Below, piece after piece: positions 1-64,000 of a stretch of 64,000 nucleotides of DNA (position 1 is its first letter; each line of letters opens with the position of its first letter). The position numbers and the translations under genes were made by a program. The notes beneath the pieces were generated by a model. The model saw only the letters and a program-made list of their open reading frames with translations, did not search any database and was not told the origin of the DNA. The DNA comes from Hyphomicrobiales bacterium (GTDB taxonomy: Bacteria; Pseudomonadota; Alphaproteobacteria; Rhizobiales; Rhizobiaceae): positions 1 to 64,000 of the forward strand of contig UEIJ01000012.1 of assembly GCA_900470195.1 (NCBI GenBank), read 5' to 3'.

Positions 1-74
1 TATGTTGGCAAGCCGCTACATATAGCGAGCATGTCGGATGATTGGGTTCACTGTGAAACAAGAAAAGAGACGCT

Positions 75-575
75 ATGATTGATGATGACAACAGCGAGTT
101 GGTCGGCCCTAAGGACGATGCCGCATTTTCGATCGAGGCTCTCATCGCCTTCCAAAGACGGATGCAATCTGATCCCGATTCCGTGAGTGATAGCGAAATT
201 CAGAACGAGTATGGGAGCGATATTTCTCCCCATGAGCTTCGCGAACTCTTTCGCAAAAATACCTTTGGACGTGCGGCCAATAATCAGCGTGCGAGCGCGC
301 GAGCAAAGCTCCGCAGAAGGCTGCTATGGCTCAGCCGGTCGTTGGAGGAGGTTCAGGCTGCCGTAGCAGAGGTGCGTAGCGCTCCAGGCCGAACCAACAA
401 ACAGTTGGAACTGGATGGTCTATTGAACGCAATCGAAGTATTTCGGAGTTCCGTAAACCTCCCGGTGCCAGTGGAGCCATCTGAAGTCGATCCCGATCTG
501 TTCGAACGCATGTTCGGCACTATTGGGGAGGACAAGCCGCAAAGCACCGCCAATCAGACCAACCTAAATGATTGA
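75..575 (+). CDS. Hypothetical protein, 166 aa
   Basis: A 166-residue open frame starting at an ATG preceded by a weak purine stretch (GAGA). The product is charged and predicted soluble, with no signal peptide or membrane segment. Residues about 80-140 are rich in Arg, Leu and Glu and probably form long helices, possibly a short coiled coil. I do not recognise the family. It converges with the gene at 589-1047, with only about a dozen bases between the two stops. Base composition is lower in GC than the plasmid backbone, which suggests separate acquisition. It could be a small accessory or phage-type gene. Confidence 0.55.
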   Translation: MIDDDNSELVGPKDDAAFSIEALIAFQRRMQSDPDSVSDSEIQNEYGSDISPHELRELFRKNTFGRAANNQRASARAKLRRRLLWLSRSLEEVQAAVAEVRSAPGRTNKQLELDGLLNAIEVFRSSVNLPVPVEPSEVDPDLFERMFGTIGEDKPQSTANQTNLND

Positions 576-588
576 ATTTCGAATTTAG

Positions 589-1047
589 TCAGTATTGCCA
601 ACGGTCGTCATCCTCGGCCTCAACAAGATAGCCCGGAATACTGCAGCCTTGCGCGCGAGCGTATTCTAATGCAATAAGATGAACCGTCTCAACAGAAGCC
701 GCGTTCTTCGCCATATTGAAGAACGCACAAACCAGTTGACAATTTTCCAAGAAGTATCCTTTCGAACTATCAATTCTGTCAATACTTATTCTAAAGGGCC
801 GGTAATTGAGGTAGTCTACTCGCTCATCAGAAAATCTTATCTTTGTAGCCTCGCAACGTCCATTAGAGGCCGCGACCATCCTCTTGTAATCCTCCAAGCT
901 GATGTCAAAAGCTCTCCCCGAGTTCGCAGACCGTCTTTGAGCTGCTTTGAAGACAGCTAATTCTGTTTTTGAAAGCTCTCTATCGAGATGAGCACCATGC
1001 CTTGAGCGTTTTAATTCTCTGTAGATGTTAGGAAGAACTGGTCCCAT
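589..1047 (-). CDS. Putative HNH-like endonuclease, small
   Basis: A 152-residue frame read from the ATG at 1047; a TTG two codons upstream is a weaker alternative. The centre holds a pattern typical of a small HNH-type nuclease family: a Cys with a following Thr (GRCEAT), then an SIDRIDSSKGY segment, then ENCQLVC and an Asn a few residues later. In this family the Asp of the DRID segment sits in the metal-binding finger. A canonical second histidine pair is not visible, so activity is uncertain. The gene is GC-poorer than the backbone and lies next to a serine recombinase, which fits an acquired nuclease. The nuclease call is inference from the motif only. Confidence 0.45.
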   Translation of the reverse strand: MGPVLPNIYRELKRSRHGAHLDRELSKTELAVFKAAQRRSANSGRAFDISLEDYKRMVAASNGRCEATKIRFSDERVDYLNYRPFRISIDRIDSSKGYFLENCQLVCAFFNMAKNAASVETVHLIALEYARAQGCSIPGYLVEAEDDDRWQY

Positions 1048-1229
1048 CTGCAACTATCGATCCTGGATATCTCAGCAAGCGGCAACCGCCGAGCGAAGCG
1101 GTTACAACACCTATTGCACGCCGCAATATAATTTTGAAGTTCTTCAATCACCAGTGACGTCTCTCGGCTTAGAGACGCCCACAAACGATTAGTTATCCGT
1201 ATCTTCTGTATTTGGAAAAAGCCTCGACA

Positions 1230-2177
1230 ATGATCTCTATGGCGCTTCAAATGGCGCGTGACGCTCAAAATCGACGCTCCCGTCAACCTCAAGGGCGGCT
1301 GATCGGCTATGCGCGCGTCTCGACGGACGAACAGGCGACGGCGGCGCAGGAGATTGAGCTCCGCTCGGCCGGCTGCACCGTCATTGTTCAGGAACACGGA
1401 TCCGGCGCATCGCGCGCCCGTCCAGCGCTCTCTAAGCTGCTTCGGGAGATCAATGCCGGCGACACGCTTGTGGTCGTGCGGCTCGACCGTCTGGCACGCT
1501 CGGTCGGTCATCTGCTCGAGGTGATCGAGGATCTGACGGCAAAGAACACGCATTTTCGGTCGCTCCGCGATCCGGTAGACACGTCGACGCCGCAGGGAAT
1601 GTTTTCTCTCCAGGTGCTCGGCGCCGTTGCGCAGCTCGAACGTGCGCTGATCTCCGAGCGAACCAAGGCAGGCATCAAGGCCGCGAAAGCGAAGGGTCGG
1701 CTGCCCGGCAACCCCGGTATCCGGGAAAAACGGCCCGAGGCGCTGGCCAAAATGACCGCGGCGCAGAAAGCGGCTTACGGCGAACGCATCCAGGCTACCG
1801 CCAGTCAATGGCTTCCGACCGTTCGGCGCATTCGGCCGGATCACACCTGGGACGACATCACCCGCGTTTTGAACCAACGCGGCCTCAATTGGACGCCAGA
1901 GCGTCTTCGCCGCGCCGTCAAATGGATAGCCGCGGAGCGCATGGCCGATGCGGCATTGCTTCGCAAATCCCCTTCCCGTCTGCCCGAAGATCGCTTGATG
2001 ACGTTGGTCGCCGGCATCCATTCGTCGAACTCGAACCTGACGCTGCGCGAAATCGCGGCCCAACTCGAAAGGTTGCATGAGCGCACTCCCCGCGGTGGCT
2101 CGAAATGGTCGCCCTCGTCCGTGAAGAACCTCATCGACCGTGCCCGCCGATCGGGACTGATCTCTAGCGCCGGATAG
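1230..2177 (+). CDS. Serine recombinase (resolvase/invertase family)
   Basis: About 315 residues. The N-terminal catalytic domain begins with IGYARVSTDEQ, where the Ser is the nucleophile. It is followed by a GASRARP segment, then VVVRLDRLARS with the active-site Arg residues, and QLERALISERTKAG leading into the E-helix. After about residue 150 the protein is longer than a classical Tn3 resolvase. It has two helix-turn-helix-like stretches (TWDDITRVLNQRG and LTLREIAAQLERL), so it is a resolvase with an extended DNA-binding tail. An in-frame TTG at 1212 is possible, but ATG 1230 is preferred. Next to repC it could resolve plasmid multimers, or be a remnant of a transposon. No res site was identified. 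Confidence 0.85.
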   Translation: MISMALQMARDAQNRRSRQPQGRLIGYARVSTDEQATAAQEIELRSAGCTVIVQEHGSGASRARPALSKLLREINAGDTLVVVRLDRLARSVGHLLEVIEDLTAKNTHFRSLRDPVDTSTPQGMFSLQVLGAVAQLERALISERTKAGIKAAKAKGRLPGNPGIREKRPEALAKMTAAQKAAYGERIQATASQWLPTVRRIRPDHTWDDITRVLNQRGLNWTPERLRRAVKWIAAERMADAALLRKSPSRLPEDRLMTLVAGIHSSNSNLTLREIAAQLERLHERTPRGGSKWSPSSVKNLIDRARRSGLISSAG

Positions 2178-2188
2178 CAGCGCGGTCT

Positions 2189-3523
2189 TCATCGCGATTT
2201 CGGCGTCTGCAGGCCCTTCAAGCTCTTCAACAGCGAATCCGACACCTGCAGCCGATCTCCGGCTTCGGCCGCATCATTCGATCGGCTCCCAGCCAGACCG
2301 CGATCGTCGCTGAACTTCTGCGCATCGAGCTTTGCCCGGAGCAAGGCCATGATCATCGGCCAGGTCGAGAACTTCCCGTCCTTAGCGCGGTCCGTCAGGC
2401 TGCGCAAATAGCCGCCGGCGTTGCTGATCTGACCGACCCTCTGGTAGATCGCGGCCAGCGTGATCCCGGCATGCTGCTCTCCCATGACCTCACAGGCTTC
2501 CCGCCAGGCGCTCGGGCTGATCCCCAGCATCGGCCGGGCAAGTTCCGCCGTCGCTAGCAAGTCCCGCCAGTGCCGGATATCCCCTCCCTGTGCCAGTTCC
2601 CGGATTTCGGGGCACGCATCCAGCACGATCCCCAATGGCAGCTCCCGTTTCGGTAGGCTCCGCACGTTGTCGGTTTCCGCAACGCTGCCGCCCGCTTCCT
2701 TATTTTTTCCAAAGCCGTATTCAGATTCAAAATTAGAGTCTGGTTTTGAATTCTGTATGTGACGACCGGAGTGGGACTCATTGGCGTCCAGATTCTGAGT
2801 TTTCGCGAATGATTCCAACACTTCACGGATGTCGATGCAGAGTTCGTGAAGTTCCTGTGCGATGTCCTCCACAAGCTGGCGAGGAGCCGAGCGCGGCAGC
2901 CTGGCGACGATCCCCTGATAACTCTGCGTGACCCTGCCCCAGTTCCCCGGAACGTTCTCCTCAATGCCGGTTTCAATCATCTTGACGATGTCGCGCCGGA
3001 GCAACGTGAGACGCTCCTTGGCGACCCGAAAAGCCTTCTTCTCAGCCTGCAGTGCCTCCACCAGGTCTCGAAACTCGTCTGCCCGCGCAACGATCGGCGA
3101 AAGATCAAAGCCGTAAGCCTGTTCGATCTGCCCTCCCCTGCCCTTGCGAGCGAACCGTTTGCCGTTGGGGCTATCGCGGCGGATGATGAGGCCGCAATCC
3201 ACGAGCACCGCGATATGCCGCCTGAGGGTCGTCGCCGGCATGCCATTCGCGCGCGCAGCAAGCTGCTCGTTGGACGGCCAGACGACCAGTTCTGCGTCGC
3301 CGCTCAAGGATGTCTCCGGGTGAAACGACAGCAATGCGTTGAGAATCGTGAGTGACCGATCCGTAGCGCCAATCAGTTCCCGCGCTTCGCGGATATGCTG
3401 GAAGACCTGCCACTTATGGGCGGTAGCGTCGGGTGAGACTGCCTTTGCAGTCATCTGACTTGCGATATGGCCGAGCGTCATTGCCCGCCGCCCGAAGGGC
3501 GTCGTCGAAATATGCGTCTGCAT
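2189..3523 (-). CDS. repC: Replication initiator RepC of repABC replicon
   Basis: A 444-residue RepC-type initiator, the only protein of the cassette strictly needed for replication. The N-terminal half carries the conserved segments ATDRSLTILNALLSFHP and a winged-helix-like region (NEQLAARANGMPATTLRRHIAVLVDCGLI). The C-terminal half is variable, as is usual. It is the last gene of the minus-strand repA-repB-repC order. A 209-bp gap to repB encodes the counter-transcribed RNA on the opposite strand, which in this family limits RepC synthesis. The origin is expected inside repC, at the AT-rich stretch 2701-2761. Length and order match the family closely. Confidence 0.95.
   Translation of the reverse strand: MQTHISTTPFGRRAMTLGHIASQMTAKAVSPDATAHKWQVFQHIREARELIGATDRSLTILNALLSFHPETSLSGDAELVVWPSNEQLAARANGMPATTLRRHIAVLVDCGLIIRRDSPNGKRFARKGRGGQIEQAYGFDLSPIVARADEFRDLVEALQAEKKAFRVAKERLTLLRRDIVKMIETGIEENVPGNWGRVTQSYQGIVARLPRSAPRQLVEDIAQELHELCIDIREVLESFAKTQNLDANESHSGRHIQNSKPDSNFESEYGFGKNKEAGGSVAETDNVRSLPKRELPLGIVLDACPEIRELAQGGDIRHWRDLLATAELARPMLGISPSAWREACEVMGEQHAGITLAAIYQRVGQISNAGGYLRSLTDRAKDGKFSTWPMIMALLRAKLDAQKFSDDRGLAGSRSNDAAEAGDRLQVSDSLLKSLKGLQTPKSR
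2701..2761. other. Probable oriV: AT-rich dyad inside repC
   Basis: A 61-bp AT-rich block stands out in the otherwise GC-rich repC coding sequence. It contains an imperfect inverted repeat, CAGATTCAAAA paired with TTTTGAATTCTG. In characterised repABC plasmids the origin lies in just such an AT-rich region with an imperfect palindrome in the middle of repC. Function is inferred from that precedent. Confidence 0.65.
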
Positions 3524-3625
3524 TTCCTTTTACCTTTTGTTAGGCAAAAGAAATCTGCCCGCCGAAACGGCGTTGAGCCTCAGAAGACTCTTGACGGTGA
3601 TTCTCGGAAATGCGATTCTCTTAGT

Positions 3626-3679
3626 TGCGACACTACAGAGAAGGGCTTCCGGAATTTGTTTCGGTGGCCTTTTTCTTTT
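3626..3679 (+). ncRNA. Counter-transcribed antisense RNA (ctRNA, incA-type)
   Basis: It lies in the repB-repC gap, antisense to the rep mRNA. A sigma70-like promoter is visible: TTGACG at 3591-3596, a 17-bp spacer, then GATTCT at 3614-3619. About 50 bp downstream there is an intrinsic terminator: GGGCTTCCG (3643-3651) pairs with CGGTGGCCT (3662-3670), followed by a run of T to 3679. The predicted RNA of about 54 nt matches the known size and position of repABC ctRNAs, which repress repC expression and determine incompatibility. The start point is an estimate. Confidence 0.75.
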
Positions 3680-3732
3680 GCGGTTCGTGGTTTTTCATCT
3701 CTACCGAGCGCGGCTCGGAATTGATGCAAATC

Positions 3733-4746
3733 TCACCCTCGGTCGGCTTTCTCTCCTTCATTCGTTTCAAGAAATTGGACATACAAACGATCCAACTGGT
3801 CCGCGACATACTCTCCGAAAGATGGCACCAGTTTCTCGTCGAAAATTAATGCTGTCTTCCCGGTCTCTAGCTGGATGCGCGCCGCCTTTTTCCCCTTCGG
3901 CGTACTCCAGTTTTTTACTTTCCTGGAAGGCTTGGCCGGCCGCTTCGATGCAACATCGAAGATGAGTGCGAAACGAGCGTCGCTATCCGCGGCCAAGAAC
4001 CGCTCAGAACCCAGAATCGCCTCAACAGCGTCCATGACCTTTGGCTTCCCGAGACTTTCAGCAAGCGCTACCCATCGCGATCTACCCGCTTTCGCGGCCG
4101 GGCCAATCTGGATAGCAAGCTTTTCTGGAATGCCCCGCGCGACGGCGATATAGCGGCTTAGGTCAGACTTGTCGGTCGATAGGGCAGCAGTGATGGTTGC
4201 GCGATCAAAACCCGCATCCTCGAGCCGGAGCGCAAAGAGCGCCTTCTCAATGAATGAAAGGTCGGCGCGATCAAGATTCTCTCGCCCTTGAGCCACCACC
4301 AGCTCACGATCGGTAAGGCTCCGGACGATCGCCGACACCTCTCGACCTAGATCTATGGCAGCCCGTAGCCGCCGACGTCCGTATGCAATTTGATACCGGC
4401 CAGTCTTTTCCGGATGAGGTCGAACGAGGATCGGGACTTGCTGTCCGGTTTCAGCGATGCTTGCCTTGAGCTGATCGAATTTTGGATCAATAGCGGTCGG
4501 CAATCGGTCGGCAATCGTCGATCCTTCAATCATCGACGGATCCAAGCAAACGACCGCCTCGCCCGAAGCCAACTGATCCTGAAGTCGAGCTGCGGTTTTC
4601 GCTCCCTCCGCCATCTCTTGCAATGACGAGCCCATCGCGGAGATTGCGCCAGTGCGCACACGGGCAGCTGATTTGTCCGTTGCAGCCTTTTCGCTCACAA
4701 CCGGCTTCTTGAGGAACAATGAGTCGATTGCGTCCTTACGGCTCAT
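3733..4746 (-). CDS. repB: Plasmid partition protein RepB (ParB family)
   Basis: A 337-residue ParB-type centromere-binding protein. The ATG start gives the usual RepB opening MSRKDAIDSLF. The ParB/Spo0J domain is seen in QQVPILVRPHP, then QIAYGRRRLRAA, and then a helix-turn-helix region around residues 150-210 (FDRATITAALSTDKSDLSRYIAV). It should bind the two 16-bp parS palindromes just upstream, in the repA-repB gap, and act with RepA in segregation. It sits in the repABC operon on the minus strand. A 222-bp gap separates it from repA. Confidence 0.95.
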   Translation of the reverse strand: MSRKDAIDSLFLKKPVVSEKAATDKSAARVRTGAISAMGSSLQEMAEGAKTAARLQDQLASGEAVVCLDPSMIEGSTIADRLPTAIDPKFDQLKASIAETGQQVPILVRPHPEKTGRYQIAYGRRRLRAAIDLGREVSAIVRSLTDRELVVAQGRENLDRADLSFIEKALFALRLEDAGFDRATITAALSTDKSDLSRYIAVARGIPEKLAIQIGPAAKAGRSRWVALAESLGKPKVMDAVEAILGSERFLAADSDARFALIFDVASKRPAKPSRKVKNWSTPKGKKAARIQLETGKTALIFDEKLVPSFGEYVADQLDRLYVQFLETNEGEKADRG

Positions 4747-4801
4747 GGCGTTGATCTCCGCAAGCTAGTTTCGAAGCACCGCATCCGGCGGAAGGCGGCC
4801 T

Positions 4802-4817
4802 GTTGGGAGCTCCCAAC
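4802..4817. other. parS partition site 1
   Basis: The perfect palindrome GTTGGGAGCTCCCAAC fits the repABC parS consensus GTTNNNNGCNNNNAAC. It lies in the repA-repB gap, a known parS location. An identical copy lies at 4925-4940. Confidence 0.88.
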
Positions 4818-4924
4818 AAGCTGCGGCTAAAGCAGCTTGGGCGGCGTCTTTCCCCACCCTTTTCGTTCAAAATTGTTAGATACGACCCCTGCAACGAAAA
4901 CAGAAATCGCCTCTGGTGGAGTCT

Positions 4925-4940
4925 GTTGGGAGCTCCCAAC
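4925..4940. other. parS partition site 2
   Basis: Second identical copy of GTTGGGAGCTCCCAAC, 123 bp from the first, just after the repA stop codon on the minus strand. It is the expected RepB target. Confidence 0.88.
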
Positions 4941-4968
4941 AACGTGTGGGAATCCTGCAATACTCCAA

Positions 4969-6204
4969 TCATGAGCGTCCCCACGCAGCCTTGATCAATC
5001 CCTCGATTTCGGCGTTTACCGCATCCAAAGCTTCCATCGCCCGGTCGTATGTCGAACGAGTCAAATTCTCTCGCCCGATTTCATAGAGCGTCTGTTTCGT
5101 AAGACCGGCGTCGGAAACCGCTGCAGACTTCACCATCGGATTAGTCAGGACGTGATCATCGAACATGTTCCTCAGCAGCGCCGCGACCTTCGTCTGTGGG
5201 GCATCCTGAGGTTCGAACCGGGTTAGCAGATAGCGGATGAAATCATACTGTAGATTCCCTCCGGCCTCCTTTACGACACCGAGAAGATCGCGAGTCATAA
5301 GCAAAAACTGACTCATGGACGCGATATCGAGCATCTGCGGGTGCACAGTAATGACCATTGATGTCGCGGCACACAGACCACTGAGTGTCAGGAAACCGAG
5401 TTGGGGAGGGCAGTCGATGACAACGACGTCATAGTCGTCAGCGACTTCGTCAAATGCTTGGGCGACACGCGTGAAGAAAAGCCCATCTCTCGAACCACGG
5501 TCCGTCAGGGCCTTTGGGGTTGTGTGCTCGAACTCCATAAGCTCGAGGTTTCCCGGGACGAGATGCAGGCCATCGAAGTACGTTGAGCGGATCACCTCTT
5601 TGAGCGACCGCCTAGAGTCGTCGTACCGGATTGCCGCGTACAGTGTCTCGTTAGCACCTACATCCGTCTCCGGGAGAACGCCGAGGAGTGCCGATAGGCT
5701 GGCCTGCGGATCGAGGTCTACAGCAAGTAGCCTGTAGCCCTGCAATGCAAGATACTGAGCAAGATGGGCTGACGTTGTTGTCTTGCCGGAGCCGCCTTTA
5801 AAATTGGTCACCGCAATGACCTGCAAGTGTTCCGAGCCGCGGCGATGGGGCACAAACTCGATACTCTCGCGTCCGCGGGCGGAGCCTGCCAGCATATGCC
5901 GGATTTCGTTAATCTGACCGAGTGTGTAGAAGCGCCTTCCGTTGCTGGCGAGTTCGGGTTGAGGACCTTCACCCGCCAGAGTCATCTTTCGAAGGGTCGA
6001 ATCAGATATTTTCATCAGGCGCGCCGCTTCACCCGACGTGAACTTGCGCAAACTCTTGTGCGACGTCGGAGGGAACAGGGCTTCGCTCATAGCCTGGAGC
6101 TGAGAACTCAGCTGTTCAGCGTGATCACCAATAGTGACATCTACTGAGGGACGATCATTTCGGGATATGGCAACAGCTTTGCTCACGGTGGAATCTCTTG
6201 TCAC
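4969..6204 (-). CDS. repA: Plasmid partition ATPase RepA (ParA family)
   Basis: A 411-residue ParA-type ATPase. A helix-turn-helix region (about residues 55-95, starting FTSGEAARLMKISDSTLRKM) precedes the ATPase core. The deviant Walker A motif KGGSGKTT is at 136-143 and the second motif DLDPQASL at 163-170; VVIDCPPQLG follows later. In repABC plasmids RepA drives segregation and, with RepB, represses the operon. The start is a GTG at 6204; no in-frame ATG precedes it before a stop. The upstream 342 bp is shared with the divergent traI gene and holds two tra boxes, so copy number may respond to quorum sensing as in Ti plasmids. Confidence 0.95.
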   Translation of the reverse strand: MTRDSTVSKAVAISRNDRPSVDVTIGDHAEQLSSQLQAMSEALFPPTSHKSLRKFTSGEAARLMKISDSTLRKMTLAGEGPQPELASNGRRFYTLGQINEIRHMLAGSARGRESIEFVPHRRGSEHLQVIAVTNFKGGSGKTTTSAHLAQYLALQGYRLLAVDLDPQASLSALLGVLPETDVGANETLYAAIRYDDSRRSLKEVIRSTYFDGLHLVPGNLELMEFEHTTPKALTDRGSRDGLFFTRVAQAFDEVADDYDVVVIDCPPQLGFLTLSGLCAATSMVITVHPQMLDIASMSQFLLMTRDLLGVVKEAGGNLQYDFIRYLLTRFEPQDAPQTKVAALLRNMFDDHVLTNPMVKSAAVSDAGLTKQTLYEIGRENLTRSTYDRAMEALDAVNAEIEGLIKAAWGRS

Positions 6205-6381
6205 GGTTAATCGGCATGTAATGCCATTTTTCCGTGACGATTACTGAATGCGTGTTTGGTTGCAAGGCGTTTTTGGTTAACGAAAGGTTAATGCGCCTTT
6301 GCTCACTTCAAGCTGAAAGCGGATTCATCAATCATTATCCTGTACTTAGCCTGACACCAGTTCTTCGCTGTGGGTCGGGGG

Positions 6382-6399
6382 AAATGCAGATCTGCACCT
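6382..6399. promoter_or_regulatory. tra box 1 (TraR binding site), repA side
   Basis: The core ATGCAGATCTGCAC matches the Ti tra box (ATGTGCAGATCTGCACAT) except for the left flank. It sits between the divergent repA and traI genes, about 180 bp from the repA start. This is the arrangement through which TraR raises rep transcription in Ti plasmids. Confidence 0.75.
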
Positions 6400-6470
6400 C
6401 TTATCAACATTTTAGACTCCGCCTTCCGCTCGGTTTTCAAGAGCTATACCGCCGATTCGGTAGAATCACT

Positions 6471-6488
6471 GGGTGCAAATCTGCACAT
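6471..6488. promoter_or_regulatory. tra box 2 (TraR binding site), traI promoter
   Basis: GGGTGCAAATCTGCACAT matches the tra box consensus well. It lies 59-76 bp upstream of the traI start, as expected for a class II TraR-dependent promoter driving traI-trb. Confidence 0.82.
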
Positions 6489-6546
6489 AGCCACACGCAG
6501 CAGGAGATGATTTTCCTTCGCCTGACCTGTTCATGCGGAGATCACA

Positions 6547-7182
6547 ATGCAGATTCTGAGCGTCTCGGCCGACCACTACGCAAGCAACCACAACTACCTG
6601 AACCAGATGCACCGTCTTCGGGCCGCCGTGTTTGGCGACCGCCTGGAGTGGGATGTCACGATCACGGACCAGGGAGAACGGGATCAGTACGATGATCTCC
6701 TGCCGACCTACATCCTGGCAATCTCCGCAGACCAGAAGGTAGTTGGCTGCGCACGTCTGTTGTCTGCATCTGGCCCGACGATGCTGGAGCAGACATTCCC
6801 GCAACTGCTGGAGCTCGGTTCGCTAGGTGCCCATGCTTCAATGGTCGAGAGCTCACGCTTCTGCGTCGACACCTCGCTTCCGTCGGGGAGGGGAGGGCCC
6901 CTCCATCAGGTCACGCTCACCATGTTCGCCGGCATCATCGAATGGTCGACGGCGAACGGTTACAGCGAGATCGTCACCGCGACCGACCTTCGTTTTGAGC
7001 GCATCCTGAAGCGTGCGGGCTGGCCAATGCACCGCCTCGGCGACCCGGTTGCGATCGGGAACACCGTCGCCGTCGCGGGCAGCCTGCCGGCTGATCGGGC
7101 CAGTTTCGAACAGGTCTGCCCGCCCGGTTACCGGTCAGCGATCGTGCGCAACGGTTCCGGCCTCTTCAGGAGCGCCGCGTGA
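6547..7182 (+). CDS. traI: Acyl-homoserine-lactone synthase TraI
   Basis: A 211-residue LuxI-family synthase that makes the TraR inducer from S-adenosylmethionine and an acyl-ACP. The conserved residues are all present: Arg25, Phe29, Trp35, Asp46, Asp49, Arg70, Glu101 and Arg104 (the last two within ESSRFCVD). As in Ti plasmids it is the first gene of the trb operon, and its stop overlaps the trbB GTG start. A tra box at 6471-6488 implies autoinduction. The acyl chain cannot be read from sequence; 3-oxo-C8 is the usual Ti product, so that specificity is an inference. Confidence 0.95.
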   Translation: MQILSVSADHYASNHNYLNQMHRLRAAVFGDRLEWDVTITDQGERDQYDDLLPTYILAISADQKVVGCARLLSASGPTMLEQTFPQLLELGSLGAHASMVESSRFCVDTSLPSGRGGPLHQVTLTMFAGIIEWSTANGYSEIVTATDLRFERILKRAGWPMHRLGDPVAIGNTVAVAGSLPADRASFEQVCPPGYRSAIVRNGSGLFRSAA

Positions 7183-8150
7183 CCCAACTCCGCTCGCATC
7201 CCCGCCTCGTGCGCAAACTCCAGGACGCCCTCGGCGACCAGCTCTGCGTCGCACTCGACGATGCAACGGTCGTCGAGATCATGCTCAATCCCGACGGAAG
7301 GCTATTCATCGAACGGTTGGGGCACGGCGTCGCCCCGGCCGGCGCCATGAGCGCTGCCACGGCCGAAATCGTCATCGGCAGCGTTGCGCATGCGCTGCAG
7401 TCGGAAGCAGACGATGAACGGCCGATCATCTCCGGCGAACTGCCGATCGGTGGTCACAGGTTCGAGGGGCTGCTGCCACCCGTGGTATCGGCGCCAGCGT
7501 TTACCATCCGTCGCCGCGCGTCGCGGCTCATCCCGCTCGACGACTACGTGACGTCGAAGGTGATGACCGAAGCGCAGGCCTCGGTTTTACGAAGCGCGAT
7601 CGCCTCGCGCATGAACATCGTGATCTCAGGCGGAACCGGGTCGGGCAAGACGACGCTTGCCAATGCCGTCATCGCCGAGATTGTCGCAACGGCGCCAGAC
7701 GATCGCATGGTCATCCTGGAAGACACCGCCGAGATCCAGTGCTCGGCAGAAAATGTCGTGTCGCTGCACACGACCGACACGGTCGATATGGCGAGGCTCC
7801 TGAAGAGCACGATGCGCCTCAGACCCGACCGCATCATCGTTGGTGAGGTCCGCGATGGCGCGGCTCTTACGCTGCTGAAGGCCTGGAACACCGGTCATCC
7901 CGGAGGGGTCACCACGATCCATTCCAATACGGCGATGTCAGCACTCCGCCGGCTTGAGCAGCTGACCGCGGAAGCGAGCCAGCAGCCGATGCAGGAGGTG
8001 ATCGGCGAGGCCGTCGATCTTGTCGTTTCCATCGAGCGCACGGGCAGGGGGAGGCGGGTCCGGGACGTGATCCATGTCGAGGGGTTCGGCAATGCCCGCT
8101 ACCGGACCGAACACTATGCCCAGATTGATGAGGACAGCCATGCCGCATGA
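7179..8150 (+). CDS. trbB: Conjugal transfer ATPase TrbB (VirB11-like)
   Basis: A 323-residue hexameric secretion ATPase of the VirB11 family, cytoplasmic at the inner membrane. Walker [10 protein letters not shown] is at residues 151-159. The [13 protein letters not shown] segment at about 217-229 and the following [11 protein letters not shown] His box are typical of the family. It starts with GTG overlapping the traI stop (GTGA). It is the second gene of the traI-trb operon and probably powers pilus biogenesis and substrate handover. Confidence 0.95.
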
Positions 8151-8544
8151 GACAAGGATAAAGCTCGCCACCTTAGGTCTCGCCACCATCGCGTTGGCCC
8201 TTGCAGAACCGGCACTGGCCTCCTCGGGCGGCGGCGGCCTGCCATGGGAGTCGCCACTGCAGCAGATCCAGCAGTCGATCACCGGGCCAGTCGCCGGCTT
8301 TATTGCCCTGGCAGCAGTTGCCATCGCCGGCGGCATGCTGATCTTCGGCGGCGAGCTGAACGATTTCGCGCGGCGGCTTTGCTTCATCGCCCTTGTCGGC
8401 GGGGTCCTGCTTGGCTCAACACAGATCGTCGCCTTGTTCGGCGCGACCGGTGCGTCGATCGGGGCGGCCGACACACCGTCAGCGACCGACATCGCTACGC
8501 GGCCGCGCGAACCTTCAAGAGAAGGGGAGGGAGCGCATGGCTGA
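8128..8544 (+). CDS. trbC: Conjugal pilin precursor TrbC (VirB2-like)
   Basis: About 138 residues: a signal peptide ending near [10 protein letters not shown], then two hydrophobic helices separated by a short polar loop ([10 protein letters not shown]), the layout of VirB2/TrbC pilins. In the RP4 system the pilin is trimmed and circularised by TraF, and a TraF homologue is present at 46107. The gene overlaps the end of trbB. ATG 8128 is chosen; ATG 8140 is an equally possible start. The polar tail after the second helix is longer than the mature pilin needs and is presumably removed. Confidence 0.88.
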
Positions 8545-8836
8545 GCCCGGCTCCAACCTTTCCCGCTCGCCTGTACACAGGGCGCTATCGCGTCCGAACC
8601 TGCTGATGGGCGCCGACCGCGAGCTGGTGCTGCTGACGGCACTTGCCGCCATCATCCTGATCTTCGTTGTGCTGACCTGGTACGCAGCGCTCTTCGGCCT
8701 CGCGATCTGGCTGATCGCTCTCGCGGCACTGCGCATGATGGCAAAGGCCGATCCTTTGATGCGGCGGGTCTATATCCGGCACATCTCCTACAAGGCGTTC
8801 TATCGAGCAACGTCCTCGCCCTGGCGCAAGTTCTGA
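8537..8836 (+). CDS. trbD: Conjugal transfer protein TrbD (VirB3-like)
   Basis: A 99-residue inner-membrane protein with two closely spaced hydrophobic helices at about 28-68 and a short basic C-terminus. Size, membrane layout and place between trbC and trbE identify TrbD, the VirB3 counterpart. Its start overlaps the trbC end and follows a GGGAGGGAG ribosome site. Confidence 0.9.
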
Positions 8837-8845
8837 GGGTTCTCG

Positions 8846-11314
8846 ATGGTTGCCGTCAAGTCATTCCGTCATTCTGGTCCGTCCTTTGCCGATCTGGTGC
8901 CCTATGCCGGCCTGGTCGACAATGGCGTGATCCTGCTCAAGGACGGCTCGCTGATGGCCGGCTGGTATTTCGCGGGGCCGGACAGCGAGAGTTCGACCGA
9001 CGCCGAGCGAAACGAAGTCTCGCGGCAGATCAACGCGATCCTGTCACGGCTCGGCTCCGGCTGGATGATCCAGGTTGAGGCCATCAGGGTTCCGACCGGA
9101 GACTATCCGGCCGAGGACGATTGCCACTTCCCCGATCCGGTCACGCGGGCGATCGACGCCGAACGGCGTGCGCATTTCCAGAAGGAGAGGGGGCATTTCG
9201 AGAGCCGGCACGCAATGATCCTGACCTGGCGGCCGCCGGAGCCGCGGCGCTCGGGGCTGACGCGCTATGTCTATTCCGATGCGACCAGCCGTTCCGCGAC
9301 CTATGCCGATAAGGCGCTCGATAGCTTCCTGGCCTCAATCCGCGAGGTCGAGCAATATCTCGCCAATGTCGTGTCGATCCGCCGGATGATGACACGGGAG
9401 ACTGTAGAGCGCGGCGGTTTCCGGGTCGCCCGCTATGACGAGTTGTTCCAGTTCATCCGCTTCTGCATCACCGGCGAGAACCATCCGGTGCGCCTGCCCG
9501 AGATCCCGATGTATCTCGACTGGCTGGTGACGGCCGAGTTGCAGCATGGCCTGACGCCGCTGGTGGAGAATCGTTTTCTCGGTGTCGTGGCGATCGACGG
9601 CTTGCCGGCCGAGAGCTGGCCCGGCATCCTCAACAGCCTCGACTTGATGCCGCTCACCTATCGCTGGTCGTCGCGTTTCGTCTTCCTCGATGCCGAGGAG
9701 GCGAGGGCGAAGCTGGAACGCACCCGCAAGAAATGGCAGCAGAAAGTCAGGCCCTTCTTCGATCAGCTCTTCCAGACCCAATCCCGCTCCGTCGATCAGG
9801 ACGCCATGCAGATGGTGGCGGAGACCGAGGACGCGATCGCCGAAGCGTCATCACAACTCGTTGCCTATGGCTACTACACCCCGGTCATCGTCCTCTTCGA
9901 CGAGGACCAGTCTCGTTGCCAAGAGAAGTGCGAGGCGATCCGCCGGCTGATCCAGGCGGAAGGTTTCGGCGCACGGATCGAAACGCTGAATGCAACCGAC
10001 GCCTTTCTCGGCAGCCTGCCGGGTGTTTCCTATGCCAACATCCGCGAGCCGCTGATTAATACCCGCAATCTCGCCGATCTCATCCCTCTCAATAGCGTCT
10101 GGTCGGGAAGCCCAACGGCGCCTTGCCCCTTCTATCCGGCTCGCTCGCCGCCGCTGATGCAGGTGGCCAGTGGCTCGACGCCGTTCCGGCTGAACCTGCA
10201 TGTCGATGATGTCGGGCACACGCTGATCTTCGGGCCGACCGGTTCAGGCAAATCCACCTTGCTGGCACTGATCGCCGCGCAGTTTCGGCGCTACGCCGGC
10301 GCGCAGGTCTTTGCCTTCGACAAGGGCAGCTCGATGCTTCCGCTGACGCTGGGGCTCGATGGCGATCACTACCAGATCGGCGGCGATATCGGTCCTTCGG
10401 CAGAAGGCGAAGTGAGGGCGCTTGCCTTCTGCCCGCTCGCCGAACTTTCGACCGATGGCGACCGCGCCTGGGCGTCGGAATGGATCGAGACCCTGGTGGC
10501 GCTGCAGGGTGTGACCATCACACCAGACTATCGCAACGCCATCTCCCGGCAGATCGGGCTGATGGCGGAATCGCGCGGCCGGTCGCTCTCCGATTTTGTA
10601 TCCGGCGTCCAGATGCGCGAGATCAAGGACGCGCTGCATCACTGCACCGTCGACGGCCCCATGGGTCAGCTTCTCGATGCCGAAGAGGATGGTCTGGCGC
10701 TCGGCGCGTTCCAGTGCTTCGAGATCGAGGAACTGATGAACATGGGCGAGCGCAATCTCGTGCCGGTGCTGACCTACCTGTTCCGTCGCATCGAGAAACG
10801 CCTGACCGGCGCACCCAGCCTGATCATCCTCGATGAGGCCTGGCTCATGCTCGGCCATCCCGTCTTCCGCGACAAGATCCGCGAATGGCTGAAGGTTCTG
10901 CGCAAGGCCAATTGCGCCGTGGTTCTGGCCACCCAGTCGATCTCGGATGCGGAGCGCTCCGGCCTCATCGATGTGCTGAAGGAGAGTTGCCCGACCAAGA
11001 TTTGCCTGCCGAATGGAGCTGCCCGCGAGCCCGGCACGCGCGAGTTCTATGAGCGCATCGGCTTCAACGAACGGCAGATCGAGATCGTCGCGAAGGCGCT
11101 TCCAAAGCGCGAATACTACGTCGTCTCGCCCGAGGGCCGCAGGCTCTTCGACATGGCGCTCGGTCCCGTCGCGCTCTCGTTTGTCGGCGCGTCCGGCAAA
11201 GAAGATCTGAAGCGCATTCGCGCCCTGCATTCCGAATACGGGGCCGGTTGGCCTCTCCACTGGCTCCAGCAAAGGGGGATCGCCCATGCCGAAACACTCT
11301 TCCCGACCTCTTGA
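8846..11314 (+). CDS. trbE: Conjugal transfer ATPase TrbE (VirB4-like)
   Basis: An 822-residue VirB4-family ATPase, the largest motor of the type IV secretion system. Walker A (GPTGSGKST) is at about residues 462-470 and Walker B (LIILDEAWLML) at about 659-669, followed by the family segment VVLATQSISDAE. The N-terminal half carries the CagE/TrbE/VirB domain. Length is normal and the frame intact. It starts 9 bp after trbD, and its end overlaps the trbJ start by 29 bp, so translation is probably coupled. Confidence 0.95.
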   Translation: MVAVKSFRHSGPSFADLVPYAGLVDNGVILLKDGSLMAGWYFAGPDSESSTDAERNEVSRQINAILSRLGSGWMIQVEAIRVPTGDYPAEDDCHFPDPVTRAIDAERRAHFQKERGHFESRHAMILTWRPPEPRRSGLTRYVYSDATSRSATYADKALDSFLASIREVEQYLANVVSIRRMMTRETVERGGFRVARYDELFQFIRFCITGENHPVRLPEIPMYLDWLVTAELQHGLTPLVENRFLGVVAIDGLPAESWPGILNSLDLMPLTYRWSSRFVFLDAEEARAKLERTRKKWQQKVRPFFDQLFQTQSRSVDQDAMQMVAETEDAIAEASSQLVAYGYYTPVIVLFDEDQSRCQEKCEAIRRLIQAEGFGARIETLNATDAFLGSLPGVSYANIREPLINTRNLADLIPLNSVWSGSPTAPCPFYPARSPPLMQVASGSTPFRLNLHVDDVGHTLIFGPTGSGKSTLLALIAAQFRRYAGAQVFAFDKGSSMLPLTLGLDGDHYQIGGDIGPSAEGEVRALAFCPLAELSTDGDRAWASEWIETLVALQGVTITPDYRNAISRQIGLMAESRGRSLSDFVSGVQMREIKDALHHCTVDGPMGQLLDAEEDGLALGAFQCFEIEELMNMGERNLVPVLTYLFRRIEKRLTGAPSLIILDEAWLMLGHPVFRDKIREWLKVLRKANCAVVLATQSISDAERSGLIDVLKESCPTKICLPNGAAREPGTREFYERIGFNERQIEIVAKALPKREYYVVSPEGRRLFDMALGPVALSFVGASGKEDLKRIRALHSEYGAGWPLHWLQQRGIAHAETLFPTS

Positions 11315-12095
11315 GACAGCCCGCACCGTGTTCGTCGCGGCGATCGCCCTCTCTGCCACATTGCCACTCCCCGTTCAGGCCGGTGGCGTGACAGGCCAAG
11401 CGACCGAATGGACGCAGCTCGCCAACAATGCCGAGCTCGTCTCGCTGGTCGGCAAGTCCGCGGAGCAGGTGAACAATCAGATCACCCAGATCTCCCAGCT
11501 TGCAGAGCAGATCCAGAACCAGCTCAACATCTACAACAATCTCCTGCAGAACACCGCCCAGCTCCCGCACCACATCTGGGGGCAGGTCGAAAGCGACCTG
11601 AAGAGCCTGCAGAACGTCGTCGCGCAAGGACAGGGCGTCGCCTTCTCGATGGGCAATATCGATGACGTGCTGAAGCAGCGCTTCCAGAGTTTTGCCGAGA
11701 TGAAGAGCAATCTGCCAGATGGCGCGAGCTTTTCCACGACCTACCAGACCTGGTCCGACACGAACCGCGACACGATCGCCGGAACGCTGAAGGCAGCGAA
11801 CCTGACCGCCGACCAGTTCTCGAGCGAGGAGAGCACGATGTCGTCGCTGCGCTCGATGTCGGAGTCGTCAGACGGCCAGATGAAGGCGCTGCAGGTCGGA
11901 CACCAGATCGCCGCCCAACAGGTTGCGCAGATGCAGAAGTTGCGGGGCCTCGTCTCACAGCAGATGACCATGATGGGAACGTGGTTTCAGTCCGAGCAGG
12001 CACAGAAGGACTTGGCCCAGGCGCGTCGCGAGCAGTTCTTCAACGGGACCGAGCGTGACATCCGCGGGGGCCAGACCATGGAGCCACGCTGGTGA
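11286..12095 (+). CDS. trbJ: Conjugal transfer protein TrbJ (VirB5-like)
   Basis: A 269-residue secreted protein with a signal peptide ending near LPVQAGG and long helical Gln-rich stretches (QVNNQITQISQLAEQIQNQL), typical of TrbJ/VirB5 minor pilus components. It overlaps trbE and is followed by an ATGA-type overlap with trbK (GTG start). Its last residues, RGGQTMEPRW, are nearly identical to the end of TrbK (RGGQEMKPRW). The similarity extends upstream through an Arg-Glu-x-Phe-Phe patch. See the finding on this shared tail. Confidence 0.92.
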   Translation: MPKHSSRPLETARTVFVAAIALSATLPLPVQAGGVTGQATEWTQLANNAELVSLVGKSAEQVNNQITQISQLAEQIQNQLNIYNNLLQNTAQLPHHIWGQVESDLKSLQNVVAQGQGVAFSMGNIDDVLKQRFQSFAEMKSNLPDGASFSTTYQTWSDTNRDTIAGTLKAANLTADQFSSEESTMSSLRSMSESSDGQMKALQVGHQIAAQQVAQMQKLRGLVSQQMTMMGTWFQSEQAQKDLAQARREQFFNGTERDIRGGQTMEPRW

Positions 12096-12322
12096 GCCCG
12101 CGTCTGATTATCATCCTCGTCTTGGCGGGGCTGGCCGCACTCGGCGCCGGCACCGTCACCTGGAACATGGTCCAACTCCGCCCGGCCCCCGTGTCCGGAT
12201 CCGGCGCAGCCGCGACGCAATCTGCTTCCGAAACCGAGCGCCGTGAACATCGGGAAAAATTCTTCAGCAGTGATCCGGATCGCAACGTCCGTGGCGGGCA
12301 GGAGATGAAACCGCGATGGTAA
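12092..12322 (+). CDS. trbK: Entry exclusion protein TrbK
   Basis: A 76-residue protein with an N-terminal hydrophobic helix (residues about 4-26) and a short polar tail. Its position between trbJ and trbL and its size fit TrbK, the entry-exclusion factor of RP4/Ti-type systems, which blocks uptake of a related plasmid. It starts with GTG overlapping trbJ and overlaps the trbL ATG. No clear lipobox cysteine is present, unlike RP4 TrbK. The C-terminal tail is shared with TrbJ. Confidence 0.85.
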   Translation: MSPRLIIILVLAGLAALGAGTVTWNMVQLRPAPVSGSGAAATQSASETERREHREKFFSSDPDRNVRGGQEMKPRW

Positions 12323-13512
12323 TCGTTCGTCCTTCCCGGAAGCTGGAGCTTTCGTTCATTTCGATCTGCATCATCCTGCTGGCGACGACACCGGCCCTTG
12401 CCCAACAGGGTTCGGTTCTGACCACACTGGAAAATTCCGTCGTCACGGCCGCGAAAGGCTGGGAGACGACTGTGATGAACGCGGCGCGTTCGCTGTTCTG
12501 GATCCTCGCCGGCATCGAGATCGGGATTGCCGCGGTATGGCTGGCGATCAACGCCGCCTCGCTCGACAGCTGGTTTACCGAGCTCGTGCGGCGGATCATG
12601 TTCATCGGCCTCTTCGCCTTCATCCTGGACCAGGGGCCGTCCTTCGCCAAAGCCGTGGTCGATAGCCTCTACCAAATCGGCGCCGGCGGTGGCTCGGCCT
12701 CACCGGCAAACATCTTCGACGCGGGCATCCGGGTCGCGACCAAGATGTCCGAACAGGCGAAGTTTGGTCTGTGGGAGGACAATGCTCTGGCGATCGCCGC
12801 CGTCTTCGCCATGGTCGTGGTCGTCGTATGCTTCTCGTTGGTCGCCGCGATTTTCGTCGCCGTCATGGTCGAGATGTATGTCGGCCTGCTCGCCGGCATG
12901 ATCATGCTCGGTCTTGGCGGCTCGTCCTTCACCAAGGATTTCGCGGTCAAATATCTGGTCTACGCCTTCTCCGTCGGCATGAAACTGATGGCGCTGGTAA
13001 TGATCGCCAAGATCGGCTCCGACATTCTGCTGGGGCTCGCCGAGGCGCCGACGGCGACCTCCGAGCAGTTCATCACCACGCTTGCGATCGCCGGCATCTC
13101 GGTCGTGGTCTTCGTCATTGCCATGTATGTCCCGCCGATCCTGCAGGGCGTGGTCCAGGGCGCCTCCATCGCCGGCGGCATGGAAGCGATCCGCCATGGC
13201 GGCCAGGCCGCCACCTTCGCAGCCGGCGGGGCGTTCCTCGGCGCAAGTGCTGCAACAAAAGGGGCGCAGACGGCGAGCTCGGCGAGGGCCGGGGGCTCGT
13301 CGATGGCGGGCGCGGCACTTCGCGGCATGGCGTCTGGCATTGGAAGTGCTGGATGGGCTGCCGGATCGGCAGCCAAGGAGAAGGCGATCGCCTCACCCGG
13401 CGCCTATGCCGGATCGCTGCTCGGGCTTGCCAACGCCAAGCTCGACCAGACGCGGCAATCAGGCCGACCAACGCCGCCGCCACCGCCCCCACCCATCAAC
13501 GAGAACAAGTAG
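12316..13512 (+). CDS. trbL: Conjugal transfer protein TrbL (VirB6-like)
   Basis: A 398-residue polytopic inner-membrane protein of the TrbL/VirB6 family. A signal-like N-terminus ends near PALAQQ and is followed by about six hydrophobic segments, up to VVFVIAMYVPPILQGV. The C-terminal third is Gly/Ala-rich and ends in a proline run, common in this family and probably exposed. It overlaps trbK by seven bases and leads into trbF after a short gap with a GGAGG site. Confidence 0.93.
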   Translation: MVIVRPSRKLELSFISICIILLATTPALAQQGSVLTTLENSVVTAAKGWETTVMNAARSLFWILAGIEIGIAAVWLAINAASLDSWFTELVRRIMFIGLFAFILDQGPSFAKAVVDSLYQIGAGGGSASPANIFDAGIRVATKMSEQAKFGLWEDNALAIAAVFAMVVVVVCFSLVAAIFVAVMVEMYVGLLAGMIMLGLGGSSFTKDFAVKYLVYAFSVGMKLMALVMIAKIGSDILLGLAEAPTATSEQFITTLAIAGISVVVFVIAMYVPPILQGVVQGASIAGGMEAIRHGGQAATFAAGGAFLGASAATKGAQTASSARAGGSSMAGAALRGMASGIGSAGWAAGSAAKEKAIASPGAYAGSLLGLANAKLDQTRQSGRPTPPPPPPPINENK

Positions 13513-13529
13513 CTGGAGGATGATCACCC

Positions 13530-14207
13530 ATGGCCGGACGCAATCCGCCAGAGAATTCCCCTATCGCCAATCCCTATCTCGCGGCGCGCAACGAGTGGAA
13601 CGAGCGCTATGGTTCCTATGTGAAGGCGGCCGCGGCGTGGCGCATCGTTGGCGTCACCGGCATGGTCATGGCGGTGATCGGCTTCGGTTACGCGCTCTAC
13701 CAGAGTACGCAGGTCAAGCTCGTCCCCTATATCGTCGAGGTCGACAAGCTCGGCACGGCCTCCAGTGCCGGCTTCCCACAGCAGATCGAATATGCCGACC
13801 CGCGTGTGGTGCGCGCCACGCTCGGCAGCTTCGTCTCGAATTTCCGGAGCGTGACGCCGGATGCGGTCGTGCAAAAGCAATATATCGACCGGACCTACGG
13901 CCTGCTCCGGACCTCGGATCCGGCGACAGAGAAGGTCAATGCCTGGTTCCGTTCCAATTCGCCCTTCGAGAAAGCGAAGACTGCGACGGTGGCGGTCGAG
14001 GTCAACAACATCGTCGCTCTGTCGAACCAGTCCTATCAGCTCGACTGGACCGAGTTCGAGCGCGACCGCCGCGGCAAGGAGACGGCCACACGCCGCTTCC
14101 GCGGCATCGCAACTGTGACCCTCACACCGCCGCAGGACGAAGGCGTCATCCGTCTCAACCCCATCGGTCTCTATGTCAGAGACTTCGACTGGACTGCACA
14201 GCTTTGA
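13530..14207 (+). CDS. trbF: Conjugal transfer protein TrbF (VirB8-like)
   Basis: A 225-residue VirB8-type assembly factor: a short cytoplasmic N-terminus with [15 protein letters not shown], one membrane helix at about 40-60, then a periplasmic domain starting [14 protein letters not shown]. Size and motif are typical. In type IV secretion VirB8 nucleates the core complex at the inner membrane. It is part of the trb operon, 17 bp after trbL. Confidence 0.94.
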
Positions 14208-14223
14208 AAGGCATGGCCCGAAC

Positions 14224-15078
14224 ATGAACATCCGTCTTGAGAACTATTCGGCCATGCTGACTGCCGGCGCCATCATATCAGCGGCGCTGGCGTTCTCCGC
14301 CCTTGCACCTCTCGATGCCCTTGCGGCCGATGGCGTCACAGCCAATGAGGCGAAGGGCGTGAGCATCTCCGGCCAGTGGCGCGGATCGCGTGGTCTCGTG
14401 ACCAAGGGCGCCGACGGCAAGGTGATCTTTCTTTACGGCGAGGTTCAGCCCTCGGTCGTCTGCTCACCTCTGCAAGTCTGCGACATCGAGCTTCAGGGAG
14501 GCGAGGTCGTTCGCGACGTACTCGTTGGCGACACTGTGCGCTGGAAGGTCGAACCTGCGACATCAGGTGCGGCGGGTGGCCAGGCGATCCACCTGATCGT
14601 CAAACCGTCTGAGCCCGGTCTCGTCACCTCGATGGTGGTGACGACGTCGCGGCGGACCTATCATATCCAGCTCAAGTCGCATTCGAGCCAATATATGGCC
14701 CGCGTCGGCTTCGAATATCCGGAAGACGTCTCGGCGAAACTCGATGACATCAATGCCCGTCTCGAGGCGAGTACGATCCCAGGAGCCGGCGTGCCGGCCG
14801 AGCAGTTGAACTTCTCCTATTCGGTGTCAGGCAGGGCCGGCTGGCGGCCGACACGGGTCTATTCGGACGGGCAAAAGACCTACATCCAGTTCCCGCGCTC
14901 GATCTCCGGCCAGGATGCGCCGGTGCTGTTCGTGACGTCCGGCGGACAGAACCGAATCGTCAACTACCGAATGAAGAACGACATGATGGTGGTCGATTAT
15001 CACATCGATCGCGCGGTGCTGGTCTCGGGCGTCGGATGGAAACAGGAAAAGGTGACGATCAGAAGGGGAGGGCGATGA
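14224..15078 (+). CDS. trbG: Conjugal transfer protein TrbG (VirB9-like)
   Basis: A 284-residue periplasmic core-complex protein of the VirB9 family. The ATG at 14224 gives a signal peptide (hydrophobic segment about 10-35, ending near DALAADG). The C-terminal domain begins around [21 protein letters not shown], a hallmark of VirB9/TrbG. The stop overlaps the trbH ATG. With TrbI and TrbH it should form the outer-membrane-spanning channel. Confidence 0.93.
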
Positions 15079-15551
15079 TGCGACCCTTTGCCGACAATCT
15101 CCTCTTGCGCCCCATCCGCGCTATTGCCACAGCCTTCGCCCTCACCATCCTCCTTTCCGGATGCCAGTCGTTGGGGACTGACGGTCTCGTCGCCAGCAAC
15201 GCGCCGGCGGAAATCTCCGGCCCGGCGGCAAGCGCCATTGCCGGCGATATGGTCAGCCGTCTTGCCGAGCAGATCGGACCCGGCAAGGCAACAGTTGCGC
15301 TGAAGGCGGACGCCTCACCCTTCGGGCAGGCGCTCGAAGCAGCACTCAAGGGATGGGGTTACGCCGTCGTCACCGACCAGAAGACGGACGACGGAATGAA
15401 GATCATCCCACTCGCCTATGTGATCGTACCCTTCGACGGACAAGTGCTGGCGCGTCTTTCGACTGACAGCGTCGAGCTCGGCCGGGCCTACACCGTAACA
15501 TCAAGCGGTGCTGCGCCGGCAAGTGCACTCTCGCTGATGCGACGTGGCTGA
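15075..15551 (+). CDS. trbH: Conjugal transfer lipoprotein TrbH
   Basis: A 158-residue lipoprotein. The signal peptide ends in the lipobox LLSGC at about residues 27-31, so the protein is probably anchored in the outer membrane, like the VirB7 partner of VirB9. Gene order trbG-trbH-trbI is the standard one in Ti-type operons. The ATG overlaps the trbG stop (ATGA). Confidence 0.88.
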
Positions 15552-15562
15552 AGGGAAGCATC

Positions 15563-16873
15563 ATGGTCCAATCCTTGCAACTTGGCGGCGCAGCAAATGC
15601 CGAAGCGGAATCTCGCATCAAGCGGATCAACCGCCTGCCGATCATCGTGGTGATCGTTCTGGTCATCGCTTTCCTTGGCGTGATTTTCTATGGGCTCACT
15701 TCCCGCGGACTCTACTTTGGCAATGACACCGGCCCAGAGACGAGTTCTGGCAATCCGGCATCGACCTTCGCCGACCAGATCAAGCGTGGTGTGACGGATG
15801 GCATCATCGGTGAGCCACAGCAGCAAACCACGTTTCAGCCGACATCTGTCGAGACGAAGCAGGCCGAGGAAAAGTCAAGCAATCCCTTCACGCCGCAACC
15901 GGGACAAAACGAGGAACAGCAGCGCGGGCAGGATTTGGAAAACGAGGAGGTCTGGCGTGCACGGCTTGAACGCGAGCAGAGGGAGCAATATCTGCGTGAG
16001 CGGCATCGACAACGCATGGCCCGGCTGCAGGCGAATGATGCGGCCTACGACGCACCGCTCGCGATAGATCGCAGCACGCTGGCGGCGCGGACGGACGAGA
16101 CCACCAGAACAACGACAAACACTTCGCCGTCGACAACCGCCGGCGCCAACGCAGATCTTTACGCCGCCGCGTTGCGGGCTGGTCTCGGCGGGCAGAATGT
16201 CGATCCGAACGGGCAGAACTCCAAAGAGGACTTTTTCAACGCCGATCTCAAAGAACTCGGATATCTCCCCAATCGGGTCGTGCCTCAGCAATCACCGTAT
16301 GAACTCAAGCGCGGTTCGGTCATTCCGGCGACGCTCATATCAGGCATCAATTCGGACCTTCCCGGTCGCATCACAGCCCAGGTAAGTCAGAATGTCTACG
16401 ATAGCGCTACAGGGCATCGCCTGCTGATCCCGCAAGGAGCGAAGCTCTTCGGGCGCTACGACAGCAAGGTGTCGTTCGGGCAAAGTCGCGTTCTCGTCGT
16501 CTGGACCGATATCATCTTCCCTGATGGATCCACGCTACAGATTGGCGGCATGGCGGGAACGGATGCACAAGGCTACGGTGGCTTCCACGACAAGGTGAAC
16601 AACCACTATTGGCGGACATTTGGTTCGGCGGCGCTGATTGCGCTGATCGGCACCGGGATCGACGCGTCTTTGCCGGAAAGTTCGACGCTTGCCACGCAGG
16701 ATACGGCCTCCGATGCGGCAAGACGGAATTTCGCGGAAAGCTTTGGCCGCGTTGCTGAACAAACGATCAGCCGCAATCTCAATGTCCAGCCAACGCTGGA
16801 AATACGGCCAGGGTACAAGTTCAACGTTCTTGTAGATCAGGACATCATATTCCCAGGGACATACCGAACCTAG
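15563..16873 (+). CDS. trbI: Conjugal transfer protein TrbI (VirB10-like)
   Basis: A 436-residue VirB10-type protein that bridges inner and outer membranes. It has a short cytoplasmic N-terminus, a membrane helix at about residues 28-48, a low-complexity Gln/Glu/Pro linker to about 180, then the conserved C-terminal domain. The latter contains GSVIPATLISGINSDLPG, LLIPQGAKLFG and VVWTDIIFPDGS. It is the last gene of the traI-trb operon and intact. Confidence 0.95.
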   Translation: MVQSLQLGGAANAEAESRIKRINRLPIIVVIVLVIAFLGVIFYGLTSRGLYFGNDTGPETSSGNPASTFADQIKRGVTDGIIGEPQQQTTFQPTSVETKQAEEKSSNPFTPQPGQNEEQQRGQDLENEEVWRARLEREQREQYLRERHRQRMARLQANDAAYDAPLAIDRSTLAARTDETTRTTTNTSPSTTAGANADLYAAALRAGLGGQNVDPNGQNSKEDFFNADLKELGYLPNRVVPQQSPYELKRGSVIPATLISGINSDLPGRITAQVSQNVYDSATGHRLLIPQGAKLFGRYDSKVSFGQSRVLVVWTDIIFPDGSTLQIGGMAGTDAQGYGGFHDKVNNHYWRTFGSAALIALIGTGIDASLPESSTLATQDTASDAARRNFAESFGRVAEQTISRNLNVQPTLEIRPGYKFNVLVDQDIIFPGTYRT

Positions 16874-17206
16874 ACTTCGACGGTCGGCAAGCCGTGCGTG
16901 GACCATGGCCGGAAGTGGAAGGACCGTTCCCTTATGCGAGTTCAGACATTCACGGCGACTATCAAAATGCGCCGCGCCTCGGCAAGCGGCTGGACGCTTT
17001 AGCCGACCCGCTCCACGGCCAGCGTCGCCGCTGAAAACGACCTGATTAGCGTCTTCACAAAACCGTTGGGTCGAGCAAAACGTCCCAAACGCTGCGCTCA
17101 AGGATCACCTATCGACAATCAGTAAATCAAGAGCCGAAGCGTTCGCTGATTTTAGGGGCGGGCGAACGGGTCGGTGGTTCGAATCCTGTCAAGGCGATCG
17201 ATGATT
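16874..17206. other. Gap without genes between trbI and a Fic gene
   Basis: 333 bp with no convincing coding frame. The only feature is GGTTCGAATCC at 17176-17186, which resembles the T-loop of a tRNA; no complete tRNA fold is found around it. No strong terminator after trbI is visible. Confidence 0.4.
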
Positions 17207-18745
17207 TTAGAGTTCCTTACTCATCGACCAAGAGGTGCGCTCGGCGATGAATTCCGCGAACGGTTTGACGTTCATATGGACGCTCGCCTGTTCGAGGCCG
17301 GCCAAATAAGTTGACCGATCCTCAACCCTAACCACTGCCCATGGAAAACCACCCGAGGCGAACATGGCATTCATCAGGAAGCGCGCCATCCGTCCGTTGC
17401 CGTCAGGATAGGGATGAACATAGCCTATCAACCAATGGCCAAGGACTGCCCTAACCGCCGGCTCGCTTTCCTTCTCCAGTAGATCGAACAGGGTCTCCAT
17501 TCCATCCGGAACTGCTTCGGAACGCGGTGGTACATGCCATGATCCGCGGAGATATACAGGGTGGTTTCGATAGCCCGCGAGGGCGCTGGGTTTCAGGATA
17601 CCTGCGGCTACGGAGGGACCGAACAGTTCGCGGTACCAATCCCTATGTTGCTTACGGATAACGGCTCCAGCCGGTGCACCGCGGAGAATCTCCGCAACAG
17701 ATTCCTTCACGCTCTGAAATGCCTGCCAATAACCGCGTGCTGCCAGGGCGTCCCGGTTTTGCCTATCCTGCTGATCCACATCCGGATCCCACGTACCAGC
17801 GCGCACGCGATCAATGAGTTCCGGAGTAACGCTGTACCCTTCGATCGAAAGTGAATGGTATGCGTCGTTCTTGTATATGTCCTCGACCGATTTCATGAAA
17901 GCGACGGTGTCCGAGGGAAGTCCGGGTGCAGCAGGAAAAACATCGAGGACCGCCTGACGCTGGCTTTCCCATATAGCATTGAGACGCGCCACAATGGGAG
18001 ATCCACCGACAGCTAAGGTGGATACTCGCTGGTTTTGATCGAACGGGTCGGTCTCTCTAACGTCGTACATCGCGCCTTTCATCGTTTTCAAGATATCGTC
18101 GGCGAACTCGCCTTTTCCTATGCGCCGAAACGCCCCGGCCAGACGGCCTGCCACGGCCGAATGCCCTCCGTCGAGTAATCGACCGAGGACACCCGACACA
18201 TCGCGCATGGATTTCAGCACGATCTGGGCTTCGATAGGTGATCTTTTGAAAAACGCTTCAGCAACTTTTACCAGGGCGGCGTCCGCAGTATAGAACCTCA
18301 ATCCGTTTTTCTCGACAAGATCCTCGCGCGGTGGCATTTGCTTGGTCTTGAGATCGTAGATGGATGTGCCAAAAAGCAGTGATAAATTGTTGCCCATTGC
18401 CTTTGGGCTGTTGACAATCACCTGGGGCGGAATCGCAGTTGCTTCTGCGTGGAGTAGCATCGATTGTTCCGGTGACAGATGCCATTCCCGTCCAAAGCGG
18501 TCGTTGCAGTAGAGGGAGCAGAACTCCCAGAATGAAGCGTACCAAAGGGTTGTGTCGCCGTCTTGGGACTGGGGTCCCGTTGACATTTGCCATCCGCGGA
18601 TGACTTCTTGGAGAAATCCGCTCCGTGTAAGGCGCTCTCGGTGTAGTCGGCTGAACTCGTCGGACTTGAATATTCGACGCCCGCCATCCTGCAATGTTTT
18701 GAGGGCTTGCAGGGCGTCAGCCAACTTTTCATTTGGTGTAGCCAT
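17207..18745 (-). CDS. Large Fic-domain protein (probable AMP-transferase)
   Basis: About 512 residues from ATG 18745; ATG 18799 would add 18. The Fic core motif HPYPDGNGRMARFLMN lies near residue 444 and keeps the catalytic His and the GNGR loop, so nucleotidyl-transfer activity is plausible. A SLSIEG segment some 140 residues upstream fits the inhibitory [S/T]xxxE[G/N] helix of autoinhibited Fic proteins. The N-terminal about 250 residues are of unknown type. The gene stands alone on the minus strand. Five 24-bp direct repeats (18822-18941) lie just upstream and probably regulate it. Target and role (toxin, host regulator or defence) are unknown. Confidence 0.82.
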   Translation of the reverse strand: MATPNEKLADALQALKTLQDGGRRIFKSDEFSRLHRERLTRSGFLQEVIRGWQMSTGPQSQDGDTTLWYASFWEFCSLYCNDRFGREWHLSPEQSMLLHAEATAIPPQVIVNSPKAMGNNLSLLFGTSIYDLKTKQMPPREDLVEKNGLRFYTADAALVKVAEAFFKRSPIEAQIVLKSMRDVSGVLGRLLDGGHSAVAGRLAGAFRRIGKGEFADDILKTMKGAMYDVRETDPFDQNQRVSTLAVGGSPIVARLNAIWESQRQAVLDVFPAAPGLPSDTVAFMKSVEDIYKNDAYHSLSIEGYSVTPELIDRVRAGTWDPDVDQQDRQNRDALAARGYWQAFQSVKESVAEILRGAPAGAVIRKQHRDWYRELFGPSVAAGILKPSALAGYRNHPVYLRGSWHVPPRSEAVPDGMETLFDLLEKESEPAVRAVLGHWLIGYVHPYPDGNGRMARFLMNAMFASGGFPWAVVRVEDRSTYLAGLEQASVHMNVKPFAEFIAERTSWSMSKEL

Positions 18746-18821
18746 TTTGGTTCTCACGACCTCGGTGTTCTTGCGCAAACTCACAATGCCGCGTCTCATA
18801 AGGCAATGCCTGCATCATTGC

Positions 18822-18941
18822 ACGTTTTTGATGTCGTTTATATGCGCGTTTTGAACGTCGACTCAATACACGTTCAAGGTGATGATTTAATAAACGTTTT
18901 TGATGATGAGTCATAACACGTCTTTGGTGTCGTGACTCATC
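18822..18941. repeat. Iteron-like array: five direct repeats, exact 24-bp period
   Basis: Units begin at 18822, 18846, 18870, 18894 and 18918, each opening with ACGTTTTTGATG or a close variant (GCGTTTTGAACG, ACGTTCAAGGTG, ACGTTTTTGATG, ACGTCTTTGGTG). Most continue with TCG or ATG and a later TCA. A degenerate sixth unit may follow at 18942. The array starts 77 bp upstream of the preferred start of the Fic gene and is AT-richer than its surroundings. It may be an operator array, or a centromere- or iteron-like site. There are no variable spacers, so it is not a CRISPR. Confidence 0.75.
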
Positions 18942-19001
18942 ACAGCATTTCGTGTCGAGCTAAGCAGCCTGCATCAAGATGCAAAGGTGAGTTGGTGGTG
19001 A

Positions 19002-19268
19002 TTGGATTCTTACGGCAGGATCGAACATCGGCGAGCTATCCGCCGCCGTTGGCGGGCAGATGCTAGGCGGCTTGCCGCAACGGACCCGGTTGGTGCCTAT
19101 TACGAGGCGCAGCGAAGAGCCGCCCGCAGCCGAGCGCAAGGTAATGTCGGTGAATACTGGCATTGGGCCAAGGTTGCCAGCGAAGTCGCCCGCATCGAAC
19201 CGCATGCCGAGATGGACTTCGAGGTCGTCAAGGCGATTGCCGATCAGGAAAGCGCCGGTCGCCGCTAA
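19002..19268 (+). CDS. Hypothetical small basic protein, 88 aa
   Basis: An 88-residue frame with a TTG start at 19002, directly after an in-frame TGA and preceded by AGGTGA. The sequence is Arg- and Ala-rich and helical, with the segment YYEAQRRAARSRAQG and then ARIEPHAEMDFEVVKAIADQE. This reads like a real small protein found on rhizobial plasmids, but I know of no function. It is cut off from the following cluster by the IS110-family element. Confidence 0.5.
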   Translation: MDSYGRIEHRRAIRRRWRADARRLAATDPVGAYYEAQRRAARSRAQGNVGEYWHWAKVASEVARIEPHAEMDFEVVKAIADQESAGRR

Positions 19269-19591
19269 ACACCTGCACTGTGCGTGGCGGAAATAATGCC
19301 GAGTTGACGCGGTAACTGCGGTGCAGGTGAAAGACCCGTGCCAGAAAACCGCCTGGCCCGCCCGAAGCAAACCAATCCCGCTCTTCATCGATGGCGTCCT
19401 GGACCAGGTCCGGATCTCCGTCGATCAACCCGTTGAGGGTCCGCTAGCAAGCTGCGGCCGCTTGGCTTCGCCTTCGCGGTGATCGCGACCGTCCCCGGTC
19501 CTTCGAGGAGCCATCGTGTTGGTGTGGACGGCCCTGACGGCATCGGAATATGCCAGAATGTGTCGTAGCAACTCAAGCGAAGGAGCCGAAT

Positions 19592-20635
19592 ATGAATGAG
19601 ATCGCCCGGATCGGCATGGATACGTCGAAGCATGTCTTTCAGTTGCATGGGGTGAATTCTGCCGAACAGCCGGTATTGCGTAAGAAGATGCGCCGTAGGG
19701 AGATGTTGGATTTCTTCGAGAAGTGCTCGCCAACGCTGGTTGCTATCGAAGCCTGCGGCGCCTCGCATCACTGGGCTCGAGTTCTGACCTCGCTGGGCCA
19801 CGATGTGAAGTTGATCGCGCCACAGCTTGCGAAGCCCTACGTCAAGCGTGGCAAAAATGATGCTGCGGATGCTGAGGCGCTTTGCGAGGCAGCGAGTCGA
19901 CCGACGATGCGCTTCGTTCCCGCTAAAACTCCGGAACAGCAAGCCGGCCTGATGCTCGTCGGGATGCGGGAACGACTGATTTTGGCGCAGACCCAGCTTG
20001 CGAACACTATTCGTGGTTATGCAGCCGAGTTCGGGTTAACTGCAGCGAAGGGAATAAGCCATATCCCTTTGTTGCTCGAACGGATCATGGTCGATGAGAC
20101 TGTACCAGATCTCGCCCGCGAACTCTTTGCCTCCCTGTCCGATGAATTTGCCCGGATGGGCGAGCGGCGCAAAGATATCGAGGCCAAACTCAAGGCTTGG
20201 TACAGAAATAACGAAGTGAGTAACCGCCTGGCCAAAATTCCTGGTGTTGGGCCGCTCGGTGCGGCGCTTCTGACGATGAAAACGCCTGCGCCCAAAGAGT
20301 TCGCCTCTGGGAGGCAGTTCGCGGCCTGGATGGGCTTAACACCCAAGGATCACTCAACCGGAGGAAGACAGAGGCTCGGGGTTATCACCCGTGCCGGTGA
20401 TGAGAAATTGCGCAGCACGTTGGTTCAAGGGGCGACCGCTGTGCTTCAACAATTAAGGGCGGGCCGTGGCCGTGCTGCGTCGCACTGGCTGACAGAACTT
20501 CTCAAGCGCAAACCACCGAAACTGGTAGCGGTAGCTCTCGCCAACAAGATCGCCCGGATCGCCTGGAAAATGATGGTCACCGGCGAACCGTACAGGCGCG
20601 AAGATGGTGAAGCCGCGAGGGCGGCAACAGCATAA
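19592..20635 (+). CDS. IS110/IS1111-family transposase
   Basis: A 347-residue recombinase from the ATG at 19592, which follows AGGAG. The N-terminal RuvC-like DEDD domain is seen at IGMDTSKHVFQ (first Asp), LVAIEACGASHHW (Glu) and KNDAADAEALCEA (two Asp). The C-terminal transposase_20 domain carries IPGVGPLGAALL and the serine-containing HSTGGRQRLG. Length is full and no frameshift is present, so the element may be active. This family cuts and joins DNA using both the Asp/Glu site and the C-terminal Ser, guided by an RNA from the element. Confidence 0.93.
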   Translation: MNEIARIGMDTSKHVFQLHGVNSAEQPVLRKKMRRREMLDFFEKCSPTLVAIEACGASHHWARVLTSLGHDVKLIAPQLAKPYVKRGKNDAADAEALCEAASRPTMRFVPAKTPEQQAGLMLVGMRERLILAQTQLANTIRGYAAEFGLTAAKGISHIPLLLERIMVDETVPDLARELFASLSDEFARMGERRKDIEAKLKAWYRNNEVSNRLAKIPGVGPLGAALLTMKTPAPKEFASGRQFAAWMGLTPKDHSTGGRQRLGVITRAGDEKLRSTLVQGATAVLQQLRAGRGRAASHWLTELLKRKPPKLVAVALANKIARIAWKMMVTGEPYRREDGEAARAATA

Positions 20636-20638
20636 CAA

Positions 20639-20901
20639 TTGATCAGTCGCCCCGATGAACGGGAAGGAAGTACCAGTATCGGAGCTGATCCAGTGAACTT
20701 GCAAGAACGACTAGATGGTATGATCGATCGATCCGGGACGCGTGACACTCCGATATCCCGCTTGGCCTTCATCAGGCCGACATCGTGTTTGGAACTCGCG
20801 CCGCGGAAGCCATCTTGGCCAGCGTCTATGTGACGCATCAACAGGCCGGACATATGCACGCAAGCGATCCGATCGAACCAGAAAAAAGCTCTTGCAAGAA
20901 G
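20639..20901 (+). ncRNA. Candidate bridge/seek RNA region of the IS1111-type element
   Basis: About 263 bp between the transposase stop and the right inverted repeat have no convincing gene. In IS1111-group elements the non-coding right end encodes the guide (bridge or seek) RNA that pairs with target and donor DNA. The length and position fit that role. The fold and guide loops were not determined, so the RNA itself is inference from family precedent. Confidence 0.4.
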
Positions 20902-20951
20902 GGGCCGTCCACATAAGCGGGATCGGCCCGCTCCGGACGGAGGTTTCTCAC

Positions 20952-21134
20952 ATGGCACAGGATCTTGCACTCGCTCAACGCCACGCTTTCGCACTCGCCC
21001 GCACCCTGATGGTCCCGGTCACGCTCTTCAGGTCCGGAAACGTGTTCGGCGTTCTCCCGAGCGACGAACTCGATGACGGCGAGGTCGAGACCATCGCCGA
21101 ATTCGATCCCTTCGAATACGGGCCGGCTCATTGA
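20952..21134 (+). CDS. Hypothetical small protein, 60 aa
   Basis: Sixty residues from the ATG at 20952, acidic at the C-terminus (ELDDGEVETIAEFDPFEYG) and with a TLMVPVTLFRSGNVFGVLPSDE core suggesting a small beta fold. It lies just right of the IS1111-type element and 82 bp before a perfect tra-box palindrome. It is probably the first gene of the accessory cluster, or the last gene before it. I do not recognise a function. Confidence 0.55.
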   Translation: MAQDLALAQRHAFALARTLMVPVTLFRSGNVFGVLPSDELDDGEVETIAEFDPFEYGPAH

Positions 21135-21215
21135 GCCGGCATTTCCCCTTTTTCAGATGCCGCTTGCGAGCGGCAGGCGGCAAGGGAAGCTTCGCCGCGG
21201 CTGGCACGGCCAGTT

Positions 21216-21243
21216 CGGCAAGGTGCAGATCTGCACCTTGCCG
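21216..21243. promoter_or_regulatory. Perfect palindromic tra box upstream of accessory operon
   Basis: A 28-bp perfect palindrome centred at 21229/21230. Its inner 18 bp, AGGTGCAGATCTGCACCT, carry the full TraR recognition core GTGCAGATCTGCAC. No T-run follows, so it is not a standard terminator. It lies 109 bp before the start of the TOPRIM gene (21352), a promoter-like distance. This is not among the usual Ti tra-box positions. Confidence 0.75.
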
Positions 21244-21351
21244 GCCGCGCCCTTGCCCCCTTTGCTCTTCGCGGGCCGCCGGAAACGGTCCCGCAAATTG
21301 CGGGAAAAGAAAAATCCGGAAGAAAGGCGGACGCGACAGCGCCGGCAGAAA

Positions 21352-22311
21352 ATGAAGAAGAATGAACTGGAGGAATTGCGGGATCGTGTTCCCTGCGCCG
21401 TCGTGCTTGAGCAGGCCGGCTTTGCGGTCGACGCAAAGGAGAGCACCCGCAAGGCGATCAAGTATCGACGCAGTGCGGAGATCGTCATCGTCATCCATGA
21501 GGGGAGGGGCTGGTTCGATCCCCTGTCCGACGCGAAAGGCGACGTCTTCCGCCTCGTCGAGCACCTCGACAGCGTATCCTTCGTCGAAGCTTTGGGCCGA
21601 ATCGCTTCATTGGTCGGCTTCGCCCCGAAACAGCCGGTCTGGACCCCTCCCACTCGCGATTCCACACCGCACGGTTCCATTCCGGAACGATGGGAACAGC
21701 GCCGCAAACCGTGGCGGGGATCGATGACGTGGCGCTATCTGCGCGAGGAAAGATATCTGTCGGAGGCCATCATCCGCGGTGCCATCCGTCACAACGTCCT
21801 GCGGGAAGGTCCCTACGGCAGCATGTGGGCCGCCCATGTTGATGCCGATGGCGGCGTCACCGGCTGGGAGGAGCGCGGCCCCGACTGGCGTGGCTTCTCG
21901 ACAGGAGGGTCAAAGGTTCTGTTCCGGTTCGGCGCCCTCGACGCCTCACGCCTCTGCGTCACCGAGGCGGCGATCGACGCCATGAGCCTGGCCGCGTTCG
22001 AAGGAATGCGAGAGGGAAGCCTCTATCTCAGCACAGGCGGGGGATGGTCGCCGACGACAGAAGCCGCGGTTCGCGTGCTCGCCGCGCGCCCCGGCGCGCA
22101 GCTCGTCGCCGCCACGGATGCCAACAGTCAGGGCGAGGCCTTTGCCGGCCGCCTGCGCGATATCGCAGAAGATGCCGGCTGCGACTGGTTCCGCCTGACG
22201 CCGCCGGCTGAGGACTGGAACGACGCATTGCAGGAGAGAAAAGGAGAAGAAAAGGAAAGAAGGGTGGGTAGGGGAGGCCTGCCGCATGCCCGCCGGCCGC
22301 GTCAAGGGTGA
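21352..22311 (+). CDS. TOPRIM-domain protein (DUF3991-type, primase-like)
   Basis: 319 residues from the ATG at 21352 (MKKNELEELRDRVP). The N-terminal third resembles the DUF3991 domain (WFDPLSDAKGDVFRLVEHL) that accompanies plasmid TOPRIM proteins. The TOPRIM part shows the conserved Glu in VTEAAIDAMSL (Glu205) and an acidic pair in ATDANSQGEAFA (Asp256, with Asn258 where a second Asp is common). The C-terminus is highly charged. Such proteins may act in DNA nicking, priming or repair of incoming plasmid DNA; this is inference. It is preceded by a tra box and followed by DUF1419, DUF3085 and the methyltransferase-helicase on the same strand. Confidence 0.78.
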   Translation: MKKNELEELRDRVPCAVVLEQAGFAVDAKESTRKAIKYRRSAEIVIVIHEGRGWFDPLSDAKGDVFRLVEHLDSVSFVEALGRIASLVGFAPKQPVWTPPTRDSTPHGSIPERWEQRRKPWRGSMTWRYLREERYLSEAIIRGAIRHNVLREGPYGSMWAAHVDADGGVTGWEERGPDWRGFSTGGSKVLFRFGALDASRLCVTEAAIDAMSLAAFEGMREGSLYLSTGGGWSPTTEAAVRVLAARPGAQLVAATDANSQGEAFAGRLRDIAEDAGCDWFRLTPPAEDWNDALQERKGEEKERRVGRGGLPHARRPRQG

Positions 22312-22456
22312 AGCTTCGCCCGGCTGAAGCCGGCCCTTGACCCGACCGGACGGAGAGGCGGCCGCGGGGGAGGGGTCAGGAAGGGCTGAAGAGAAGATGG
22401 AGTCATCGCAAAGATGAGCCGCGCTTCAGCCCGACGAGGCTGAAAGGAGCCCGCTC

Positions 22457-23059
22457 ATGAACCTCTCTCCCATCCGTAAAGTCTATCAGGGCATCGCCGA
22501 TCGCCGCCAGATGTTCCGCATGTTCGACCGTCATGCGCAGCGCCCGAACCGATGGGAGTGCGACGACAGTGCGCTTTATCGCGGCGAATGGTTCGAGATC
22601 GGGGAGGCTTGCCACGATTACATGTTCGAGATCCTGCCGCCCCTCTGGATGCGGGGTGAGATGTTCGCCATGCGCGAATTCCTCACCGGCTCGATCACCA
22701 GCATCTTTTTCACGCTGTCGATCGACGGGCGAATCCGGCACTTCCACGGTTATTGCGACCTCGCCGACAAGGGCTCGCCCCAGCGCATGCGCACGGCGAT
22801 CATCGAGCGTGAATCCCGTCCTGTCCGGGCGATGACGCGCGAGGAGCGTCTGGAGCACATCTGGAGCAGCACGGCTGACGACTATCGCGGCTATGCCGGC
22901 GAGCGTTGGCCAGAGGATGATCGTGGCAAGCGCACGGTGATGTTCTTCGCCAGACCAGGCGGCACCACGCTCAAGGTGCTGGAGGATCTGACCGACGCGG
23001 AGGTCGCGGCGAAGCTGCCGGTCCATCTGCGTTACCTGCCCGACGCGATCGCAGCGTGA
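22457..23059 (+). CDS. DUF1419-type protein
   Basis: 200 residues beginning MNLSPIRKVYQGIADRRQMF, after an AAAGGAG site. The composition is mixed and soluble. The opening and size resemble the DUF1419 family known from rhizobial and agrobacterial plasmids, whose function is unknown. It lies 145 bp after the TOPRIM gene. Its stop comes just before the start of the next gene, so it is likely cotranscribed with both neighbours. Confidence 0.7.
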   Translation: MNLSPIRKVYQGIADRRQMFRMFDRHAQRPNRWECDDSALYRGEWFEIGEACHDYMFEILPPLWMRGEMFAMREFLTGSITSIFFTLSIDGRIRHFHGYCDLADKGSPQRMRTAIIERESRPVRAMTREERLEHIWSSTADDYRGYAGERWPEDDRGKRTVMFFARPGGTTLKVLEDLTDAEVAAKLPVHLRYLPDAIAA

Positions 23060-23070
23060 GGGAGAGCGGC

Positions 23071-23469
23071 ATGTTCACCTTCTCCCTCACCGACATCGGC
23101 GCTGTGCTCGCCCGCGGTCGGGCCGACGCGGCCGCAAACGGCGGATTTCGCCTTCCGTATCAGGGAATATCCCCTGAAGCCGAGGCCAGAGCCGGCCTGT
23201 GGCTGGTCGGTGACGAGAGCGTATATGTTCTCTCGAACGGGCAACTCGCCGAGGGACAGCGTCCGCTCGTCATCTATGCCGAGGAGTGCGATCCGAAGAC
23301 CAATCCGGATTACTGGCATTACAAGCGACGATATTTCGGGGGCGATGACGGGGTCGAATTCATCGACGCCGTCGAACTCGAAAAGCTCGTCCCGGCTCAG
23401 CCCGACGCGACGCATCTGCGGATCGTGATGGACGACACGTCCATATCCATCAGCCTGATCCGCCGCTGA
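23071..23469 (+). CDS. DUF3085-type protein
   Basis: 132 residues from the ATG at 23071; a GTG at 23056 overlapping the previous stop is an alternative. The N-terminus MFTFSLTDIGAVLARGRAD and the later GLWLVGDESVYVLSNG resemble the DUF3085 family, found on plasmids of alphaproteobacteria. The predicted fold is mixed alpha/beta, cytoplasmic. Function is unknown. Tight spacing to DUF1419 suggests one transcript. Confidence 0.7.
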   Translation: MFTFSLTDIGAVLARGRADAAANGGFRLPYQGISPEAEARAGLWLVGDESVYVLSNGQLAEGQRPLVIYAEECDPKTNPDYWHYKRRYFGGDDGVEFIDAVELEKLVPAQPDATHLRIVMDDTSISISLIRR

Positions 23470-23574
23470 CGCGGCGCTTGCCGCACCCTTCCAACAACTT
23501 TGCGACCGCCCCGCCCAGAGGCTCATCTCCAGCGGAACGATGGCGCTCGCCCCTTTTCCAAGGAGAGCATTTTC

Positions 23575-26500
23575 ATGCCCAACGATCCTTTTTCACTTGA
23601 TCCTTCTGGCACCCTCGACATGTTCGGGAACACAGCCCTGTCGTCGGGGGTCGGCCTTGGCGTCACGGCCTTCGGTGATTTTGCGCCCGAGACGGCCCCC
23701 GAACCTGCGAATGACGACGATCCCGATCCGACGCCGCCGGCGCCCGCACCGGCGCTGCCGATCGCGCTGCCCCAGAGGTCAGCACCACGCCGGCAGGGCG
23801 ATCGTGCGAACTTCTACCTCGATGACGGCGAGGATCGCGGCCTTGCTGCGTCGTGGAAAGAGCGCGCGAGATTGAGTGTGGCGGCCATTTTGACCGCGAA
23901 CGAGATCGAGCGGCACAACATTCCGGTCACGCGCGAGCATCAGCAGCGGTTGATCCGCTTCACCGGCTTCGGCGCCTCCGAACTGGCGAACGGCATGTTC
24001 CGCCGTCCGGGCGAGGTGGATTTTCGGGAGGGCTGGGACGATCTCGGCTCGTCGCTCGAAAGTGCGGTCTCGGAGAGCGACTATTCCAGCCTGTCCCGTT
24101 GCACGCAGTATGCGCATTTCACGCCGGAGTTCATCATCCGGGCGATCTGGTCAGGATTGCAGCGCATGGGCTGGCGCGGTGGTCGCGTGCTGGAACCCGG
24201 CATCGGCACGGGCCTGTTTCCAGCGCTGATGCCGAAGGCGTATCGCGACAGCAGCTATGTCACCGGCGTCGAGCTCGATCCGGTGACAGTGCGGATCGTC
24301 AAGCTCCTGCAGCCGAAGGCCCGGATCATCGAAGGGGATTTCGCGCGCACCGATCTCTCGCCGATCTACGATCTCGCCATTGGCAATCCACCGTTTTCCG
24401 ATCGTACCGTGCGTTCGGACCGGCAATATCGGTCACTTGGTCTCAGACTGCACGACTACTTCATCGCGAGGTCCATTGATCTGCTGAAGCCCGGCGCCTT
24501 CGCGGCCTTCGTCACCAGTTCCGGCACGATGGACAAGGCGGATGCGACAGCCCGCGAGCATATCGCCAGATCGGCCGACCTGATCGCGGCCATTCGTCTG
24601 CCCGAAGGCAGCTTCCGCCGCGATGCCGGCACGGACGCCGTCGTTGACATCCTGTTCTTCCGCAAGCGCAAGGCTGGAGAAGCTGAGGGCGACCAGACCT
24701 GGCTCGACGTGGATGAAGTCCGCCCTGCAACAGAAGACGAAGGCGCTATCCGCGTCAATCGCTGGTTTGCGAAGCATCCGGATTTCGTGCTCGGTGACCA
24801 CGCGCTGACGGCCGGTCCGTTCGGCGAGACCTATACGTCCCGTGGTCGCGCTGGCGTCGATCTCGAAGCGGCGCTGAATGCCGCCATTTCTCTCCTCCCG
24901 GAAGATCGTTACGACGGCGAGTCGACCGAAATCGACATCGACCTGGAGGACGAGCTTGGCGAGATCGTCGATCTCCGCCCCAGGGACGAGAAGGTCCGCG
25001 AGGGCAGCTTCTTCATCGACGCCAGGCACGGCCTGATGCAGATGGTCGACGGCTCTCCGGTCGAGATCAAGGTCCGCAAGGGCCGCTCCGCGGAAGGCAT
25101 TCCGGAAAAGCATGTCCGTATCATCCGAAAGCTGATCCCGGTCCGGGATGCCGTGCGGGAGGTGCTGAAGGCCCAGGAACAGGACCACCCGTGGAAGGAT
25201 CTTCAGGTGCGCCTGCGTATCGCCTGGTCCTCGTTCGTCCGTGATTTCGGCCCGATCAATCACACCACGGTTTCGATCTCGGAGGATACCGAGACTGGCG
25301 AGGTGCGGGAGACCCATCGGCAGCCGAACCTTCAGCCCTTCCGTGACGATCCCGATTGCTGGTTGGTCGCCTCCATCGAGGATTATGATCTCGAAACCGA
25401 TACCGCCCGTCCCGGTCCGATCTTCTCCGAAAGGGTGATCTCACCTCCCGCGGCCCCGGTGATCACGTCCGCGGCGGATGCGCTCGCCGTGGTGCTCAAC
25501 GAGTGCGGCCGCGTCGATATCGACCATATCGCCGAACTCCTGCACCGCGACTCCGAGGCGGTGATTGCCGAACTCGGTGATGCCATCTTCCGCGATCCGA
25601 CCGACAGTTCGTGGCAGACCTCGGACGCCTATCTCTCCGGTCCGGTCCGCACCAAGCTTGCGGCGGCGGAGGCTGCCGCTGCGCTTGATCCCGTCTTCCA
25701 GCGTAATGTCGTGGCACTCAGGCAAGTCCAGCCCGCCGATCTGCGTCCGTCGGATATTACCGCTCGGCTCGGGGCGCCCTGGATTCCGGCCTCCGACGTT
25801 GTGACCTTCGTCAAGGAAACGATGGGTGCCGAGATCAGGATCCACCATATGCCCGAGCTTGGTTCATGGACGGTCGAGGCTCGTCAGCTTGGTTACAGCG
25901 CCGCCGGCACATCGGAATGGGGGACCAGCCGCCGCCATGCCGGCGAACTATTGGCGGATGCGCTGAACAGCCGCGTGCCGCAGATATTCGACACCTTGAA
26001 GGACGCCGATGGAGAGCGGCGGGTGCTGAATGTCGTCGACACGGAAGCCGCCCGTGACAAACTTCAGCGGATGAAGGAGGCGTTCCAGAATTGGGTCTGG
26101 TCAGACCCGGATCGCACCGACCGGTTGGCGCGGGTCTATAATGACCGCTTCAACAACATCGCGCCGCGCAAATTCGACGGCTCCCATCTGAATTTACCCG
26201 GCGCCTCTGGCGCCTTCGTTCTTTATGGGCATCAGAAACGCGGCATCTGGCGGATCATCTCCTCCGGCTCCACCTATCTCGCCCATGCCGTGGGTGCCGG
26301 CAAGACGATGACGATGGCAGCCGCCATCATGGAGCAGCGGAGGTTGGGCCTGATCGCCAAGGCGATGCTGGTCGTTCCCGGCCACTGCCTCGCACAGGCG
26401 GCACGCGAGTTCCTGGCGCTCTATCCCTCGGCGAACATCCTCGTCGCCGATGAGACCAACTTCACCAAAGACAAGCGTCAACGTTTCCTGTCGCGGGCTG

Positions 26501-28716
26501 CGACGGCTGTCTGGGATGCGATCATCATCACGCACTCCGCGTTCAGGTTCATCGGCGTGCCATCCGCCTTCGAACAACAGATGATCCACGACGAGCTGCA
26601 GCTCTACGAGGACCTGCTGACCAAAGTTGAAGACGAGGACCGGGTCTCCCGCAAGCGGCTCGAGCGGCTGAAAGAGGCCTTGCAGGAGCGGCTGGAATCT
26701 CTCTCCACCCGCAAGGACGATCTTCTGACCATCTCTGAAATCGGCGTCGACCAGATCGTCGTCGACGAGGCGCAGGAGTTCCGAAAACTCAGCTTCGCAA
26801 CCAATATGTCGACGCTGAAGGGCATCGATCCAAACGGTTCGCAGAAGGCCTGGGACCTCTATGTGAAATCCCGTTACATCGAGACGAAGAATCCGGGCCG
26901 GCCGCTCGTGCTTGCCTCCGGCACCCCGATCACCAACACGCTCGGCGAGATGTTTTCGATCCAGCGCCTGCTCGGCTACGAGGCCTTGCGTGAGCGCGGG
27001 CTTCACGAGTTCGACGCCTGGGCGAGCAATTTCGGGGATGAACGCACCGAACTGGAGCTTCAGCCATCCGGCAAATACAAGCCGGTCAGCCGCTTCGCCA
27101 GTTTCGTCAACGTCCCCGAACTGATTGCTATGTTTCGGGCCTTCGCCGACGTGGTGATGCCGGAGGATCTTAAAGCGCACGTCAGGGTGCCGGAGATCGC
27201 GACGGGCAAGCGGCAAATCCTGACCGCCGCGCCAACGCCTGCCTTCAAAGCCTACCAGCAGATCCTCGAAACCCGCATCAAGGCGATCGAGATGCGCGAG
27301 GGGCCGGCGCAACCCGGTGACGACATCCTGCTGTCCGTTATCACTGATGGCCGCCATGCCGCGATCGATCTGCGCCTGGTCATGCCGGCAATAGATGACG
27401 AGCCGGAGAACAAGCTCAATCTGCTGGTCCGTAACGCTTTCCGTATCTGGAGGGAAACTTCGGAGAACAGCTATCGCCGCCCGGACGGCAAAGTCTACGA
27501 GCTGCCCGGTGCGGCGCAGATGATCTTCTCCGATCTCGGGACGATCAATGTCGAGAAGAGCCGCGGCTTCTCAGCCTACCGCTGGATCCGCGACGAGCTC
27601 ATCCGCATGGGCGTGCCGCCGTCAGAAATCGCCTTCATGCAGGATTACAAGAAGACCGAAGCGAAGCAGCGCCTGTTCGGCGACGTCCGCGCCGGCAAGG
27701 TCCGCTTCCTGATCGGCAGTTCCGAAACGATGGGCACCGGCGTCAACGCCCAGCTTCGCCTGAAGGCCCTGCACCATCTCGACGTGCCGTGGCTTCCGTC
27801 ACAGATCGAGCAGCGGGAGGGCCGCATCGTGCGTCAGGGCAACCAGCACGACGAGGTCGATATCTATGCTTACGCCACGCAGGGAAGCCTCGACGCGACG
27901 ATGTGGCAGCAGAACGAGCGCAAAGCGCGCTTCATAGCAGCGGCACTCTCCGGCGATACCTCGATTCGCAGGCTGGAGGACCTGAACGAAGGCCAGGCCA
28001 ACCAGTTCGCCATGGCCAAGGCTATTGCCAGTGGCGATGAGCGCCTGATGCAGAAAGCGGGCCTGGAAGCCGATATTGCCCGACTTGAGCGCCTGCGCGC
28101 CGCTCATGACGACGATCTCTTTGCTGTTCGCCGGCAGCTCCGCGATGCCGAGCGCGAGATCGAGACGGCAACCCGCCGTATCGGCGAAATCGGCCAGGAC
28201 ATCGAACGGCTGGTTCCGACCTCCGGCGACACCTTCACCATGACCGTGATGGGCAAGCCATACACGGAGCGGAAGGATGCCGGTCGGGCGTTGATGAAGG
28301 AGATCCTCACCGTCGTCCAGTTCCAGCAGGAGGGTGAAGTCCGTCTCGCCCGCATCGGCGGCTTCGATCTCGTCTATGAAGGCGAGCGCTTCGGCCGGGG
28401 TGACAACTACCACTATCAGACCCTGCTCCAGCGCACCGGCGGGACCCAAGAGATCGATCTGCCGGTGACCGTCACGCCGCTTGGTGCCATCTCCCGCCTC
28501 GAGCATGCACTCAGCGGGTTCGAAGAGGAGCGGGAACGTTATCGCCTGAGGTTGGCTGAGTACCAGCGGCGGCTTTCCTCCTACCAGTCGCGTCAGGGTG
28601 GCACCTTTGCCTTTGCCGACGAACTGGCTGAGAAGCGCCAGAAGCTGCGTGAGGTCGAGGAGGTGCTCGCCAAATCCGCTTGCGATGATGACGAAAAGCA
28701 AGGTATCGCGGCTTAA
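23575..28716 (+). CDS. Giant adenine methyltransferase - SF2 helicase fusion
   Basis: 1,713 residues from the ATG at 23575 (site AAGGAGA). Residues about 90-400 form an N6-adenine methyltransferase-like domain with the motif NPPF at 271-274. A large SNF2-like helicase follows: Walker A region VGAGKTMT at about 906-913, DEAQ at 1064-1067, and motif VI QREGRIVRQGN at about 1413. A C-terminal coiled-coil stretch (about 1500-1580) and a tail complete it. Such fusions are common on alphaproteobacterial plasmids and recall the methylase-helicase DarB of phage P1, which protects DNA from host restriction. Here an anti-restriction or DNA-processing role is inferred. It is the largest gene of the tra-box-led cluster. 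Confidence 0.85.
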   Translation: MPNDPFSLDPSGTLDMFGNTALSSGVGLGVTAFGDFAPETAPEPANDDDPDPTPPAPAPALPIALPQRSAPRRQGDRANFYLDDGEDRGLAASWKERARLSVAAILTANEIERHNIPVTREHQQRLIRFTGFGASELANGMFRRPGEVDFREGWDDLGSSLESAVSESDYSSLSRCTQYAHFTPEFIIRAIWSGLQRMGWRGGRVLEPGIGTGLFPALMPKAYRDSSYVTGVELDPVTVRIVKLLQPKARIIEGDFARTDLSPIYDLAIGNPPFSDRTVRSDRQYRSLGLRLHDYFIARSIDLLKPGAFAAFVTSSGTMDKADATAREHIARSADLIAAIRLPEGSFRRDAGTDAVVDILFFRKRKAGEAEGDQTWLDVDEVRPATEDEGAIRVNRWFAKHPDFVLGDHALTAGPFGETYTSRGRAGVDLEAALNAAISLLPEDRYDGESTEIDIDLEDELGEIVDLRPRDEKVREGSFFIDARHGLMQMVDGSPVEIKVRKGRSAEGIPEKHVRIIRKLIPVRDAVREVLKAQEQDHPWKDLQVRLRIAWSSFVRDFGPINHTTVSISEDTETGEVRETHRQPNLQPFRDDPDCWLVASIEDYDLETDTARPGPIFSERVISPPAAPVITSAADALAVVLNECGRVDIDHIAELLHRDSEAVIAELGDAIFRDPTDSSWQTSDAYLSGPVRTKLAAAEAAAALDPVFQRNVVALRQVQPADLRPSDITARLGAPWIPASDVVTFVKETMGAEIRIHHMPELGSWTVEARQLGYSAAGTSEWGTSRRHAGELLADALNSRVPQIFDTLKDADGERRVLNVVDTEAARDKLQRMKEAFQNWVWSDPDRTDRLARVYNDRFNNIAPRKFDGSHLNLPGASGAFVLYGHQKRGIWRIISSGSTYLAHAVGAGKTMTMAAAIMEQRRLGLIAKAMLVVPGHCLAQAAREFLALYPSANILVADETNFTKDKRQRFLSRAATAVWDAIIITHSAFRFIGVPSAFEQQMIHDELQLYEDLLTKVEDEDRVSRKRLERLKEALQERLESLSTRKDDLLTISEIGVDQIVVDEAQEFRKLSFATNMSTLKGIDPNGSQKAWDLYVKSRYIETKNPGRPLVLASGTPITNTLGEMFSIQRLLGYEALRERGLHEFDAWASNFGDERTELELQPSGKYKPVSRFASFVNVPELIAMFRAFADVVMPEDLKAHVRVPEIATGKRQILTAAPTPAFKAYQQILETRIKAIEMREGPAQPGDDILLSVITDGRHAAIDLRLVMPAIDDEPENKLNLLVRNAFRIWRETSENSYRRPDGKVYELPGAAQMIFSDLGTINVEKSRGFSAYRWIRDELIRMGVPPSEIAFMQDYKKTEAKQRLFGDVRAGKVRFLIGSSETMGTGVNAQLRLKALHHLDVPWLPSQIEQREGRIVRQGNQHDEVDIYAYATQGSLDATMWQQNERKARFIAAALSGDTSIRRLEDLNEGQANQFAMAKAIASGDERLMQKAGLEADIARLERLRAAHDDDLFAVRRQLRDAEREIETATRRIGEIGQDIERLVPTSGDTFTMTVMGKPYTERKDAGRALMKEILTVVQFQQEGEVRLARIGGFDLVYEGERFGRGDNYHYQTLLQRTGGTQEIDLPVTVTPLGAISRLEHALSGFEEERERYRLRLAEYQRRLSSYQSRQGGTFAFADELAEKRQKLREVEEVLAKSACDDDEKQGIAA

Positions 28717-28746
28717 TCCGCTCACTGGCGTCCTCGACCAGGTCGC

Positions 28747-29859
28747 CTATGTGTCGTTTTCGAGATACAGCCGGTAGCGCGTCGCCTTGCGCTCGCCGGT
28801 GCGCAGCAATGCGCCCTTGTCGACCAAGTCGGCAAGGTCGCGGGTTACGGTCGAAGGCGGAGCGCCGGTGATCGTGGCGTAGTTGCCGGCGCTCAAGCCT
28901 CCAGCGAAACCTTCGGGACCTTCGGCCAGCATGCGAAGAAGGACTTTCTCCTGTCGTTCATTCAGTGCACCACGCAGCCTGTCCATGAACCGCGTCTTTT
29001 CGATCAGGAAGCGGACCAGTTCGTCCGCGGATTTCTGGGCTTCGAGCGCCCGGTCCGCGAACCACGAGAGCCAGTCATCGATAACAAGTGTGGAACTAGC
29101 CGCCTCCAGCATCGCGTAATAGTCCTTGCGGTGTCGCAGCAGCGATTTCGACAAGGCACTGAAGGTTGGCGTCGAAATTGCCCGTGCAAGCGCGCTTTCG
29201 GCGATCGCTCGGCCGATACGGCCATTCCCGTCCTCGAAAGGATGGATGCTCTCGAACCACAGATGGGCGATGCCGGCACGGGTGAGAGCGGCAAGCGGGT
29301 CGGGTCCTTCGGGAGAGGTCTGTTCAAGCCATTCCAGAAGCCTGCCCATCTCGGCCGCCAGGCGATTGGATGGAGGTGCTTCGAAGTGCACGCGCTGGCG
29401 GCCGAATGCGCCTGAGACGATCTGCATCGGTTCGTCATGGCCGCGATAGCTGCCGATATCGGCGATGTCGCGGCGGCCGTTCATGACCATTCGGTGCCAT
29501 TCGAACAGCCGCTCCTCGGTGATGGGGTCAAGCGGGTGTCGATAGAGGTCCGCCATCATCTCGGCAATGCCAGCTTCGGCCGGCCTGCTGCGGAAAGCTG
29601 CAGCGGACATTCCGAGTTGCCGCCGAAGGGACGTTTGCACACTGTCGCGATCAAGGACTTCACCCTCGATTGCCGATGTGCTCAAAGCATCGGAGCTGAG
29701 CAGCTCGATCACGACCTCCTCACGGTCGTCTTTCCCCAGATGGCGTATGGTGCCGACGGCGATAGCCGCATTCTCGACGAATGCCTGCTCCCTGACCCGC
29801 AGCAGCTCCGGGTTCCATTCGAAATCCGGCCACTCCGCCAGTTCCCAATTCCATGCCAT
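28747..29859 (-). CDS. Fic-family protein with C-terminal winged helix
   Basis: 370 residues. An N-terminal DUF4172-like region carries the inhibitory helix TSAIEG (residues 61-66), so this is an autoinhibited class II Fic. The catalytic motif HPFEDGNGRIGRA is at 206-218 with the His and GNGR loop intact. After about residue 300 comes a winged-helix region (NYATITGAPPSTVTRDLADLV) able to bind DNA. It is convergent with the methyltransferase-helicase and divergent from the ParB-like gene. A dense inverted-repeat operator (29862-29914) abuts the start codon, so autoregulation is likely. Targets are unknown. Confidence 0.87.
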   Translation of the reverse strand: MAWNWELAEWPDFEWNPELLRVREQAFVENAAIAVGTIRHLGKDDREEVVIELLSSDALSTSAIEGEVLDRDSVQTSLRRQLGMSAAAFRSRPAEAGIAEMMADLYRHPLDPITEERLFEWHRMVMNGRRDIADIGSYRGHDEPMQIVSGAFGRQRVHFEAPPSNRLAAEMGRLLEWLEQTSPEGPDPLAALTRAGIAHLWFESIHPFEDGNGRIGRAIAESALARAISTPTFSALSKSLLRHRKDYYAMLEAASSTLVIDDWLSWFADRALEAQKSADELVRFLIEKTRFMDRLRGALNERQEKVLLRMLAEGPEGFAGGLSAGNYATITGAPPSTVTRDLADLVDKGALLRTGERKATRYRLYLENDT

Positions 29860-29861
29860 AA

Positions 29862-29914
29862 GCGATAAATCCCATATTTATCGCCCATAATGCCGCATTA
29901 AAGTGGGCGATAAA
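29862..29914. promoter_or_regulatory. Operator with three GCGATAAA half-sites before fic
   Basis: GCGATAAAT (29862-29870) pairs with ATTTATCGC (29876-29884). TTTATCGCCC (29877-29886) also pairs with GGGCGATAAA (29905-29914). The three half-sites begin two bases upstream of the fic start codon and cover the likely promoter. The obvious candidate ligand is the winged-helix tail of this Fic protein. Confidence 0.6.
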
Positions 29915-30216
29915 AGCGATTTGTTTAACTCATCGCCATAGGGCGGTTAAACGGGGCAGGGGCAAAGGAAAGAAGAAAAGGGAAAACCGGTCGCAGACCG
30001 GTCGACCCGTCGCCGCTGGCGCTCAACCGCCCCCTCCTCATCCCTGCCGGTCGTTCTCGCAAGGCTTCGCCCCGCTCGCCCTGACCGGCAGGGCCGCTCG
30101 GGCGCAGTTGCGCCGGTCTGCCCGCCCTGCGGTCCGGGAGATGTCTTCGGAAAGAACTGAAGGCGGACAAGAGCCGGCGATGTGCCGGTTCCGAAACCCC
30201 GGAAGGAGCAAATCTC
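29915..30216. other. GC-rich structured gap upstream of parB-like gene
   Basis: No gene seen. A strong nested fold is possible: GACCGGCAGGG (30083-30093) with CCCTGCGGTC (30125-30134), enclosing GGCGCA-GT-TGCGCC (30101-30114). It could be a leader structure for the downstream gene, or a terminator-like element. Confidence 0.4.
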
Positions 30217-32064
30217 ATGCAGATCCTCAAACTCGATCCCCGCGCGCTGAAGGACAATCCCGACGACGCGCGCCGTTCCAAGTCGTCGCCGCAGGCCGAC
30301 GCACTGCTTCTGGCGACGGTGAAGGCGGTCGGCATCATCCAGCCGCCCATCGTGTCGCCGCAGACGGATGGTGGGAACGGCTATATCATCCAGGCTGGCC
30401 ATCGCCGTGTCCGACAGGCGATCGCCGCCGGCCTCGAGGAAATCGAGGTGATCGTCCGCGAGGCGGCCAACGATAACGGCGCCATGCGCTCGATGGTCGA
30501 GAACATCGCGAGAGAACCTCTCAACGGGGTGGACCAGTGGCGCGGCATAGAACGGCTCGTTGCGCTGGGCTGGACGGAGGAAGGGATCGGCGTTGCGCTC
30601 GCCCTGCCGGTTCGCCAGATCAGGAAACTCAGGCTACTCGCCAACGTGCTGCCGGCCATGCTCGACCACATGGCGCTCGGCGACATGCCCAACGAGCAGC
30701 AGCTCCGCACCGTCGCCGCCGCGGCGCTCGACGAACAGAAAGAGGTGTGGAAGGCGCACAAGCCGAAGAAGAACGAGCGGGCGGACTGGTACAATATCTC
30801 CCGTGCGCTCTCGAAAACCCGCATGTATGCGAAGGATGCGAGCTTCGGTGACGATCTCGCCGCGGCCTACGGCATCGAGTGGGTCGAGGACCTGTTTTCG
30901 CCGGCTGACGAAGACACGCGCTATACCACCAATGTCGAGGCTTTCCTTGGCGCCCAGCAGGAATGGATGACCAACAACCTTCCGAAGAAGGGCACGATCG
31001 TCGAGGTCAACAACTGGGGTCAACCGGAACTGCCGAAGAAGGCCGAACGCGTTTACGGCAAGCCTTCGAAGTCCGACCATGTGGCCATGTATCTCGACCG
31101 TGACGGCAAGGTGCAGTCGGTTGCTTTCCGCATGCCGGAGGACAGGCAAGCGAAGGGCAAGTCCGGCGTCTCCGCGACAGGCGGGCAGGGCGATGTCCAT
31201 GACGGCAGGATCATCGACGCGCCGAAGCCGCGTCCCGACGTCACCCAGAAGGGCCATGACATGATCGGTGATTTCCGCACCGACGCACTTCACGAGGCGC
31301 TCGGCCGCGCGCCGATCGAGGACGATATGCTGATGGCCTTGCTCGTTCTTGCCTTCGCGGGCCAGAACGTCCGCGTCGATTCCGGCGCCAGCGACACCGT
31401 GTTCGGGCCGAAGCGGTTCAGGCGCCATGCCGCCCGCCTCTTCTCCGAGGACGGCAAGCTCGCCTTCGACATGGAGACGGTGCGCGTCGCCGCCCGCTCC
31501 ATGTTGATCAACGTCCTGTCTTGCCGCCGCGGCATGTCGAACAGCGGCGTCGTTTCCCGTATCGCCGGTGAAGCCATCGGTGCCGATGGGTACTTCACGA
31601 ACATGGGCTCGGAAGATTTCCTGTTGTGCCTGTCGCGGCAGGCACTCGAAGCGGCAGCGAAGGAGGTCAATGTCCTGCCGCGCCCAAAGGTGCGCGAAAC
31701 CCGTGCGGCTCTGGTCGACCACTTCAAGGAAGGTCATTTCGTCCATGCGTCGGCGCTCTTCGCGCCCGATCCGAACGAGGTCGCCGATCTGATCAGCCAA
31801 GCCGATACTCTCGACGATGAGGAAACCCAGGTTGACGCCGCCGAGAATGGCCTCGACGGCGCGCCCATTGAGGGCCCCGCGGTTAATGCGGAGACGGATG
31901 CAAATACAGGCGAAGGCGCTCCGGTTGGTGGGAGCGTCGTCGATGAAGGTGAAGCTCTCGATCCGTTCGAGGGTGAAGCCGATTTGCCCGACACGTCAGA
32001 CGATGCCCCCGAGGCGGCCGAGCGTGACGAGGAGCAGGAGGCCTATCGCGTCGCGGCGGAATAG
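30217..32064 (+). CDS. ParB/RepB/Spo0J-family protein, large
   Basis: 615 residues. The N-terminal ParB domain includes IQPPIVSP, the box QAGHRRVRQAI (GHRR at 61-64) and ENIAREPLN at 95-103, followed by a helix-turn-helix segment (TEEGIGVALALPVRQIRKL). The C-terminal about 400 residues are unusual, ending in a long acidic low-complexity tail from about 530. It is not the plasmid partition gene (RepB does that). Such ParB-like proteins are common in rhizobial plasmid accessory clusters and may be DNA-binding clamps or nucleases; the role is unknown. A strong terminator follows at 32096-32133. Confidence 0.82.
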   Translation: MQILKLDPRALKDNPDDARRSKSSPQADALLLATVKAVGIIQPPIVSPQTDGGNGYIIQAGHRRVRQAIAAGLEEIEVIVREAANDNGAMRSMVENIAREPLNGVDQWRGIERLVALGWTEEGIGVALALPVRQIRKLRLLANVLPAMLDHMALGDMPNEQQLRTVAAAALDEQKEVWKAHKPKKNERADWYNISRALSKTRMYAKDASFGDDLAAAYGIEWVEDLFSPADEDTRYTTNVEAFLGAQQEWMTNNLPKKGTIVEVNNWGQPELPKKAERVYGKPSKSDHVAMYLDRDGKVQSVAFRMPEDRQAKGKSGVSATGGQGDVHDGRIIDAPKPRPDVTQKGHDMIGDFRTDALHEALGRAPIEDDMLMALLVLAFAGQNVRVDSGASDTVFGPKRFRRHAARLFSEDGKLAFDMETVRVAARSMLINVLSCRRGMSNSGVVSRIAGEAIGADGYFTNMGSEDFLLCLSRQALEAAAKEVNVLPRPKVRETRAALVDHFKEGHFVHASALFAPDPNEVADLISQADTLDDEETQVDAAENGLDGAPIEGPAVNAETDANTGEGAPVGGSVVDEGEALDPFEGEADLPDTSDDAPEAAERDEEQEAYRVAAE

Positions 32065-32095
32065 CCGCACGCCTCACTTCCTTCCGAATGATGTT

Positions 32096-32133
32096 CCGCC
32101 GCCGGTGATCTCCACCGGCGGCGGTTTCGTTTT
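32096..32133 (+). terminator. Intrinsic terminator after parB-like gene
   Basis: A perfect 12-bp stem, CCGCCGCCGGTG with CACCGGCGGCGG (32096-32124), 5-base loop ATCTC, followed by TTTCGTTTTG. Confidence 0.85.
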
Positions 32134-32163
32134 GCCAGCCCCCCAAAACCTAGGAGAATTCGC

Positions 32164-32637
32164 ATGTCCGCGCATATCGCTTTTATGGCACCCATCGGTT
32201 CGATCATCGCCTGGACGGATGGCACGCCGCGCCCACCTGAACGCCATCGCAGGAAGCTGTCCGCATGGCAGACCAATAACAGCAGCGGCCGGCTGATCCG
32301 CAAACAGGACGAACGAGCTGCCGGCAACATCATTCTGCCGGCGAGCTTCACGCTTCATGAAGCCGACTATGGCGCTGGCGGCGTCATCGCTATCCGCGTT
32401 CACCGGACCTTCTCGCTGGAAACCAGTATGAAGTTCACGATTGTCGAGCGCCCTGCCATCGGCTGTTGCCGGGTCTTCGATCGGGCCGGGGAACATGCCG
32501 AACTCGTCCACCTCGCCGCCAACCGCCAGACTGCGGAGGAATGGCTGTCACGACACGGCTATCCTCATGCCGTGCTGGAGGTCGTCACTGCGGACGAGGT
32601 CGCAGCCGACGTCGTGGAAGGGAGGGCTGCAGCATGA
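32164..32637 (+). CDS. Hypothetical protein, 157 aa
   Basis: 157 residues from an ATG preceded by AGGAGAATT, directly after the terminator of the ParB-like gene. It is probably soluble; it opens with IAFMAPIGSIIAWTDGTPRPPERH and ends in a helical acidic region. Its stop overlaps the next start (ATGA), so it belongs to a four-gene unit 32164-34104. No family is recognised. Confidence 0.65.
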   Translation: MSAHIAFMAPIGSIIAWTDGTPRPPERHRRKLSAWQTNNSSGRLIRKQDERAAGNIILPASFTLHEADYGAGGVIAIRVHRTFSLETSMKFTIVERPAIGCCRVFDRAGEHAELVHLAANRQTAEEWLSRHGYPHAVLEVVTADEVAADVVEGRAAA

Positions 32638-33521
32638 GCACCAGCCCTGTCATGACCGAAGCCAATGATACCTCCCGATATCCGGAGGTCTCTTTTGGGC
32701 GATCCGCCGACGGGTTTCCGGTCGCCCGCTTGCACGACACGGCGTTCGCGATGTTGCCTAGCCGTGAAGGCCGGCACTATCTTGCCACTGGCTGGAAGAT
32801 CGCCCGGCCGTTCGCCGAGTGGCGGCGATCCGACTTCTACGGTCATTCCGGCGAACTCGCCGACGAGGCGGCGTTTCGTGCACGCGTGATCGAGAACGCC
32901 GAACATCAACGCGAACGGCAGGCACTTGGCCGCTGCGAGATCTTCACCCGTGTCCATACGCCCTGGGGAATGTCGCAGCGCACGATCGTCTATGCGGAGG
33001 GCGTCGAGTGCCATTCCACCGCCGGGCACGGCGGCTTCAAGCTCTCGGCTGAGCGCAACCGAAAGGTTCACCCGCTGCTGCGGTCGAAAGACGGCTTCTA
33101 TGAGGAGGACTCCGCTTGGGCGATCGTCGCGATCACCTTCCCCTTCCTGTTCACCGCGTTCGAACGCCGCTGCGCGGAACGGTCGATCAAGGATTGGTGG
33201 CCCGACGCCTGGGAAACCATCTTCGGCACGACCCTGGCGCCCGGTGAATCTCATGTGAAGGACCGTCGCGCTTTCGAGGCGGCCCATGCCGGTGACTGGA
33301 TCGTCATCTCCGCCCTTCGCTCTGATCATCATCCCGGCATGACCGAAGTGATCGCCACGCGCGGCGGGAAGCGGGAGCACAATACCGGGGAACGACGTTT
33401 TCTCGTGCCGTCTGCCGAATACGAACCGGGCCGTTTCGGCTTCGTCATCGATGTCGATCGTCATCGGTCCTATGACGGGCCGTCGAGCTTTGTCGTCTGG
33501 CAGGGGAGGGAGACATCATGA
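32634..33521 (+). CDS. Hypothetical protein (DUF7007-like), 295 aa
   Basis: 295 residues from the ATG at 32634, which overlaps the previous stop. It is Trp- and Arg-rich with several His (TRVHTPWGMSQRTIVYAEG, then SAWAIVAITFPFLF and DWWPDAWETIFG). The layout resembles a conserved rhizobial plasmid family listed as DUF7007; this naming is from memory and tentative. No membrane segment or known catalytic motif is evident. Its stop overlaps the next start, so it is translationally coupled. Confidence 0.65.
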   Translation: MSTSPVMTEANDTSRYPEVSFGRSADGFPVARLHDTAFAMLPSREGRHYLATGWKIARPFAEWRRSDFYGHSGELADEAAFRARVIENAEHQRERQALGRCEIFTRVHTPWGMSQRTIVYAEGVECHSTAGHGGFKLSAERNRKVHPLLRSKDGFYEEDSAWAIVAITFPFLFTAFERRCAERSIKDWWPDAWETIFGTTLAPGESHVKDRRAFEAAHAGDWIVISALRSDHHPGMTEVIATRGGKREHNTGERRFLVPSAEYEPGRFGFVIDVDRHRSYDGPSSFVVWQGRETS

Positions 33522-33892
33522 CCCGGTCCCCGGAACGTCAGGCGTTGCTTTTCCGGATGGAAGAGGCCCGCCGCCAGACTCAACGCCAGCTCGACATGAT
33601 CGACCGGCAGATTACCGCCAAGATGACGGCTCTCGTCCCGTCGCTCGGGCGGCGCCGAAGCGGATACCGGCGGGGTAAACCGCCCGCGCCGGAAGCCTTC
33701 CTCGCCCGCTATCGCTCCAGTCTGGCGGCGATCACCGCGGAACGGCAGCCGGAGATCGATGCTCTTGCCCGCAAGCTCGCGCGCCAGGAGGCGGCCATCG
33801 CCGCTTTCCAGGCGCGACCGGAATTCAATGCTTCCGCCCGGGGCCCGGAACGAGAATGTCGTCATCACCGTCGTGAGAGGAGCGCGCCATGA
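33518..33892 (+). CDS. Hypothetical coiled-coil protein, 124 aa
   Basis: 124 residues, starting within the stop of the previous gene (ATGA). Two long helices (EEARRQTQRQLDMIDRQITAKM and IDALARKLARQEAAIAAFQ) are separated by a basic linker, consistent with a small coiled-coil protein. The C-terminus is His/Arg-rich. It is the third gene of the 32164-34104 unit. Function is unknown. Confidence 0.6.
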   Translation: MTRSPERQALLFRMEEARRQTQRQLDMIDRQITAKMTALVPSLGRRRSGYRRGKPPAPEAFLARYRSSLAAITAERQPEIDALARKLARQEAAIAAFQARPEFNASARGPERECRHHRRERSAP

Positions 33893-34104
33893 GGCGCGTT
33901 GACGCCGAGCCGCTTCCACCTCTGACCGAGGAAGAGGTGAATGCCCTTCAGGATTATGCCGCCAGACACGGCCGCTCGTGGAAGCGCATCCTGAACCACG
34001 CCTGGATGGGCGAAGCGCCCCATGACGATGTCGGGATATTACGCCGACTTCGCAACACGCACGGCCCCACCTGGCTTGATCGTTACCGCTTGCCCAAACG
34101 GTAG
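33889..34104 (+). CDS. Hypothetical protein, 71 aa
   Basis: 71 residues, with an ATG overlapping the previous stop. The pattern LTEEEVNALQDYAARHGRSW followed by KRILNHAWMGEAPHDD suggests a compact three-helix fold. Similar short proteins are common on rhizobial plasmids. It closes the four-gene unit and converges with the PhnA-like gene. Confidence 0.65.
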   Translation: MRRVDAEPLPPLTEEEVNALQDYAARHGRSWKRILNHAWMGEAPHDDVGILRRLRNTHGPTWLDRYRLPKR

Positions 34105-34113
34105 CGCACCCCG

Positions 34114-34419
34114 TCAACGCTTGCGCACGAATTCCGTGCGCAGGACCAGCCCCTTGATCGCGTCGTGGCGGCAATCGATCTCTTCCGGATAATCGGTGAG
34201 CCGGATCGACCTGATGACGGTGCCCTGCTTCAGCGTCTGGCCGGCGCCCTTGACCTTCAGGTCCTTGATCAGCACGACGGAGTCGCCGTCGGCGAGAACA
34301 TTGCCGGATGCATCGCGGACTTCGGCTGCCTTCGCCTTCTCCGCGGCAAGTTCGGAGGCCGGCCGCCATTCCCCGGTTGCTTCGTCATAGACGTAATCGT
34401 CGTTGCTCTGGTCGCTCAT
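34114..34419 (-). CDS. PhnA/YjdM-like zinc-ribbon-less domain protein
   Basis: 101 residues from the ATG at 34419. The segment NVLADGDSVVLIKDLKVKG and later TVIRSIRLTDYPEEIDCRHD match the C-terminal PhnA domain (COG2824). The N-terminal zinc ribbon of full-length PhnA is absent, replaced by an acidic stretch. PhnA proteins were once linked to phosphonate use but their real role is unclear. It is a single gene on the minus strand. Confidence 0.8.
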   Translation of the reverse strand: MSDQSNDDYVYDEATGEWRPASELAAEKAKAAEVRDASGNVLADGDSVVLIKDLKVKGAGQTLKQGTVIRSIRLTDYPEEIDCRHDAIKGLVLRTEFVRKR

Positions 34420-34948
34420 CTGTTGTGCCCCTTCCGTAGGAGACCTTACAACGGCCCCGCATGTCAGGAGCGCATCTATCGCGGAAAGCCGCCGAGAGCA
34501 AACCGCCGCCGCTTTCCCATCGAGAGCGCCTCGCAGACCAGCGGACATCAGGAGGGCGGCAAAGCATTCCGAACCTGGTGATCGAAGCTCTTCCGGCAGA
34601 TGGGAACTGGTTTGGCGCGCGCCTTGCCTGATTTCCTCTTCGGCTCTGGCATCCGATGTCTATCCCTTTGCCGATCTGCCCTTCGCTTTCGTTGCGGTCT
34701 GAACCGGCTGCCGGTCGTTTCAAGGCCGCTGTCGCGCCGCGGGGCGACCGGTCATGCCGCACTCGACAAAGCAGGCAAGCGGGCTTCGCAGGTCTGTGAG
34801 CCCCGCTTGACCGCTTGCCTGCTCCGCTCGACCTGGCCTGCCCGAACCCTGAAACGCCCGGCTTGCGCCGGCTCCCTTCGACCGCACCGAAGGGCAGAAC
34901 GGCCAAGGGGGCCGGAACCGCTTCGGGGGAACCGAAAAGGAAACCATC
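34420..34948. other. 529-bp gap with a large stem-loop
   Basis: No convincing gene. A perfect 12-bp inverted repeat, GCAGGCAAGCGG (34771-34782) and CCGCTTGCCTGC (34811-34822), encloses a second pair GGGCT/AGCCC. It may be a structured leader RNA for the gene at 34949, or a recombination or protein-binding site. Confidence 0.45.
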
Positions 34949-35539
34949 ATGGCAAAGCCCGCAACCCAGTCCCGTCAATCCGCCGCCCGCGTCGTCCAGC
35001 TCCGCAAGGGCGCCACGATCGAAATGGTTCGCCTCACATGCCCCGATGAAGCGCAGGCGCTCCGGATCGCCGACAGCTTCGGGACCGCCATTCTCGACAG
35101 CGACGGCATCCGCGACATGCACGAGCGCCTGATCGTCGAGACCGCCACAGGCCTTTCCGAGGGGCTTGGCGAGCGGGCGATGCAGATCCACCTGCAGCGC
35201 ATCGTCGGCGCCTATGTCGGCTCCGCTCATGGCGCCGGCCAGTTCTACTCACGCGCGGTCACCGAGGCGCGTGATGCCACCGCCAAGGGATCTGCCGACG
35301 CCCGCGACGAGGATCTCGACGGTCCCGTCGGCTATGACAGCGCCGCCCAGCGCAAACGCGAGTTCGCAGCCGACATGGGCGTCCAGGCGCACGCGCTGCG
35401 GATGGCCGCCGAAGGTGCCGTCGCCGCTTACGAGCAGATCGTCGGCGAGGCATGGAAGCCCTTCGACCGGCCTGTCGACAATCCGGGCCAGTCCCTCGAC
35501 CGCAAGGCGGCCGCGGCGCAGATGTCGGCCTTCGATTGA
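34949..35539 (+). CDS. Hypothetical protein, 196 aa
   Basis: 196 residues, Ala-rich and mostly helical, beginning MAKPATQSRQSAARVVQLRKG. A basic N-terminus precedes an acidic middle (GSADARDEDLDGPVGYDSAA). No signal peptide and no known motif. It is a single-gene unit: the 529-bp structured gap lies upstream and a strong UUCG-loop terminator follows within ten bases. Function unknown. Confidence 0.65.
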   Translation: MAKPATQSRQSAARVVQLRKGATIEMVRLTCPDEAQALRIADSFGTAILDSDGIRDMHERLIVETATGLSEGLGERAMQIHLQRIVGAYVGSAHGAGQFYSRAVTEARDATAKGSADARDEDLDGPVGYDSAAQRKREFAADMGVQAHALRMAAEGAVAAYEQIVGEAWKPFDRPVDNPGQSLDRKAAAAQMSAFD

Positions 35540-35548
35540 GGCCGACCT

Positions 35549-35614
35549 GGCGGAGCTTCGGCTCCGCCTTCATCGTATCCAGGAAGAAGCCGTCTCCTCA
35601 GGGGGGCGGCTTTT
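35549..35614 (+). terminator. Tandem hairpin terminator after 34949 gene
   Basis: GGCGGAGC-TTCG-GCTCCGCC (35549-35568) is a perfect 8-bp stem with a UUCG tetraloop. A second hairpin, AAGCCG (35587-35592) with CGGCTT (35607-35612), runs into TTTT. Confidence 0.75.
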
Positions 35615-35862
35615 CGCGTTTCGACGTCGCGGCGAAGTCGCATCAGGAGAGGTGAGAGAGAGAAAGAAATCGGGGCGAGAGACAGGCGCCATCGCGGCCC
35701 GTCCCTTCTGTCGGTCCTGCAGGAGCCGGCGGCAGGCGCAACGGCTACGCCGTCCTTCTCTTCGTTCCGGCCGTTCCGGTGCGCATGCCGCCTGACCGCT
35801 CCTGCCATCGGCCCTCCGCGACGGGGCCGCGATGGGCGCGGCCTCACACGGAGGTCAGAAGA
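35615..35862. other. Gap upstream of ardC
   Basis: Part of a 323-bp stretch between two genes. Beyond the two terminators I see no gene; the ardC ribosome site (GGAGG near 35850) is at its end. Confidence 0.4.
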
Positions 35863-36783
35863 ATGAGCAGGAAATCAGAAAGCGCGCGGATCGACATCTA
35901 TGCGCGGATCACGGAGCGCATTGTCGCCGATCTGGAGAAGGGCGTGCGCCCGTGGGTGCAGCCCTGGAGTGCCGGCAACATGTCCGGCCGGATCACCCGG
36001 CCGCTCCGCCATAACGGCCAGCCATATACGGGGCTGAATGTCCTCCTGCTCTGGTCGGAGAGCATCGCGCGCGGTTTTACATCGGCCACATGGATGACCC
36101 TTCGGCAGGCGAACGAACTTGGCGCCCATGTGCGCAAGGGTGAGAGCGGCGCAACCGTCGTCTACGCCAGCCGCTTCACGAAGACAGAGAAGGATGCGGG
36201 CGGCGGTGAAGTCGAGCGCGACATTCCGTTCCTCAAGGCGTACACGGTGTTCAATTCCGATCAAATCGAGGGGCTTCCGGATCACTACTATCGCCGCCCG
36301 GAACCGGTCGCAGAGCCGCTCGAGCGCATCGAGCACGCGGACCGGTTCTTCGCCAATACCGGCGCGGTGATCCGGCATGGTGGGTCACAGGCCTTCTATC
36401 AGCCATCCAGCGATAGCATTCAGATGCCGGGTTTCGAGACGTTCCGGGATGCCGAGAGTTATTACGCCGTCCTCGGACATGAGGTCACCCACTGGGTTGG
36501 CGCAAGCCACCGGCTGAACCGGGATTTGAGCCGCTATCACAAGGATCGCACGGATCGCGCGCGCGAAGAGCTTTGTGCGGACATCGGGGCATGTTTCCTC
36601 TGCGCCGATCTCGGGATCGTCCCGGAACTGGAGCCACGGCCCGATCACGCGAGCTATGTGGCCTCGTGGTTGAAGCTGCTCGACGGTGACCGCCGGGCAA
36701 TCTTCCAGGCGGCCGCACATGCGCAACGCGCTGTCGCCTATCTTCATGACCTCCAGCCGAATGCGGAGCGGCAGGCTGCCTGA
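35863..36783 (+). CDS. ardC: ArdC-type antirestriction protein
   Basis: 306 residues from the ATG at 35863 (MSRKSESARIDIYARITERIV). The N-terminal half matches the ssDNA-binding ArcC/ArdC domain (WVQPWSAGNMSGRITRPLRHNG and Q-YTGLNVLLLW). The C-terminal half is a SprT-like zincin metalloprotease domain with HEVTH at 206-210 inside LGHEVTHWVGASHRLNRD and a later Glu-rich helix REELCADIGA. ArdC proteins protect incoming plasmid DNA during conjugation. Its place about 5.9 kb from the predicted nick on the leading side, with the T-strand as template, fits that job. Confidence 0.9.
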   Translation: MSRKSESARIDIYARITERIVADLEKGVRPWVQPWSAGNMSGRITRPLRHNGQPYTGLNVLLLWSESIARGFTSATWMTLRQANELGAHVRKGESGATVVYASRFTKTEKDAGGGEVERDIPFLKAYTVFNSDQIEGLPDHYYRRPEPVAEPLERIEHADRFFANTGAVIRHGGSQAFYQPSSDSIQMPGFETFRDAESYYAVLGHEVTHWVGASHRLNRDLSRYHKDRTDRAREELCADIGACFLCADLGIVPELEPRPDHASYVASWLKLLDGDRRAIFQAAAHAQRAVAYLHDLQPNAERQAA

Positions 36784-36887
36784 TGGTGACGCTCCGAACA
36801 TCGAAGGGAGGGCGACCGGCCTTCCCCGGTCGGCGGTGCGACCTCCATGTCCCCCGTTGGAGGAACCTTGCAGATATGGGCGAGGCG

Positions 36888-36917
36888 ATCTACATTGTTT
36901 CCTGAATTTATCTACAT
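36888..36917 (+). promoter_or_regulatory. Direct repeat operator candidate before vapB
   Basis: ATCTACAT occurs at 36888-36895 and 36910-36917, 22 bp (two helical turns) apart, ending 9 bp before the vapB start. It is a candidate site for VapB(C) autoregulation. Confidence 0.45.
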
Positions 36918-36926
36918 GGAGCGACC

Positions 36927-37169
36927 ATGCCGATCAACGTCAACAATCCTGAAGCGGACGCGCTCACGCGCAAGTTCGCGCATATGGCCGGCGTCAGCAT
37001 TACAGACGCCATCGTGATTGCCATGAAAGAGGCGATCGAACGCCGCCGTCACGAGGAGACCCCGTTGCAAACCGCCGCCCGGCTCCGCGAACAGCATGGC
37101 ATCAAATTCGACGAGGCTCAGAGACAGCCGCTTCCGCGCGAAGCCTATGACGAACTGTGGGAAAGCTGA
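36927..37169 (+). CDS. vapB: VapB-type antitoxin
   Basis: 80 residues, opening MPINVNNPEADALTRKFAHM with a ribbon-helix-helix-like region (GVSITDAIVIAMKEAIERRR), typical of the Rv0623/PSK-type VapB antitoxins. The C-terminal half should wrap the toxin. Its TGA overlaps the vapC ATG (TGATG). Together with VapC it probably acts as an addiction module that stabilises the plasmid. Confidence 0.88.
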   Translation: MPINVNNPEADALTRKFAHMAGVSITDAIVIAMKEAIERRRHEETPLQTAARLREQHGIKFDEAQRQPLPREAYDELWES

Positions 37170-37573
37170 TGTTCGTCGATGCCTGCGCCATCGTCGCGCT
37201 CCTTTCCGACGAACCGGAAGCGGCGCGCGTCTCCAATGCGATCGCGTCTGCGAAGGCCGCCTTCACCTCCCCGGTCGCCGTGCTTGAGGCGGTGCTCGGC
37301 CTTGCCCGCCCCGACAAGTTCGGCCTCACCGTGGCGGAGGTGGAACCGATCGTCATCGAGTTCCTCGATGAGCGCGGGATCGAAATCCGCGATCTTCCAC
37401 CTGCGACCGCGACGACCCGGATCGCTCTTTCCGCCGCGCATCGTTATCGCGCGGGCCGCCGGGGCCTCAATCTCGGTGACTGCCTGCATTACGCATGCGC
37501 CAAATATTACAACGTGCCCATTCTGGCGACGGCAGATGAGTTCAGACAGACAGACATCGAAACCGTGCCCTGA
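37169..37573 (+). CDS. vapC: VapC-type PIN-domain toxin
   Basis: 134 residues from the ATG at 37169; a GTG at 37157 is an alternative. PIN-domain acidic residues are visible: Asp in MFVDACAIVALL, Glu in VAVLEAVLG, Asp in LNLGDCLHYACA and Asp in ILATADEF. PIN toxins cleave RNA. The intact active site suggests a working toxin held by VapB. The end overlaps a small frame at 37536. Confidence 0.9.
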   Translation: MFVDACAIVALLSDEPEAARVSNAIASAKAAFTSPVAVLEAVLGLARPDKFGLTVAEVEPIVIEFLDERGIEIRDLPPATATTRIALSAAHRYRAGRRGLNLGDCLHYACAKYYNVPILATADEFRQTDIETVP

Positions 37574-37730
37574 TGCGGCCAGCCACGACGGCTGGTTCCG
37601 GGCGAAGGTGCAGGAGGCCCTGGAAGATTCCCGGGCCGACACTCCCGACGAGAAGGCCGAAGCACATTTCGCCGAGCGACGTCTTTGGGGCGTTGCAGCG
37701 TCGGCGTGCAGCACTCATAAGTCTTTTTGA
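37536..37730 (+). CDS. Short RelB-like remnant or small protein, 64 aa
   Basis: 64 residues overlapping the vapC end by 38 bp. The part HDGWFRAKVQEALEDSRADT followed by PDEKAEAHFAERR resembles the C-terminal half of RelB/DinJ-type antitoxins. After AERR the sequence loses resemblance, and no matching toxin follows, so it is probably a truncated or frameshifted antitoxin remnant. It could also be a functional small protein. Confidence 0.4.
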   Translation: MSSDRQTSKPCPDAASHDGWFRAKVQEALEDSRADTPDEKAEAHFAERRLWGVAASACSTHKSF

Positions 37731-38374
37731 TCGGGTGGGCGCAGCCGGCAGGGCGCATGGAGCGAGCCCCGCCTCGACGGCGGATCCGGTGTGGCCGATA
37801 AAGGCGCGCCACAAGCCTGTTCGTCTCGAAGCGCGCCCATCCATTCCTTTCGACCGGCCGCCAGCTAGGCGTCGTGAAACCTGGGTCACCCGCATGTCCG
37901 AGAATACACGGCCGATGGAAGAGCCGCCACACGATCGGCGCCGACAGCGCATTCGTCATGGACATGATGCGGATGGGGCGTCGGTGAGGGATCGACGGAC
38001 ACGGCGAGCCGGGCGGACGGGAGCCATCGTGAGAGAGCGGTGCCATCACCGCGGTCGCCGTCGGGGATCGCCGATGAAGTCCGGGCCATGATCGATGTTC
38101 CTTGCTCGATTGAAGCGGGGCGCACCCGCGCAGACCTCGATGGATCTGGTGTGACCGAAGGACGACTTCGTCTCGATCGCCATCCCGCAACGGCCATCCG
38201 CAACTTTCTTCCCCTGCGAACAGGTTCGCATTCCTCGCGATCCAAGAAAGCCGCTCCCGGCCGCCCTCCACTTCGTTTCGGCCCAGAGGGTGCAGTGTCG
38301 ATCGCCCCCGGTTCTTACACCGCCATCGAGGCCGCGACAGGTGCGGCCCGAACAAACCGGAAAGGATCACGACA
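37731..38374. other. 644-bp gap, no gene recognised
   Basis: GC-rich stretch with only incoherent overlapping frames on both strands. It may contain decayed remains of the antitoxin gene and the promoter of the DUF736 gene. AAAGGA just before 38375 is the ribosome site of that gene. Confidence 0.4.
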
Positions 38375-38692
38375 ATGGCAGTCATCGGCGAATTCACCAC
38401 CAACGGCAACAACTCGATCATCGGCAACGTGCGCACGCTCACGGTCAGCATGAAGGCCCGCCTCAACCCCATCGAGCGCGTCTCGCGCGACGCCCCGGAC
38501 TTCCGCATCACCGCCGGCAACGGCGTCGAGGTCGGCGCGGGCTGGAAGGCGGTCTCCAACGACGGCGAGGAATATATCTCGGTCAAGCTGGACGACCCGA
38601 GCTTCAACGCCCCGATCACCGCGGCGCTTTGGCCGAGCGAGAAGGAAGGGGAATACGCCCTCATCTGGAACCGCCCGAAGCGGGAAGCCTGA
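38375..38692 (+). CDS. DUF736 family protein
   Basis: 105 residues, a textbook DUF736 sequence: MAVIGEFTTNGNNSIIGNVR, then DFRITAGNGVEVGAGWK and a closing YALIWNRPK. These small all-beta proteins are abundant on alphaproteobacterial plasmids and integrative elements, usually near transfer genes; function is unknown. It has its own terminator at 38705-38735. Confidence 0.93.
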   Translation: MAVIGEFTTNGNNSIIGNVRTLTVSMKARLNPIERVSRDAPDFRITAGNGVEVGAGWKAVSNDGEEYISVKLDDPSFNAPITAALWPSEKEGEYALIWNRPKREA

Positions 38693-38704
38693 TCCGAACC
38701 CGAG

Positions 38705-38735
38705 GAGCTCCGCCGGCAGGCGGGGCTCTTCCTCT
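38705..38735 (+). terminator. Intrinsic terminator after DUF736 gene
   Basis: GAGCTCCGCC (38705-38714), loop GGCA, GGCGGGGCTC (38719-38728), followed by TTCCTCTT. Ten base pairs including one G-T. Confidence 0.75.
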
Positions 38736-38993
38736 TCCGGATGAGGAAGCCGGTCGCGGGCCTCGAACCCGCTTCCGGCTTTTCGGTGCCATACGGAGAG
38801 CTGGGGGGCTGCTCAGTTCGTCCGAGAATGTCATGGCGGACCGAAGGCGTCCAGCACTAGCGGTACCCCCAAAATGCTGGCGCATTTCGGCTCCCCCGCT
38901 CGCCGCCTCCGGCGGTCGCGTTCCGCGCTCCTGGACTCCTCCGCTCCGCCATGACGCGCGACGTCGTCTTTCACAAACGTCAAGGAGACGACG

Positions 38994-39164
38994 ATGACGA
39001 TTTCTCTCGAAATGCAAATCGAGGAACTGAAAGCTGAACTCAGGGCCGTTCTGGACGCGAGCGAGCGCCGCCAGATCGCGGTGGAGCTGGAACTGGCCCA
39101 GGCCGAGCTTGCAGCCGTCGAGGCCGAACAGGACGGCCGCATCAGCGGGGAGCCTCCTTTCTAG
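38994..39164 (+). CDS. Small coiled-coil protein, 56 aa
   Basis: 56 residues from an ATG with a good AAGGAGAC site. The whole protein is helical and Glu/Ala/Leu-rich: MTISLEMQIEELKAEL, then RRQIAVELELAQAELAAVEA, ending ISGEPPF. It is probably a short dimeric coiled coil. The unknown role may be linked to the neighbouring DUF736 and HU genes. The strong ribosome site and clean heptad pattern support it as real. Confidence 0.6.
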   Translation: MTISLEMQIEELKAELRAVLDASERRQIAVELELAQAELAAVEAEQDGRISGEPPF

Positions 39165-39205
39165 GAGCCTTCCATAGGGCTGCCGATCTCAGCAGCCCAC
39201 TCGCC

Positions 39206-39484
39206 TCAGCTGTTCAGTGCGTCCTTGACCGCCTTGCCCGGCGTGAACGTCAGCTTCTTCGAAGCGGCGATCTTGATCGTCGCCCCGGTTGCGGGATTGC
39301 GGCCCTCGCGTTCCGGCGTGTCCTTGACCTTGAACTTGCCGAAGGATGGGATGGAAGTTTCCGCGCCGCTCTTTGCTGCCTCGGCGATCTGGCTAAACAC
39401 GCTTTCGACGATGGCCTTGGCCTGTGCCTTGGTCAGGTTCTGCTCGGATGCAATCTTGTCGGCGATTTCGTTGGTGGTGGTCAT
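39206..39484 (-). CDS. HU-family DNA-binding protein
   Basis: 92 residues from the ATG at 39484. The HU/IHF signature is complete: MTTTNEIADKIASEQNLTKAQAKAIV at the N-terminus, IPSFGKFKVKDTPEREGRNP at the DNA-bending arm, and a KLTFTPGKAVKDALNS end. A plasmid-borne HU may help relaxosome formation or shield the host from nucleoid disturbance. Divergent from nothing nearby; single gene. Confidence 0.95.
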   Translation of the reverse strand: MTTTNEIADKIASEQNLTKAQAKAIVESVFSQIAEAAKSGAETSIPSFGKFKVKDTPEREGRNPATGATIKIAASKKLTFTPGKAVKDALNS

Positions 39485-39622
39485 GAAGGACAATCTCCTC
39501 TGCTATGGATGTCCTTCAGGTATGACGATGAAGGTGCAGCGCCGATAGAGGTGCGAATGTTGGAAGTGTTGCCAGATGCAAGAAAACCACAGGAAACAGC
39601 AGCTCGGGATGTTCAAGGTCTG

Positions 39623-39952
39623 TTATTTGGCGCAGCGAACGTTGCGATAACCCCGCTTTCGCTTCGTACGTTCGAGGCGCGACAGCGCTGTATCCGCATC
39701 CTCTTGAGAGTCGAAGGTTTCCATCATCGTCTGGCCGTTAGATCCGATCCGGCCCCAGTTGCGGATGACGGAGGCGCCGCCAAACAGAGTCGGCTGGATC
39801 GCGAGCGTATAGAAGCGATGCATGTTCTGGGCCGCGTCGATGCGGTGAAGATGAACCGGGCCTGTTTCCTCGTTTTGCATGCCGGGATTCTCGCTTCGTT
39901 TTGAAGCGGCGTCCAACGACTTCCATGAATCGATCCCGCGTGATTGATTCAT
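39623..39952 (-). CDS. WGR-domain protein
   Basis: 109 residues; a shorter start at 39880 (86 residues) is also possible. The WGR domain is clear: NMHRFYTLAIQPTLFGGASV, RNWGRIGSNGQ, then a helix EDADTALSRLERTKRKRGY. WGR domains bind nucleic acid and occur alone on many rhizobial plasmids. Function here is unknown. Confidence 0.88.
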   Translation of the reverse strand: MNQSRGIDSWKSLDAASKRSENPGMQNEETGPVHLHRIDAAQNMHRFYTLAIQPTLFGGASVIRNWGRIGSNGQTMMETFDSQEDADTALSRLERTKRKRGYRNVRCAK

Positions 39953-40128
39953 CTCGCTGATAGTTGTCCCCTCCGGAGGAAGAGGGGGTGGGCGAGGCGG
40001 CTTTGCCGCACAGCTCTATGCGCTGAAGCGCACCGAACCCGCCAAGCGGTTTCGTCCCATGCGGGTTGCGATCCTCTCGCGGACCGGCTTTCCGCCGGCA
40101 TCAGACAAAGCTCGTTCGAGCGCGGCTC

Positions 40129-42057
40129 TCATCCACCTCTCTCTTCTTCGCGATGGAACCTGTTCTGCCCGACACAGGCCTTCATGTCGTCACGCCGGAA
40201 CCAGATGGCGCGACCGCATCTGAGCGGCGGGTTGCCTGATGTGAAGACGATCTGTTCGTCGCTGCGCATGCGCAGGACCTCGTGTGGCATGATCAGCGGC
40301 CGGCGGCTGAGCTGCTTCGATCGCGAGCGTGACGAGCCCTTCATCCCCGTCGAGCGATTTGTCTGGTCGACCTCGACCGTGGTGTCGCCGCAGCGCTTCG
40401 AAATATAATCCGCCGTGTCCGGATCGTTGATCGCCGCGAACGAGATCCACGACGCGGACTCGAACCATTTGCTGGTCGCGTCACGGTCGCCGTAGGCTTC
40501 GCGCATCTGGCCGATCGACTGGAAGATCATGGCAAGCGTGATGCCGTATTTCCGGCCGGCGTCGCGCGCGGTTTCGAGGATGCGCAGATAGCCGAGGCGC
40601 GCGACCTCGTCGAGCAGGAAGAGCGTGCGTCCCTTGACCTTGCCATTGCGATTGTAGATCGCGTTCAGCAGCGAGCCGATGACGACGCGCGCCAGACCAG
40701 GATGTGCCTCCAGCACCTTGAGATCGAGCGCGATGAACACGTCCGCGCCGCCTTCCGCGAGATCATCGGTCGAGAAACTGTCGCCCGACACAAGCGCCGC
40801 ATAGTTCGGATAGGACAACCAATGCGTTTCCTTCACCGCATTGGCGTAGACGCCGGAAAACGTCTCCGGCGTCATGTTGACGAAGACGGCAACGTTCTCC
40901 TTCACGAAATCGGACTCGGACTGCTCGTAGATCCGCGTCAGGCGTTCGCGCAGCTTCGGCTCCGGCTCCGAGAGATTGGCCCGGACGCGGCGCAGCGTCT
41001 GGTCTTTCTCGTCCGTATGCCCGGACAGGCAAACGTCGGCGATCAGCGCCGTCAGGAGCTGCATGGCGGACGCCCGGAAGAAGTCGTCCCGGGCCGACGC
41101 CGTGCGCGCATTGTCGGTCATGATCCACGTCGCCACCGCGACGATATCCTCTTCCTTCGTGTTGCCGTGGCGGCCGATCCAATCGAGCGCGTTGAAACCG
41201 ATCGCGGGCGTGGCGGGATCGAGCACGATGACGTTGCGTCCAGCCTTGCGCCGGTGATCGATGATCATGGGCGCGACTTCGCTCGACGGGTCGAGCGCGA
41301 CGAGGCCGCCGCCCCATTTGAGCGCGGTCGGGATCGTCACGGATGTGGTCTTGAAGCCGCCCGAACCGGCAAAGACGATACCGTGCGACGAGCCGAACGA
41401 GCCGTCGAAACACAATAATGGAGACCTGCCGCCGGCGCCCCAGCTCTGCGGGTCATCGGCGCGAAACGGCATCGCCGCCACGCTGTCCTTGTCGACGCGG
41501 TAACGTTCACCGATCACGATGCCGCCGGCATCGGGAAACAGCCTGGCGGCGTCCGCCATCTTCATCCAGTCGGCGTCGCCATGCACGGCCCGCTTTCCAA
41601 TGATCCGCCGCGGCGTTGCTTTGGCAAAGGCGGCGTTCCCCCTGACCGCGACGCGCAGTGCGACGATCCCGCAAAGAACTGCCGCGCATGCGCCAAGCAT
41701 CGCCGACGGATCAGTATAGGCGAAGACGGACTGGCCGTGAGGCACCCGATCGGCAAGAGCATGCAGCCGCCACCCCTCGCGTGCGATCGCTGCGATGCAG
41801 ACGACGGAAGCACCAGCCAATACGTTCAAACCGGCAGTCTTGATGTTGGCCGCGCCCGCCGTCGCGAACAGGGCAATCACGCCGATCGCGGCCGCGGCCG
41901 CGTAGGGCAGGGCGAGACCGATCCGCCCGAGCATCAGTTTCGCCTGAGGCGATGCTCCGAAATCCGAGAGCCAGGTCTCAATGCCCAGCATTGCCAACAT
42001 GGTGGTGATCATCAATGCCGCGGGCAGGGTCGCAAGAAGGAGCCTATTCACCGTCAT
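40129..42057 (-). CDS. traG: Coupling protein TraG (VirD4-like)
   Basis: 642 residues from the ATG at 42057. N-terminal membrane helices (about 4-22, 48-68, 80-92 and 118-136) precede the cytoplasmic ATPase. The Walker A region GSGGFKTTS is at 231-239 and the Walker B region [11 protein letters not shown] about 190 residues later. It links the relaxosome to the Trb channel. It overlaps the traD end by 14 bp in the traC-traD-traG operon, and should be under the tra box at 42635. The frame is complete. Confidence 0.96.
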
Positions 42058-42259
42058 GACCAAACGACTCCGCACCGATTGCGGTCAGGCGCGAGCGCTC
42101 CGTTTCGTCACCGCGGATACGCCCGGCAGCATCGATCAGCAGCCCCAGCAGCAGCGCCCGTTTTTCGTAGCGCAGGCCGGCCTTCACAATCAGGCCGCCC
42201 AGCTCGATTTTTTCGCGCGTGTCCTTCTTACGGGCATCGGTCGATGTCGTTCGCCGCAT
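42044..42259 (-). CDS. traD: Relaxosome accessory protein TraD
   Basis: 71 residues from the ATG at 42259, the same size as Ti TraD. The core [20 protein letters not shown] and [16 protein letters not shown] is characteristic. Small Dtr protein thought to assist relaxase action. It starts 4 bp after the traC stop and overlaps traG. Longer in-frame starts lie inside traC and are rejected because of the family length. Confidence 0.92.
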
Positions 42260-42263
42260 CCGC

Positions 42264-42560
42264 TCAAGCCTCGCCAGAGCCGCCCGCATCCGCGCCAGAC
42301 GCGACCGCCGTGGACGTGTCGCCGCCGGTCCTGCCGTCGCCGGCATTCTTCTTTCCGGTCGTCTGTCCCTTGCCTCCGCGAAACCGTCCGGCGATGTCCT
42401 CGAACGCCGCCTGAAGTGCGGCTTCCTCGATCTCGATCTCGCCGAGACCGGCCTTCAGCGCGATTCTGCCGATGCGCTCGGCCTCGCGTGTTTCTGCTGC
42501 TTTGAGCTGCTCCTGGAGCCTGGCGATTTCTTCCCTGATCTTCGATGACGGTTTCTTCAT
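42264..42560 (-). CDS. traC: Conjugal transfer protein TraC (relaxosome)
   Basis: 98 residues from the ATG at 42560 ([20 protein letters not shown]). The N-terminal coiled coil and the [18 protein letters not shown] segment are typical of Ti-type TraC. The C-terminus is Gly/Ala/Thr-rich. It is the first gene left of oriT, divergent from traA; the tra box at 42635-42652 lies 75 bp upstream. It is therefore the first gene to enter the recipient after the nick. Confidence 0.92.
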
Positions 42561-42634
42561 GCCGGTGGCACTCCCTGGCTGTCTTGGCGTTGCATGCGCG
42601 ACGCCAAAACTCCTCCGGATGCCCTTGGAAGGAA

Positions 42635-42652
42635 ATGTGCAGATTTGCACGT
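42635..42652. promoter_or_regulatory. tra box (TraR site) between traC and traA
   Basis: ATGTGCAGATTTGCACGT closely matches the Ti tra box. It is placed between the divergent traCDG and traAFBH operons, as in Ti plasmids. Confidence 0.85.
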
Positions 42653-42704
42653 CGGCAAGGCCTACACTTTGGAGGATGATCCCGGCCGTTCCGAAGGAGC
42701 GGTT

Positions 42705-42744
42705 CCAAGGGCGCAATTATACGTCGCTGACGCGACGCCTTGCG
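42705..42744. other. oriT: Origin of transfer oriT with predicted nick
   Basis: A Ti/RSF1010-type oriT. AAGGGCGCAATTATA is followed by a hairpin, CGTCGC (42722-42727) and GCGACG (42732-42737) with loop TGAC. On the minus strand this reads hairpin, then ATAATTGCG|CCCTT, the RSF1010 nic layout. The predicted nick is on the minus strand between 42712 and 42711, so the T-strand leads leftwards through traC and traG. Nick position is by analogy. Confidence 0.82.
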
Positions 42745-42807
42745 TTGAGGCCTGAACGGCCTGGCCAGCTCCCGACGAACGAGGCTCGAACCGGGAGTTT
42801 TGTCGCC

Positions 42808-45800
42808 GTGGCCATCGCCCACTTCTCCGTCAGCATCGTCAGCCGCGGCGACGGCCGCAGCGCCGTGCTGTCGGCGGCCTACCGGCACTGCGCCAGGATG
42901 GAATACGAGCGCGAGGCCCGCACCATCGACTACACCCGCAAACAGGGGCTCCTGCACGAGGAATTTGTCTTGCCCGTCGACGCCCCGAAATGGGCGCGGA
43001 TGCTGATAGCCGATCGCTCGATTGCCGATGCTTCGGAAACCTTCTGGAACAAGATCGAGGCCTACGAGAAACGCTCCGATGCCCAGCTCGCCAAAGACCT
43101 GACCATTGCCCTGCCGCTGGAACTGACGCCCGAGCAGAACATCGCTCTGGTGCGGGATTTCGTGGAGAAACATATCCTCGTCAAGGGCATGGTGGCGGAC
43201 TGGGTTTATCACGACAATCCCGGCAATCCGCACATCCACCTGATGACGACATTGCGTCCGCTGACCGAGGATGGTTTCGGTGCGAAGAAGGTCGCGGTAA
43301 CAGGCGAAGACGGGCAGCCGTTGCGCAACAAGGCGGGAAAAATCGTTTACGAGCTGTGGGCCGGCGGGACGGATGATTTCAACGCTTTTCGTGACGCCTG
43401 GTTCGAGCGTCTCAACCATCACCTGGCGCTGAACGGGATCTCGCTGCGCGTCGATGGTCGATCTTACGAGAAGCAGGGCATCGATCTGGAGCCGACCATC
43501 CATCTCGGCGTCGGGGCAAAGGCTATCGAGCGCAAGGCGGAGAGGCAAGGCGTCCGTCCGGAGCTCGAACGGCTCGAGCTGAATGAGAAACGCCGCAGCG
43601 AAAACGCCCGCCGCATTCTTCGAAACCCAGGGATCGTGCTCGACCTGATCACGCGGGAGAAAAGTGTCTTCGACAGCCGGGATGTTGCGAAGGTTTTGAA
43701 CCGCTATGTCGACGATCCGGCCGTGTTCCAGCAGCTCCTGGCTCGGATCATACAGAGCCCGGAGGTGCTGCGGCTTCAGCGCGAAACAATCGACTTCGCG
43801 ACCGGGGAAAGAGTGCCGGCCCGTTACACGACGCGCGCGCTGATTCGGCTCGAGGCGGAGATGGCGCGTCGGTCGACCTGGCTTGCGGCAACGGTGTCGC
43901 ATGGCGTCTCGGCCAAGGTGCTGGAGGCCACCTTCGTCCGTCATTCGCGTCTGTCGGAAGAACAGCGGACTGCCATCGAGCATGTTGCCGGTTCAGCGCG
44001 TATCGCAGCCGTGGTCGGCCGCGCAGGTGCTGGCAAGACCACGATGATGAAGGCTGCCCGTGAGGCGTGGGAACTGGCCGGATATCGCGTGGTTGGCGGT
44101 GCGCTTGCCGGGAAGGCGGCTGAAGGACTTTCGAGCGAGGCGGGCATTCAGAGCCGGACGCTCGCTTCCTGGGAGCTACGGTGGAACCGCGGCCGTGACA
44201 TTCTAAACGACAAGACCATCTTCGTCATGGACGAGGCCGGCATGGTTGCCTCGAAACAGATGGCCGGGTTCATCGACGCCGCCGTCAGGGCTGGCGCGAA
44301 GATCGTGCTGGTCGGCGATCCCGAGCAGCTTCAGCCGATCGAGGCGGGCGCTGCCTTCCGCGCCATTGTCGACCGCATCGGCTATGCCGAACTCGAGACG
44401 ATCTACCGCCAACGCGAAGACTGGATGCGGCATGCCTCGCTCGATCTCGCGCGCGGCAACATAGAACAGGGGTTGCTGGCCTATCGCACGCGCGGCCACG
44501 TCGTTGGAGAAAACCTGAAATCGGAAGCGGTCGAAAGCCTCATCTCGGCCTGGAACCACGACTACGATCCGGCGAAGTCGATGCTGATGCTGGCGCATCT
44601 GCGCCGCGACGTTCGCATGCTGAACATGATGGCGCGCGCAAAACTGGTCGAGCGCGGTATCGTCGGAGAGGGACACGCCTTCAAGACCGCCGACGGCATC
44701 CGCCAGTTCGACGCCGGCGACCAGATCGTTTTCCTGAAGAACGAAGGTTCGCTCGGCGTCAAGAATGGCATGATCGGCAGGGTGATCGAGGCCGCGCCCG
44801 GCCGCATTGCCGTGACCGTGGGTGAGGGCGATCAACGCCGGCAGGTGACCGTCGACAGCCGCTCCTACAACAATGTCGATCACGGTTATGCCACCACGAT
44901 CCACAAGAGCCAGGGCGCCACCGTCGACCGGGTGAAAGTGCTGGCTTCACTCTCTCTGGATCGCCACCTGACCTATGTCGCGATGACGCGCCATCGAGAG
45001 GACCTTCAGGTCTATTTCGGTCGCCGCTCCTTCGAGATGAACGGCGGGCTGGCCAAGATCCTATCGCGGCGAAACGCCAAGGAGACGACGCTCGACTACG
45101 AGCGCGGTACGCTCTACCGCGAGGCGCTCGCCTTCGCCGAAAACCGAGGGCTGCGCATCTTGCAGGTGGCGCGAACATTGCTGCGCGACCGGCTCGACTG
45201 GACGCTGCGCCAGAAAAGCAAGCTCACCGATCTCGCGAGCCGCCTTCGCGCTCTCGGCGAACGGCTCGGCTTGCGGCAATCCCCGCCAACCCAATCAGCT
45301 AAGGAGTCGAAACCCATGGTCGCCGGCATAACTCGGTTCGAGAATTCCGTTGCGGACGCGGTCGGGCAAAAGCTCGACGTTGATCCCGCATTGAAGAGGC
45401 ACTGGGAGGAGGTTTCGATCCGGTTCCGCTATGTGTTCGCCGATCCCGAAACTGCCTTCCGGGCGATGAACTTTGACGCCGTGCTGGCGGATAAGGACAT
45501 GGCGCGACAGGCGCTTCAGAAGCTTGAGGCCGAGTCGGCGTCGATCGGTCCTCTCAGGGGCAAGACCGGCATTCTCGCCAGCAAGGCGGAGCGCGAGGCG
45601 CGCCGTATCGCCGAGATCAATGTGCCGGCGCTCAGGCGTGACCTCGAACGCTATCTGCAGATGCGCGAGAGCGCGGTGCAACGGCATGAAGCCGAAGAGA
45701 ACACGCTGCGCCAGCGTGTCTCGATCGACATACCGGCGCTGTCTCCGGCCGCGCGCGCCGTGCTGGAGCGCGTACGCGACGCGATCGACAGGAACGATCT

Positions 45801-46110
45801 GCCGGCCGCACTTGCATATGCGCTGAGCAATCGCGAGACGAAGCTGGAGATTGACGAGTTCAACAAGGCTGTGGCCCAACGGTTTGGCGAACGCACCCTG
45901 CTGACCAATGCCGCACGTGAGCCATCGGGCAAACTCTTCGACAAGCTCTCCGAGGGAATGCAGCCACAGGAGAAGGAACGCCTGAAGGAAGCTTGGCCAG
46001 TCATGCGCACGGCCCAGCAGCTCGCCGCCCATGAGCGTACGACCGAGACCCTGCGGCAGGTCGAGGAATTGCGTCTCGCGCAACGCCAGAGCCCGGTTGT
46101 GAAGCAATGA
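42808..46110 (+). CDS. traA: Relaxase-helicase TraA (MobA/MobL type)
   Basis: 1,100 residues from the GTG at 42808, equal to Ti TraA; the frame is open far upstream, but the conserved protein begins [18 protein letters not shown]. The relaxase domain (about 1-240) has the [12 protein letters not shown] segment and the metal-binding His pair in [12 protein letters not shown] (His142, His144). The helicase half has Walker [10 protein letters not shown] near 404, [11 protein letters not shown], and the RecD-like [11 protein letters not shown] and YVAMTRHRE motifs. It nicks oriT and unwinds the T-strand. It starts 64 bp right of the oriT hairpin and would be transferred last. Confidence 0.96.
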
Positions 46111-46637
46111 GGCGACGCGGTGCGATCATGCTGTTGAGGACGTCGCTGGTTGCTATCGCGGGCCTCGTCACGGCTGCGGTCGTCGGTGGCTATCGACTGA
46201 ACCTGACGCCGAGCGAGCCGCTCGGGCTCTGGCGCATCGAGAAACTCAATCGTCCGCTCGAGGCCGGAGATCTCGTCTTCATCTGCCCGCCCCCGACCGC
46301 AATATTCGAGGAGGCACGACGGCGAGGGTATCTCCGACGAGGCTTGTGCGCCGGTGGGTTCGCGCCGCTGATCAAGATGATCGCAGCACTTCCCGGACAG
46401 CATGTCGAAATCACGGATCACGTCGTGATCGACGGCGGTTCCCTTGCCGCATCTGTCGTCCGGAAGACGGACGGGGAGGACAGGACGATCACGCCATATC
46501 CTGGTGGCATCGTGCCATCAGGACATCTCTATCTCTACTCTTCTTTTGCGAGCTCCTATGACTCCCGATACTTCGGGTCGGTCCCCGACAGCGGCCTTCT
46601 CGGCCTTGCCCGGCCGGTCATCACCTTCGATCCGTGA
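46107..46637 (+). CDS. traF: Conjugal transfer protease TraF (signal-peptidase-like)
   Basis: 176 residues with an N-terminal hydrophobic helix at about 8-28. The S26-like catalytic pattern is present: Ser in [11 protein letters not shown] and Lys in [11 protein letters not shown]. In RP4, TraF processes and circularises the TrbC pilin; the same role is inferred here. ATGA overlap with traA; the end overlaps traB by 80 bp. Confidence 0.93.
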
Positions 46638-47805
46638 TCATATTTCGGATCGTTGGCGATCCGCCTTGCTCATCGTCGCATCCGTCGCTTGCAGCTCACT
46701 CGGCTGGAGCGGCAATGTGCTCGCCCTTCCGGTTGCGATGCTCTTCCCGGCGCTGTGGGCGATGTCGCCATCGCGCAGGGTCGCGGCGCTCGTGTCAGCC
46801 TGCTATTTTCTGGCCGCCTCGCGCGGTTTGCCTCAGGGAGTTGCAAACTTCTATTCATCCGATCTTTGGCCGGGCCTTCTGCTGTGGATGGCGGCCTCGG
46901 CCTCCTTCGTCGCCGTGCATGCGGCGGCGTGGACAAGGCGACCGGGAAAGGGAAGGGCGGTGCGTTATCTGGCGGCAGCGGTGCTGACGGGGCTACCGCC
47001 CTTCGGCATCACCGGATGGGCGCATCCGCTGACCGCAGCCGGCGTACTGTTTCCCGGATGGGGATGGTGGGGCCTAGCTGCGGCTGCGGCCGGCTTGCTC
47101 GTCATGGTGACGAGATTTTGGTCGGCTGCCGCCATTGGCCTCGCAGGCTTCTGGCTCTGGTCCACTGCCACGTGGACAGGGCCGAATCTACCGGAAGGAT
47201 GGATGGGCGTAGACCTTGAATTGGGACGAAGCCTTGGCCGGGACGGGTCGCTCGAGCATCACCGTGGCCTGATCGCCACAGCGCGCATATCCGCAAGTAA
47301 GGGCGCGCAAGTTGTCGTTTTTCCGGAGAGCGCGCTCGGCTTCTGGACGCCGACGGTCGCTCGCCTTTGGCGGGAGGGGTTGAACGGGCTCGACCTCACG
47401 GTCGTCGCCGGCGCAGCCGTCATCGATGCGCAAGGCTACGACAACGTCATAGTGGCGGTTGGTTCCGGCGCCGCTGGCATCCTCTACAAGGAGCGCATGC
47501 CGGTTCCGGTTTCCATGTGGCAGCCATGGTTGCGATGGACAGGGCAGGGCGGAGGCGCCAAGGCGCACCTGTTCGCGAACCCGGTCGTGGAGGTTGGGAC
47601 AACGAGGATTGCGCCGCTCATCTGCTACGAGCAACTCATCCTCTGGCCGGTCCTGCAGTCGATGCTGCATTCCCCTGGCGTCATCGTCGCAACGGGTAAC
47701 GGCTGGTGGACCGAAGGCACCTCGATCGTTGCTATCCAGAAGGCGAGCGTGACCGCCTGGGCTAAGCTCTTCGACCTGCCCGTCGTCATGGCCTTCAACA
47801 CATAA
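46558..47805 (+). CDS. traB: Conjugal transfer protein TraB (nitrilase-like)
   Basis: 415 residues from the ATG at 46558. Several hydrophobic segments fill the N-terminal half, then a carbon-nitrogen hydrolase fold: Glu in [12 protein letters not shown], Lys in LYKERMPVP and Cys in APLICYEQL form the Glu-Lys-Cys triad. This domain layout recalls apolipoprotein N-acyltransferase (Lnt). Ti TraB raises transfer efficiency, but its substrate is unknown. Overlap with traF suggests coupling. Confidence 0.92.
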
Positions 47806-47818
47806 TGGAGATCGCCAG

Positions 47819-48439
47819 ATGGTCGATGCTGCCCTCATCAAGCAATGCGCCGATCCGGGCTTAAAGCCCGCGATTGTCGAACAGTTCATCGAGCGGGCGG
47901 GGTCGCAGGAACCACTCGCGATCACGGTTCGATCCGGGAACCGCATTGTTCTGGTGCCGAAGCCCGCCACGTCCGGCGAGGCGATGGAACTGATCCGCCA
48001 GCATGTCGGCCGCAACATCGTGCGTGTCGGCGTCACCCAATATCCGGCGGGTCTTGGCATCATGGAGGCCGGAGCGCTGAAACCGGACCTGGTCGATCCT
48101 TGTGAAAATCTCCGCATGGGCTCGGCGCTCTTCGCCAAGGTCTACCGGATCGTCATGAAATGGTATGGCGACCCGACGGCGAAGGAAGTGCTGCCACAGG
48201 TATTCGATGATGCGATCATCGCCTGGCAGACGGGGTATTTCGAGGGAATGGCCGTATTCCGCGCGCCGGACCCTGGTGAGGTGAAGGCCCCTGAACCTGG
48301 TGGGGACGAGTCCACGATCGACGCGTCCGCAGATTCTGCCGGGGAGGAAGTGAGCGATCCTGTCACGAACGGAGCCCGGAGCGACGATCCCAACAAGGCG
48401 GGTATTCGTGTAGATCTCTCGGGGATCGGTGCCAAATGA
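47819..48439 (+). CDS. traH: Conjugal transfer protein TraH
   Basis: 206 residues, last gene of the traAFBH operon, starting 13 bp after traB with a GGAGA site. The core ATSGEAMELIRQHVGRN and RVGVTQYPAGLG is typical of Ti-type TraH. The C-terminal about 60 residues are acidic and low in complexity. No signal peptide. The exact role in transfer is unknown. Confidence 0.9.
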   Translation: MVDAALIKQCADPGLKPAIVEQFIERAGSQEPLAITVRSGNRIVLVPKPATSGEAMELIRQHVGRNIVRVGVTQYPAGLGIMEAGALKPDLVDPCENLRMGSALFAKVYRIVMKWYGDPTAKEVLPQVFDDAIIAWQTGYFEGMAVFRAPDPGEVKAPEPGGDESTIDASADSAGEEVSDPVTNGARSDDPNKAGIRVDLSGIGAK

Positions 48440-48479
48440 CATTGATGCTCGCGAAGGTCACTATGCCACTTACGTGATC

Positions 48480-48497
48480 ATGTGCATGTTTGCACTG
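48480..48497. promoter_or_regulatory. Probable tra box upstream of traM
   Basis: ATGTGCATGTTTGCACTG keeps both GTGCA and TGCAC arms of the tra box but differs in the centre. It is placed 264 bp before traM, fitting TraR activation of its own antagonist. The remaining 48498-48760 holds no gene; a CCGCCCT/AGGGCGG hairpin lies at 48511-48529. Confidence 0.6.
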
Positions 48498-48760
48498 GCG
48501 AATTCAGCGTCCGCCCTCTATAAGGGCGGGCAGGGCAGTACGCGCTGCCTCGGGGTGTGGAAACCTCTACTCGGTGGTTGGTGTCGGCCGTTTCGACATC
48601 AGAATCCTCTGGCCATTTGGCCGGGGGCCTGTGACGTATGTCCAGGTGCCTCGGTACTAAAGGTCGCAGGACTGTCCGAGTACAGTTTCCAACCCCCGGC
48701 TTGGGATCAGGGATTAACGTTTGCGGGGGCGCACCGCGGACAAGCCGGAGATTGGATCGA

Positions 48761-49069
48761 ATGACACCGGACGCGCCGACATCGGAAGACAAACTGGAAA
48801 TGCGTCCCGTGTACGGGCTGACGCAGGGTCTGCCCAAGTCTGACCTGGAGAGCTTGACGGTCGATGCTATCAGGACCCATCGGCGTCTGGTCGATACTGC
48901 AGATCGGCTGTTCCAGGCACTGCCCGACACCTACAAATCCGGTAAGGAGGCGGGCGGCGCGCAGCACCTCACTTACATCCAGTCCTGCATGGAGATGCAT
49001 GCGCAGATGTATGTGGTGAACACGCTGGTCACCATTCTTGGTCATATTCCGAAAGTGTCGGTGAACTGA
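48761..49069 (+). CDS. traM: TraR antiactivator TraM
   Basis: 102 residues from the ATG at 48761, the same length as Ti TraM. The helical sequence with VYGLTQGLPKSDLESLTVDA and a closing NTLVTILGHIPKVSVN is typical. TraM binds TraR and blocks premature quorum activation. The stop lies 3 bp from the stop of the convergent traR. A tra box lies upstream. Confidence 0.92.
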   Translation: MTPDAPTSEDKLEMRPVYGLTQGLPKSDLESLTVDAIRTHRRLVDTADRLFQALPDTYKSGKEAGGAQHLTYIQSCMEMHAQMYVVNTLVTILGHIPKVSVN

Positions 49070-49072
49070 GGC

Positions 49073-49777
49073 TCAGATCAGTTTTCGGCGGATAGCGACG
49101 GCGGTCAGGTGGGTCAGGGTGTGCACGTCGAAACGTTTCTTTGTTTCGGCGATCTTGACGCGCACGCTGTTGTACTTGACGCCCTCGAGGTCCGCCGCTT
49201 CCTCCATCGTTTTGCCGACAGCGATCCAGCTGAGATAGGCGGCCCCTTTGGGATCGAGACCAATCGGCTCTTCGACACTTGGGGTCGGATCAGCGAGATT
49301 GATGCGGGCATGAAGTTGCGCGACCGCGGATGCAGCTTCGACAGGGTCCATCTCGCGGTCCATGTCGATTGCCGGCTTCTCCGAGGCAAGCGTGAACATC
49401 GCCAAGGAACCGTGTGCGGCCTTGATGGGCACCGTGATGCCGGAGCGAATTCCGAAATCGGCTGCATGCGCAAAGAACGAGCGTTCCGCTTTGGTTAGCC
49501 GTGGACTCTCCTGTTTACCGCTCCAGGTGAAGGCTCGTTTCAGGGACTTGGCGCGTCGAATGACGGGGTCGACCGCAAGATAGCCTCGCGCGAAGTAGTC
49601 GGATTGAAACTCACGACGATAGTTCGAGATTGCGAGTGAGCGTCCTGGCTTGATGTTCAGATAGGCATAGCCTATAAAACCGATCTGTTCGGTAAAGTTT
49701 GCTAGCGCGTCCTTCAATATGCTTTCATCGCCAGGAATGGCGGCGAGGTCGGTCAGCTTGTCCAGCCAGTGTCGCAT
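49073..49777 (-). CDS. traR: Quorum-sensing activator TraR (LuxR family)
   Basis: 234 residues, equal to pTi TraR. The N-terminal autoinducer-binding domain keeps Tyr61, Asp70 and Trp85, but position 57, where LuxR-family proteins have Trp, is Phe (codon at 49607-49609, TTT). The LuxR helix-turn-helix is at about 175-230 ([22 protein letters not shown]). With its acyl-homoserine lactone it should bind the tra boxes listed here and activate tra, trb and rep transcription. It is convergent with traM. Confidence 0.95.
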
Positions 49778-50056
49778 TTAAAATTCCTTGTGGATCATCA
49801 GTTAGAACAGATCATGTGATCCCTTTATATGTAGGCATTCTTTAATGCAACCTTTGATTGCATAAGCAGAATTATGGAACTTCACTGAAGCCTCGAGACG
49901 ATTAAGCGTGTCGCAGTCGCCGAGCTCGATGACACCGCCGGGAATGAACACTGCTGTTGCTCGCAGGGCAAGTCTTGGGCTAGGCTGGTCGCTGATCTTG
50001 GATCGTGGTTGAAACCCTTGTCCCGATACAGTGCCTACCAGCATGACGAGACTTGA
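49778..50056. other. traR upstream region
   Basis: No gene recognised. AT-rich near 49800-49870 with two small palindromes, GATCATGTGATC (49810-49821) and ATGCAA/TTGCAT (49845-49850, 49858-49863). They are candidate operator sites for control of traR. A weak 80-codon minus-strand frame here is not convincing. Confidence 0.4.
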
Positions 50057-50128
50057 ATGTCAAGGGACGCGGCCGCTCGTCTGGAGGCGCAAGGGGTGGA
50101 ACTCAGCGGCAAGGGAGAGATCCAATGA
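50057..50128 (+). pseudogene. ccmE: C-terminal remnant of ccmE (cycJ)
   Basis: A 23-codon frame ending at 50128 whose TGA overlaps the ccmF ATG (ATGA). The residues RLEAQGVELSGKGEIQ resemble the C-terminal end of rhizobial CcmE, whose gene normally precedes ccmF (order cycH-J-K-L). An in-frame stop lies just upstream at 50054-50056, so only the tail survives. Homology is judged by eye from memory and context. Confidence 0.5.
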
Positions 50129-52110
50129 TCATTGAGCTTGGCCACTATGCCCTGGTGCTGGCACTCGCCACCTGTCTTGTCGTTTCCATTTTGCCCGTGA
50201 TCGGCGCACGGCGCGGTGACGCAGCAATGATGGCGGTGGGTACCACCGGCACCTATGCAATGTTCGTGCTCGTCGCCTTCTCCTTCGCGGCCCTCACCTA
50301 CGGCTACGTCTTCTCCGACTTCTCGGTGCAGAACGTCTTTGAGAACTCTCACTCCCTCAAACCGATGATCTACAAGGTATCCGGCGTCTGGGGGAACCAT
50401 GAAGGCTCGATGCTGCTCTGGGTGCTGATCCTGACGCTGTTCAGCGCCATGGTCGCCTTTTTCGGCACCAATCTCCCGGACCGGCTGAAAGCGAATGTGC
50501 TGGCCGTACAGGCCTGGATCACGACGGCCTTCACGCTCTTCATTCTTCTGACGTCCAACCCCTTTATTCGCCTGTCGCCGATCCCGGCCGAGGGTCGGGA
50601 TCTGAACCCGGTTCTGCAGGATATCGGCCTCGCGATCCATCCGCCTCTGCTCTATCTCGGCTATGTTGGCTTCTCTGTCTGCTTCTCCTTTGCGATCGCC
50701 GCTCTTATGGATGGCCGCATCGATGCCGCCTGGGCCCGCTGGGTTAGGCCCTGGACGCTAGCTGCCTGGGTGTTCCTGACGGCCGGCATCGCCATGGGCT
50801 CCTACTGGGCGTATTACGAGCTCGGCTGGGGAGGCTGGTGGTTCTGGGATCCGGTCGAAAACGCCTCCTTCATGCCATGGCTGGCGGGCACGGCCCTTCT
50901 GCATTCGGCTTTGGTCATGGAAAAGCGTGATGCCTTGAAGATCTGGACGGTACTGCTCGGCATCATCGCCTTCTCGCTGTCGCTGCTCGGCACCTTCCTC
51001 GTGCGGTCGGGCGTGCTAACCTCGGTGCACGCCTTTGCGAACGACCCGACGCGCGGCGTCTTCATTCTCGGCATTCTCGTGATCTTCATTGGTGGGGCCT
51101 TCACGCTCTTTGCACTGCGCGCGCCGATGCTGAAGGCCGGCGGCTTGTTCCAGCCGATCTCGCGTGAAGGTGCGCTGGTTCTCAACAACCTAATTCTCAC
51201 CGTCTCCACCGCGTCTGTTCTAATCGGCACGCTTTATCCGCTGCTTTTGGAGACGCTGACGGGCGAGAAGATCTCGGTCGGTCCGCCCTTCTTCAACATC
51301 ACCTTTGGGTTGCTCATAATACCCCTGCTGCTCGCGATGCCCTTCGGGCCATTCCTCGCCTGGAAGCGCGGCGATCTACATGGTGCGCTGCAGCGGCTTT
51401 ACGTGGCGGCGGCGGTCTCGCTCATGCTTGGCCTCGGTTTCTGGTACGCCCAGAATGGTGGGCCTGTCATGGCGGTGGCAGGCCTTGCGCTTGCCTTCTT
51501 CGTCATGGGCGGCGCGGTATCCGATCTCTGGTATCGGTCAGGCTTTGGTAAGCATCCGCTGTCCACCGCCTGGAGTCGACTGAAAGGCCTAACCCGGTCG
51601 GCCTTCGGCACGTCACTTGCGCATTTCGGCATGGGTGTGACCGTGCTCGGCGTCGTGGCCGTCACCACCTTCGAGACGGAAACTGTGATCGAGATGAAGC
51701 CGGGCATGACGGTGGAGGCCGGCGGTTATGTCGTGACCTTCGACGGCATTCGCGCCGCGACGGGACCGAACTACAGCGAAGACCAGGGGCATTTCACCAT
51801 CCGCGAAGATGGTGTTGAGGTGGCCGATATCTGGTCGTCGAAGCGGCTCTACACGGCCCGCCAGATGCCGACGACAGAAGCCGGCATCGTCACGTTCGGC
51901 TTCAGCCAGCTCTACATATCGCTGGGTGACCCAATAGCCGCCGGGGGCATTGTCGTACGCTTCTGGTGGAAGCCCTGGATCCTCTGTATCTGGTCCGGTG
52001 CCATCGTGATGATGGCTGGTGGCATCGTCTCGCTCTCTGATCGCCGTTTGCGAGTCGGAGCGCCTAAGCGAACCAAGGCCTCGATAAGGCCGTCGTTAGG
52101 GGTCAGCTGA
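50125..52110 (+). CDS. ccmF: Cytochrome c maturation protein CcmF
   Basis: 661 residues from the ATG at 50125, full length for CcmF. About fifteen hydrophobic segments are seen. The tryptophan-rich heme-handling signature WGGWWFWDPVENASFMPW is complete, and conserved segments such as SVWGNHEG-type SGVWGNHEGSM and LLGTFLVRSGVLTSVHAFA are present. CcmF with CcmH attaches heme to apocytochrome c in the periplasm. Here it lacks ccmI, ccmH and an intact ccmE, so it is an extra or captured copy starting at a ccmE tail. Confidence 0.95.
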   Translation: MIIELGHYALVLALATCLVVSILPVIGARRGDAAMMAVGTTGTYAMFVLVAFSFAALTYGYVFSDFSVQNVFENSHSLKPMIYKVSGVWGNHEGSMLLWVLILTLFSAMVAFFGTNLPDRLKANVLAVQAWITTAFTLFILLTSNPFIRLSPIPAEGRDLNPVLQDIGLAIHPPLLYLGYVGFSVCFSFAIAALMDGRIDAAWARWVRPWTLAAWVFLTAGIAMGSYWAYYELGWGGWWFWDPVENASFMPWLAGTALLHSALVMEKRDALKIWTVLLGIIAFSLSLLGTFLVRSGVLTSVHAFANDPTRGVFILGILVIFIGGAFTLFALRAPMLKAGGLFQPISREGALVLNNLILTVSTASVLIGTLYPLLLETLTGEKISVGPPFFNITFGLLIIPLLLAMPFGPFLAWKRGDLHGALQRLYVAAAVSLMLGLGFWYAQNGGPVMAVAGLALAFFVMGGAVSDLWYRSGFGKHPLSTAWSRLKGLTRSAFGTSLAHFGMGVTVLGVVAVTTFETETVIEMKPGMTVEAGGYVVTFDGIRAATGPNYSEDQGHFTIREDGVEVADIWSSKRLYTARQMPTTEAGIVTFGFSQLYISLGDPIAAGGIVVRFWWKPWILCIWSGAIVMMAGGIVSLSDRRLRVGAPKRTKASIRPSLGVS

Positions 52111-52195
52111 GTGCACGAACAGACAGCCCCCTCCGCTTCCTGCGCGAATTAGACGAAGGCGCCATCCCGGCCCGGCACAAAGCGGCTTACATTCT

Positions 52196-53179
52196 TCAGG
52201 CAGCCTTGTTCGACCCAAACTTTGGTGCCAGACGAATGTAAGCCAACTGGCTCAGCAGTTCGATCAGTGTCTGCGTGACAATTATTGCCGGAAGGATCGG
52301 TACAGCACCCGGGACAGCGAAAGCCAGCGGCAGGACGACCAGAGAGTTGCGCGTGGCGGCACTGAATGCGACGGCACGGCCCGCTGGCGCATCAAGCCGG
52401 AACAACTTACTCATACCCCACCCCGCCAAGGGCGCAGCAACCGCGTATGCCACGTATATTGGCACAACACGGAAAGTGGCATCGAGTGCGGGGCCGAGTT
52501 GCGGTACGACGGCAGCAACCACGACGAAGAGTACGAACGCTGTCGCAGGAACCGGAAGCAGCCCCAAAACCGCCGACGCACGCTGCCCTGCCACACTTCG
52601 GCCGGCCGAGAACTGGATGAGGACGGCGAAGACAAGCGGGACTGCGATCAGCCAGACGAACGCGTGGAAAAATGGTCCGGCTTTGATAAGAGACCCAGCC
52701 TCGGGACCGAGGAAAACGCTCAAATAGACGGGCAACAGTAGCATTTGGACGATCAAGAGCGTGGGTGTTGCTGCCAGCAGGAGACGGGCGTCGGCGCGGC
52801 CAAGATGCGAGAACGTAACGACATAGTCGATGCATGGGGCGAGAAGGACCAGCAATACGCCAAGCCGTATCATCGGATCAGGTGGAAGAAACGGGACGAG
52901 AACTCCCACCAGCATAGGCATGACGACAAAATTCGCCAGCAGCAGGACGCCAAGGAAGCGGAATTGCGCGAGGGCCATCCGAAGTTCGGCAAGCGGAACC
53001 TGAAGGAAGGTCACAAACAACATGAACGCTAGCGACGGATTTATGCCGATCTCAAGTGCGGTTGTTCCAGAGATCGAGAGAGCCGCCAGAGCGCCAAGGA
53101 TAACTGCGCCAAAATAGATCTGGACCTGATGATTTTCGAGGGTGTCACGGAGGGTCAACGGAGCGCTTTCAGTTTTCAT
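52196..53179 (-). CDS. BASS-family transporter (ACR3/bile acid:Na+ symporter-like)
   Basis: 327 residues with about ten hydrophobic segments. The segment VLLAPCIDYVVTFSHLGRADARLLLAATP corresponds to the Cys-containing region of arsenite permease-like BASS proteins. These transporters move organic anions or arsenite. No arsR, arsC or arsH is nearby, so arsenic resistance is only one option; metal or bile-acid-like substrates cannot be excluded. It is convergent with ccmF. Confidence 0.82.
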   Translation of the reverse strand: MKTESAPLTLRDTLENHQVQIYFGAVILGALAALSISGTTALEIGINPSLAFMLFVTFLQVPLAELRMALAQFRFLGVLLLANFVVMPMLVGVLVPFLPPDPMIRLGVLLVLLAPCIDYVVTFSHLGRADARLLLAATPTLLIVQMLLLPVYLSVFLGPEAGSLIKAGPFFHAFVWLIAVPLVFAVLIQFSAGRSVAGQRASAVLGLLPVPATAFVLFVVVAAVVPQLGPALDATFRVVPIYVAYAVAAPLAGWGMSKLFRLDAPAGRAVAFSAATRNSLVVLPLAFAVPGAVPILPAIIVTQTLIELLSQLAYIRLAPKFGSNKAA

Positions 53180-53460
53180 TTCAGGCCGACGAAGCTAGCC
53201 AGGTCCGAGAACAATGGCCGCCGTTGCTATCCGGTGGTTTAGTCTTCGAACGCCTTTGGTGCCGATTTCCAGCATCACCTGAAAGCTCCCCCTATATGCC
53301 GCAAGTCACTGGATTTGAGTATGTCGACCTGCGCCGTAGATCGGCGTAACAGTTTGAAAGGGCTGGGGATAGGTCGGTCCGGGTGCGTGTCAGGCTTTGC
53401 GGCATACATGCGCTGTTCTCTGCCTTTCCATGGTGACCAGGCATGAAACTGCTGATGACT
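53180..53460. other. Gap between DedA and BASS genes
   Basis: 281 bp; no gene, terminator or clear operator recognised. Confidence 0.35.
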
Positions 53461-54057
53461 TCAATTGGATTGTTCTCCAATTTTCGGGATTCGGACAGCT
53501 ATCCGATTTATCCGCCACCATGCGAAGACCGACAGGAGGAGCATTGCGGCAAGTAAGACAATACTTGCAAAGCCCCAGCCGGTTTCCACCGCCTCCTCTA
53601 TCTGTGCGCCGAAAACGAAGCCCGCCAAAACCAGGCAGGCGGTCCAAACTATTGCGGATGCTGCATTCAGAACTGTAAACTTTGCCCATGACATTGATCC
53701 GAGACCAACCGGAAGCGCGCCGATGGTCCGCATACCCTTGGGATATCTGTAAAGAAAGATGTAGGCGCAGCCGTACTTTGCAACTAGGATTTTCGCGGCC
53801 GCATAGGCCTTTTCGGCAAAAGGCCACCTCGTTAACCACGCATCCCCGTATCGTCTCGCGATAAAGAACCGTGCTTCGTCCCCGAGATAGCCGCCGGCAG
53901 AGGTCAACGCTAAAACAAGGGACAAGTCCAAAGCTTGTGTTTGAGCCGCATAGCCCGCGAACAATGGGAGACTACCGCTTTTCAGCATGCAGTACGCAAA
54001 AAGCAGGATGTAGATCCATGTCCCGTATTCTCGTACTAGATCAGACAAACCGTCCAT
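53461..54057 (-). CDS. DedA-family membrane protein
   Basis: 198 residues. The DedA/SNARE-associated layout is visible: N-terminal hydrophobic segment, GGYLGDEARFFIARRYG, then YIFLYRYPKGMRTIGALPVGLG with the Arg-Gly-Pro-like loop, and two C-terminal helices. DedA proteins are proton-linked lipid flippases or support membrane potential and metal tolerance. It stands alone on the minus strand. Confidence 0.88.
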   Translation of the reverse strand: MDGLSDLVREYGTWIYILLFAYCMLKSGSLPLFAGYAAQTQALDLSLVLALTSAGGYLGDEARFFIARRYGDAWLTRWPFAEKAYAAAKILVAKYGCAYIFLYRYPKGMRTIGALPVGLGSMSWAKFTVLNAASAIVWTACLVLAGFVFGAQIEEAVETGWGFASIVLLAAMLLLSVFAWWRINRIAVRIPKIGEQSN

Positions 54058-54366
54058 ATCGCTTCACCAAATCAAATCGCAGGGGACAAACAGAAACTCT
54101 TTTTGTGTACGATCTACACGATCTATCGGATGTTTTCCTTCGCATGGCCTGCCTGGTGAGTGCACGACCATCGGACATCTGGTTCAGTTTGGCATAGCCC
54201 GCGCACGAGCTGAGGCTGCCGTTGTTTTCCGACAGCCTCTACATGACAGCGCCAGGGGAATGCGGATAACCGGAGTCAGCTCCGACATGGCACAGGCCTC
54301 GCATGCCTGACCTCACGACTTCAAGCCGCTGAACTGTCGGTGGGGAGACTTCACGGTTTTCTCCGC
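54058..54366. other. Gap between L,D-transpeptidase and DedA genes
   Basis: 309 bp without a recognisable gene. Likely holds the DedA promoter. Nothing else seen. Confidence 0.35.
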
Positions 54367-55068
54367 CTAAGCCTCAGAGAAGCGAGGCAGGCTGGTAACG
54401 ACGATGGGGGTTTTGCCTGGCACTCGACCATACAAGTCGACCACGTCCTGATTGATCATCCGGACACACCCTGAGGATACCGACTTGCCGATCGTCCACC
54501 ATTCCGGCGACCCATGGATGCGATAAAGCGTGTCCTCGCCATTCTGGAAAATGTAGAGCGCGCGCGCGCCCAATGGATTCTTGAGGCTAGGAGGCATACC
54601 GCCATTGGCAATGCTGTAGGGCGCAAGTTCTGGCTGTCGAGCGACCATCTCGTCAGGTGGCGTCCAGCGTGGCCACTGGCGTTTGTACTGGATGACCCCC
54701 TTGCCCGACCATTCGAACCCCTGCCGGCCGAGACCGACCCCGTATCGCATCGCCTGTCCGCCCTCATAAGTCAGGTAGAGAAAGTAATTGGCCGTATCCA
54801 CGACCAATGTGCCTGGCCGCTCCCCGGTCGGATCACTCACCATCTGGCGGTAGTAGCGCTTGTCGATCTTCTGGTAGGGTATAGCAGGCAGCGGGAACTG
54901 TTCGTTTGGAATTGGTCCATAAGTGGTCTCCAGGACCGGATGTACGATGGGTACGATTTCAGATCGTGATGTCTCTAGGGTCGTTGTCGAGCAGCCAGTC
55001 AACACAGCCGCCGCTGCCCCAGTACTCCCGATAACGAAGCCTCGTCGTGTCAATTTCCCAGACTGCAA
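54367..55068 (-). CDS. L,D-transpeptidase (YkuD), Tat-type lipoprotein
   Basis: 233 residues with a TTG start at 55068 preceded by GAGGAAA. The N-terminus carries a twin-arginine-like LTRRGFVIGSTG and a lipobox LTGC. The YkuD catalytic motif is complete: HGSPEWWTIGKSVSSGCVRM with the nucleophilic Cys. It should form 3-3 cross-links in peptidoglycan or attach proteins to it. It follows the SCO gene by 32 bp and probably shares its MerR-type promoter. Confidence 0.92.
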   Translation of the reverse strand: MQSGKLTRRGFVIGSTGAAAAVLTGCSTTTLETSRSEIVPIVHPVLETTYGPIPNEQFPLPAIPYQKIDKRYYRQMVSDPTGERPGTLVVDTANYFLYLTYEGGQAMRYGVGLGRQGFEWSGKGVIQYKRQWPRWTPPDEMVARQPELAPYSIANGGMPPSLKNPLGARALYIFQNGEDTLYRIHGSPEWWTIGKSVSSGCVRMINQDVVDLYGRVPGKTPIVVTSLPRFSEA

Positions 55069-55100
55069 TGTATTTCCTCTCGAAGGTTGAAGCTTCTGGC

Positions 55101-55718
55101 TTACGGGCCGGTCATGAGATTGCGGATCTTCTTCATCCGAACCTCGCGGGATTCATGCATGTCGAGCGTTCCTTTGAAGCTACCATTGGCGTCCATCATG
55201 TATACGCCAGCCGTATGGTCCATCGTGTAGCTTCCATCTTCGGTCGGAACCTTGCGTGCGTAGGCGGAGAAAGCTTTCACAGCCGTCGCTGTTTGCTCCG
55301 GCGTTCCCCGAAGGGCAAGGATTCGACGGTCGAAGGATGTCATGTATTCGTTCAGCAACTGCTGAGTATCTCTCTCTGGGTCAACGCTGATGAAAACAAC
55401 GTTGAAACCGCTCGCAGCGGGCCCGAGTTCACTCATTAGGTCACTCAACTCGAACAGCGTTGTGGGGCAGATGTCAGGGCAGTGGGTAAAGCCAAAGAAC
55501 GCCAAGTACGGCTTTCCTTTGAGCACGGCATTGTCGATGACTTGGCCACGGTGGGAAACCAACTCAAATGGCCGACCGACCGCAGGGGTGGAGGTCGTGT
55601 CTGACACACCCAGGCGTCTGCTAGTATCCGATTGCGACACATAGCCGATGAGCAATAGCAATGTGATGATCGCAACCACGCACCACGCCACCAGTCGAAA
55701 CGCTTTGAGAGATTCCAT
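55101..55718 (-). CDS. SCO1/SenC family copper/redox protein
   Basis: 205 residues from the ATG at 55718. One N-terminal membrane helix (about 8-26) then a thioredoxin-like domain with the SCO motif: FTHCPDICPT (Cys80, Cys84), PERDTQQLLNEY and the conserved His in TMDHTAGVYMMD. SCO proteins deliver copper to oxidase CuA or reduce thiols in the periplasm. A MerR-type promoter lies 45-75 bp upstream. First gene of a two-gene operon with the transpeptidase. Confidence 0.93.
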   Translation of the reverse strand: MESLKAFRLVAWCVVAIITLLLLIGYVSQSDTSRRLGVSDTTSTPAVGRPFELVSHRGQVIDNAVLKGKPYLAFFGFTHCPDICPTTLFELSDLMSELGPAASGFNVVFISVDPERDTQQLLNEYMTSFDRRILALRGTPEQTATAVKAFSAYARKVPTEDGSYTMDHTAGVYMMDANGSFKGTLDMHESREVRMKKIRNLMTGP

Positions 55719-55762
55719 ATAATTCCCTGCCGATATTCGCCCCGGATGAACCGTCCGGAGCA

Positions 55763-55793
55763 CTCCTAATCCCTCTAGCAGCTTGAGGTTCAA
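55763..55793 (-). promoter_or_regulatory. MerR-type promoter of SCO/transpeptidase operon
   Basis: On the minus strand: TTGAAC (55793-55788), a 19-bp spacer holding CCTCAAGCTGCTAGAGG, then TAGGAG (55768-55763). The long spacer and inverted repeat are the signature of MerR-family promoters, here of CadR/PbrR-like pattern. Confidence 0.72.
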
Positions 55794-55875
55794 GGCGAGT
55801 TCAGAAGAAAATTGCAATTCTCCTCAGACCTACCGCTGCAGAGCCCCGGAAATTGCTGCAGACCGGAAACCGCCC

Positions 55876-55906
55876 TTGACCCTCAAGCTACTAGAGGTTT
55901 CATACT
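55876..55906 (+). promoter_or_regulatory. MerR-type promoter of dsbB-dsbA-czcD
   Basis: TTGACC (55876-55881), a 19-bp spacer containing the dyad CCTCAAGCTACTAGAGG, then CATACT (55901-55906). The expected transcription start falls only a few bases before the dsbB ATG at 55919, suggesting a nearly leaderless mRNA. Confidence 0.78.
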
Positions 55907-55918
55907 GACAACGCATCA

Positions 55919-56371
55919 ATGAACGACAGGAATGGCCGAGCAGTGGTAAAATCTAACGACGGGGCATGGCTTGCGATCTTTAGCGCGTGGATGATTGCCA
56001 TGAGTTCGACGCTCGGCGCATTGTTCATCGGTGAGGTCATGGGACAAATGCCATGCGATCTCTGTTGGCACCAACGAGCCTTCATGTTTCCACTGGCAGT
56101 CCTGCTCGCCGTCGCCGCCTTCCGCTCTGATGCCCGTGCCTGGATCTATGCAGTTCCGCTGGCAGCGGTGGGATGGTTGATCGCGGCATTTCACAACCTC
56201 CTCTACTTCAATATCATCCCCACGGCCATCAAGCCTTGCGGCCAAGGGCCATCCTGCTCGGGCGCGGGTATGCTCCTCTTCGGAACCCTCCCCATTCCGC
56301 TCCTGTCGCTTGGCGCGTTTACCGTCATCATCGCCCTACTTCTAATCGTGCGCCGGAGAACACCAGCATGA
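55919..56371 (+). CDS. dsbB: Disulfide bond formation protein DsbB
   Basis: 150 residues with four hydrophobic helices. The first periplasmic loop has the redox pair CDLC (Cys46, Cys49) in MPCDLCWHQRAF, and the second loop has PCGQGPSC. DsbB reoxidises DsbA using quinone. The start lies 12 bp after the -10 element of a MerR-type promoter. Its stop overlaps the dsbA ATG (ATGA), so the pair is coupled. Confidence 0.9.
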   Translation: MNDRNGRAVVKSNDGAWLAIFSAWMIAMSSTLGALFIGEVMGQMPCDLCWHQRAFMFPLAVLLAVAAFRSDARAWIYAVPLAAVGWLIAAFHNLLYFNIIPTAIKPCGQGPSCSGAGMLLFGTLPIPLLSLGAFTVIIALLLIVRRRTPA

Positions 56372-57030
56372 ACAGACGCACTTTCGTCATCGCTTCGGCT
56401 TCAGCTGCGATCGCAGTTTTCGCAGGAGGTGCCGCCCTCTATAGTGGGCTCACACCAGAAGCTGAGCCAGCGCCCTCCCCAATGCCGGGGAACAATACCC
56501 TTGTCAGAATGCACTCGCCGGTCATGGGGCCGGTTTCGGCGCCTGTGACAATTGTCGAATTTTTTGATCCGTCATGTGAGGCGTGCCGGGCATTTTATCC
56601 GCTCGTAAAGCAGATGATGGCGCAGACCGGAACCGACGTGCGGCTCGTCCTGCGATACACCGTATTCCACGAGGGTTCCGACGATGCCGTGCGCATATTG
56701 GAGGCCGCGCGCAAACAGAACCTGTTTGAACCGGTCCTAGAAGCGATACTGGAACAGCAGCCGGTCTGGGCCGATCATGGCAAGCCAGATCTGGAAAAGG
56801 CATGGCAGATTGCGGCAATGGCCGGACTTGATGTCGAGCAGGGCAAGAAAGATGCGGTGTCCCCCGCGATCGACAATATTCTTGCCCAGGATATGGCGGA
56901 CGTTCAGGCCAACAATGTGAAACAGACCCCGACATTTTTCGTCAACGAAAAGCCTCTGACAGAGTTCAGTCCGCAAGGTCTTTTCACACTGGTGAAGGCT
57001 GAGATCGATGCCAGCAAGGCAGGATCCTGA
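56368..57030 (+). CDS. dsbA: DsbA-like periplasmic thiol oxidoreductase
   Basis: 220 residues from the ATG at 56368. Signal segment with RRTFVIASASAAIAV. The thioredoxin-like domain has FFDPSCEACRAFYP, so the active pair is Cys70-Glu-Ala-Cys73 instead of the CPHC of classical DsbA, and a cis-proline loop KQTPTFFVN. The acidic CEAC site suggests a different redox potential. It works with DsbB directly upstream and is followed after 23 bp by czcD. Confidence 0.9.
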   Translation: MNRRTFVIASASAAIAVFAGGAALYSGLTPEAEPAPSPMPGNNTLVRMHSPVMGPVSAPVTIVEFFDPSCEACRAFYPLVKQMMAQTGTDVRLVLRYTVFHEGSDDAVRILEAARKQNLFEPVLEAILEQQPVWADHGKPDLEKAWQIAAMAGLDVEQGKKDAVSPAIDNILAQDMADVQANNVKQTPTFFVNEKPLTEFSPQGLFTLVKAEIDASKAGS

Positions 57031-57053
57031 CCTCGGAGACAGGACCGGAATTC

Positions 57054-57977
57054 ATGAGTGGACATCACCACGATCATGGAGCGGATGCCGGAGACAAGCG
57101 TATAGGGGGAGCAATTCTCGTAAACGTGTTCCTTACCTTTGCGCAGATTGCCGGCGGCATCTTCTCCGGCAGTCTTTCCCTGATCGCGGATGCGCTCCAC
57201 AACTTCAGTGACGCTGCATCACTTGTGATTGCGTATGGCGCACGCCGAATCTCGCGCCGCCCTTCCGACGAAGGGATGACGTTCGGCTATGTTCGTGCCG
57301 AAATCGTCGCATCGCTGATCAACTATACGACTTTGATCGTCGTTGGGCTCTATCTCGTGTATGAAGCGGTCATGCGGTTCATCACACCGGAGCCGATAGA
57401 AGGGTGGACGGTCGTGATCGTCGCAGGCATCGCGCTCGTCATCGATTTGATCACAGCCATGCTCACCTACACCCTTTCAAAAACCAGCATGAATATCCGC
57501 GCCGCTTTCTTGCACAATGTGTCGGACGCCCTTGGATCGGTGGGTGTTATCATTGCCGGCACGCTTGTGCTGATATACGGCTGGACATGGATTGACCCGG
57601 CGATCACCCTCATGATCGCAGGCTACATACTCTGGCAGGCCTTCACTGAGATCGGAGGATCGATCAGGATCCTGATGATGGCGGCGCCTGAGGACGTGGA
57701 TGTGAACAAACTTGTTTCAGACATGCGTTCCGTCGAAGGCGTCCAGGAGGTGCACCATGTCCATGTGTGGCGGATCGATGAAGATCACAAGGCATTGCAA
57801 GCGCATCTCGTTGTGACGGAGTCATCTCTGCGCAGTGTTGCTGAAGTGAAAGGCGCAGTGCGAAAAATCCTGCGGGACAGGCACGGTATCGACCACAGCA
57901 CTCTGGAGATCGAAACGCCAGAGGACGGTTGCGAAGACGGCGTACAGGTCATCGGTCATAATGTTATAGAGACCTGA
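57054..57977 (+). CDS. czcD: Cation diffusion facilitator CzcD (Zn/Cd/Co efflux)
   Basis: 307 residues with six hydrophobic segments and an N-terminal His patch (HHHDHG). The metal sites in helices 2 and 5 are HNFSD (His49, Asp53) and HNVSD (His154, Asp158), the His-Asp pairs typical of zinc-type CDF carriers. The C-terminal cytoplasmic domain includes EVHHVHVWRID. It exports divalent cations by proton exchange. Third gene of the dsbB-dsbA-czcD operon and convergent with the interrupted czcO. Confidence 0.95.
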   Translation: MSGHHHDHGADAGDKRIGGAILVNVFLTFAQIAGGIFSGSLSLIADALHNFSDAASLVIAYGARRISRRPSDEGMTFGYVRAEIVASLINYTTLIVVGLYLVYEAVMRFITPEPIEGWTVVIVAGIALVIDLITAMLTYTLSKTSMNIRAAFLHNVSDALGSVGVIIAGTLVLIYGWTWIDPAITLMIAGYILWQAFTEIGGSIRILMMAAPEDVDVNKLVSDMRSVEGVQEVHHVHVWRIDEDHKALQAHLVVTESSLRSVAEVKGAVRKILRDRHGIDHSTLEIETPEDGCEDGVQVIGHNVIET

Positions 57978-57979
57978 GA

Positions 57980-58520
57980 CTAGAGGCTTTGCAGGCACCG
58001 TTGACGGATATGCTCGACGATGAAAGCCGCATCGTCAGCGGCACCTGCGATCAGACCAGAGGCACGGTTACGCTGCCAAGGTCGGCCAACATAGTAGAGA
58101 CCGGCAACAGGCGAAATCCCGTTGGAGTGTATTGGGACAGCCCGAGCATCAACTGCACCCTCGACTTCAATCCAGGGGAGCTCATCGGCATAGCCTGTCG
58201 CCCAAACTATGGATCTGATGTTCTCGCTCGATCCGTCGGCGAAACTTGCCCCGCGGTCATGGATCGCAGCCAGTCTCGGCTTCAGGATTACCCCCAACCG
58301 CCTAAGTGAAGCATCGTCATTGCCACGAACAGGGAATGGATCCTCACGCCTCATCCTTCGCCCGATGATCCCCTGCGCCGATACACGTAGAAGGCCGAGC
58401 TGCCCCAGCCATACCCACAAACTGCGTCCGAGGATCTTCTCCGGTAAAAGCCTGCGCTTTCGCCCGCGTGCAAGCAGCACCTGTTGAAACCCAGCCATCG
58501 CAATTGCCACGTCCCTTCCA
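57980..58520 (-). pseudogene. czcO: CzcO-type flavoprotein, C-terminal part (cut by IS21)
   Basis: The C-terminal half of an NAD(P)/FAD-binding monooxygenase-like protein, starting GRDVAIAMAGFQQVLLARG and containing the WATGYADELPW motif typical of this family. It is separated from its N-terminal half (61160-61704) by an IS21-family element. Deleting the element and one CTTCCA duplication joins GDGASG to RDVAIA in frame, giving a protein of about 359 residues. CzcO-type proteins are found beside CzcD. Confidence 0.9.
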
Positions 58521-58686
58521 TGCGCGGCGACAATCAAGGTGAGACACAGCGTCAATCAGGATGAGACTAGGCGGCGGGGATGTGACGAAGGGAGGGCGTA
58601 GCCCGACCGGAGTTACATCCCCGCCGCGGCGCAATTTTCGGCGTCTCATGATCGCGGTTGGCCCAGTAGCGTGGGTGATTTTCTGA

Positions 58687-61109
<2,423 letters not shown>

Positions 61110-61159
61110 GAATCTCATCCAGATTGTCGCTTGCGTCTCATCCTGATCGTCGCGCGATA

Positions 61160-61704
61160 CTTCCACTCGCGCCATCTCCGACAACAAGAACAGGGCCTTT
61201 CGCCACCGAGCCCGGATTGCGGAACTCAGCTACGTGCATCTGCTGAATGTCGGCCGGGAGCAGTTTCGACAATCCAGGAATTCGCGGTGTCGAAAATGCC
61301 CCCGTGGCAACGATGACGGTATGACATGTGATTCGATCGCCGTCTTGCGTTGACGCCACGAAGAGACTGCCTACCTTCTCAAGTCGGACGACCTTCTTCG
61401 AACTGATGACCGGAAGTTTATGGAAGGAAGCATACCGCCGCAGATAGTCAGCAAACTCATCCTTTCCAGCAAAGCCATTTGCATCACCAACCAGGGGCAT
61501 ATCCGAGAGCGCGCTGATGCTGCGAGGGGTAAAAAGTGTGAGGTTGTCATATCTGTTGCGCCAGCTGTCTCCGATTTTTATGCCAGCATCGACAATCAAG
61601 AATGTCAGGCCCTGCTTCTTCAAGGCATACGCCGCGGCGAGCCCGGCTTGCCCCGCCCCGATAATCAAGATGTTGGTCCGCACTGCATGCCCCTCAAGCA
61701 ACAT
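61160..61704 (-). pseudogene. czcO: CzcO-type flavoprotein, N-terminal part (cut by IS21)
   Basis: The N-terminal half with the FAD-binding motif IIGAGQAGLAAAYALKKQG, then IGDSWRNRYDNLTLFTPRSIS and the start of the second nucleotide-binding fold VLVVGDGASG, at which the IS21-family element inserted. Translation now runs a few codons into the element and stops. It is the third gene of the operon 62969-61704, behind the 56-residue membrane protein. Confidence 0.92.
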
Positions 61705-61709
61705 CGTCT

Positions 61710-61880
61710 TTACCCATCAACGGCTGGGGACGTTACGATTACATTGGGTTCAGGCCTTGCCTCTCGACCAATATGCGAGAAGCTCAAGAGAAAGACCGCC
61801 ACAACGAAAATCGTGAGCACTGCCAACACAATCCAGTTATTGCGCCGTATCTTCTTAATCCGATCATCGGGCTGGGCCAT
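61710..61880 (-). CDS. Small single-pass membrane protein, 56 aa
   Basis: A 56-residue frame: a basic N-terminus (MAQPDDRIKKIRRNNW), one strong membrane helix (IVLAVLTIFVVAVFLLSF) and a short periplasmic tail ending SPAVDG. It lies 3 bp after the transpeptidase-like gene and 5 bp before czcO, so it is almost certainly part of the operon. Orientation by the positive-inside rule is N-in. Function unknown; it might be a subunit or an adaptor for the neighbouring lipoprotein. Confidence 0.75.
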   Translation of the reverse strand: MAQPDDRIKKIRRNNWIVLAVLTIFVVAVFLLSFSHIGREARPEPNVIVTSPAVDG

Positions 61881-61883
61881 AAT

Positions 61884-62969
61884 TCAGTCTCCTGTCGCAC
61901 TTGCGGCGGTCACCCCGTCGCCAGACCTGGCTTTCTTCTTTTGGAATGGGTCAGCCAACGCCGCATCTGGTCTGCTGACCGGATATTTTGTGCCCGAAAT
62001 GCGAGCCGCAAGTCGGTCCGGACCCTCTTTCTTAAGGAGTGCGCGGAAACTCGGATGCATTCCGCCATCCACATAGGATGACACCGTCGAGCCGCCGGCC
62101 TGTTGAAGAGCAGCCTCAAGCCTTTGGGTTTCTTCGGCCATGCGGGCCATCAGTGCGGGATCAGAAGAAGCGGCGCTTGCGGGGCAAGCCTCCAGTGGGT
62201 AACGGGGCTCTCCGCCCACGAACTCTTTGTTGAACATGTAGCGGCGGCCACACACCGAGACTTTTGGTTGCTCCCGGGTCAATTCGAAAACGTCGTATCC
62301 CTCCTTCAGCGTCCGCCAGAACGACAGGTTTTCGTTGTCTCTGTGCAGCGTCATATTTTCCGTCGTCATTCGGAAAGGATAGGCCTGGACCTGGAAACGC
62401 TCCTGTCCCGATGAAAGTGCCTTGGCGACGATCGCATATATTTCACCGACGCCCTGGTCTGTCAGCGCAAAGCAACCGGAAGAGGAGCAAGCACCGTGGA
62501 CCATCAGCGCCTCGCCGGTATAGCCGAGTGCCGACTCAAGCCTGTTTGGATAACCCAGGTTGAAAGATACATAGTACTGCGATTTAGGATTCAGCATCCC
62601 TTTCGAAATGTGGTAGAACCCCTCGGGCGCCTGGCGATCACCTTCCTTGACCTTGGGGCCTAGCTTCCCGGACCACCTGCACATCGGATATGTCTTGAGC
62701 AGCGCGTAGCGCCCACTTCGGTCGATCTTCCAGACCTCGAGCTCGCTTTCCTGCTTGAAGATCCTGATGAGGACAGGACTCTCCGCTGCCATACCCTTCT
62801 TTGACATCTCTGCCAGCATCTTGCTCGACAGTTCGGGTGCCCTGCTGGACAGGTCGTCCAGCCCCATGTCTGAAACACATCCGGATAGGGAGACAGCTAT
62901 AAACGCTCCAATGCAGGCATTCTGCGCGATCAGAAGTGCTCGCTCAGTCAAATTCTGAAACCAATTCAT
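61884..62969 (-). CDS. L,D-transpeptidase-like lipoprotein (YafK/DpaA type)
   Basis: 361 residues. The signal peptide has a lipobox LSGC. The catalytic pattern HGACSSSGCFALTD, with two Cys, is the version seen in the YafK/DpaA branch of YkuD proteins, some of which cut proteins off peptidoglycan. The C-terminal 100 residues, with a KKK-rich tail, are extra. It is first in an operon with the 56-residue membrane protein and czcO, behind a MerR-type promoter at 63108-63138. Confidence 0.88.
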   Translation of the reverse strand: MNWFQNLTERALLIAQNACIGAFIAVSLSGCVSDMGLDDLSSRAPELSSKMLAEMSKKGMAAESPVLIRIFKQESELEVWKIDRSGRYALLKTYPMCRWSGKLGPKVKEGDRQAPEGFYHISKGMLNPKSQYYVSFNLGYPNRLESALGYTGEALMVHGACSSSGCFALTDQGVGEIYAIVAKALSSGQERFQVQAYPFRMTTENMTLHRDNENLSFWRTLKEGYDVFELTREQPKVSVCGRRYMFNKEFVGGEPRYPLEACPASAASSDPALMARMAEETQRLEAALQQAGGSTVSSYVDGGMHPSFRALLKKEGPDRLAARISGTKYPVSRPDAALADPFQKKKARSGDGVTAASATGD

Positions 62970-63107
62970 TTCGTCACTCTTCGCGCTTTCAATGAAACCC
63001 TGCCAAAATCACCCGGAAGATGCCGAGCGCACCACGGCAGCCGGCAGTCCAAGAAGGGGGGACGACCGCACGACGCCGCATCGAACAAATCCTTAGCCGC
63101 CGGTATA

Positions 63108-63138
63108 AATATAGGACCTCAAGTAACTAGAGCTACAA
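63108..63138 (-). promoter_or_regulatory. MerR-type promoter of transpeptidase-czcO operon
   Basis: Minus strand: TTGTAG (63138-63133), a 19-bp spacer carrying CTCTAGTTACTTGAGG, then TATATT (63113-63108). Same dyad as the promoters at 55763 and 55876. The gene starts about 130 bp downstream. Confidence 0.72.
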
Positions 63139-63182
63139 GGGGTCGCCCTCGGAAAAGCTGAACGCTTCTCCCACCCAATCAT

Positions 63183-63716
63183 CTACCCATCTTTGGGCAC
63201 CGGACCAGGCACGACATCGAGCAGAGATTTATCAACCAGGGGAGTTACCTTCATCGGGCTTGCCCCGGAGGTGCGCATCCGGTCCATGTCTGCTGCAGTG
63301 AGGTAATCGAGCTTGGTGATCAGAGTTTTATAGTAGGCTTGCAGACCAGTCCGCTTGTTCATCCGCTCCACCAGATCTAACCTCAGGGTGTCAGCTGCGA
63401 ATTCGGGATCGGTAAGAACCGGTGTGGACACCAGTGTCGCGATCAATTCGTCCGTCAGTTCTGCCTCCGGACTGGGACTAGCGCGGAGTGCCTCGTCATT
63501 TGCGGTCATCGTCACTTCCGCGACGACGTAACCGTCAACCTTGTTCTCCCGAATGATCGGTACGGTCACCATCGCCGACTTAACCACCTCATGTTCGGTC
63601 AGCCTAGGAGACTGCGCCTCAACCTGTTTGGGCGCCGGTGCCCACTGGAAACCAGCGTAGACAGCAACCAAACACACTACGACACACCACACCCCGGAGA
63701 ATGCAATCTTCCACAT
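63183..63716 (-). CDS. Hypothetical membrane-anchored periplasmic protein, 177 aa
   Basis: 177 residues with one N-terminal membrane helix (about 5-25, GVWCVVVCLVAVYAGFQW) and a soluble, presumably periplasmic domain including KVDGYVVAEVTMTAN and MNKRTGLQAYYKTLITKLD. No known motif recognised; the size and layout are those of small flagellar or cell-wall accessory proteins, but this is not claimed. It lies upstream of the MerR-type promoter and may be transcribed separately. Confidence 0.65.
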   Translation of the reverse strand: MWKIAFSGVWCVVVCLVAVYAGFQWAPAPKQVEAQSPRLTEHEVVKSAMVTVPIIRENKVDGYVVAEVTMTANDEALRASPSPEAELTDELIATLVSTPVLTDPEFAADTLRLDLVERMNKRTGLQAYYKTLITKLDYLTAADMDRMRTSGASPMKVTPLVDKSLLDVVPGPVPKDG

Positions 63717-64000
63717 TTACTGATCTCCATGAGGACCAACCGGTGCTACGCCGGGATCCTTCGACGGATCGCTGTCTTGTCATCGCATTCAGGCGTGATT
63801 GGACAGTGCTCGATCCTTTATTCGATGAGAGCCGCTTTCAAGCCGCGTGTTGGACCCAATCCAACATCTACGGAAACTCGTCGACGATCCGTGCGCTTTA
63901 ATCGGGAAGGTCAGGCTCGGGGAGGAGGATCAAGGAGATCGATGCCGGCGAAGATGCGGAACCGATTTGGTGAGACTCTATAGGCAGAGCTCATTCGCTC
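63717..64000. other. Right edge, no gene recognised
   Basis: 284 bp to the window end contain only short unconvincing frames. A promoter for the gene at 63183-63716 is expected here but not identified. Confidence 0.35.

Follow-up and report, generated by a model that had tools for sequence, protein, structure and literature searches.

Metal-resistance regulons under the control of MerR-type proteins are usually described as a sensor and a pump. In the described systems closest to the locus considered here, the PaCadR motif is given as an inverted repeat that spans 17 bp and consists of two 8-bp units (PMC12301328), the printed site of E. coli ZntR is a 22-bp palindrome with a 20-bp spacer, and CadR genes are frequently not autoregulated (PMC1526738). 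According to the passages covered of an RNA-seq study on Mesorhizobium STM 2683 and STM 4661, zinc and/or cadmium induce CadA, a ZitB-type cation diffusion facilitator (CDF) and signal peptidase II, as well as thioredoxin-like, disulfide-isomerase-like and multicopper oxidase genes (PMC3668242). Among the literature matches listed, which come mostly from outside the subscription journals, no title or opening abstract lines describe the regulon reported below.

The stretch that was analysed, hereafter the window, comprises 64,000 nucleotides (positions 1 to 64,000 of contig UEIJ01000012.1, here called C27, assembly GCA_900470195.1) of a Hyphomicrobiales bacterium of the Rhizobiaceae. We have good confidence that part of it belongs to a five-promoter, CadR/PbrR-like heavy-metal regulon that includes envelope genes and is probably run by the MerR protein encoded at 66755-67171; the regulon itself is well supported. 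Three 31-bp promoter elements with 19-bp spacers lie exactly where the original prediction had placed them, i.e. promoter 1 (55763-55793, minus strand, TTGAAC-19-TAGGAG), promoter 2 (55876-55906, plus strand, TTGACC-19-CATACT) and promoter 3 (63108-63138, minus strand, TTGTAG-19-TATATT). The -10 hexamers are imperfect at the first two, and that of promoter 2 ends 12 bases ahead of the mechanical ATG of dsbB. Each spacer encloses a 17-bp palindrome of the 8-1-8 type. The dyads had been called near-identical, which holds for the pattern common to all three, but site 3 starts with GCTC rather than CCTC. This pattern, TTGNNNCTCNAGNNNCTNGAGG, has three exact matches in the window versus none in 60 dinucleotide shuffles of it, in which matches with at most one mismatch average 0.017 (maximum 1). 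In 12 aligned clusters the boxes of promoters 1 and 2 are better conserved than their flanks, the mean majority identity being 0.90 and 0.94 in the dyad cores and 0.61 in the remainder.

Promoter 1 faces a SCO1/SenC family gene (55101-55718, minus strand, PF02630 6.4e-48), for which, by its sequence, a start at 55718 is more plausible than one at 55817, where the mechanical reading frame, which overlaps the promoter, would begin. It is followed by an L,D-transpeptidase of the YkuD type (54367-55068, minus strand, PF03734 8.9e-20), one among 15 YkuD matches in the genome; its N-terminus reads like that of a lipoprotein. On the plus strand, promoter 2 precedes genes for a DsbB-like disulfide oxidoreductase (55919-56371, PF02600 2.5e-8), a DsbA-like thioredoxin-fold protein with a CEAC motif (56368-57030, PF13462 3.5e-20, PF01323 1.9e-9) and a ZitB/CzcD-like CDF (57054-57977, PF01545 1.3e-45, TIGR01297 over its cut-off). 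Promoter 3 faces a gene for a 361-aa lipoprotein-like protein with a YkuD-type active site (61884-62969, minus strand). It had been called transpeptidase-like, but the nearest model, NF040599 (DpaA/LdtF/YafK; 221.7 bits, under the cut-off of 365), bears the NCBIfam name of a peptidoglycan amidase and not of a cross-linking enzyme, and PF03734 gives 23.2 bits against a cut-off of 23.4. Next to it lies a gene for a 56-aa membrane protein (61710-61880, minus strand) with a weak, sub-cut-off likeness to Coa3 (PF09813, 20.4 bits versus 27); relatives carry a small gene at the same position. The flavin monooxygenase gene 'czcO' that comes next is split, as seen in alignment to intact homologues, into a 5' part (61160-61704) and a 3' part (57980-58520), both on the minus strand, by an IS21-family element (58521-61159, plus strand; istA 58705-60219, istB 60216-61109) that has matches to IS21 in plasmid records. 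A 6-bp alignment overlap at the insertion fits a target duplication. An intact homologue of czcO elsewhere has MSMEG_0569 and ArsO as nearest models, both below cut-off. Of the eight genes counted earlier one is thus broken, and just beyond the window the regulon continues with a merR gene and no fewer than two further promoters.

Across the 5.15 Mb genome TTGNNNCTCNAGNNNCTNGAGG occurs at six sites, and a search that tolerated one mismatch found only these exact copies; the reversed pattern, used as a control, gave none forward and one reverse. Five of the six lie within an 18-kb stretch of C27 (the island), each a palindrome between -35 and -10 elements with a 19-bp spacer, as in metal-activated promoters of the MerR family, whose spacers measure 19 or 20 bp. 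The sixth, the sole copy outside C27, separates a divergent merR gene from a P1B ATPase gene on contig C58. That the three promoters form one MerR-type regulon is borne out, and the regulon is larger than was thought. Beyond the window, promoter 4 (65441-65471, plus strand) stands upstream of lspA, the signal peptidase II gene (65537-66067, plus strand; TIGR00077 94.8 versus a cut-off of 73.95, PF01252 over cut-off). Promoter 5 (73867-73897, minus strand) serves an operon of a P1B ATPase (71584-73839), a PCu(A)C protein (70966-71478) and a 235-aa protein (70252-70959), all on the minus strand. The proposed link to metal efflux is supported. A pure zinc or cadmium reading leaves SCO and PCu(A)C, both copper proteins, unexplained. 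A repC gene is present on C27, most likely a plasmid of the repABC type.

A similar arrangement recurs in related bacteria, and the dyad, on whose conservation ahead of homologous clusters the original prediction had staked itself, is kept there. Among the 80 loci with the most similar MerR proteins, a sample that favours this specificity since the peptide patterns used to find them were taken from the recognition segment itself, 58 have merR preceded, no more than 200 bp away, by a core dyad with at most one mismatch, compared with 2.4% of 1600 random windows and 0 of 80 for the reversed pattern. Their 1.54 Mb contain 39 exact boxes versus 0 reversed ones, or 67 versus 2 with up to one mismatch. 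All 15 loci of this set whose MerR is at least 79% identical have one or more full exact boxes; in the 65 with a more distant MerR (64-73%) an exact full box is found in 10 and one with at most one mismatch in 27, and the fetched stretch of the other 38 has none. The element TA stands at 19 bp in 110 of 134 unique exact boxes of the fetched loci (TANNNT in 37), at 21 bp in 15, and at 17, 18 or 20 bp in none. Seven of the nine cluster homologues (L014, L015, L016, L017, L020, L021, L058, L059 and L078) have merR in the fetched stretch; no match to it is present in that of L020 or of L078, the latter being only 14 kb long. The exact pattern has 79 matches in 297 genomes of the order against 31 for its reversed control, so single matches outside such islands are partly due to chance.

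As regards the regulator, the original prediction placed it elsewhere on the replicon or in the chromosome, and the candidate merR (66755-67171, plus strand) is indeed found on the same contig, 2.75 kb past the window end. The further expectation of a dyad in its own promoter was not borne out, as the best upstream dyad has two mismatches; autoregulation therefore gives no pointer to this gene. CadR-PbrR (TIGR02047) is its best model, at 112 bits under a cut-off of 151.45, ahead of CueR (TIGR02044, 101.6 under 147.4) and E. coli-type ZntR (TIGR02043, 95.7 under 167.95), and its best solved relatives are the MerR-family regulator 5gpe, then CadR. CadR and PbrR proteins have a cysteine at position 77-79 and a C-terminal pair of cysteines, and the island MerR shows this arrangement. 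Cys78 and Cys121 are invariant in six aligned MerR sequences; the five island forms also share an intermediate cysteine, which is shifted by one column in the C58 regulator. The latter, a zntR-like protein that scores 109.1 bits with TIGR02047, is 46% identical to the island MerR, and the recognition segment GVKVPTIRYYEQ is the same in both.

It is conceivable, if unlikely, that the promoters are real but run mainly by this C58 regulator, presumably chromosomal, the island MerR being redundant or serving another site. The identical segment, the missing upstream dyad and the position of the only box outside C27, between the C58 gene and its ATPase, would fit such a scheme. However, the island merR accompanies the boxed genes in seven of the nine cluster homologues, and close relatives of it are always accompanied by exact boxes (15/15, among the best 80 loci).

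We find it somewhat less probable still that the regulon is real and its envelope genes are carried along as passengers, contributing nothing to metal tolerance. Such islands are gene-rich and partly mobile, and Nramp, BTLCP and PBP2 neighbours travel along without boxes; the envelope genes, however, have boxes of their own, in varied gene orders and several genera. In the fetched loci a box precedes 49 of 68 unique operon-first cases (SCO 11/14, lspA 7/9, dsbB 14/19, dsbA 2/3, dpaA-like 15/23), which is not an independent-sample figure, several loci having been picked for their boxes and the sequences being related. P1B genes have a box in 43 of 78 such cases; for genes of 14 neighbouring classes the figure is 0 of 73. 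SCO is boxed even in another order, on a Rhodobacterales plasmid where the box lies opposite or beside merR, and in Nitratireductor and Roseibium a candidate second, CadR-like operator faces the same kinds of genes.

The models do not single out one metal for the P1B ATPase: it passes both the cadmium (TIGR01512, 509.1 versus 313.5) and, just, the copper subfamily model (TIGR01511, 407.2 versus 397) and misses the cut-offs of its top-scoring models, Zn/Cd/Hg/Pb transporters (784.8 versus 1005; 696.5 versus 1240). A copper stress regulon of the CueR/HmrR type, for which one could also cite SCO, PCu(A)C and, in Shinella, the neighbouring multicopper oxidase, CopC and CopD, seems improbable nonetheless: the ATPase scores higher with the Zn/Cd models and the regulator retains Cys78, a mark of divalent-metal sensors. 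Moreover, the half-sites (CTC-AG) differ from the printed CueR/HmrR ACCTTCC.. (PMC1526738). The lower CueR score of the island MerR points the same way. A SoxR-type redox regulon, suggested by the likeness of CCTCAAG..CTTGAGG to the SoxR box, by the thiol-redox genes downstream and by a protein of the genome (L007) that reads as SoxR-like, is very improbable, as the SoxR box has 18 bp and an even centre, a dyad with a four-base centre gives elsewhere in the window one two-mismatch match where 3.85 are expected, the cysteines of the MerR at these loci are of the metal type and the neighbours are pumps.

For the CadR/PbrR-like regulon we propose that the island MerR, probably the activator, sits on the palindrome inside the over-long spacer and, once loaded with a divalent metal (zinc, cadmium or lead most likely), would distort the DNA, as is known for the MerR family, making the -35 and -10 elements accessible to RNA polymerase. 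The P1B ATPase with PCu(A)C, the CDF pump, DsbB-DsbA, SCO with the L,D-transpeptidase, the DpaA-like lipoprotein with the small membrane protein, and signal peptidase II would be induced jointly. The pumps would export metal into the periplasm, and the co-induced enzymes would there sustain the assembly of the envelope, from disulfide formation and lipoprotein maturation to peptidoglycan/outer-membrane attachment and oxidase assembly. Upkeep of the respiratory chain may be part of the role too, as suggested by SCO and PCu(A)C here and by other islands, where genes for Cox11 and cytochrome b are preceded by boxes. Since the C58 regulator shares the recognition segment of the island MerR and uses the same site, cross-talk between the two is probable. 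A newly arrived plasmid may be open to activation by a regulator that its host already has.

In Pfam searches of the genome LspA, DsbB and SCO each came out with two genes; since all six boxes are placed, only the C27 copy of each pair has one. We tentatively speculate, at less than even odds, that under zinc or cadmium stress the mobile element provides a second set, perhaps metal-tolerant, of those envelope enzymes that excess metal poisons (LspA, DsbB/DsbA, SCO, L,D-transpeptidase/DpaA; in other islands Cox11, cytochrome b and a peptidyl-prolyl isomerase), via a portable operator read by host or island regulators. Zur controls spare zinc-free paralogues, and such a regulon would be, by analogy, its zinc-excess mirror. 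The envelope targets suggest what periplasmic zinc or cadmium damages and name candidates; the operator being short and specific inside such islands, such regulons should be recognisable in genome sequences.

It is useful to compare these features with the known systems. The Mesorhizobium genes are of similar kinds, matched by family and not by orthology or box, but the passages covered mention no shared operator (PMC3668242). E. coli-type ZntR is likewise a MerR protein of Zn/Cd/Pb efflux, but the island has 17 bp in a 19-bp spacer and its regulator falls short of the ZntR model. Alphaproteobacterial ZntR-zntA, published for Agrobacterium and Brucella and represented in this comparison by the C58 pair, shares the operator, the 19-bp spacer, the recognition segment and a P1B ATPase target, and differs in having one site, whereas the island regulator, 46% identical, lies among five promoters. 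With CadR-cadA and PbrR-pbr the island has in common the 17-bp 8-1-8 palindrome, compared with that of PaCadR in architecture (PMC12301328), the 19-bp spacer, a P1B ATPase target and a regulator gene often not autoregulated (PMC1526738), and with pbr also a signal-peptidase member, PbrC. Unlike them, it has a sub-cut-off regulator and five dispersed promoters, and adds the switch site at envelope-assembly genes, i.e. Dsb, SCO, L,D-transpeptidase and DpaA-like genes.

The three MerR-type promoters of the original prediction are present at 55763-55793, 55876-55906 and 63108-63138, and in each a dyad occupies the 19-bp spacer that separates the -35 from the -10 hexamer. They have the pattern TTGNNNCTCNAGNNNCTNGAGG (the box) in common, which occurs 3 times in the 64-kb window and was absent in exact form from 60 dinucleotide-preserving shuffles of it (with one mismatch the shuffle mean was 0.017 and the largest count 1). 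The dyad is a 17-bp palindrome, i.e. two 8-bp units flank one base, and the variable position within each half is mostly A or T, as in CCTCAAGC-T-GCTAGAGG. Among 134 unique exact boxes, drawn from the loci fetched up to the time of this count, TA is found at 19-bp spacing in 110, at 21 bp in 15 and at 17, 18 or 20 bp in none, so the long spacer is a genuine property of the site; TANNNT at 19-bp spacing was counted in 37, and the -10 element is often imperfect.

The view that three promoters make up the regulon proved incomplete, as all three are there and two further full sites lie just past the window on the same contig (C27, UEIJ01000012.1): promoter 4 (65441-65471), upstream of lspA, and promoter 5 (73867-73897), upstream of a P1B ATPase operon. 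In the whole draft genome (5.15 Mb) a search allowing one mismatch returned 6 sites, every one of them exact, as against 1 for the reversed-pattern control. The sixth lies between divergent merR and P1B ATPase genes on contig C58, which is presumed to be chromosomal. The presence of repC on C27 makes a repABC plasmid the most likely replicon; no evidence comes from the closest relatives being plasmids, since a plasmid-only collection was searched.

Promoter 1 faces SCO and an L,D-transpeptidase (LDT), promoter 2 DsbB, DsbA and a cation diffusion facilitator (CDF) pump, promoter 3 a 361-aa protein, a 56-aa membrane protein and a split flavin monooxygenase gene, promoter 4 signal peptidase II (lspA, 65537-66067), and promoter 5 the P1B ATPase (71584-73839), behind which come PCu(A)C and a 235-aa protein. 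The 361-aa product, predicted as a transpeptidase-like lipoprotein, has a YkuD-type active site and is nearest LdtF/DpaA/YafK, with a score below the cut-off. Behind promoter 3 the lipoprotein-like gene and the gene for the 56-aa protein stand as predicted, but czcO is not intact: an IS21-family element (istA, istB; 58521-61159) interrupts this flavin monooxygenase gene. The insertion is probably recent, since the flanks of the element are 98.1% and 99.6% identical to R. cremeum L098, where the gene is whole; a 6-bp overlap of the alignments would fit a target duplication. A Pfam search of the genome found a pair each of LspA, DsbB and SCO genes, and since all six genome boxes are accounted for, the C27 copy is the sole box-adjacent member of each pair. 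Of the 15 YkuD matches in the genome, 2 lie in the island, i.e. the stretch of C27 that holds the boxed genes. No Pfam match was obtained for two conserved proteins, h177 and the 235-aa protein: one, encoded at 63183-63716 of the window, has no box, and the other, at L009:8252-8959, comes after ATPase-PCu(A)C genes. A ccmF gene (cytochrome c maturation; 50053-52110) lies near the island without a box, and ccmF is likewise near the island in a Rhizobium sp. WL3 plasmid.

It had been predicted that the regulator gene is missing from the window and lies elsewhere on the replicon or in the chromosome, and a search for a merR-type gene with the same dyad in its promoter had been proposed. Both points of the prediction stand: a candidate merR (66755-67171) starts 2.75 kb past the window end, which is why it was not seen. 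Its product scores best with the CadR-PbrR model of NCBIfam (112 bits, cut-off 151.45); the zinc, copper and mercury models rank below it and no model reaches its cut-off. The regulator encoded by the zntR-like merR on C58 shows the same NCBIfam pattern. The two proteins are 46% identical overall, their recognition segment GVKVPTIRYYEQ is letter-identical, and Cys78 and Cys121 are kept in both. The closest solved relatives by sequence are 5gpe, a MerR-family regulator without a name, and then CadR. A scan of the region upstream of the island merR with the core dyad found no good match. Autoregulation was therefore dropped as proof of regulator identity, one line of proof being lost, and relatives were used instead. 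CadR genes commonly lack an upstream dyad of their own (PMC1526738).

The relatives were the best 80 loci by MerR similarity, with peptide search patterns taken from the recognition segment. In 58 of the 80 loci the 200 bp upstream of merR contain the core dyad CTCNAGNNNCTNGAG with no more than one mismatch, usually starting about 30-37 bases ahead of the start codon, as compared to 2.4% of 1600 random windows and 0/80 for the reversed pattern. The same loci (1.54 Mb) contain 39 exact full boxes vs 0 control matches, and 67 vs 2 if one mismatch is allowed. At MerR identities of at least 79% every locus has an exact box (15/15); in the remaining 65 there is an exact box in 10, a box with at most one mismatch in 27, and none in 38. 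Four loci with more distant MerR proteins were also examined: a Sulfitobacter locus (L178) has one exact CTC-type box, a Sphingobium locus (L181) one with a single mismatch, and the fetched Phaeobacter (L179) and Roseibium (L180) loci no CTC-type box.

The dyad is conserved before homologous clusters, exact boxes being found with varied gene orders in several taxa. In the plasmid-only collection, the cluster recurs in seven records with 92.0-93.4% identity; 73% of the query is covered, and the missing 27% equals the IS element in size. Of the stretch 54360-58000, twelve records cover 80% or more, with identities of 74.8-94.4%. When the SCO/dsbB intergenic regions of 12 fetched clusters were aligned, the two dyad cores had mean majority identities of 0.90 and 0.94, vs 0.61 for the rest. 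The gene order behind the boxes is variable: in Shinella (L018) the genes with an exact box ahead are dsbA-isomerase-DpaA-LDT-lspA and dsbB-dsbA, and those with a one-mismatch box are PCu(A)C-SCO and a TlpA-like gene; in a genome of another family (L037) an exact box lies ahead of dsbB-dsbA-CDF, and on a Sulfitobacter plasmid (Rhodobacterales) ahead of SCO, divergent from merR. In Nitratireductor (L019:8774-14496) and Roseibium (L180:3438-10393) ATPase, PCu(A)C and SCO genes, with DsbB-DsbA on the other side, face two putative CadR-like dyads of the CTATAG/CTGTAG type, related to but distinct from the box; Roseibium additionally has CcdA and LspA among these genes. These dyads adjoin a different MerR and a Tn3-family transposase. 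Further boxes were found ahead of a cytochrome b ORF (exact at L060:6720, one mismatch at L063:7285; the ORF begins about 40-50 bases after the start of the box) and, with one mismatch, ahead of a Cox11/CtaG gene (L066:1927). On an Agrobacterium plasmid a one-mismatch box (L016:27333) precedes a gene annotated as phosphoethanolamine--lipid A transferase. One island, with seven distinct boxes of which two are exact and five have one mismatch, is common to two loci from different genera (L063, G537:C1:200000-219999; L064, G439:C1:616000-635999), and among the matches listed the pair of exact boxes, 14811 bp apart, recurs in genomes G354 and G462; such recurrence suggests a mobile element.

To compare gene classes, unique operon-first genes with a box 20-300 bp upstream were counted over the fetched loci; these include R. 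cremeum L098 and L009, and the window itself lies outside them. Feature calls rest on tblastn with reference sequences that come mostly from the C27 island and Shinella, other genes appearing as blanks; reference matches starting after residue 25, duplicated upstream sequences and genes with a same-strand reference gene close upstream were left out. Boxes precede SCO (11/14), lspA (7/9), dsbB (14/19), dsbA (2/3), dpaA-like (15/23), P1B (43/78), HGSNAT-like (4/11), CDF (10/48), TlpA (1/1), EptA (1/3), PCu(A)C (1/11), LDT (1/14) and merR (8/135) genes, and none of 73 pooled h177, BTLCP, Nramp, DUF882, MFS, ACR3, DedA, PBP2, Lnt, CzcO, cell-wall hydrolase, CopC, multicopper oxidase and sm56 genes. 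As the loci are related and partly chosen for boxes (L058-L097 came from the family-wide match list, mostly for having several), the contrast between classes carries more weight than the rates. Selection weighs less on the exact search at the level of the order: 63 of 297 genomes matched, with 79 matches vs 31 for the reversed control (a hand tally of search columns), so a fair share of the single matches is background. Among 30 loci fetched from this search, merR is directly divergent in 18, and in 26 the surroundings of the box include a metal-type regulator or a reference gene (L029 and L030 on a 38% SCO match alone); L028, L032, L036 and L055 showed neither by the tblastn reference set and look like chance matches. 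Family-wide, 135/297 genomes had a match, a raw count uncorrected for control matches.

Taken together, we consider it probable that C27, a likely repABC plasmid, carries a five-promoter heavy-metal regulon of the CadR/PbrR-like kind. A conserved MerR cysteine marks divalent-metal sensors. This cysteine, the CadR-like site, the best-scoring models of the ATPase and the zntA-like partner on C58 make zinc, cadmium or lead the most likely inducer. The same ATPase, which passes the cadmium subfamily model, also just passes the copper one, as a copper stress regulon (CueR/HmrR-type) might have it, but neither the CueR model nor the half-sites fit (PMC1526738), and we regard that explanation as very unlikely. 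E. coli-type ZntR was rejected, as the C27 sites do not have its 22-bp/20-bp architecture, and a SoxR-type reading fails because its 18-bp even-centred pattern gave one two-mismatch match, fewer than chance expects.

MerR-family regulators sit between the -35 and -10 of promoters with an over-long spacer, and the metal-bound form alters the DNA, making the promoter usable (PMC1526738). Following this established behaviour, the regulator of the CadR/PbrR-like regulon would sit in the over-long spacer of the C27 promoters and make them usable upon metal binding. The envelope genes may be present because the pumps release metal to the periplasm; thiols, lipoprotein maturation, oxidase assembly and cell-wall attachment would come under attack there. 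The boxes ahead of cytochrome b and Cox11 genes in other islands hint at a wider upkeep of membrane machinery. In RNA-seq of two Mesorhizobium strains, zinc and/or cadmium raise CadA, a ZitB-type CDF and signal peptidase II, as well as thioredoxin-like and disulfide-isomerase-like genes (PMC3668242). This external support is a match in the kinds of genes and not in boxed orthologues; the M. ciceri locus L116 has ATPase and merR, and the cadA-ccdA order described in that paper was not found in it, so the link stays at the level of gene families.

It is useful to compare the C27 system to what is in print. CadR/PbrR/ZntR systems are of a known kind with a published architecture (PMC1526738), and PaCadR has a 17-bp inverted repeat (PMC12301328), the same length as the C27 dyad. 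The link between zinc and signal peptidase II, to which PbrC is comparable, has been reported (PMC3668242), as has an alphaproteobacterial ZntR-ZntA, in an article whose reference list names Agrobacterium work (PMC10800456). In the titles and opening abstract lines covered by our literature search, no paper described a single operator that links efflux with Dsb, SCO, L,D-transpeptidase/DpaA and LspA genes. We rate the kind of system as already known, and this joining of functions under one operator as a new variation of it.
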